This document shows, piece by piece, positions 1 to 35,556 of a stretch of 35,556 bases of DNA. The stretch is from Clostridiales bacterium (GTDB taxonomy: Bacteria; Bacillota; Clostridia; Oscillospirales; Acutalibacteraceae): positions 1 through 35,556 of the forward strand of contig JAILFM010000110.1 of assembly GCA_024697575.1 (NCBI GenBank), in the 5' to 3' direction. The notes beneath the pieces are model-generated. The model worked only from the letters and a program-made list of their open reading frames with translations. It ran no database searches and was not told where the DNA came from. A program made the translations under genes and the position numbers. Within the stretch, counting starts at the first letter, position 1; the number at the start of each line of letters is the position of its first letter.

Positions 1-2
1 TG

Positions 3-1112
3 ATAATAAAAGAAACAGAAAAGGAAAACCATGGTTCTTGGCAGCATCACCGCATTGTCGCTTTCACCGATGACGGCAGTGAAGAAATGAGCTGCGCTAC
101 AATGAATATAATTCCCTCCCGATTTTCGGGCGGTTACATAAATGTAATGACATGGGGAGGCATTGGAACCGCGCCGCAATACCGCCGTCAGGGCTGTGTG
201 AAGAGTTTTTTTGAAAAAAATCTGTCGAGAGCGCGGGAATTTGACGCCGCGTCAAGCCTTTTACACCCGTTTTCATTTTCTTACTACAGACAGTTCGGAT
301 ATGAAAGGGTAAGTGACACCGTTCAGGTGCGCTGCCCGATGAGCGCATTGAGTTTTTTGCCCAGATATCCGGATTTAATACCGTTTACGCCGGATAAAAG
401 CGAAGAAGCGCTCAGCCTGTTTGAAAGATTTTCCAAAAACAGAAACCTGATGTTTAAAAGATTCAACACAGATTTTCTAACCCGCGGCAACCGGAACACA
501 TGGCTTTATTACAGAAGGGGCGAGCTTTGCGGCTATGTCACGCTTGAAGTGTTAAATCACTTTGACGGAATAAATCGTATGATCAGCGATGACCTTGCTG
601 TTTATGAGCTTTGTTTTATCGACCGCGATTCGCTGCTGCACCTGATGTCATTTTTAAGAATGTATGAAGGTCAGCTTGAAACCGTCAAATTCCATGACAT
701 CGGTCCCGTGCCCGAGGTTGACCTGATTTTAAGGCACTATATGCACACCGATTATTCTGTACATCCCGATGTTATGGCAAGAGTCATTGACAGTGAAAAA
801 ATGCTTCTTGCTGCTTCTTACCCTGATGAATACGGCGTTTTCACCGTCAATATCGAAGACTCCCTTAAAGATGTTGCGGGTACATTCAGGGTCTGTTATC
901 AAAACGGAAAATGCGATATTGAAAGATTGAATAATCCTCTTAAAGCCGACCTGACACTTACAGCTCAGCCGTTTGTTAAAATTCTTTACGGCACGGATGA
1001 TTTTAACGCAGAACTTGCTTCGTATATGGACGGAGTGAAGCTTAATAACGACGCCAAAGACTTTTTCAGAGCCTTTCCGAAGCGCATCAACGGTATTTTT
1101 GAACATTTTTGA
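3..1112 (+). CDS. Eis-like GNAT acetyltransferase with C-terminal SCP2-like domain; 5' end truncated by window edge
   Basis: Frame stays open from position 3 (IIKETEKENHGSWQHHRIVAFTDDGSEEMSCATMN...), so the ORF track start at 87 is probably internal. GNAT-like 'GGIGTAPQYRRQGCVKSFFEKNL...LHPFSFSYYRQFGYE' matches Eis-family architecture. Confidence 0.75.
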   Translation: MIKETEKENHGSWQHHRIVAFTDDGSEEMSCATMNIIPSRFSGGYINVMTWGGIGTAPQYRRQGCVKSFFEKNLSRAREFDAASSLLHPFSFSYYRQFGYERVSDTVQVRCPMSALSFLPRYPDLIPFTPDKSEEALSLFERFSKNRNLMFKRFNTDFLTRGNRNTWLYYRRGELCGYVTLEVLNHFDGINRMISDDLAVYELCFIDRDSLLHLMSFLRMYEGQLETVKFHDIGPVPEVDLILRHYMHTDYSVHPDVMARVIDSEKMLLAASYPDEYGVFTVNIEDSLKDVAGTFRVCYQNGKCDIERLNNPLKADLTLTAQPFVKILYGTDDFNAELASYMDGVKLNNDAKDFFRAFPKRINGIFEHF

Positions 1113-1120
1113 GGTATAAG

Positions 1121-3262
1121 ATGTCAATTACAATGCTTTTAAAAAAAGAGATTGAAGCAAAACCGGCGGGCGTTTTCTGCCCGGATTATTTCAAGGCAAG
1201 AGCATTAAACGATAACAGCAGTCTTTCCGCCGCTGAAAAACGCGGCGAAGCATGCTTTTCTCTCTTTGCATTTTCACCGGCATTTATTTACAAAAATGAC
1301 CTTATCGTCGGCTCCAGGCGACCGATGTTTGTTGATTTACCCGATAAAGAATTAAAAGAATGCACAGAAATATGCGCTGAAACGGGCGAAAGGTGTTTTC
1401 TGACTAACAACGACCATTTTGCCCCTGATTATGCATACATACTAAATCGCGGCATACCGGGCGTTATTGAAGATATTGATAACTCAATCGCCGCATATTC
1501 CTCTCAGAATGGTGAAAAGCGCATTGTTAATCTGCTCTCAATGAAGAAAGCAATGCAGGGTCTTCTCCGTATGATTGGAAAGCACATCGACCTTGCCGAA
1601 CAGCTTAAAGGCGCTGAGGGTTATAATAAAAGCAACCTTGATTTCATTATCGGTAATCTGACAACCCTGTTGCACGGCGTTCCTGACGGGTTTGCATCCG
1701 CTTTGCAGCTTGTCTGGCTTTGCCACACCTGCTTCGGATATGAGGGCAGGTATGCCATGGCGCTTGGAAGGATTGACCAATACCTTTGGGATTTCTTCAA
1801 TAAATCCGTTTCTTCCGGTGAAATAACGGAGAACGAAGCCATTACTTTGCTTGAGAATGTATTTATAAAGATATATGAAAAAAGAGCCTTCGGCGACGGT
1901 GACGATGTTGTCAATATATGCATCGGCGGATCAAACGAAAACGGCGAAAGCTGTGTGAATCAGCTTTCATACAGTGTTCTGAAAGCGGTTAAAAACTGCA
2001 ATGTGCCCGGTCCAAATCTTTCGGCAAGGATTTCGGATTCAACACCCGATGAATTTCTTGATGAATGCCTTGTTTCAATCGGGACGGGTCTTGGCTATCC
2101 GGCGCTGATGAACGACGGGGCAAACATACCTGCCCTGAGCCGCTACGGTTATGACAAAAAAGATGTTTATAACTACTGTATGGTGGGATGTATTGAAAAC
2201 TTCATTCCCGGCAAACAGCCTCCGTGGAGCGACGGCAGGTTTGACACGCCGAGATTTTTTGAATATCTTTTCAATAACGGCAAGGGTATACTTAACGGAA
2301 AGACCTCCGGTATTGACACGGGAAATGTCGGTGAAATAAGCTCAATGCCCGATTTTCTGAAACGGTTTGAACGCCAGATTGCCGACGGTGTAAAAAAATA
2401 CGTCGACAATTTCAACAGAGTCAATACACCGGAAAACCCGGAAGATTTAACATCCCCTTTTCTCTCCTGCTTTGCAAAAGAGTGTATTCAATCCGGTCTT
2501 GACATAAACTGCGGCGGTGCAAAATATTCTTCGGTTCACGGCGCGGCGCTTATGGGCGTTGGCACGGTATGCGACGCGCTCGCGGCAATTGAAAAAACCG
2601 TTTATATTGACCGGTCTTTAACGCTCGATGAAATAAGAGAAGCCCTGCTTTGCAATTTTGAGGGTAAAGAAAACTTAAGACAGACTCTTTTAAATGCGCC
2701 GAAATACGGCAACAACGATGATTTGGTTGACAAATATTCAAAATGGTTCGTTGAATTTCACTTTAAAGAATTTTCAAAATATAAGACCCGTGACGGCGGT
2801 CCGTTTTATATTCTTATGGCAGCCAATACATCCAATATCAGCGCCGGCAAACTGATTGCCGCAACGCCGGACGGAAGGGAGGCGGGCGAACCGCTCTCGG
2901 ACGCGGCTTCACCCACATACGGCAGAGATAAAAGCGGTGTTACTGCCACGCTTCAAAGCGTTGCAAAGCCGGACTACACACTTGTCGCCGGAGGAACAGT
3001 CGTTAACCAAAAGTTTTTGCCAACTATGTTCAGCGGCGAAAACCGTAAAAAGCTGCTCGCGCTAATTAAGGTGTATTTTAAACTCGGCGGTCAGGAAATT
3101 CAGATAAACTCAACTTCTCCCGAAATTCTGAAGGACGCTATGAATCACCCGGAAAATTACAAAAATCTGGTTGTGAGAGTATCCGGATTTTCGGCATTTT
3201 ATGTCACTCTTGACCGTGACGTTCAGCTTGATATTCTGAGCAGAACCCAGCAGGCGGTTTAA
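1121..3262 (+). CDS. Glycyl radical enzyme (pyruvate formate-lyase-like / dehydratase-like family, substrate unknown)
   Basis: Active-site 'MVGCIENFIPGKQPPWSDGRF' (Cys plus Glu) and C-terminal glycyl-radical motif 'VRVSGFSAFYVTLDRDVQLDILSRTQQ'. Start moved from TTG 1109 to ATG 1121, just after GAGG. Confidence 0.88.
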   Translation: MSITMLLKKEIEAKPAGVFCPDYFKARALNDNSSLSAAEKRGEACFSLFAFSPAFIYKNDLIVGSRRPMFVDLPDKELKECTEICAETGERCFLTNNDHFAPDYAYILNRGIPGVIEDIDNSIAAYSSQNGEKRIVNLLSMKKAMQGLLRMIGKHIDLAEQLKGAEGYNKSNLDFIIGNLTTLLHGVPDGFASALQLVWLCHTCFGYEGRYAMALGRIDQYLWDFFNKSVSSGEITENEAITLLENVFIKIYEKRAFGDGDDVVNICIGGSNENGESCVNQLSYSVLKAVKNCNVPGPNLSARISDSTPDEFLDECLVSIGTGLGYPALMNDGANIPALSRYGYDKKDVYNYCMVGCIENFIPGKQPPWSDGRFDTPRFFEYLFNNGKGILNGKTSGIDTGNVGEISSMPDFLKRFERQIADGVKKYVDNFNRVNTPENPEDLTSPFLSCFAKECIQSGLDINCGGAKYSSVHGAALMGVGTVCDALAAIEKTVYIDRSLTLDEIREALLCNFEGKENLRQTLLNAPKYGNNDDLVDKYSKWFVEFHFKEFSKYKTRDGGPFYILMAANTSNISAGKLIAATPDGREAGEPLSDAASPTYGRDKSGVTATLQSVAKPDYTLVAGGTVVNQKFLPTMFSGENRKKLLALIKVYFKLGGQEIQINSTSPEILKDAMNHPENYKNLVVRVSGFSAFYVTLDRDVQLDILSRTQQAV

Positions 3263-3265
3263 AAT

Positions 3266-4036
3266 ATGACACTGAATGTTTCAAATATACAGCATTTTTC
3301 AACCGGCGACGGTGACGGAATAAGAACAACGGTTTTTCTTAAAGGCTGTAACCTTCGCTGCCCGTGGTGCCACAACCCCGAAACAATTTCACCGAAACCG
3401 CAGATTTTAAACTTTAAAGCCGTAAATGAACAGATAGCTTACGGAAAAAGCATGACGGTTGATGAAATTGTCGCCGATATAACTAAAGACGAATTGTTTT
3501 ATGATGAAAGCGGCGGCGGGGTAACAATCAGCGGCGGAGAAGCAATGCTTCAGAGCGACGGATGCGCCGCACTGTCAAAAGAACTTCAAAAAAAGGATAT
3601 TTCCGTGATTATGGACACAGCCGGCTGTGTGCCGTTTGGTGAATTTGAAAAAGTGCGCCCGTTTGTTGACAAATTCTATTACGATTTTAAGACGCCGGAT
3701 AAAGAAAAATACGAGAAAGTTATCAAAGGCAACTTTGACCTTATTCAAAGCAATCTTGAAAAACTGATCAGACTCGGTTCATCTGTCAATGTACGCATAC
3801 CGCTTATCCCCGGATTTAATACTTCAAATGAAGATATTGAAAAATTCAAGGCTTTGCTATTGTCACTGAAGGTAAAAGAAATTGACCTTTTGCCGTTTCA
3901 CCGGCTCGGCGCTTCAAAATACGAGGCAATGGGAAAACAATATCTCTATAGAGATACTCCGGTGTTATCAAAAAATGAAATAAATTCAATTTTTGACGCA
4001 TTTTCGCAAAATTTTTCGGTCAGAATTGAAACATAA
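3266..4036 (+). CDS. Glycyl radical enzyme activating enzyme, radical SAM
   Basis: CX3CX2C motif 'GCNLRCPWCHNPE', 'SGGGVTISGGEAMLQ', directly downstream of the GRE. Confidence 0.9.
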   Translation: MTLNVSNIQHFSTGDGDGIRTTVFLKGCNLRCPWCHNPETISPKPQILNFKAVNEQIAYGKSMTVDEIVADITKDELFYDESGGGVTISGGEAMLQSDGCAALSKELQKKDISVIMDTAGCVPFGEFEKVRPFVDKFYYDFKTPDKEKYEKVIKGNFDLIQSNLEKLIRLGSSVNVRIPLIPGFNTSNEDIEKFKALLLSLKVKEIDLLPFHRLGASKYEAMGKQYLYRDTPVLSKNEINSIFDAFSQNFSVRIET

Positions 4037-4077
4037 TTGCTTTTTTTCAACACTTATGAACAGTGAGGTGTTATTCT

Positions 4078-5142
4078 ATGCAGGAAAAGAAAAAGGTGAA
4101 TGTACCTCTGGTAATCATTTCACTTGTGGTTATAGGCATCATCGCCGTTTTTTTCACCATAACCCAAAAAATAAAAAACAGCGAAAATACTACCCCGAAT
4201 GTCATTGAAGAAAGCAGCTCCGCCGCCCTCACGCAAACGCCTGAGACGCAAGCCGAAACCCTCGTCGAAACTACCGAAGCGGCAACAACCGCCACGCAAA
4301 CTTCACAAACAGCCGAAGCAACATCAAATTTGCCCGTTGCTGCAAAAGAAACAACAACCGGGAAAAAAGAGGAACCGACGACAGAGAGCATGCAGCAGGT
4401 GCAGGAGGAGATGACTGTCCCCGCTCTTGATGAAAGCGATATGTCAAGCGGTAAAGCGAGCGTTGCAAGCGCGTCAGCGGCAAAGGATTTGCCAAGTGAT
4501 ATGTCTTTTGCAGGCCTTTACAATCAAGGATATGATGTTATCGGTCTTAAAGAATTTATATACAATAACGATATGTCGCCCGATTGCAGGCAAAGAAAAT
4601 ACGGTTACAATAGCGGGTATGACATCGGCGCAAGGCTTATAGATTTTACAATTGACACAGTAAAAATGAAGTTTAACTATGACGGCAAGACATACCGCAT
4701 TCAGCTTTGGAAAGGTCAGTACATCTCCGGCGAAGTCGGCACCGTAGGCGGTGAAGTGGGCATTTATACCAAAGACGGCGAAAACTTCAACGGCGACCAT
4801 TTTAACTGCGCCGCGGAAGGTGACGAGCTCTACCAGGAGATGACAATTCTCTGGGACGAAAACGGCGACGGCAACTATACCTCACAGCTGACAAGGAACT
4901 ACTCCCTGCACTGGTGGCAAACAGGATATGTTGACGGTCAGCTTAAAAACAAACGCGATTCAAAGCCCCTGAAGCTTCTCAGCCACATGACATTCAAAGA
5001 CGAAGAGCAGGCATCGGCATTTTGCCAGGCGCTTGCGAATCAGGGCTTTTCTCAGGTGTCCACCTTTAACCCGACGGGTGCCGACTGTTTTAAACAGCAC
5101 GGCAAGGATGTTATCTATATTTGGCAAAACATAGGGTGTTGA
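4078..5142 (+). CDS. Membrane-anchored/secreted protein, Thr/Ala/Glu-rich linker plus DUF4474-like domain (copy 1, divergent)
   Basis: N-terminal TM 'VPLVIISLVVIGIIAVFFTI', low-complexity linker, then '...IQLWKGQY...GGEVGIYT...' shared with the next two genes. ATG 4078 preferred over GTG 4063 because GTGAGG acts as RBS. Confidence 0.7.
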   Translation: MQEKKKVNVPLVIISLVVIGIIAVFFTITQKIKNSENTTPNVIEESSSAALTQTPETQAETLVETTEAATTATQTSQTAEATSNLPVAAKETTTGKKEEPTTESMQQVQEEMTVPALDESDMSSGKASVASASAAKDLPSDMSFAGLYNQGYDVIGLKEFIYNNDMSPDCRQRKYGYNSGYDIGARLIDFTIDTVKMKFNYDGKTYRIQLWKGQYISGEVGTVGGEVGIYTKDGENFNGDHFNCAAEGDELYQEMTILWDENGDGNYTSQLTRNYSLHWWQTGYVDGQLKNKRDSKPLKLLSHMTFKDEEQASAFCQALANQGFSQVSTFNPTGADCFKQHGKDVIYIWQNIGC

Positions 5143-5167
5143 CAATCAGCCCTATTAGTTGTAATAT
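5139..5167 (+). promoter_or_regulatory. Candidate sigma-A promoter for DUF4474-like copies 2 and 3
   Basis: TTGACA (5139-5144), 17-nt spacer, TAATAT (5162-5167). The -35 overlaps the TGA stop of the upstream gene. Confidence 0.6.
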
Positions 5168-5217
5168 AAACTGGTTGTTATTTGATTTGTTAATCAAGTA
5201 AATTTATGGAGGATTCT

Positions 5218-6180
5218 ATGTCAATCAAAAAAATTATCGCCCTTGCGATATCCGCTTCGATTGCAATCTGCGCATCGTGCGTAACCACCGCGGGCATTCG
5301 TTCAGCTACCTTAGATAATGCGGCTCAGCCCGCCGCAGAAACATCGGTTGTCACCGAGAGCGGCGTTGCCGGAGCAAAAACAAACCTTACCCCCGGTGCT
5401 AATTATCTCGCCTCAATAGCAAAAACATCATACAAAAGCAAAAAAACGGCTACTGCATCAAAATCCACAAAAAAGTCGTCTTTTAACCTTAAATCATTGC
5501 TCAACAGTATTGATGTCAGAGAACTGCTTACAGGTCGCCAAGTTTTAGGGTATAAATATTCGCCGGACGGCTACTACTACACCGACGATAAGGAATGCTG
5601 GCAGGCAAACGCCGGCTACAATCTTACATATGATACATTAGCGGGTCTCGGTGCAATGTATATCGACTCCGTTCGTATCCGTTTCACCTATGGCAATAAA
5701 GACTGGATGGTTCAGCTGTGGAAGGGTCAGTACGGCTATCTGTTCGTCGGTGCTGAAATCGGTCTTTACACCGCGCCTAAAGGCACATACAACGCAAATG
5801 ACAAGGGCTCAGTCAACCACTATAACTGCGCCGGCAAAGAAGATTGGCTCAATATGCAGCTTGACTGCTACTGGGCGAAAAATAATGACGGTCATTATGT
5901 CAAACAGTTTACAAGACCGTACGATAAATACTGGTGGGCTACAGGCTTTGTAAAGGGTCAGCTCACAAAATACAGTGCCCCGAGAACAGAGCTTAAAACC
6001 AGGAACCGCATCACTTTCAAGAGCACCGAAATGGCAAACATTTTTGTGAAAGGTCTTAAAAAAGCAGGCTTCAGAAGGTCCGCTTCTGTCAAAGGTCTTG
6101 TTGACGACGGATATTATCAGAACGGCGCCGATGTCTGGGTTCTCTGGTCATCAATCAGCCAGGAAGCATTCGCATCGTAA
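5218..6180 (+). CDS. Secreted protein with DUF4474-like C-terminal domain (copy 2)
   Basis: Signal peptide-like N-terminus; 'CWQANAGYNLTYD...MYIDSVRIRFTYGNKDWMVQLWKGQYGYLFVGAEIGLYT'. RBS GGAGG places the start at ATG 5218 rather than 5206. Confidence 0.75.
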   Translation: MSIKKIIALAISASIAICASCVTTAGIRSATLDNAAQPAAETSVVTESGVAGAKTNLTPGANYLASIAKTSYKSKKTATASKSTKKSSFNLKSLLNSIDVRELLTGRQVLGYKYSPDGYYYTDDKECWQANAGYNLTYDTLAGLGAMYIDSVRIRFTYGNKDWMVQLWKGQYGYLFVGAEIGLYTAPKGTYNANDKGSVNHYNCAGKEDWLNMQLDCYWAKNNDGHYVKQFTRPYDKYWWATGFVKGQLTKYSAPRTELKTRNRITFKSTEMANIFVKGLKKAGFRRSASVKGLVDDGYYQNGADVWVLWSSISQEAFAS

Positions 6181-7172
6181 TTTAACTGAAACGGAGTATT
6201 GATATGTCAAAAGGAAAGATAGTTGCTCTTGCAGCCGCTGCGGTTGTCATACTTGCCGCTGCCTGCGCTGCGGTACCTACAATACGAAACCTCACAATGA
6301 AGGAACCGATAACTTTGCAGCCTGATCAGCCGGCGGCAGTTGTTGAAGAGACAACTACTTCTCCGGTTGAAACAACAACCGCTCCGGTCACTCAGCCGGC
6401 TGACAGCGGCGAAAGTGTAACAAGAAAAATATCAAAAGCCGTTAATTCAATTGTCACAACGACAAAAAGCGTAGCCACCACAAGAAATGCCGAAGTATCA
6501 TCCGGCGTTCAGTCCATTCTCGAAGGTGAGCAGATTTTCGGCTATAAATATTCACCAGACGGGTATTACTATACCGACGACAAGGACTGCTGGCAGGCTA
6601 ACACCGGCTATAATCTGATGTATGATAAACTTGCCGGTCTGGGAGCTATGTATATTGACTCTGTTCGCGTCCGTTTCACTTACGGCGGGAAAGACTGGAT
6701 GGTTCAGCTTTGGAAGGGTCAGTACGGCTACCTTCTTGTCGGCGCAGAAATCGGTCTTTACACCGCAAAAGAAGGCACCTATAACCCAAGTGATAAAGGC
6801 TCAGTCAATCACTATGACTGCGCCGGCAGCGAAGACTGGCTTTATATGCAGCTCGACTGCTACTGGGCAAAAAACAACGACGGTCACTATGTCAAAGCGT
6901 TTACAAGACCTTATGCCAGATACTGGTGGCCCACAGGCTTTGTAAAGGGTCAGCTCACAAAGTACACTGCCCCCAGAACAGAGCTTAAAACTAAGAACCG
7001 TATCACATTCAAGAGCACCGAAATGGCTGATTTGTTCGTAAGCGGCTTAAGCAATGCAGGCTTCAAAAAAGCCGGGTCTTCGAGCAGCCTTGTTGACGAC
7101 AGCTATTATCAAAGCGGAGCCGATGTCTGGGTTCTCTGGTCATCGATTAACCAGGAAGCATTCGCATCGTAA
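5524..7172 (+). repeat. Tandem coding duplication (5524-6180 versus 6517-7172)
   Basis: Both encode G-YKYSPDGYYYTDDK-CWQAN...ADVWVLWSSI-QEAFAS with conserved DNA stretches such as 'gccgatgtctgggttctctggtcatc'. Confidence 0.85.
6204..7172 (+). CDS. Secreted protein with DUF4474-like C-terminal domain (copy 3)
   Basis: C-terminal ~215 aa nearly identical to copy 2; N-terminal TM/signal and Thr/Val/Pro-rich linker are different. Confidence 0.75.
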   Translation: MSKGKIVALAAAAVVILAAACAAVPTIRNLTMKEPITLQPDQPAAVVEETTTSPVETTTAPVTQPADSGESVTRKISKAVNSIVTTTKSVATTRNAEVSSGVQSILEGEQIFGYKYSPDGYYYTDDKDCWQANTGYNLMYDKLAGLGAMYIDSVRVRFTYGGKDWMVQLWKGQYGYLLVGAEIGLYTAKEGTYNPSDKGSVNHYDCAGSEDWLYMQLDCYWAKNNDGHYVKAFTRPYARYWWPTGFVKGQLTKYTAPRTELKTKNRITFKSTEMADLFVSGLSNAGFKKAGSSSSLVDDSYYQSGADVWVLWSSINQEAFAS

Positions 7173-7181
7173 ATAGTTTTA

Positions 7182-7224
7182 AATATCAAAGCAGGGCGTC
7201 GTTTCGATGCCCTGCTTTGATATT
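7182..7224. terminator. Bidirectional intrinsic terminator between convergent genes
   Basis: Perfect 16-bp arms AATATCAAAGCAGGGC (7182-7197) / GCCCTGCTTTGATATT (7209-7224), extendable by three inner pairs. Confidence 0.85.
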
Positions 7225-7235
7225 ATCTGATTTTA

Positions 7236-8669
7236 TTAATCGAATCTTTCAACTACACCGGCAAAAGCGTCGGCAATTGCCTTTTGGCTGTTAATGCCCA
7301 TGGAATTTGTTTCATGATAATGATTGTCATCGAATCTGTCGTGAACTCCGTTAAGGAAAGGCTGAGTGGGATTCAAAACAAAATCATTAGGCGGAACAAC
7401 ATATCCGGTCATATCGTTTGTTTCGCCGTAAACAATCAAATCACTTTCACCAGCAATTTCGGCAAGCGGTGCCGGGTTAATCTCCGGTCCCTTACCTGTT
7501 GTGCTGTGCTCTGCGTCCATATACGGGCCGTAGACTGTCGGCATAAAGCTTTCACCGGGCAGGAACAGTATTTTTTTGTCGCCGATTGACATATAAGTCA
7601 TTTCGGTAACCATAGATATGCCGGTGAGTGATTCCTTACACGGATACGCTTTAAAACTCATAGTGTGCCTTAATGCAAGCAATGTCAGAACATAGTTATC
7701 AACGGGATAAACAAACTCCTGGTTAAGGTATTTTATTTTCGGCTCAAGTTCAATCTCATCCGTTATACTCATTGCACCCTCGGCAACCATTTTGCCCTGG
7801 GCTTTTACGCATTCAAGAGGATTGTTTTCAACAAGCTCAGCGCAGTCCATACCTCCGATTGCACCGATACCGAAGTGAACGTTTGCACCGGTCTTTTCAC
7901 TGATTATTTCGCGCATAAAATAGGGATATTCGCCGCTGAGCTTGCGATTATCGCCGCCCAGGGTATTCGGATGACCGCCCCAGTTTAAGAACCATGTTTC
8001 AGCGCTGTTGTCATCCGGCGCAAAACGAAATCTTGAAAGATATTCGTGCTTGTCAATAAACGCCCTTTTGGTTCTCAAGCCGTCTTTTATAAGAATGTTG
8101 CCGTAGTACAGTTTGCCGCTCTTGCGGTTCAGGTAAGCTTCTTCAGACGCTTTGACGGCATTTTCCATCAAAAGGTCCATGTATTCCTTATCTTTACCAT
8201 CAGCGGGAATTGACAAAAACGGCTTGCCCCAATAACCTAAGGTATCAATCCCGGAATGAGAATGAGTACAACTGACAATTATAAACTTGCAGCCCTTGAT
8301 AACGGGAGAATCCATAATCATACGGCGGATTTGATTAATCTCAATCCTTGTCATGCCGATACTGTCAACCGAAAGCCAAATTATACCTTCATCACTGCCG
8401 CAGTCAATCCACGCAGAGTGAACATAAACCGGTGAAATAATGCCGTCCATAACATGACCGGAGCCATGCCCTGCGATATAAAAGGTTCTGCCGCTTTTGA
8501 CATTCGGCATCGTTTCTTTTCTTGCAAAACCGACTCTGTAGCCGCCGCCCTGAAGTAAAACGGGGGCGTTTTTTTCAATAACGGGTTCTTTTTCTTTTTT
8601 CTGAACCTTTTTTCCGTAGTTGCGGGTAATTTTAATAATACCCTTCATTACAATATCAAGCGGATCCAT
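7236..8669 (-). CDS. Neutral/alkaline non-lysosomal ceramidase-like protein
   Basis: 'YRVGFARKETMP...', 'SVDSIGMTR', 'CTHSHSGIDTLGYWG', 'NWGGHPNTLGG' resemble the neutral ceramidase N-terminal domain. RBS AAGGAG upstream. Confidence 0.65.
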   Translation of the reverse strand: MDPLDIVMKGIIKITRNYGKKVQKKEKEPVIEKNAPVLLQGGGYRVGFARKETMPNVKSGRTFYIAGHGSGHVMDGIISPVYVHSAWIDCGSDEGIIWLSVDSIGMTRIEINQIRRMIMDSPVIKGCKFIIVSCTHSHSGIDTLGYWGKPFLSIPADGKDKEYMDLLMENAVKASEEAYLNRKSGKLYYGNILIKDGLRTKRAFIDKHEYLSRFRFAPDDNSAETWFLNWGGHPNTLGGDNRKLSGEYPYFMREIISEKTGANVHFGIGAIGGMDCAELVENNPLECVKAQGKMVAEGAMSITDEIELEPKIKYLNQEFVYPVDNYVLTLLALRHTMSFKAYPCKESLTGISMVTEMTYMSIGDKKILFLPGESFMPTVYGPYMDAEHSTTGKGPEINPAPLAEIAGESDLIVYGETNDMTGYVVPPNDFVLNPTQPFLNGVHDRFDDNHYHETNSMGINSQKAIADAFAGVVERFD

Positions 8670-8683
8670 AAATACACGTCTCC

Positions 8684-9073
8684 TTAAATATTCTTTTCAA
8701 CTTTATAAATGCTCTGCCCTTCAATATCGAACGGCGGAATAATAATCGGCGGTATCCCGGCGGCAGTTGAAACCGTTGAAACAAAAGCTCTTGCAAAGGG
8801 GAACAGTTCTTTGAAAGACTGAACATGAATTTTTTCTTTAGGCTGAGAGGTGTCGAAGCTGAAAATACCCTCAAGGACAATTTTAATCCCGAATTTTTCC
8901 GGCTGCGCCTTGTCATGTGAGTCAACAGTAATCTGACCAATACAGCCGTTGCCGGAATTGTACCTGACAGAGTATGAATAGCTGTTTTCAAACTCAACCT
9001 TCTGCCCGTTTTCATATTTGTTGACAAAACTGCATTCCGAAACCTTATAACCCCTGAAAGTTACTATATTCAA
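8684..9073 (-). CDS. SecB-like chaperone
   Basis: C-terminal 'LFPFARAFVSTVSTAAGIPPIIIPPFDIEGQSIYK' resembles SecB 'LFPYAR...FP...PINFDALY'. GGAGGTG favours TTG start at 9073; ORF track extends to 9100. Confidence 0.65.
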   Translation of the reverse strand: MNIVTFRGYKVSECSFVNKYENGQKVEFENSYSYSVRYNSGNGCIGQITVDSHDKAQPEKFGIKIVLEGIFSFDTSQPKEKIHVQSFKELFPFARAFVSTVSTAAGIPPIIIPPFDIEGQSIYKVEKNI

Positions 9074-9096
9074 AACATTCACCTCCGGTAAAGGTA

Positions 9097-9771
9097 TCAA
9101 TCGTAAATTAGCTCGGCTGTTTTTATAACAATCGGCGTGACAGGCGATGAAAGCTCGCCGCCTGAATAGGTTCTTTCTATTTTAAGGAAATTATCAACAG
9201 TCTCCATACCGTCAATAACCTTGCCGAAGGCGGCATAATTGCCGTCAAGGAATGTGTCCGAATCACTGTAGCAAATAAAGAACTGTGATGAAGCGGAATT
9301 AGGGTCACTTGACCTTGCCATTGAAACAACGCCGCGGGTATGTGAAAGAGTGTTTTTGGTAAAGCCGTTTGACGAGAACTCGCCGTAAATTGTCTCGTCG
9401 GAACCGCCGGTGCCGGTACCCTCCGGGTCACCGCCCTGAGCCATAAAACCTTCCACAACCCTGTGGAAAGTAAGGCCGTTATAAAAACCCTCGCTGACAA
9501 GCTTTGCAAAGTTTTCACAGGTTGCGGGCGCATACTCGGGGTAAAGCTCAATAGTGAATGTTTCGCCGTTTTCCATTGTGAAAAGGGCTCTTGTCCTGTT
9601 GGCGGAATCCTGCGAAACCATTGACGGGGTGTTTTCGTTTTTCCCGCCGGTTGTCTCAACGGCTGAATCTCCGGAAGTGAACACAGTTTTCTCACTGCCG
9701 CAGGATGAAAAAAGAACGATGCAAATCATCAGCAAAGCCGCAACAGCCAAAAATCTTTTATATTGTTTCAT
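9097..9771 (-). CDS. Cyclophilin-type peptidyl-prolyl cis-trans isomerase, lipoprotein
   Basis: Lipobox 'IVLFSSC'; 'GLTFHRVVEGFMAQGGDPEGTGTGG', 'NSASSQFFI', 'FGKVIDGMETVD'. ATG at 9771 with GGAG upstream. Confidence 0.92.
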   Translation of the reverse strand: MKQYKRFLAVAALLMICIVLFSSCGSEKTVFTSGDSAVETTGGKNENTPSMVSQDSANRTRALFTMENGETFTIELYPEYAPATCENFAKLVSEGFYNGLTFHRVVEGFMAQGGDPEGTGTGGSDETIYGEFSSNGFTKNTLSHTRGVVSMARSSDPNSASSQFFICYSDSDTFLDGNYAAFGKVIDGMETVDNFLKIERTYSGGELSSPVTPIVIKTAELIYD

Positions 9772-9800
9772 AATCAAACTCCAAAGCATAATTTTATATA

Positions 9801-9829
9801 ATAATACCAATAAAGGAAGCCAAAGTCAA
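9801..9829 (-). promoter_or_regulatory. Candidate promoter for the cyclophilin/SecB-like/ceramidase-like genes
   Basis: Minus strand TTGACT (9829-9824), 17-nt spacer, TATTAT (9806-9801). Confidence 0.55.
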
Positions 9830-10926
9830 CTTTTTCCGAAAATCGTTTTTTCAAGTATTCTGTCGCATGATCCGTTTATACAGTCAAAATTAAACTCCAC
9901 GAACCTCCGGTTCTTTTCAATATCAAAAGGAACCTTAACTGCTTTCAGCGCCGTTTCAAAATCGCTCGTTACCTCTCCCGGCACATAGGTGTCATAATCA
10001 AAATAAAACGAACGCTCCGCCGTATATTTTTCTTTGTCAAAAGCGAAAAAGATACATTTTTTATTAAGCATCGCAAAATCCATACAAACCGAAGAATAAT
10101 CGGTTATCAGACATTCGCATATAAGTGACAAATCAAAAATGCTTTCACCTGTAACATCTGTCATACCCGAAGGAATGTCAGAGGAGTGAACCTGAGGGTG
10201 AAGCTTAACGAGGAAAGCATATTCATCCCCCAAAACTTCACTAAACATTTTTTTATCAATATTACTGCATAGACTGATGTCATCCGCGCTGTTATCGCGA
10301 AATGTCGGCGCATACAAAACAAGCTTTTTGTTTTTAAGGTGCGGATACATCCTGTCAAACCGTTCTCGGACAGAAGACACATTTTGACTTTCATATGAAT
10401 TCAAAAGATATTCCGCAGTCGGTGAACCCAAAGGCAAAACTTTGCTTTCTTCAACGCCGAAAGCGCCGGCGTATATTTTTTTTACATTTTCGGATGTGCA
10501 GATAACAAAGCTGAGCTTTGCGCCTCCCTTTTCAGCCAAGTTCTTCACGCTATCTTCAAGCTCCGTATCGAGACCGAATTTTTTGAACGCGCCCTGCCCA
10601 TGCCACAGCTGGGTAATGACCGCTTTTTGCGAAAAGCGCATATATGCCATCGGCATAAAATTATCATTAAGAAAAACATATCCGCTTGTTGCGAGAAAAA
10701 AGGGAGAGGCAAAAAGGAACTTGAAAAGCTTTATAAGAGTCATTTTTTCCCGACTTGAAAAAACAAACCTTATGTCAAACCCGCCCTTTTCTCTTAACCT
10801 TTCGGCAAGAATATGCAGGTTGTCATTTTCTCCCCCGTTATGAGGCGAAAGAAAGGTTACCCTGTTTCTTTTCACCGGGAAAATGCGAAAAAGATTGAAA
10901 ATAAGCGCATATATTCTGTAGAACAT
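9826..10926 (-). CDS. CDP-glycerol glycerophosphotransferase family protein (TagB/TagF-like)
   Basis: 'QLWHGQGAFKKFG', 'VLYAPTFRDN', 'LITDYSSVCMDFAMLNK' are typical of this family. Confidence 0.88.
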   Translation of the reverse strand: MFYRIYALIFNLFRIFPVKRNRVTFLSPHNGGENDNLHILAERLREKGGFDIRFVFSSREKMTLIKLFKFLFASPFFLATSGYVFLNDNFMPMAYMRFSQKAVITQLWHGQGAFKKFGLDTELEDSVKNLAEKGGAKLSFVICTSENVKKIYAGAFGVEESKVLPLGSPTAEYLLNSYESQNVSSVRERFDRMYPHLKNKKLVLYAPTFRDNSADDISLCSNIDKKMFSEVLGDEYAFLVKLHPQVHSSDIPSGMTDVTGESIFDLSLICECLITDYSSVCMDFAMLNKKCIFFAFDKEKYTAERSFYFDYDTYVPGEVTSDFETALKAVKVPFDIEKNRRFVEFNFDCINGSCDRILEKTIFGKS

Positions 10927-10928
10927 AT

Positions 10929-12128
10929 TCAGCCTTTACCTTTGAATCTCATATTAATCAAAATTAGCGCTTTCAGCAGTCTGCGATCAACGGGCTTCTT
11001 TCCGCTCAGGCGCAGAATAAATTTGCCCGAGGGCTTTGATTTGATGTTTTTCATGCCGGAAAATGTTGAATCAGGCGGCAGATTTTTTGTGACAATTTCA
11101 AAATACGGTACAGGCTGTGAATAGACAGAAGAAAGAAAAACATCTGAAGGTTTTTTGACCTTTAAGCTGAAAACAGGGTTATTTATGTGATACTCAAGGT
11201 CAAACACCGGTTCGCCGAGCTCACGGTTAGTGTCACTTTTTATACACTCGGAAATAACCGGTGAAAATGATTTTCTTAATTCATCACAGCGCTTGCCGAG
11301 AATTTCAAGAGCCTCTTTATCGCCGAACCACATCAGCCTGTAAAACTCGTTTATTGCGGTATGATACGCTTTATAGTTGATTTCCTCAAGATAATCGTCG
11401 TCGCACCCCGAATCTTTTGCAGCAGTGTATATGATATCCATTGAAGAGAAAAAGTCATTAATAAGCTTGACCGATATTCTTTGCGTCACCGACCGTCCTT
11501 CAAGCAGTGAATGAACCCTGTACCTTGTAATTGCGTCATAACAGCCGACGATTTTCGGCTCCGTTTTAAGAATAAAGCTCATTAAAAACGCCCCGTCTTC
11601 ACTGTAAGACGTTGACGGAAAACGGATTTTACTTTTTTTCAGAAAATCGGTATTGTAACACTTGTTCATAACAAGAAAATTGTGAAGTATGCGTTTGTCA
11701 CGGCAGTTAATCACACTTTCTTTTGAGAGCGAATCCGCATAGCGGTTAAACTCCGTTCCCCTTGCAATGCGGCAAATTGCCATATCAGCCCCGGTCGAAA
11801 GCATGGAAGATGTTATCTTTTCGGCGCAGTCGCGGGCAATAAGATCATCTGAATCGACAAACATCAGATATTTGCCGTCCGCCTTTTCAATACCGGTATT
11901 TCTCGCTGCCGAAACGCCGCAGTTAGGCGTTGAAATAACCCTGATATTATTATAACGCGAGGCATAACTTTCAAGGATTTCAAGCGTTGAATCTGTTGAG
12001 CCGTCGTTTACGGCAATAATATCAATCTTTGATGCGATTGTCTGGTTTAAAAGGCAGTCAAGAGTTTCCCTGATATATCTCTCGCTGTTGTAACAAGGAA
12101 CAACAAAGCTTATAAGTTTTCTTTCCAT
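10929..12128 (-). CDS. Glycosyltransferase family 2
   Basis: 'ISFVVPCYNSERYIRETLDCLLNQT', 'NDGSTDSTLEIL', 'MFVDSDD'. Confidence 0.92.
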   Translation of the reverse strand: MERKLISFVVPCYNSERYIRETLDCLLNQTIASKIDIIAVNDGSTDSTLEILESYASRYNNIRVISTPNCGVSAARNTGIEKADGKYLMFVDSDDLIARDCAEKITSSMLSTGADMAICRIARGTEFNRYADSLSKESVINCRDKRILHNFLVMNKCYNTDFLKKSKIRFPSTSYSEDGAFLMSFILKTEPKIVGCYDAITRYRVHSLLEGRSVTQRISVKLINDFFSSMDIIYTAAKDSGCDDDYLEEINYKAYHTAINEFYRLMWFGDKEALEILGKRCDELRKSFSPVISECIKSDTNRELGEPVFDLEYHINNPVFSLKVKKPSDVFLSSVYSQPVPYFEIVTKNLPPDSTFSGMKNIKSKPSGKFILRLSGKKPVDRRLLKALILINMRFKGKG

Positions 12129-12171
12129 AAATCTTTGCCAACCTCAACATTGTTGATTTTCGCTTTTTCAA

Positions 12172-12200
12172 GCTATATCATAAAAAAAGATTTATGTCAA
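12172..12200 (-). promoter_or_regulatory. Candidate promoter for the GT2-TagF operon
   Basis: Minus strand TTGACA (12200-12195), 17-nt spacer, TATAGC (12177-12172). Confidence 0.55.
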
Positions 12201-12230
12201 CTCAAAGTTATTCCCCTCGGCTTTGAGTTG
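12198..12230. repeat. Inverted repeat between divergent promoters
   Basis: CAACTCAAAG (12198-12207) / CTTTGAGTTG (12221-12230), perfect 10-bp arms, 13-nt spacer. Confidence 0.8.
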
Positions 12231-12259
12231 CAATTGTTCCGGGATATCGCTTGCTGTAC

Positions 12260-12289
12260 TTGACAATGTCCCGAAGCCGAATGTATAAT
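12260..12289 (+). promoter_or_regulatory. Consensus sigma-A promoter for corA-like gene
   Basis: TTGACA (12260-12265), 18-nt spacer, TATAAT (12284-12289). Confidence 0.75.
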
Positions 12290-12347
12290 ATTCAAGCTGT
12301 TAGGATAAGCAGTTTATTGAATAATACTTTTCAACACGAGGAAAACC

Positions 12348-13274
12348 ATGTTTTACAGAGTTGACAAAACGATATCGGAGATAAACATCAATGAAATTGA
12401 CCCGGAATATATGACAGTCGGTTACATCACCGGCGCCGAGCTTTCACAGTATGGCGAGCGCTTCGGTTTTGCACCGTCGACAGTTGAGGCATGCCGGACG
12501 GCAAACCCTCTGTTTCGTACCGACGTTGAGGTCCACGAGGAATATACCTTCACCGAGCTTCGCATAGTGACAGAAGGCGGTGAGGACGACTGGATCGCGA
12601 TTTATCTTATGAAAAACTTCCTTCTTGTGGTTGATATACTTGACAGAGATCAATCAACCAAAAATGAGTTTGTTCACGCTCTGAGGCGTTTTCCAATCTC
12701 AAAAATCAAATTTGAAAAGATAGTCTGCGCTTTTATCGAGTCCCTAATTGTCGGCGGCAACAAAACCACAGAGCTTGCAGGTAACGAGATAACTTCTCTT
12801 GAAGAGCAGGTTGCCAAAGGCACCGCATCGCAGGATTTCAATATGCTGCTGCTTGAAATGAAAAAACGTATGCAGAAACTTCACAACTATTATGAGCAAA
12901 TCTTAGATGTGGCAGAAACGCTTGAAGAAAACGACAATGACATTTTTGACGATAATAACCTTATCTATGTGTCAAACCTCGCAAACAAGGTAACAAGGCT
13001 TCGTAATGATGTCGATTCATTGAGCAATTCAATAGACCACCTGCAGGACGCCTACTCGTCATTCCTCGACCTTAAGCTGAACCACACCATGAAGATATTC
13101 ACGGTTTTAACCTCAATATTTTTCCCTCTCACAATCATAGTCGGCTGGTATGGGATGAACTTCGAATCCATGCCGGAGTTTAAATGGCGTTATGGATACA
13201 TTTATGTGATACTGCTCTCGCTTGTAACCGTACTTGCTTTGACAGTTTTCGGTCACAGAAAAAAGTGGTTTTAA
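12348..13274 (+). CDS. corA: CorA family divalent cation transporter
   Basis: C-terminal two-TM region with 'YGMNFESMPE' (GMN signature). Confidence 0.92.
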   Translation: MFYRVDKTISEININEIDPEYMTVGYITGAELSQYGERFGFAPSTVEACRTANPLFRTDVEVHEEYTFTELRIVTEGGEDDWIAIYLMKNFLLVVDILDRDQSTKNEFVHALRRFPISKIKFEKIVCAFIESLIVGGNKTTELAGNEITSLEEQVAKGTASQDFNMLLLEMKKRMQKLHNYYEQILDVAETLEENDNDIFDDNNLIYVSNLANKVTRLRNDVDSLSNSIDHLQDAYSSFLDLKLNHTMKIFTVLTSIFFPLTIIVGWYGMNFESMPEFKWRYGYIYVILLSLVTVLALTVFGHRKKWF

Positions 13275-13312
13275 ATTAAAACATCAAAATCTTTGGCTTT
13301 CATGGAGGTAAA

Positions 13313-14878
13313 ATGAAATTATTGAAAACAACCGCCGTTATTATGTGCGCCATAATAACCGCAGGGTCAATTTCGATTACCGGCAGCGCAGAAAGCGCAG
13401 CGCCCGACCGGTTTGAAATCACAAATCCGTACGAAAATGTTGATTTTGCATCATTTCAGGCTTACAAAACACAGCTTCACTGCCACACAACAGCATCCGA
13501 CGGCTATGACAAAATTCAGGATGCGATTGAAATGTACTACAATCTTGACTATGACGCGGTTGCAATAACCGACCACGGCGTCAACAACATAGGCTGGAAT
13601 AAAACACCTCAGATGTCGCCGCTTGTCCGCGCCGTCAAAAAAGAGCGTTCCGGCGGTGCATATGCAAAAATTGATCCTTTGACGGACGAAGCATATGAAG
13701 CGTATCTTAAGGGAACAGCCGAATTAAAAGACGGTGTCACAAGAACTCACTCCGCGGGAATGTGTGACATTGCGCTTGGTAACGAGCTGAACCTTGCAAC
13801 CCCGTTTGCCGATTGTCATTTAACTCACTACTGGTGCACCTACGGTCAGGGATATGCCGGAGTTTTCGGCGACTATGAAACTCCCTCGCGCGAAAGCTCA
13901 AAACAGGGCGGAGTTGTTATGCTGAGCCACGTGGGCGAATATGTCTATACAAAAAAGGATTCCAAAAACCATGTGGCGAAAAAAATCGACGAATATTATG
14001 TCAACAAATTTGCAAGAGTTTTTCTTGACAACCCCGTCAATGGCGGAAAATACTCTGGCAGTGTCTGCGGAATGGGAATTAACAGCGCAACGGATGCGCA
14101 CACACGGTGCGATCGCATCTTATATGACCAGATTTTGCAAAAAACTATTCCAAACGGCGTTGTTCCATGGGGATTCACATTCAGTGACAGCCACGATATG
14201 GAGTCGATAAACAACGCCTATACAATGATGCTTGCCCCTGACTGGACGGGTCTTGACAACGATACCCGCAACAATATGATTCGTAAAGCTATGGAAAACG
14301 GCGAATTTTTCTCCGTATCACATTATTCAAACGGGTATGAGCTTGACGGGGAGCGCGAATTTCTCGAAATAGAAGAAGATGTTGACTGGGAAGACTGCAA
14401 TTCAATGAACGACACCCCGATGGTAACAAATGTCATTGTTGACGACTCAACGGATACCATCACAGTTGAAGCCGAAAACGCAAACAGAATTGTCTGGGTA
14501 TCAAACGGCAATGTTATCAAAAGGGAAACAGCTGAAGCAAGTGAAAACGGCAAGGCAACATTTACAATACAGCTAAGCGAAGACGGACTTAAAAACGATG
14601 TTTCTCTCTTTATCAGGTTTTATGTTACAGGCCCTCAGGGAATATGCTATTCAAACCCCATGGTCCTTCATGGCCTTGATGAAAACGGTAATCCAATCCC
14701 GTTTGAAGCCGTAAATGTTCCGAAAACACACGATATTTCGACTTTTCTTCGTTCTCTTGTCACAGTTCTTGACTGGGGTCTCTTCAAATGGAGCCCCATC
14801 GTATGGGCATTCAAATATTTTGCCCTGGGCTACAATCCAATCGCTCAGTTAGTTAACTCGATTGCATTTTGGAAATAA
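13313..14878 (+). CDS. Secreted PHP-domain protein
   Basis: Signal peptide; 'LHCHTTASDG', 'AVAITDHGV', 'LSHVGEY', 'SDSHD' metal-site-like motifs; RBS GGAGG. Confidence 0.8.
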   Translation: MKLLKTTAVIMCAIITAGSISITGSAESAAPDRFEITNPYENVDFASFQAYKTQLHCHTTASDGYDKIQDAIEMYYNLDYDAVAITDHGVNNIGWNKTPQMSPLVRAVKKERSGGAYAKIDPLTDEAYEAYLKGTAELKDGVTRTHSAGMCDIALGNELNLATPFADCHLTHYWCTYGQGYAGVFGDYETPSRESSKQGGVVMLSHVGEYVYTKKDSKNHVAKKIDEYYVNKFARVFLDNPVNGGKYSGSVCGMGINSATDAHTRCDRILYDQILQKTIPNGVVPWGFTFSDSHDMESINNAYTMMLAPDWTGLDNDTRNNMIRKAMENGEFFSVSHYSNGYELDGEREFLEIEEDVDWEDCNSMNDTPMVTNVIVDDSTDTITVEAENANRIVWVSNGNVIKRETAEASENGKATFTIQLSEDGLKNDVSLFIRFYVTGPQGICYSNPMVLHGLDENGNPIPFEAVNVPKTHDISTFLRSLVTVLDWGLFKWSPIVWAFKYFALGYNPIAQLVNSIAFWK

Positions 14879-14881
14879 CTT

Positions 14882-15667
14882 TTACCTGACCGCTTCAACA
14901 ACAATTCTGCCTTTTTTTGTTAAACGAGAACAGTCTTTAACAACAAACCTTCCCCGGTGACGGAGCGTAATTTTGTCACCGGGGTTTATTTTTTTATCAG
15001 GTTTAAGACATTCGAGCCCATTAACAAATACAAGACCGTGCGTTATCATATCAACGCTTTGAGTCCGGCTCAGGTTAAATCCGTTTTTAATAATGCTGTC
15101 AAGACGCGGTGAAGAAACGGTGAAATCAAAAAATTCAGGTTTCTTTTTTTCAAGAGTATCAACCGCACGGCTGTCAATAACTTCACACTTTAAAGTTCCC
15201 CTGCCCGCCCGGGACAGATTTTCTGCAATGTACCGGGCGTTTTTCTTAAGGCATGCAACATAACATCCGCTGTCATTTACTGCAATGTCGCCCAGTATTT
15301 CTCTTTTTATGCCAAGTGACATCAATGCACCAAGGTAGTCCCTGTGGGTGAGAGGTTTGGAAAATCTGTCTTTATCTATCCTGATAACAGCCGTCGGGTC
15401 ATCGTCCGGCTCGGAGAGAAAGTATTCTTTAAGCTCCTGAGGTGTCGATGCACTGATATATTCCGGCAGGAAAACCGCAATGTTCCTTTCACTGTCCGGA
15501 ACAGGAGAATAAAATATACACCTGACCTTAACCGGCAGCGCCCTGGTAAAAACAAGCGTTTTTAAATGTGTGTCAACAAAAAATGTTGATGTTATCATAA
15601 AACCTTCGCTGCACTGCAGGGCTTTGTCGTCAAATTTTGCAATAAAAAGTTTCTCTTCTTCAGTCAT
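14882..15667 (-). CDS. ylmH: YlmH-like S4-domain RNA-binding protein
   Basis: 'DYLGALMSLGIKREILGDI' and C-terminal S4 domain 'RLDSIIKNGFNLSRTQSVDMITHGLVFVNG'. ATG 15667 (MTEEEK) preferred; ORF track GTG 15730 lies in a terminator-like stem. Confidence 0.85.
   Translation of the reverse strand: MTEEEKLFIAKFDDKALQCSEGFMITSTFFVDTHLKTLVFTRALPVKVRCIFYSPVPDSERNIAVFLPEYISASTPQELKEYFLSEPDDDPTAVIRIDKDRFSKPLTHRDYLGALMSLGIKREILGDIAVNDSGCYVACLKKNARYIAENLSRAGRGTLKCEVIDSRAVDTLEKKKPEFFDFTVSSPRLDSIIKNGFNLSRTQSVDMITHGLVFVNGLECLKPDKKINPGDKITLRHRGRFVVKDCSRLTKKGRIVVEAVR
14952..14998 (+). terminator. Intrinsic terminator for the PHP-domain gene, inside ylmH CDS (antisense)
   Basis: CCCCGGTGAC (14952-14961) / GTCACCGGGG (14975-14984) perfect 10-bp stem followed by TTTATTTTTTTATC. 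Confidence 0.75.
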
Positions 15668-15710
15668 TACCGGCACCGGAAATTGTTTTATTTTTAATTC
15701 GGCAGGAAAT

Positions 15711-15739
15711 CCGGCTGCAGTGATTTTCACCGCAGCCGG
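15711..15739 (-). terminator. Terminator-like hairpin after the GPH transporter gene
   Basis: CCGGCTGC (15711-15718) / GCAGCCGG (15732-15739), with inner GTG/CAC pairing; weak ATTTCC tail on minus strand. Confidence 0.55.
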
Positions 15740-15747
15740 AATTAATA

Positions 15748-17250
15748 TCAGTCCTGATTAAGTTCAATAGCAGCGCGCATGGCTCTTGATTTTTCAAGCT
15801 CAATATACATCTGCTCACGTGTCTTCTCATTAATATTATAAAACAGCATGGGAATAAAGCAAAATGCGTCAAAAACAAGCTTTGGACCGAACGCTATCAA
15901 AAACAGGCGCCAACCGGTCTGACTGCCGGGGACAATCTCAGCCTCAGAGTCAAAGCCCGCCCAGTTTTCAAGAAGATGCGCGTTGATAATGCGAAGGAAA
16001 ATATCTTTAATCTTTGTGAAATAGCCCTTGAATAACTCCATTGTAGCTTCAACACGGTATCCGTTTTTCCATTCGCAATAATCAAGTATTTCAAAGCCGA
16101 TTTCATCGCCGATAACCTTACCCGTAGCATAAAACAGCATCTGAACGCTGTTGCCCACTGCAAAAGCAAGCGCCATGGGAAGTTTTTTAAGATAAAAACC
16201 TTTACTTCGACCGCCGATTATGCCGACAAGGAAAAACAGGACTTCTTTAAAGAAGAGTGATCCTCTGTCAAAAAACCAGAGCGCTTTTGTTGAAAACTTC
16301 TTTCTCATTTTCGGTACAATAGCGTAGCTGTAGTAGGAAATCGGCGAACCGGGTATGCCGGCTATTGTCTCAAGTGTATTAAAATGCAGAACATCGTTAT
16401 AGTAAAGGTCGCCGCCCTGACCCAGATTAATATCATCAATAAATCCGCTCAGAATATGAACGAGAAGCGGTCTGTTACGGAACACAGCACCTATACTCTT
16501 AATCGGCTGCGGCGGTTTTTCGGATTGCGGTACACGCTCCTTACTGGTTAGATACCACATAATTGTCGGCACCATCGAAATAATCCAGACAATCCATTTA
16601 CCGGTAACAAACATCTTAGTGTAGTCAAGATTTAAAATTCCGTTACCGCGAAGATCAAGCAGTACGGCAAAAAACTGAGCGGGAAACTTTGCAAACAAAT
16701 CGCTGACAAATTTAGCGGAAACAAGAAGACTTGTTCTCTCGTTCGGATTCGGAGTAAAAACATTTTTTATGTAACCTCCGCCGCCGAAAAACGCCCCGAC
16801 CGTCTCATTATAATAAAGGTATATCATATAGAACAGCAGTCTTGTTGACGCTCCCCATCCCATATGATTTGCCAATATAGGAAGCATACAAATATAAATA
16901 CCGCCGAGTATGCTCGGTATTAGAGACAGGAACTGAAACGGCTTAAATTTGCCCCAGCGGGTTCTCAAGTTATCAATGATTGCCGCCGTAACAGGGTCAT
17001 TGATCATATCATAAATTGTAAGCGTCGCCGTAGCCTTCGCATAGCTTGTTGGGCGAAGCTTATACATATCATACAGCCATATTTCGCTGCCGACATCGTA
17101 CTTACCGAGGGTCGTTGTGCCATAAGCCGTATAAAGAATATATGAAATACGTTCTTTTGTGGTACAAAAGATTCGATTCATATAAGCGGAATTTATTTTT
17201 TCCGGCTCTTCATCCTTTTTATCAATAACTCTGTTCGGATTATCACTCAT
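15748..17250 (-). CDS. GPH-like (glycoside-pentoside-hexuronide) MFS transporter
   Basis: Polytopic membrane protein; 'NDPVTAAIIDNLRTRWGKFKPFQ' matches the GPH/MelB-type motif. Confidence 0.75.
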   Translation of the reverse strand: MSDNPNRVIDKKDEEPEKINSAYMNRIFCTTKERISYILYTAYGTTTLGKYDVGSEIWLYDMYKLRPTSYAKATATLTIYDMINDPVTAAIIDNLRTRWGKFKPFQFLSLIPSILGGIYICMLPILANHMGWGASTRLLFYMIYLYYNETVGAFFGGGGYIKNVFTPNPNERTSLLVSAKFVSDLFAKFPAQFFAVLLDLRGNGILNLDYTKMFVTGKWIVWIISMVPTIMWYLTSKERVPQSEKPPQPIKSIGAVFRNRPLLVHILSGFIDDINLGQGGDLYYNDVLHFNTLETIAGIPGSPISYYSYAIVPKMRKKFSTKALWFFDRGSLFFKEVLFFLVGIIGGRSKGFYLKKLPMALAFAVGNSVQMLFYATGKVIGDEIGFEILDYCEWKNGYRVEATMELFKGYFTKIKDIFLRIINAHLLENWAGFDSEAEIVPGSQTGWRLFLIAFGPKLVFDAFCFIPMLFYNINEKTREQMYIELEKSRAMRAAIELNQD

Positions 17251-18109
17251 TGGCGCCGTTTCCCCCTTCCGCAGCTTCTTTAGCTGCCTTTTCTTCTTTG
17301 GCTTTTAGCTGCGCCTGCTTCTCATCCTGAAGAATCTGAAGGCGTCTGTATTGCTCCGCGCGGATTTCTTCACGGGTCATACCATTTTTTTGCATTTCAA
17401 AATATTCTTCGATCGGTATGCCGCCGCAGTAACACTGTTCATGATGAATCTCGATACCTTTTTTAAAACAAAGCACATCAACAGCAATATTGGCAATCTG
17501 AGAAGCAAGGTAAAGATATGCCCCTATTTTAAGAGTCCCTGTAACCGTTCCGGAAGTGCCCATTATTCCAAACAGAAGCACCGACGCCGCCGAGGTAAGT
17601 AACAGCGTACAGTCAACAATATAATTTCTCTGTTTACCCTTAGGCGAACATGCAAGGGCATTTAACACAAAATGCAAAACCGTAATTATAAACGATAAAG
17701 CAAGGCAGGCAAAGCTTGTAAGAAACAGCTTATCATCAGCGTTCCCCGATAGAAGAGAAGACATAGCAAAGACTTTATCTAAATTTTTGTAAATAGTCAA
17801 CAAGCTGTAATTGGCCGCCACACCGCTGAAAGGTGCCTTAAATGTAGCATTAACAAGCGGAAGAAATAGCATTCCGACCGGAAGAATAGATGTTATTATC
17901 CTGGTAATAGCAAGCGGACTGCCAATAAAAGCCGCCTTCACCCTGTCAACCTTTTTTTGAAAATGATAATACTGAACCTCGGCAATATCGGCATCCTGCA
18001 TTAAGCGTTCCTGAAGGTCATAAACGAAAATATTTGCTCCGCAGTTTGGGCAGTGCTGCTTCCAATCAACAATCCGAAGGTGTTTGTTACATTTAGGACA
18101 ATTTGCCAT
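17243..18109 (-). CDS. Zinc-ribbon integral membrane protein of unknown function
   Basis: N-terminal 'CPKCNKHLRIVDWKQHCPNC' plus several TM segments; GGAGG upstream of ATG 18109; 8-bp overlap with the transporter. Confidence 0.75.
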   Translation of the reverse strand: MANCPKCNKHLRIVDWKQHCPNCGANIFVYDLQERLMQDADIAEVQYYHFQKKVDRVKAAFIGSPLAITRIITSILPVGMLFLPLVNATFKAPFSGVAANYSLLTIYKNLDKVFAMSSLLSGNADDKLFLTSFACLALSFIITVLHFVLNALACSPKGKQRNYIVDCTLLLTSAASVLLFGIMGTSGTVTGTLKIGAYLYLASQIANIAVDVLCFKKGIEIHHEQCYCGGIPIEEYFEMQKNGMTREEIRAEQYRRLQILQDEKQAQLKAKEEKAAKEAAEGGNGANE

Positions 18110-18232
18110 CAATTTACCTCCAAACGATTTTTTAAATACTCGTTATATATACCATATTTTTAAAAATTTTACAATATTTTTTAGTTAAAACGGCTAAAAT
18201 AATTATATGGACAATTTAAAGCTAAAAATATG

Positions 18233-18260
18233 TTGCAAAAAATATGAAAATGATTAAAAT
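18233..18260 (+). promoter_or_regulatory. Candidate gap promoter
   Basis: TTGCAA (18233-18238), 16-nt spacer, TAAAAT (18255-18260) in an AT-rich region. Confidence 0.4.
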
Positions 18261-18298
18261 ATGATTGTAAATTTTTATTTTTCGGAGGAATATGTTTT

Positions 18299-19336
18299 AT
18301 GGCAGTTAAAGTTGCTATTAACGGCTTTGGCCGTATCGGCCGTCTCGCTTTCCGTCAGATGTTTGACGCTGAAGGTTATGAGATCGTCGCTATCAACGAC
18401 CTTACAAAGCCCTCAATGCTCGCTCATCTTCTTAAATATGACACCGCTCAGGGCGGTTATTGCGGCAAAATCGGCGAAAACAAGCACTCTGTTGCCGCTG
18501 ATGACGAAGCTAACACAATAACAGTTGACGGCAAAACTCTCAAGATTTATGCAGAAAAGGACGCTGCTAATTGCCCCTGGGGCGCTCTTGATGTTGATGT
18601 TGTTCTTGAATGCACCGGTTTTTATTGCTCAAAAGAAAAGAGCATGGCTCATATTAACGCAGGCGCTAAAAAGGTTGTTATATCCGCTCCCGCAGGCAAT
18701 GATCTTAAGACAATCGTGTTCTCTGTTAATGAAGGTACTCTTACTTCTGAAGACCAGATTATCTCCGCAGCTTCCTGCACAACAAACTGCCTTGCTCCCA
18801 TGGCAAAAGCTCTTAATGATTACGCTCCCATTCAGAGCGGTATCATGAGCACCATTCACGCTTACACCGGCGACCAGATGATTCTTGACGGTCCTCACAG
18901 AAAGGGTGACCTCAGAAGAGCTCGCGCAGGCGCGGCAAACATTGTTCCCAACTCAACAGGCGCTGCAAAGGCAATCGGTCTTGTTATCCCCGAGCTCAAC
19001 GGCAAACTTATCGGTTCTGCTCAGAGAGTTCCCGTTCCCACAGGTTCAACAACAATCCTTACAGCTGTTGTTAAGGGCGAAAATGTTACTAAAGACGGCA
19101 TCAATGCTGCTATGAAAGCTGCTGCTTCCGAGTCATACGGATATAATGAAGACCCCATCGTTTCAAGCGATGTAATCGGCATGAAGTTCGGCTCACTGTT
19201 TGATGCTACTCAGACAATGGTTGCACCTCTTGGTGACGGTCTGTACGAAGTACAGGTTGTTTCATGGTATGATAACGAGAACAGCTACACCAGCCAGATG
19301 GTTCGCACAATTAAGTATTTTGCTGAACTTGCGTAA
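18299..19336 (+). CDS. gap: Glyceraldehyde-3-phosphate dehydrogenase, type I
   Basis: '[17 protein letters not shown]', '[15 protein letters not shown]', '[15 protein letters not shown]'; RBS CGGAGG. Confidence 0.98.
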
Positions 19337-19353
19337 TTTCTGAAAAATCTTTT

Positions 19354-19389
19354 AAAGCTGCGGTGAAGAAATTCGTTGCAGCTTTTTTT
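19354..19389 (+). terminator. Terminator of gap
   Basis: AAAGCTGC ... GCAGCTTT stem followed by T-run. Confidence 0.8.
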
Positions 19390-19396
19390 CCTGCAA

Positions 19397-19432
19397 AAAA
19401 CACCCGAATGAGAACTCTCATCCGGGTGTTTT
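19397..19432 (-). terminator. Terminator of the ribosomal supercluster
   Basis: AAAACACCCGAATGAGA / TCTCATCCGGGTGTTTT; minus-strand read ends in TTTTTTG. Confidence 0.85.
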
Positions 19433-19445
19433 CGCTATTAAATCA

Positions 19446-19787
19446 TCAGACAAGTTCGATTATAGCCATTTCAGCCGCGTCGCCTCTGCGGGCGCCTGTC
19501 TTGATAATGCGGCAATAACCGCCATTTACGTCTTTATATTTGGGGGCAATCTCATCAAAGAGTTTTTTAACAACCTCGCCTTTTGTGACGTAAGCCATTA
19601 CTTTACGCTTTGAGTGGAGAGAATTATCCTTCGCAACGGTTATCATCTTTTCCGCCATTGCGCGAACTTCCTGAGCCCTTGTTGCGGTTGTTTCAATTCT
19701 GCCGTTTTCAAACAGATAAGTTACAAGGCCTCTGAGCATTGCCTTGCGATGGTCGCTTGCACGGCCAAGCTTTCTGGTTCCGGGCAT
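19446..19787 (-). CDS. rplQ: 50S ribosomal protein L17
   Basis: '[19 protein letters not shown]'. Confidence 0.97.
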
Positions 19788-19808
19788 TTAATTCACACTC
19801 CTTCCCGT

Positions 19809-20759
19809 TTAGTCCTCGTCTCTGCGAAGTGAAAAGCCTAAAGAATTAAGCTTTGAAACAACTTCGTCAAGAGATTTGCGTCCGAGATTACGAACCTTCA
19901 TCATTTCTTCCTCGGACCTGTTGATCAGATCTTGTACTGTATTGATTGAAGCTCTCTTCAAACAGTTAAATGAACGAACAGAGAGGTCAAGTTCCTCAAT
20001 GGTCATCTCTAAGACTTTACCCTTGGTATCGTCCGGTTTTTCAACCATAGTATCTGTTGCGAACACCTCGCCGGAAAGGTCACCGAAGAGGGTGAGATGG
20101 TCGTTGAGAATCTTGGCGCCGAGAGAGACGGCGTCCATCGCGTTTATAGTGCCGTCAGTCCACACCTCAAGTGTCAACTTGTCAAGGTCAGTCATCTGCC
20201 CGACACGGGTGTTATCTACTGTATAGTTAACTTTCAATACAGGTGTATAGATTGAGTCAATTGCAATAACGCCGATTGGAGGATCTAAAAGCTCCTTATT
20301 CCTTTCGGCTGAAACATATCCTCTGCCGTTGTCACATGTAAGTTCCATTTTTACATGAGCATCGGAATTAAGGCTGGCGATATGAAGCTCGGGGTTTAAA
20401 ATCTCAACCTCAGAGCCGGTTTTGATATCGCCCGCTTTGAGTTCACCTTCACCGCTTGCGTCAATATAAAGCGTTTTAGGTTCATTGTCATTAATCCTGA
20501 GAATTACGCTCTTAAGATTAAGAACAATTTCCGTAACATCTTCTTTAACGCCGGGAATTGTGCTGAACTCATGAAGCACACCGTCAATTTTGGCTGAAGT
20601 AATTGCATATCCGGGCAGAGATGAGAGAAGAACCCTTCTCAAACTGTTGCCCAATGTAATTCCGTAACCTCTTTCGAGAGGTTCAACAACAAACTTGCCA
20701 AATGTACCGTCCTGACTGAACTCGGCAGTTTCAATTCTGGGCTTTTCGAAACCAATCAT
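19809..20759 (-). CDS. rpoA: RNA polymerase alpha subunit
   Basis: '[30 protein letters not shown]' and C-terminal '[12 protein letters not shown]'. Confidence 0.98.
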
Positions 20760-20885
20760 TTCAAAACCCTCCTTTTAGTCATGCGGCAAAAGCCGTGCTT
20801 ATACGCATTCAAACAGTCGCTTCTCCTTATTCCAAATAATAATAAACCGAAATAAACCGTTAACACCGGTAAAAAAAGGTTTAAA

Positions 20886-21512
20886 TTATTTGGAGTAAAG
20901 TTCAACGATAAGATGCTCTTCTACAGGGCATTCAATCTGTTCACGTGTGGGCAAAGCAACAATTTTAGCCGAAAGGTCATCATTATTTCTGTCAAGCCAC
21001 TGAGGAACAGGTCTTGCTGAGCAGGCTTCAACTGTTGACTTAATCTTTTCACTGTCCTTGCTGCCTGAAGCAATTGCAACCGAATCGCCGGCTTTTACAA
21101 GGTATGAAGGAATATCAACTTTATGACCGTTAACTTTGAAATGACCGTGGTTAACAAGCTGTCTTGCTTCCGCTCTGGAATTTGCCCATCCGAGAAGATA
21201 AACAACATTGTCAAGTCTGCTTTCGCAAATTTGAAGCAGGTTTTCACCGGTGATGCCCTGCTTACGCTCGGCTAACTCAAAATATTTGTAAAACTGTTTT
21301 TCGGGAATTCCGTAAAAACGCTTGGCCTGCTGCTTAGCGCGAAGCTGAAGACCGTATTCGGTAGGCTTCTTGCGGCTCTGACCATGCTGACCGGGTGCAT
21401 AGGACCTGCGCTCCAATGCGCACTTGCCTGTGTAGCAGCGCTCGCCTTTAAGAAACAATTTCTTGCCCTCGCGACGGCAAAGCTTGCAGACCGCTCCGGT
21501 ATATCTTGCCAT
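20886..21512 (-). CDS. rpsD: 30S ribosomal protein S4
   Basis: '[13 protein letters not shown]', '[27 protein letters not shown]'. Confidence 0.97.
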
Positions 21513-21539
21513 ATTGGTTACACCTCCAAAAAATTCTGG

Positions 21540-21941
21540 TTACACGCGTCTTCTCTTGGGCGGACGGCATCCGTTGTGAGGAATGGGAGTTACATCTTTA
21601 ATCATTGTAACATCCAGACCTGCTGTCTGTAAAGCTCTGATAGCAGCTTCACGACCCTGACCCGGGCCTTTAACATAAACTTCAACTGTCTTCATTCCGT
21701 GGTCAACAGCAATCTTTGCCGCTGTCTCAGCCGCTGTCTGCGCTGCGAAGGGAGTTGACTTTTTTGAGCCTCTGAATCCCATCTCTCCCGCAGAAGCCCA
21801 GGAAATTGCGTTGCCCTGAGTATCAGTGATGGTTACGATGGTGTTGTTAAAGGTGGATTGGATATGGGCTGCGCCGCGCTCAACATTTTTACGCTGAATA
21901 CGCTTGCGTGTATTTGATGCTTTTTTTACTACTTTAGCCAT
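21540..21941 (-). CDS. rpsK: 30S ribosomal protein S11
   Basis: '[16 protein letters not shown]', '[16 protein letters not shown]'. Confidence 0.98.
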
Positions 21942-21956
21942 AATATCCCTCCTTGA

Positions 21957-22325
21957 TTACTTCTTCTTGTTGGCAATGGTCTTCTTGGGACCTTTGCGGG
22001 TACGCGCGTTAGTCTTTGAACGCTGTCCCCTTACAGGCAGACCCTTGCGATGGCGAACGCCGCGATAGCATCCGATTTCAATAAGTCTTTTGATGTCAAA
22101 AGCTGTCTCTCTGCGAAGATCACCTTCAACCTTTACATTGTGATCAATGTATTCACGCAGCTTTGAAACATCATCCTCGGTCATATCCTTAACTCTCAGG
22201 TCAGGATTTACACCGGTTGCTGCAATAATGTCGCTTGCTGTTTTACGACCTATGCCGTAAATGTAGGTAAGAGCAATTTCAATTCTCTTATCTCTGGGCA
22301 GGTCAACACCTGATATACGCGCCAT
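21957..22325 (-). CDS. rpsM: 30S ribosomal protein S13
   Basis: '[24 protein letters not shown]', '[21 protein letters not shown]'. Confidence 0.98.
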
Positions 22326-22368
22326 TTGTCAATTGCACCTCCAATAAAACTTGGTTTTACGCCGGGTC

Positions 22369-22482
22369 TCAGCCCTGACGCTGTTTGTGCTTGGGATTTT
22401 CACAGATAACCATTATTTTTCCCTTGCGTTTAATAATTTTGCATTTTTCGCAAATCTTTTTGACAGAAGGTCTGACTTTCAT
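22369..22482 (-). CDS. rpmJ: 50S ribosomal protein L36 (not in ORF track)
   Basis: Manual translation: [37 protein letters not shown] stop; RBS AAGGAGG; canonical infA-rpmJ-rpsM position. Confidence 0.96.
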
Positions 22483-22500
22483 ATTTTACCTCCTTGAAAC

Positions 22501-22719
22501 TTACTTTGAACGCCATGTAATACGACCTTTTGTAAGATCGTACGGCGACATCTCAACTGTAACTTTATCTCCGGGCAAGATGCGAATATAATTCATTCTC
22601 AATTTGCCGGAAATATGAGCTAAAATCCGATGACCGTTTCCAAGCTGTACCTGAAAAGTCGCATTCGGAAGGGCTTCAATAACCGTACCCTCAACTTCAA
22701 TCATGTCCTGTTTAGACAT
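22501..22719 (-). CDS. infA: Translation initiation factor IF-1
   Basis: '[53 protein letters not shown]'. Confidence 0.98.
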
Positions 22720-22982
22720 AAATCCTCCTGATTGTTGCCTGATAATTCGGTGCTGATTCGTCTCAAAGCTTTTCTGATGGCTCTGTCAGACATCATTTCA
22801 TCTTCACACAAAGTAAAAGATGTTTCTTTTATATGACGAATGTTTTTTCTCTTCGGTTTGTTTAAAGGACGCTCTTTACCGTCCGCAAGGGTCACAGCCT
22901 TCTGTGTGCTGCTTAGCACAGCCAGCAGATAACCTTTATCACGGCCGGCAAGTGAAATCACAACACTGCCTTTAGTGAGCAT
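22701..22982 (-). CDS. KOW-domain RNA-binding protein (L14E/L27E-like)
   Basis: '[20 protein letters not shown]...[17 protein letters not shown]'; overlaps infA by 19 bp. Confidence 0.8.
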
Positions 22983-22991
22983 TTATTCACC

Positions 22992-23741
22992 TCATACCCT
23001 TGTAAGTATTACGGGACCGTTTGATGTTATGGCAACGGTATGCTCAAAATGTGCGGAATACTTTCCGTCCTTCGTTTTAACAGTCCAACCGTCAGGCAAC
23101 CGCCTGATATCCGCCTTACCCATGTTTATCATAGGTTCAATGGCAATCGTCATACCCGGCTGCAAACGAACGCCTCTGCCGGGGGTTCCGTAATTGGGTA
23201 CGGATGGGTCCTCATGCATTACATGACCGACACCGTGACCGGTATATTCACGCACAACAGAAAAACCTGCTTCCTCACAATAAGCCTGAACAGCGTGACC
23301 GATATCGCCGATTCTTCCGCCGACCTGTGCCGCTTCGATTCCTTTATACAGACTTTCGCGCGTCACATCACACAGCCGCTGTGCTTCGGGGGATATTGCC
23401 CCCGCCGCAAATGTCGCGGCGTTGTCACCGACATAGCCATTGAAGGTAGCTCCAACGTCAATGGAAACGATGTCACCTTCGTGCACTATTCGCTTTTTGC
23501 TTGGAATGCCGTGAATAACCTCATCATTTATGGATATGCATGATGCAGCAGGATATCCCTGATAACCGAGGAATGTCGGAACAGCGTTATGCAAACGAAT
23601 AAAATGCTCGCACACTCTGTTTATTTCAAATGTAGATACCCCGGGTTTAACCGCTTCACCTGCTGCAATTAATGCTCCTGCGGCGATTTTACACGCCTGT
23701 CTCATCAGATTTATTTCACCTGTTGTCTTGAGCACTATCAT
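22992..23741 (-). CDS. map: Methionine aminopeptidase type I
   Basis: 'HNAVPTFLGYQGYPAASCISINDEVIHGIP', 'GHGVGHVMHEDPSVPNYG'. Confidence 0.97.
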   Translation of the reverse strand: MIVLKTTGEINLMRQACKIAAGALIAAGEAVKPGVSTFEINRVCEHFIRLHNAVPTFLGYQGYPAASCISINDEVIHGIPSKKRIVHEGDIVSIDVGATFNGYVGDNAATFAAGAISPEAQRLCDVTRESLYKGIEAAQVGGRIGDIGHAVQAYCEEAGFSVVREYTGHGVGHVMHEDPSVPNYGTPGRGVRLQPGMTIAIEPMINMGKADIRRLPDGWTVKTKDGKYSAHFEHTVAITSNGPVILTRV

Positions 23742-23775
23742 GCCAATCCTCCATTAAAACCTGCGCTCACCGGAC

Positions 23776-25134
23776 TTAATCAAGGAAGCCCTTATAGTGG
23801 CGCATCATCATCTGGCTTTCAAGAGATTTAACCGTCTCAAGAGCAACACCAACAAGAATGATGATTGAAGTACCGCCGAGTGAAACATTCATTCCGGCTG
23901 AATAACCTGCGCTTGTAAGCGCGGCAGTCGAAACCTGAGAATAAATAATCGGGAAAAGAGCGACAACAGATAAAAGCAAAGCGCCAAGCAGAGTGATTCT
24001 GTTGATTATCTTGCCGATATACCTTGAGGTCGGTTCACCGGGACGAATACCGGGAATTGAACCGCCGTTATCGCGTATATTCTTTGACATTTCAATCGGA
24101 TTGTACTGAATGCTTGAATAGAAATAGGCAAAAGCAATAATGAACACAAAATAAATGATTGCGTATGCCCAGTGATTTGAAGTAAAGAGACTGAAGAAGG
24201 TGTTCCAACCGCTGTCCTCACTTATTTTTGAGGAAACAAACATCTGAATTGTGGGCGGAAGAGAAAGAATTGACGACGCAAAGATAACAGGCATAACACC
24301 CGACATATTAACCTTAATCGGCATATGAGTGCTTTGACCGCCGTACATTTTTCTGCCAACAACGCGTTTTGCATACTGAATGGGAAGTCTTCTTTCAGCA
24401 TTATCCATCCATACTATGAATGCAATAATAAGAATAAGAATGATTGAAACGATAGGTGAAAGGAAATAATACGGACCGCCGTACCTGATATAGCCTGTTT
24501 CGGGGCTGAAGAGAGAGGCGATAAGAGTCGGAATTCTTGAAACAATACCCGCAAAAAGTATCAGTGAAATACCGTTGCCGATTCCTCTGTCTGTGATTTG
24601 CTCACCAAGCCACATGATAAGAGCCGTACCTGCTGTAAAGCAGGAGATTATTACCACTGCCTGGAAGAAAGCCCAGCCGCCGGTATAATCGGCGCCCGTT
24701 GCAGGATTCTTAACAAGGAAGTCCTGTGAACGAAGGTAGAAGAAATAAGCGGTACTTTGAAGCAAACCGAGAACGATTGTAACAAATCTTGTGATTGTTG
24801 CAATCTTTTTACGGCCTTCTTCGCCTTCCTTTTGAAGTCTCTCAAGGGCGGGAATTGCAACAGCAAGAAGCTGCATAATAATCGAGCTGTTGATGTAGGG
24901 TGTGATTGACATGGCAAAAATCGTACCGTAGTTAAAAGCATCACCTGTCATCATGCTCAGGTAGTTCATAAATGTTCCCGCATTAGGGTCGGAAACAATG
25001 CCGGCTTCACCGATATCGGTAAAAGGCACGGGAATCGCTGCACCGATTCTGAATATCAGAATAATAAGGCATGTAAAGAGAATCTTCTTTCTCAGTTCGG
25101 GGATTTTCCATGCGTTTGAAATCGTTTTAAGCAC
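23776..25134 (-). CDS. secY: Preprotein translocase subunit SecY
   Basis: 'GIGNGISLILFAGIVSRIP', 'INRITLLGALLLSVVALFPI', 'LVGVALETVKSLESQMMMRHYKGF'. Confidence 0.98.
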   Translation of the reverse strand: MLKTISNAWKIPELRKKILFTCLIILIFRIGAAIPVPFTDIGEAGIVSDPNAGTFMNYLSMMTGDAFNYGTIFAMSITPYINSSIIMQLLAVAIPALERLQKEGEEGRKKIATITRFVTIVLGLLQSTAYFFYLRSQDFLVKNPATGADYTGGWAFFQAVVIISCFTAGTALIMWLGEQITDRGIGNGISLILFAGIVSRIPTLIASLFSPETGYIRYGGPYYFLSPIVSIILILIIAFIVWMDNAERRLPIQYAKRVVGRKMYGGQSTHMPIKVNMSGVMPVIFASSILSLPPTIQMFVSSKISEDSGWNTFFSLFTSNHWAYAIIYFVFIIAFAYFYSSIQYNPIEMSKNIRDNGGSIPGIRPGEPTSRYIGKIINRITLLGALLLSVVALFPIIYSQVSTAALTSAGYSAGMNVSLGGTSIIILVGVALETVKSLESQMMMRHYKGFLD

Positions 25135-25136
25135 AG

Positions 25137-25580
25137 TTAAATCACCTCTGCCTTTCCTCCGGCAGCTTCAATCTTAGTCTTGGCACTTTCAGAAAAAGCA
25201 TTTGCCTGAACGGTGAGCTTCTTCGAAATTTCGCCCTGACCTAAAATCTTAACGCCGTCCAAAGTTTTCTTGATAATGCCCTTTTCAACAATAGCTTCAA
25301 CTGTTACGGTATCACCGTCGTTAAAGTTTTTGTCAAGAGTTGAAAGGTTGACAATAGCAAATTCAGTTGCAAAAATGTTATTGAAGCCTCTCTTGGGGAT
25401 TCTCCTTTGAAGGGGCATCTGGCCGCCTTCAAAACCTGCGCGCTGACCTCTGCCTGCACGGGCAAGCTGACCCTTATGACCTTTACCGGCTGTCTTACCC
25501 TGACCTGATGCGGGACCGCGGCCGATACGCTTGCGTGCTTTTGTTGAGCCGGCTGCAGGAGAAAGATCATGTAACTTCAT
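25137..25580 (-). CDS. rplO: 50S ribosomal protein L15
   Basis: '[37 protein letters not shown]'. Confidence 0.97.
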
Positions 25581-25771
25581 CAGTTGTTTCCTCCTTGCTC
25601 GATTACCTCAAGAAGATGAGACAGTTTCTTGATCTTGCCCATTGTCGCTGCGTTATCCGGCTGGGTAACAACATCACCTGTTTTACGAAGACCAAGAGCA
25701 CGGGCGGTAGCAATCTGATCTTTCTTGCTTCCGATTAAGCTTTTTTTAAGCTTAATTTTAATCTCAGCCAT
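25580..25771 (-). CDS. rpmD: 50S ribosomal protein L30
   Basis: '[25 protein letters not shown]'. Confidence 0.95.
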
Positions 25772-25784
25772 TTTTCCGCCCTCC

Positions 25785-26285
25785 TTAACCTAAAATATCC
25801 TTGACGGATTTCCCGCGGATTACCGCAACTTCTTCAGCTGTACGAAGTCTGGAGAGACCGTCAACGGTAGCCCTGACTACATTGTAGGGGTTGTTTGAAC
25901 GCAGGGCCTTTGAACGAATGTCTTTAATACCGACTGTTTCAACAACGGCACGAACAGGACCGCCGGCAATAACGCCGGTACCGGGTGCGGCGGGTTTAAG
26001 AAGAACAACGCCTGCGCCGAATTTGCCTGTGATTTCATGAGGAATTGAAGTGCCTTTAAGAGCAACCTTGATAAGGTTCTTCTTTGCATCTTCAATGCCC
26101 TTACGGATTGCATCGGGAACTTCGCCGGATTTACCAACGCCGAAACCGATAATTCCGTTGCCGTCGCCTACAACAACGAGAGCGGAGAATTTCATAATAC
26201 GGCCGCCCTTAACGGTTTTTGAAACTCTGTTGATGGCAACTACGCGCTCTGTGAGCTCGTATGCCGAAGCATCAATCTTAGCCAA
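25785..26285 (-). CDS. rpsE: 30S ribosomal protein S5
   Basis: '[32 protein letters not shown]'. Confidence 0.97.
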
Positions 26286-26302
26286 AACAAATTTCTCCTT
26301 TC

Positions 26303-26662
26303 TCAGAAATTGAGTCCGCCCTCACGGGCGCCTTCGGCAAGTTCCTTGACTCTGCCGTGATAGATGTAACCGCCGCGATCAAAAACAACATCTTTTATGC
26401 CTTTGTCTGCAGCGCGCTGTGCAATTAATTCGCCCACCTTGTGAGCTGCGGTTTTATTGCCGCCGTATTCCTCAAAATCCTTCTCAACAGTTGATGCGGA
26501 CACAAGGGTTACTCCCTGAACGTCGTCTATTAACTGAGCATATATATGCTGAAGGGAGCGGAATACATTAAGACGGGGACATTCGGCAGTACCGCTGATC
26601 TTGGCGCGGACTCTTTTGTGGCGAGTCTGTCTTGCCTTATTGCTGTCCGGTCTTTTAACCAT
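26303..26662 (-). CDS. rplR: 50S ribosomal protein L18
   Basis: '[19 protein letters not shown]', '[24 protein letters not shown]'. Confidence 0.97.
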
Positions 26663-26685
26663 TATTATTCACTCCTTAATTAGAC

Positions 26686-27228
26686 TTATTTGCCTTTGCC
26701 GGCCTTGCCTTCTTTGCGTCTGATGACCTCATCTGAATACTTGATGCCCTTGCCCTTATACGGCTCGGGAGGTCTCTTCTCGCGAACATTGGCGGCAAAC
26801 TGTCCGACCTTCTGTTTATCGGCACCTGAAATAACAATTTTATTCGGAGACGGGCACTCAACAAGAATGCCGTCCGGTGAAGACATAATCACATCGTGTG
26901 AATAACCGATTTTCATAACAAGGTTTTTACCCTGCATTTCAGCACGGTAACCTACACCATTGATTTCAAGTTCCTTTTTGAAGCATTCATGAACACCGGT
27001 AACCATATTGGCTATAAGCGTTCTTGTCAGACCGTGAAGTGATCTGTTTAATTTTTCGTCATTGGGGCGGGTAACTTTGATTTCTTTGCCCTCAATTGTA
27101 ACTTCCATATTGGGATGCACTGTCCTTGAAAGGGTGCCTTTCGGGCCCTTTACCGTAACGGTGGCGCCGTCAATCTGAACATCAACACCCTCAGGTATAA
27201 CAATAGGTTTTTTACCTATACGTGACAT
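26686..27228 (-). CDS. rplF: 50S ribosomal protein L6
   Basis: '[16 protein letters not shown]', '[28 protein letters not shown]'. Confidence 0.97.
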
Positions 27229-27243
27229 TTAGACGGTACCTCC

Positions 27244-27642
27244 TTACCAGATAAATGCAAGAACTTCGCCGCCGACATTGGCTTTGCGAGCATCCTTGTC
27301 AGTCATAATACCCTTTGATGTTGAAAGAATGGCAATACCGATACCCTTCATAACCTTGGGCATATTTTCAACATCGGAATAAATTCTCAGACCGGGCTTT
27401 GACACTCTGCGAAGGCCGGTTATAACCTGAGACTTGTTGGGGCCGTACTTAAGGGTAATTTCCATCATACCCTGTTTGCCGTCTTCCTCAACCTTGAATC
27501 CTTTAATGTAACCTTCATCAACAAGAATCTGAGCAATCGCCTTCTTCATGTTTGATGCCGGCACCTTCACTGTATCATGCTTTGCCGAATTCGCATTGCG
27601 GATACGGGTGAGCATATCAGCGATGGAATCAGTAATTTGCAT
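27244..27642 (-). CDS. rpsH: 30S ribosomal protein S8
   Basis: '[14 protein letters not shown]', '[31 protein letters not shown]'. Confidence 0.97.
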
Positions 27643-27670
27643 ACTGTTTACCTCCTTTGCAATTGCTCAA

Positions 27671-27856
27671 TTACCAACTTGCTTTCTTAACACCGGGAAT
27701 CTGACCGGCGTGTGCGAGTTCTCTGAAGCAGACACGGCAAACACCGTATTTACGAAGATAAGCGTGAGGTCTGCCGCAAATTTTACATCTGTTATACGCT
27801 CTTGACGAGTATTTGGCAGGGCGAGCCTGTCTGACCTTTTGTGATGTTTTTGCCAC
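27671..27856 (-). CDS. rpsN: 30S ribosomal protein S14, zinc-binding type
   Basis: '[27 protein letters not shown]' (CXXC...CXXC). Confidence 0.97.
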
Positions 27857-27868
27857 GGTACTACCTCC

Positions 27869-28411
27869 TTACCTTGAGAACGGAGCGCCCATAAGTGAAA
27901 GTAATTCACGGGCTTCTTCGTCTTTTTCTGCTGTTGTGACAATGCAGATGTCCATACCTCTGACCTTGTCAATCTTATCGTACTCTATCTCAGGGAAAAT
28001 AAGCTGTTCCTTAATTCCCATGCTGTAGTTGCCTCTGCCGTCAAAGGAATTGGGATTAATTCCTCTGAAGTCACGAACTCTGGGTAATGCGAGACTGAAG
28101 AGTCTGTCAAGGAACTCATACATTCTTTCACCGCGGAGTGTAACCTTGGCACCGATTGTCATGCCCTCACGGAGTTTGAAGTTAGCAACGGACTTTTTGG
28201 CTTTGCAAAGAACAGGCTTTTGACCGGTAATCTGCTTAAGATCGGAAACAACAGCGTCGAGAACCTTGCTGTTATCCTTAGCTTCGCCGCAGGAAACGTT
28301 GATAACTATCTTTTCAATCTTCGGGATTTGCATAACGCTCTTATACTCAAATTTTTTCATAAGAGCGGGGGCAACGTCTTTGACATACATTTCTTTTAAC
28401 CTTGCTGCCAT
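27869..28411 (-). CDS. rplE: 50S ribosomal protein L5
   Basis: '[39 protein letters not shown]'. Start shifted to ATG 28411; the ATG at 28420 directly abuts GGGAGG. Confidence 0.95.
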
Positions 28412-28426
28412 TTTCTGCATCCTCCC

Positions 28427-28744
28427 TTAAAATTCTGCCTGACACTTTTTACAAGTGCGGACTTTTTTGCCGTCTTTATTAACGGAATGACCTACTCTGG
28501 TCGGCTTTGAGCACTTGGGGCAGATAAGTTGAACCTTGTCTGCGTACAGAGCGCTTTCAGCCTCGATTATTCCGCCGGGCTCGCCCATCTGACGGGGCTT
28601 GACATGCTTTTTAACAATGTTGACACCTTCAACGATAACTTTGCCTTCAGAGGGAGAAACCTGCATAACCTTGCCTCTCTTGCCTCTGTATTTACCGTTA
28701 ATGACGACAACCTCGTCACCTGTTTTAACATGAACCTTATTCAT
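28427..28744 (-). CDS. rplX: 50S ribosomal protein L24
   Basis: '[26 protein letters not shown]'; ATG at 28744 with GGAGGTG upstream. Confidence 0.96.
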
Positions 28745-28759
28745 CAAACGCACCTCCGA

Positions 28760-29128
28760 TTAAAGTACTTCGGGAGCGAGAGAAAGAATTTTTGTAAACT
28801 CTTTTTCACGAAGCTCTCTTGCCACAGGCCCAAAGATACGAGTGCCCTTGGGGTTCTTGTCATCTCTGATAATAACGGCAGCGTTTTCGTCAAAGCGAAT
28901 GTATGTACCGTCATCACGGCGAAGACCCTTTGCAGTACGAACAACGACCGCTTTAACAACTTCGCCTTTTTTAACAATGCCGCCGGGTGTTGCTTTTTTA
29001 ACAGAAGCAACCACCACGTCACCAATATTGGCATACCTCCTGCCGGAACCACCGAGTACACGAATGCACATAAGCTCCTTCGCGCCGGTGTTGTCGGCAA
29101 CCTTGAGGTAACTCTGTTGCTGAATCAC
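28760..29128 (-). CDS. rplN: 50S ribosomal protein L14
   Basis: '[27 protein letters not shown]'. Confidence 0.98.
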
Positions 29129-29158
29129 AGTGTTTTCCTCCTTAACTTATGGGCTAAA

Positions 29159-29413
29159 TTATTTAGCCTTCTCAATGATTTCGACCACGCGCCATCTCTT
29201 GTCTTTTGAAAGAGGGCGGGTTTCCATTACAAGAACACGATCGCCTATACCGCACTCATTGTTCTCATCATGGGCTTTAAGCTTATAAGTGTTGTTTACG
29301 ATTTTCTTATAAAGAGGATGACGAACCCTGTCTTTAACTGAAACAACAACTGTTTTATCCATCTTGTCGCTGGTAACAATGCCAACGCGGGTCTTTCTGA
29401 GGTTTCTTTCCAT
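29159..29413 (-). CDS. rpsQ: 30S ribosomal protein S17
   Basis: '[30 protein letters not shown]'. Confidence 0.97.
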
Positions 29414-29433
29414 TGAATTATAACCTCCCTTTC

Positions 29434-29637
29434 TTACGCATTAGTGCCGTGAAGCTCAATATCTCTCTGTATTGTTTTAATACGAGCTATATCTTTTTTA
29501 ACGGCACTGATTCGCATCGGGTTATCGAGCTGGTTAACAGCCTGTTGGAAGCGCAGCTTAAAAAGCTCATCCTTCAGCTCAAGAAGCTTAGCATCCAGCT
29601 CGGCGGCGGAAAGTTCTCTTATTTCACTGGCTTTCAT
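29434..29637 (-). CDS. rpmC: 50S ribosomal protein L29
   Basis: '[42 protein letters not shown]'. Confidence 0.97.
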
Positions 29638-30065
29638 TATTGCTCACCACCCAATTCTTCATCTTTACTGACAAACTTACATTTGATAGGAAGCTTAGCG
29701 GCTGCAAGACGCATGGCTTCCGCAGCGATTTCCCTGTCAACGCCGGCAATCTCAAAAAGAACTCTGCCGGGCTTAACAACGGCAACCCAGTATTCCGGTG
29801 AACCTTTACCTGAACCCATTCGGGTTTCAGCGGGCTTTTCGGTAATGGGCTTGTCGGGGAACAGCTTTATCCAGACCTGACCGCCACGCTTGATATATCT
29901 TGTCATAGCAACACGGGCTGCTTCAATCTGGTTGGAGGTTATCCACGCCGGCTCAAGAGCAACAAGACCGAAATCACCGTATGTGACAACATTGCCTCTC
30001 GTTGCCTTACCCTTGAGTCTGCCTCTTTGAACTCTGCGATATTTAACGCGTTTGGGTAAAAGCAT
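29637..30065 (-). CDS. rplP: 50S ribosomal protein L16
   Basis: '[25 protein letters not shown]'. Confidence 0.98.
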
Positions 30066-30757
30066 CAGCGGTTACCTCCTTCTCTTCTTCTTCTGGGGCG
30101 GGAGTAATCTCTCTCACGCCTTGCCTCACGAAGAACTTCGCCTCTGTAAAGCCACACTTTTACGCCGATACGGCCGTAAGTTGTCTTAGCTTCAGCAAAA
30201 CCGTAGTCAATGTCGGCTCTGATTGTCTGAAGAGGAATTGTTCCTTCATGATAGGTTTCATTTCTTGCTATTTCAGCACCGCCGATACGACCGGAGCACT
30301 GAATTTTGATACCCTTGGCACCGAGCTTCATTGTGCGTCCGATTGCCTGCTTAACAGCGCGGCGATAGGAAATTCTCTTTTCAAGCTGAGCAGCGATGTT
30401 TTCGGCTACAAGCTGTGCGTTAAGGTCGGGCTGTTTGATTTCGACGATATTAAGCGAAACCTCTTTGCCGCCGAGCTTCTTCTCGCATATTTTTTTCAGT
30501 TTTTCGATTTCAGAACCCTGTCTGCCGATAACCATACCGGGTTTTGCGCAGTGGATGCTGATATAAACGCGCTTAGCGTCTCTTTCGATTTCGATTTTCG
30601 GAACACCTGCGGGCGCAAGTTTTTCGAGAAGGTACTCACGAAGGTTATAGTCCTCAACAAGAGTATCACCGAAAACTTCCGGCTTTGCATACCAGCGGGA
30701 TTCCCAGGGCTTAATTACACCGATTCTTAAACCGGTAGGATTAATTTTCTGACCCAT
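30065..30757 (-). CDS. rpsC: 30S ribosomal protein S3
   Basis: '[24 protein letters not shown]'. Confidence 0.98.
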
Positions 30758-30776
30758 TGTTTAACCTCCTTCTCGA

Positions 30777-31139
30777 TTATTCCATTTCCTTGAGTTCAAG
30801 GCTGATATGTGATGTCCTTTTGTTTACACGGAATGCTCTGCCCTGAGCGCGGGGTCTGATTCTCTTGAGAATCGGTCCGGCTGTAACGTTGCACTTTGAA
30901 ATGTAAAGCTTGTTAACATCCATGTTGTTGTTATTTTCAGCGTTAGCAATCGCTGAATTCAAAAGCTTAAGCAAAGGCTCACAAGCGGCTTTAGGGGTAT
31001 ACTTGAGAATTGCCAATGCCTTCTCAACCGGCTGATTGCGGATTAAATCCAAAACAATCTGAACCTTGCGCGGCGCAATACGGATATAAGTGGCTTTTGC
31101 CGTTGCAACAAGCTCATTCTGCATTGCTGTGTCTGCCAT
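30777..31139 (-). CDS. rplV: 50S ribosomal protein L22
   Basis: '[30 protein letters not shown]'. Confidence 0.97.
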
Positions 31140-31162
31140 AATTAATATACTCCTTTCGCCGA

Positions 31163-31444
31163 TTATTTACCGTTATTGGAAGTCTTTGAACCCGCATGAC
31201 CTCTGAAAGTTCTTGTGGGTGCAAACTCACCGAGTTTGTGACCGACCATATCTTCTGTTACATAAACGGGAACATGCTTGCGACCGTCGTGAACAGCAAA
31301 TGTGTGGCCGACAAAATCAGGGAAAATTGTTGATGAGCGGCTCCAGGTCTTAAGAACCTGTTTCTCGCCGGTCTCGTTCATTCTCTGAACTCTTTCGAGC
31401 AGCTTTGCCTGCACAAAAGGTCCTTTTTTAACACTTCTGCCCAT
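31163..31444 (-). CDS. rpsS: 30S ribosomal protein S19
   Basis: '[19 protein letters not shown]', '[18 protein letters not shown]'. Confidence 0.98.
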
Positions 31445-31460
31445 TTTCTGCTCCTTTCAC

Positions 31461-32294
31461 TTACTTGTCGTTACGACGCTTAATGATAAGCTTGTCTGAA
31501 CTCTTCTTTGTCTTTCTGGTCTTGTAACCGAGAGCGGGCTTGCCCCAGGGGGTAACAGGGCCCGGTCTGCCGATGGGGGATTTACCTTCACCACCGCCGT
31601 GGGGGTGGTCGTTCGGGTTCATGACTGAGCCGCGGACGGTCGGTCTCCAGCCCATGCGGCGTTTACGGCCGGCCTTACCGATTTTAACGTTTTCGTGATC
31701 GGTATTGCCTACCTGGCCGATGGTAGCCATGCAGTTTACGGGAACGTAGCGAAGCTCTGTCGAGGGAAGACGAAGGAGGGCCTTGCCGCCTTCTTTAGCC
31801 ATGAGCTGAGCGGAGTTGCCTGCTGCTCTTGCGAGCTGGCCGCCTCTGCCGGGATAGAGCTCAACGTTGTGAACTACAGTGCCTACGGGGATATTTGCAA
31901 GAGGAAGAGCATTGCCGGGCTTGATATCGGCTGTGGTACCCGCGATAACGGTGTCGCCGACTTTAAGGCCTACGGGCTGAAGGATGTATCTCTTCTCGCC
32001 GTCCTGATATTTGAGAAGGGCGATGAATGCCGAGCGGTTGGGATCGTATTCGATGCTGACTACTGCGGCGGGAACATCAAACTTATCTCTCTTGAAATCA
32101 ATTATACGATACTTTGTGCGAACTCCGCCGCCTCTGTGGCGAACGGTGATTCTTCCGTAGCTGTTACGGCCGCTGTTCTTCTTAAGGGAAACAAGAAGAC
32201 TTCTTTCGGGCGCAACCTTTGAGAGCTCGGAATAATCTGTAACCGACATATTACGTCTTGCGTTAGTGGTCGGCTTATAGAACTTAATAGACAT
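31461..32294 (-). CDS. rplB: 50S ribosomal protein L2
   Basis: '[21 protein letters not shown]', 'GVVMNP'-type region '[23 protein letters not shown]'. Confidence 0.98.
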
Positions 32295-32409
32295 TTTCTA
32301 CACTCTCCTTACAGCAGCTTTGCGAAGCGCTCAAAACGCTTCATACTTTACCGCCGGATTTGATAGTATAATATGGTTTATATAATTATATAAAGGGGTT
32401 GCCTGAAAA

Positions 32410-32706
32410 TTACATCATACCGTCGAAGAATTCGATGGTCTTGGAATCTTCGGTAAGAGTAACGATTGCCTTCTTGCGGGAGGGGGTGTAACCCTCGAAG
32501 CGACCGTATCTTCTCAGTTTGCCGTCAACATTGATTACGTTGACCTTGCTTACCTTGACGCCGAAAAGAGTTTCGACTGCCTTGGCGATTTCGATTTTAT
32601 TGGAATCCTTTGCAACCTCAAAGGTATATTTGCGGTCTGCAATGCCGTCCATACTGTTTTCAGTGATTATCGGGCGGAGAATTATATCCTGTGCTGCCTT
32701 GCTCAT
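32410..32706 (-). CDS. rplW: 50S ribosomal protein L23
   Basis: '[13 protein letters not shown]', '[31 protein letters not shown]'. Confidence 0.96.
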
Positions 32707-33326
32707 GCATATACCTCCTCGATCTTGCTTACGGCATCCTTGAGAACGACGACTGTGTCGGCGTTGAGAATGTCATAAACGTTAAGTGTGGTAACAAGAG
32801 TGGTCTTGACGCCTGCGATGTTACGGGCAGAGCGATAGATTATATCGTTCTTCTCGGGCAGGACGAAGAGAACTTTCTTGCCGGTCTCAAGTGCATTGAC
32901 AACGTTTGCCATGTCCTTGGTCTTGATTGCGTCGAGAGTGAGTGAATCGAAAACTATGAGCTCCTCATCTGCAACCTTGGCGGAAAGCGCGGACTTCATA
33001 GCGAGTCTGCGGACCTTCTTGTTGACGTCCTTATGATAAGTGCGGGGCTTGGGACCGTGTGCGATGCCGCCGTGATACCACTGCGGAGCTCTGGTCGAAC
33101 CCTGTCTTGCGCGGCCTGTGCCCTTCTGCTTCCAGGGCTTCTTGCCGCCGCCGCTGACTTCCGATCTGGTAAGGGTAGACTGTGTGCCCTGGCGCTGATT
33201 GGCAAGATAAGCGACTACACAAAGGTGCATAGCGGGAATGCTGGGGGTGATTCCGAAGATCTCTTCCTTGAGGTCGATATCGGAAACCTTCTTACCTGTC
33301 ATGTCAAAAACTGATACTGTAGGCAT
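32703..33326 (-). CDS. rplD: 50S ribosomal protein L4
   Basis: '[43 protein letters not shown]'. Confidence 0.97.
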
Positions 33327-33344
33327 TATTTTCTACTCCTTTCC

Positions 33345-33983
33345 TTAAGCTTCTTTTTTAACGCTGTCGCGGATAACTACGATGCCGCCCTTGGGGCCGG
33401 GGATGGCGCCCTTGATGGCTACGAGATTGTTTTCCGCATCGATTTTTGCAACTGTAAGATTCTGGATTGTAACTCTTTCACAGCCGAAGTGACCTGCAAG
33501 TTTCTTTCCCTTGTAAACTCTTGAGGGATCGGAGCAAGCGCCGAGTGAACCTGCGTGTCTGGCAACGGGGCCTGTGCCGTGGGACTCTTTGAGTCTCGAG
33601 AAGTTCCATCTCTTGATGGAGCCCGCAGTGCCGTGGCCTTTGCTTGTGCCGACTACGTCAACTTTGTCGCCGACTGCAAAGATGTCTGTTGTGAGGGTGT
33701 CGCCCACGTTGAGTGATTCGATATCGTCGAACTTGAACTCTTTGAGATGTTTCTTGGGAGCGACATCATTCTTCTTGAAGTGACCGAGCATCGGCTTTGT
33801 CAGGCGCTGAACTTTTACATCGCCGAAACCGAGCTGGACTGCCTCGTAACCGTCGTTCTCGATTGTCATCTTCATAACGACGTTGCAGGGACCTGCTTCA
33901 ACTACTGTTACGGGAATTACGTTTCCCTTTTCATCAAAGATCTGGGTCATGCCGATCTTTTTTCCGATGAGTGCTTTCTGCAT
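33345..33983 (-). CDS. rplC: 50S ribosomal protein L3
   Basis: 'KALIGKKIGMTQIFDEKGNVIPVTVVEAGP'. Confidence 0.98.
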   Translation of the reverse strand: MQKALIGKKIGMTQIFDEKGNVIPVTVVEAGPCNVVMKMTIENDGYEAVQLGFGDVKVQRLTKPMLGHFKKNDVAPKKHLKEFKFDDIESLNVGDTLTTDIFAVGDKVDVVGTSKGHGTAGSIKRWNFSRLKESHGTGPVARHAGSLGACSDPSRVYKGKKLAGHFGCERVTIQNLTVAKIDAENNLVAIKGAIPGPKGGIVVIRDSVKKEA

Positions 33984-34048
33984 ATTTGCATCCTCCTTTG
34001 GTTATTGGTTGACCTAAGCCAACTTGACCTGCATTTGTCAATAATCGA

Positions 34049-34360
34049 TTAAAGCTTGATTTCGATTTCGACGCCTGCGGGAAGCTCAAGACCGGTCAGA
34101 GCTTCAACTGTTTTTGCCGAAGGTCTGAGAATGTCGATGAGTCTTTTGTGTGTTCTCTGTTCAAACTGCTCGCGGCTGTCCTTATACTTGTGGACTGCGC
34201 GAAGGATGGTGACGATTTCCTTCTCTGTGGGAAGGGGAACGGGGCCGGAAACGTCCGCGCCTGTTCTCTTGGCCGTCTCTACGATTTTCTCAGCCGACTT
34301 GTCGACGAGAGTGTGATCGTAACCTTTGAGTCTGATTCTGATTTTTCCCTTTGCTGCCAT
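34049..34360 (-). CDS. rpsJ: 30S ribosomal protein S10
   Basis: '[43 protein letters not shown]'. Confidence 0.98.
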
Positions 34361-34789
34361 TGAAATGCCTCCTTAAATTTGGCGGGCACGCAAAACTTGC
34401 AAACCGACCCGGGTGTTTCAACCCTTCCGATTCAAAAACCGGAAAACACTTTCCGGGTTCGGCGATTGCCGTTTGCTGATAATATTCAATCCGCACAGAC
34501 ACCGTTCGGGAAAACGACGGGGCTGCTGCCGCCATACGGCTTGCACGTATTTTCCATCATTATGCTCAAACCTGCACAGTCTGAGGCAAGAAACCTCATC
34601 GCAAGTAACCGTGTCTTTGAGCACCATGACGGAAAACCATCGGCAGGCCGCAGGGCCCGGATTGAACCGCCCGGTTTGAAATCGGACATACTCCGCGGAA
34701 ATTCCCCGCCTCTCGGGCGGCCACCTCCCGCATCATCGCATATCTGCATGCCTGAAAATGGGCATAGTTATCCCTTTTTTACGGCGTGC
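34361..34789 (-). promoter_or_regulatory. Long structured 5' leader of the S10 operon (candidate cis-regulatory RNA)
   Basis: Non-coding interval between a good promoter and rpsJ; contains several hairpins, including 22-nt near-complementary arms (34616-34637 / 34549-34570) and a terminator-like hairpin. Confidence 0.7.
34434..34456 (-). terminator. Putative attenuator terminator in the rpsJ leader
   Basis: Minus strand CCGGAAA-GTGT-TTTCCGG (34456-34439) followed by TTTTT (34438-34434). Confidence 0.6.
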
Positions 34790-34795
34790 TCGGGT

Positions 34796-34824
34796 ATATT
34801 ATCATAATTAATATATAAAGTCAA
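34796..34824 (-). promoter_or_regulatory. Promoter of the ribosomal supercluster
   Basis: Minus strand TTGACT (34824-34819), 17-nt spacer, TAATAT (34801-34796). Confidence 0.7.
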
Positions 34825-35008
34825 GAGTTTTTTTCAAAAATTTTTTCGGTTTTTATATTATCGGTTTTTCAGCATTATCAACGCCTTGCGTGTATTTCAT
34901 CCCGAACCTTTCCCGCGGCAAACAGTTGAAATAAACTAATATAACTTATAAGCACAATATATTGTGGTCCAAAATCGGACTCCTGTCTAAATATGCGTCA
35001 AAAAAATA

Positions 35009-35037
35009 TTGCAGTTTACGACGGTTTGTGATAAAAT
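35009..35037 (+). promoter_or_regulatory. Candidate promoter for small ORF
   Basis: TTGCAG (35009-35014), 17-nt spacer, TAAAAT (35032-35037). Confidence 0.45.
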
Positions 35038-35124
35038 ACACTCATAAATAATCAAATAATCCCACAAAAAACACGGGATTTTTTCAAAAAAATTTTTTGA
35101 CAATATAAAACGGGAGCAAGAATT

Positions 35125-35439
35125 ATGATAGGACTCGGCACCTGGACATGCGGAATATCGACTCCGCTCGTCAAAGACAAGGCGGTTTTTACTATTTCCG
35201 ATGACAACGGTAAATACAAAATTTCACTTAAAATCAAAACATGGGATATCGAATCCCTGCCGATAGTTTCGGCAAAGGAATTCGGCAACACCCTACAGGT
35301 GCGCGTCTCAGGTGAAATCTACAAACCCGGCACCTTCGCCGAGTCGGAAATGACCTTCGACGGCGACGAGCTCACCGGCTTCATCATCCTCCCCCTCCTC
35401 GGCAAACTCAAGCTAACCGACGGAAAAAGGGTGAAATGA
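35125..35439 (+). CDS. Hypothetical protein, 104 aa
   Basis: ATG preceded by GGGAG; no confidently recognised family. Confidence 0.65.
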   Translation: MIGLGTWTCGISTPLVKDKAVFTISDDNGKYKISLKIKTWDIESLPIVSAKEFGNTLQVRVSGEIYKPGTFAESEMTFDGDELTGFIILPLLGKLKLTDGKRVK

Positions 35440-35500
35440 GATCTATGAGTAAACAATAAACTATAATAATTGCGTGTTGCGCTTCATATCTGGATGAATA

Positions 35501-35526
35501 AAGCCCTCTCTGAACGGAGAGGGCTT
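35501..35526 (+). terminator. Intrinsic terminator-like hairpin
   Basis: AAGCCCTCTC / GAGAGGGCTT perfect 10-bp stem with TGAACG loop; T-tract weak. Confidence 0.6.
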
Positions 35527-35556
35527 AAAAGTATCTTTTAATTCTATTCTCAGTCT

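Follow-up and report, generated by a model that had tools for sequence, protein, structure and literature searches.

A putative autoregulatory S10 operon leader from a gut-associated genus of Clostridia, with a class-wide 3' domain and a clade-specific hairpin

Described S10 leaders and the 5' domain of the locus

The Firmicutes S10 motif reportedly goes back to a founding paper by Yao in 2007. Rfam family RF03136 (S10-Clostridia) represents the Firmicutes S10 ribosomal protein leader, which was extended to the Clostridia by Eckert and Weinberg (2020; PMC7247131). In E. coli, the leader of the same operon is long and structured, contains a Rho-independent terminator, and mediates an established autoregulation by ribosomal protein L4 that acts by transcription attenuation with NusA and also on translation; the uL4 site is not widely conserved even within the gamma-proteobacteria (PMC10931766). 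A further candidate structure from the Clostridia, the rpsJ motif RLC-47-1, lies in the S10 5' UTR and has been described from three genera of one family, the Peptostreptococcaceae (PMC11109978). The L20 leader of the B. subtilis infC operon, another ribosomal protein leader, which uses transcription attenuation (cited in PMC10931766), serves here only as a model of how such a device works, as its operon and ligand are different and no sequence relation is claimed.

The leader analyzed here lies in a window of 35,556 nucleotides (contig JAILFM010000110.1 of assembly GCA_024697575.1, a Clostridiales bacterium of the Acutalibacteraceae), where it precedes the gene series rpsJ-rplC-rplD-rplW-rplB coding for S10, L3, L4, L23, and L2 (Table 1). 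Judged by its sequence, the 5' part is the known S10-Clostridia leader, and the leader as such is not new. RF03136 gave the single match of the window and was the only family to reach its cut-off in the Rfam scan of the leader, with 41.9 bits (gathering cut-off 35.1 bits) over the full model (positions 1–81) and at the same place upstream of rpsJ; relative to the E. coli leader, the difference noted is this lack of any other Rfam family above its cut-off. Among 120 genomes sampled from the family, 102 matched this domain. The first-pass annotation, which had proposed an Rfam search and suggested a lineage-specific analogue of the L4-regulated leader, was right in placing a structured S10 operon leader with an attenuator-like terminator here, but the full-length RF03136 match removes the novelty of the 5' domain and with it the new analogue as a whole. 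The RF03136 model comprises only 81 positions, whereas the leader of the window extends beyond it by a class-wide 3' domain and a clade-specific hairpin, termed module 2.

Table 1. Coordinates of the leader features and of rpsJ in the window.
Feature	Position	Strand	Basis or remark
Promoter TTGACT-17-TAATAT	34796..34824	(-)	9/12 consensus match; start site inferred near 34789
5' leader hairpin AUGCC/GGCAU	34749..34765	(-)	Sequence
Rfam RF03136 S10-Clostridia ribosomal protein leader domain (presumed r-protein sensor)	34667..34744	(-)	cmscan
Clade-specific long hairpin (module 2)	34549..34638	(-)	~20-bp helix, conserved CUUGCGA apical loop
Hairpin with constant UUCCC loop, stem varying between congeners	34502..34520	(-)	Alignment, by eye
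Closing helix, 5' strand GCAAAC	34471..34476	(-)	Pairs with 34404-34399; permutation test
Terminator-like hairpin CCGGAAA-GUGU-UUUCCGG	34439..34456	(-)	Sequence; class-wide conservation; stem covaries
U-tract, predicted premature 3' end	34434..34438	(-)	Sequence
Conserved GAAACACCCGG, 19 nt 3' of the terminator hairpin, absent from Rfam	34409..34419	(-)	Comparison
Closing helix, 3' strand GUUUGC	34399..34404	(-)	Permutation test
Shine-Dalgarno region AAGGAGGC of rpsJ	34367..34374	(-)	Sequence
rpsJ (S10), first gene of the operon	34049..34360	(-)	ATG at 34360

The promoter claimed at first reading was found in place, although it is a weak consensus match in a region that has seven promoter-like sites (2.2 expected). 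In the leader alignment, congeners carry -35 boxes, mostly TTGACA, and -10 boxes at the equivalent position. The strong structure ascribed to the RNA upstream of rpsJ was borne out by a predicted folding energy of -177.9 kcal/mol for the 440-nt leader, as compared to -150.4 ± 5.7 kcal/mol for shuffled sequences (z = -4.8), with none of 100 shuffles folding as well. In the alignment, most congeners have a counterpart of the 5' leader hairpin with a AAUUAUGCCC-like segment, and UAAGGAGGC in the Shine-Dalgarno region is present in 26 of 26 aligned leaders. Coding by the leader was rejected, because the lengths of its modules vary by 1–2 nt among congeners and no frame is conserved. The hairpin with the UUCCC loop is situated between module 2 and the attenuator, and its loop could form a pseudoknot with a GGGAA in the Rfam domain; neither partner varies within the genus. 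A CCGCC 5' of the GGAGG ribosome-binding site of rpsJ (34386-34367) is near-constant within the genus and could pair with it, masking the translation start. Divergent from the leader, a 104-aa open reading frame (35125-35439, plus strand) had no match to an NCBIfam family.

The 3' domain and its closing helix

The CCGGAAA-GTGT-TTTCCGG-TTTTT element that had been read as an intrinsic terminator was recovered as a conserved G+C-rich hairpin followed by a U-tract inside the leader (34456-34434). Leaders from about 20 families within the order have such a hairpin and U-tract at the homologous place, as do leaders from other orders of the class. The layout in other families comprises the hairpin, the U-tract, a GAAACACxCGG sequence starting 17–20 nt after the hairpin, and then GUGU or similar, with the GAAACACxCGG being near-invariant across the class Clostridia. 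A model of hairpin, U-tract, and GAAACACxCGG (R2), applied to 196 genomes of the class, had matches in 74, a single one in each except for three genomes, among them the genome of the window with its second copy (see below); the R2 loci that were read (L110-L139) all lie upstream of rpsJ, and genomes of other classes of the phylum had no match. Terminator stems of very different sequence (e.g., GCCCAGG/CCUGGG) precede the same GAAACACCCGG in other orders. Scanning the window leader and those of ten relatives against Rfam yielded no family over this region. Going by these sequence comparisons, the "terminator" is part of a larger 3' domain that is found across the Clostridia and lies outside the Rfam model. 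The lineage specificity suggested at first reading thus holds for the long arm of the leader and fails for the attenuator, as its homologue and the conserved partner sequence occur throughout the class. The RLC-47-1 motif could overlap this domain.

The stretch immediately before the terminator hairpin and the one immediately after GAAACACxCGG are complementary. In a permutation test in which partners were shuffled between sequences, this closing helix obtained z = 4.9 (0 of 300 permutations) with 45 sequences from other genera of the order and z = 5.1 (0 of 300) with 17 sequences of the genus, and control segments yielded z = 0.2 (downstream window) and z = 2.1 (further upstream). Comparison thus shows the predicted closing helix to be supported by covariation in the order and in the genus. 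No coupling at the place used in this order was detected among 19 sequences from other orders, many of which pair the 3' strand with a segment approximately 15 nt after the Rfam domain (z = 2.4, 5 of 500), e.g., ACUGUACAC/GUGUACAGU, with ACAGUACA/UGUACUGU as a compensated variant of this upstream helix.

Other pairings within the 3' domain found no general support. A downstream CCGG that might pair with the CCGG arm of the terminator as an antiterminator was rejected as a general rule, as the arms change while GAAACACCCGG remains constant; its late transcription would also make it unfit for this role. For a local CAC/GUG hairpin around GAAACACxCGG, changes were one-sided only (permutation z = -0.2), and a pseudoknot between the loop and the sequence behind the U-tract reached z = 2.3 within the order in a single register, a weak and post hoc signal that is absent in other orders. 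RNAalifold was uninformative here, as indels misalign the stems in the MAFFT alignments of the 3' domain.

A plain terminator would not need the conservation of GAAACACxCGG at a fixed spacing behind the U-tract, and the closing helix spans the hairpin and, by eye, can extend within the family as far as the CGCC just 5' of the ribosome-binding site. Both features would suit a purely structural element of the 3' domain that controls rpsJ translation, for example by the alternative CCGCC/GGAGG pairing. However, a G+C-rich stem and four to six U are retained even in leaders with a different stem sequence, in line with selection for termination, so that a hairpin without terminator function appears possible but unlikely and a transcription attenuator is the reading followed below.

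Module 2 and its distribution

An alignment of 26 leaders of the genus revealed module 2 as an insert, about 70–90 nt long, which lies 3' of the Rfam domain and 5' of the attenuator and is shared by some other congeners; leaders of congeners that lack it are correspondingly shorter. The arms GTTTTCCGTCATGGTGCTCAAA (34637-34616) and TTTGAGCATAATGATGGAAAAT (34570-34549) pair in the way first proposed, and the apical CACGGU/ACUGUG stem is present as well as UGAGG/CCUCA, a small extra stem of the window copy. Paired cells amount to 97.7%, and both sides changed in 20 cells (4.2 ± 2.1 for shuffled sequences). In the apical helix, all five pairs are compensatory, whereas the covariation in the two long helices rests on few pairs because both are almost invariant and vary mainly by wobble pairs; the CUUGCGA loop is invariant. 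Mean pairwise identity is 0.75 in module 2, 0.64 at third codon positions of rpsJ, and 0.68 and 0.61 in the two flanks, where shuffled sequence gives 0.58 and 0.57. Module 2 is, as far as comparative data can tell, a real, covarying hairpin outside the Rfam model. The expected conservation and covariation of the arms were thus found, but in one clade of the genus only, which narrows the original claim without refuting it.

Near-random sequence around the modules between congeners and the lack of module 2 in most genomes of the genus would be in line with an ordinary RF03136 leader whose additional parts are unselected linker. This is contradicted by the covariation and above-neutral conservation of module 2 and by the class-wide conservation of the 3' domain, and is therefore very improbable. 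A role as a mimic of 23S rRNA was also rejected, the local similarity score of module 2 against 23S rRNA fragments of one order-level relative being 20.0 (shuffled sequences 20.6 ± 1.9). As a separate observation, the 23S rRNA matches of the single-contig genome G044 are scattered, with the 5' parts occurring twice and the remainder once (L153-L160), which is either an odd arrangement or an assembly artefact.

Typical substrates of RNase III are helices of roughly 20 bp. All carriers fold module 2 as a nearly continuous helix of about this size with small internal loops, and instead of binding a regulatory protein it might thus serve as a processing site of the RNase III type, where cleavage detaches the sensor from the mRNA or determines the half-life of the latter. 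Cutting based mainly on shape would need less sequence conservation than is observed, as both strands and the CUUGCGA loop lie well above the neutral yardstick, and we consider a processing site rather doubtful.

A covariance model built from 13 copies (R1) detected module 2 in 14 of 45 genomes of the genus and, where checked, always in the S10 leader. Thirteen genomes have one copy each, and the genome of the window has a second one. In the remainder of a sample of 295 genomes from the order, no true copy was found: R1 matches elsewhere in the order were weak and on inspection proved to be unrelated inverted repeats, and opposite-strand matches were the hairpin matching its own complement. 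A pattern scan with one genome per species (84,980 species) found module 2 on 13 contigs, all of metagenome-assembled genomes and labelled as Ruminococcaceae, Clostridiaceae, or Clostridia and most of them corresponding to members of the genus, and found it nowhere else. The names of several isolates point to the gut of herbivores (goat omasum, reindeer, horse faeces, and the RUG/RUI rumen series). In the phylogenetic tree, the carriers form one clade nested in the genus (branch support 83/79), with the non-carriers and outgroups outside, which requires one change. Because of this single nested clade, the simplest history would be a single recent gain within the genus. An inverted repeat gained once could in principle be a mobile element that had landed in the leader, but copies occur only in S10 leaders and at no other locus, which leaves a mobile repeat with hardly any credibility.

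The second copy in the assembly of the window lies on contig C157 in the leader of a second S10 operon start (L031, leader approximately 1227-1726), which has the RF03136 domain, module 2, and the 3' domain. This operon start shares 78.5% DNA identity over 3 kb with the window and forms a separate long branch in the tree; C157 probably represents contamination by another species within the genus rather than a true second operon. Independently of the leader, one genome of the order (G152) carries an inverted repeat of about 80 nt (CCCGTCAT...CTGACGAAAAATCTGAC) in three near-identical copies, and a related repeat occurs in a second genome of the same genus (G111; together L075, L076, L078, L079); this family is unrelated to the leader.

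Proposed mechanism and significance

The interpretation that we regard as fairly probable is a putative S10 autoregulatory leader in a gut and rumen genus of the Clostridia, which would combine a sensor, an attenuator, and a 3' domain of the readthrough transcript in series and into which module 2 was inserted once. The RF03136 domain would act as the sensor, to which excess ribosomal protein binds, most likely L4 encoded by the third gene, rplD; the choice of L4 as ligand in Clostridia is taken from the analogy with E. coli (PMC10931766). Formation of the hairpin and U-tract (34456-34434), the presumed transcription attenuator, would be favoured when the sensor is occupied. A possible switch is offered by the 3' strand of the sensor, CCGGGC, which by eye is complementary to the 5' arm CCCGG of the terminator: an unoccupied sensor could hold the terminator arm and permit readthrough, and an occupied one would free the terminator to form. 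Covariation is silent on this competition because both strands are near-invariant.

In the readthrough mRNA, the terminator hairpin, the U-tract, and GAAACACxCGG would be closed by the long helix into the 3' domain. As the downstream half of this domain is transcribed only after the U-tract, too late to affect termination there, it would act after the termination decision, and it more probably tunes the translation or stability of the long mRNA or serves as a binding site. Module 2 lies between sensor and attenuator, and the conservation of its loop and strands suggests a specific partner, which may be a protein or a nuclease. More tentatively, and with less confidence than the serial arrangement itself, one may envisage a two-input device, in which the common S10 sensor and the uncatalogued class-wide 3' domain were joined in one clade by another protein-binding hairpin, which would feed a new signal into S10 operon control.

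So far, the S10 leaders of Clostridia are catalogued only by their 81-nt 5' domain. The new elements are the conserved 3' domain outside the Rfam model and the clade-specific module, both with putative roles. Located between the sensor and the operon and conserved at fixed spacing across orders, the 3' domain is the most likely candidate for carrying out the regulation, which makes the output step testable. Module 2, in turn, would provide a phylogenetically placed example of a ribosomal protein leader that gained a new module.
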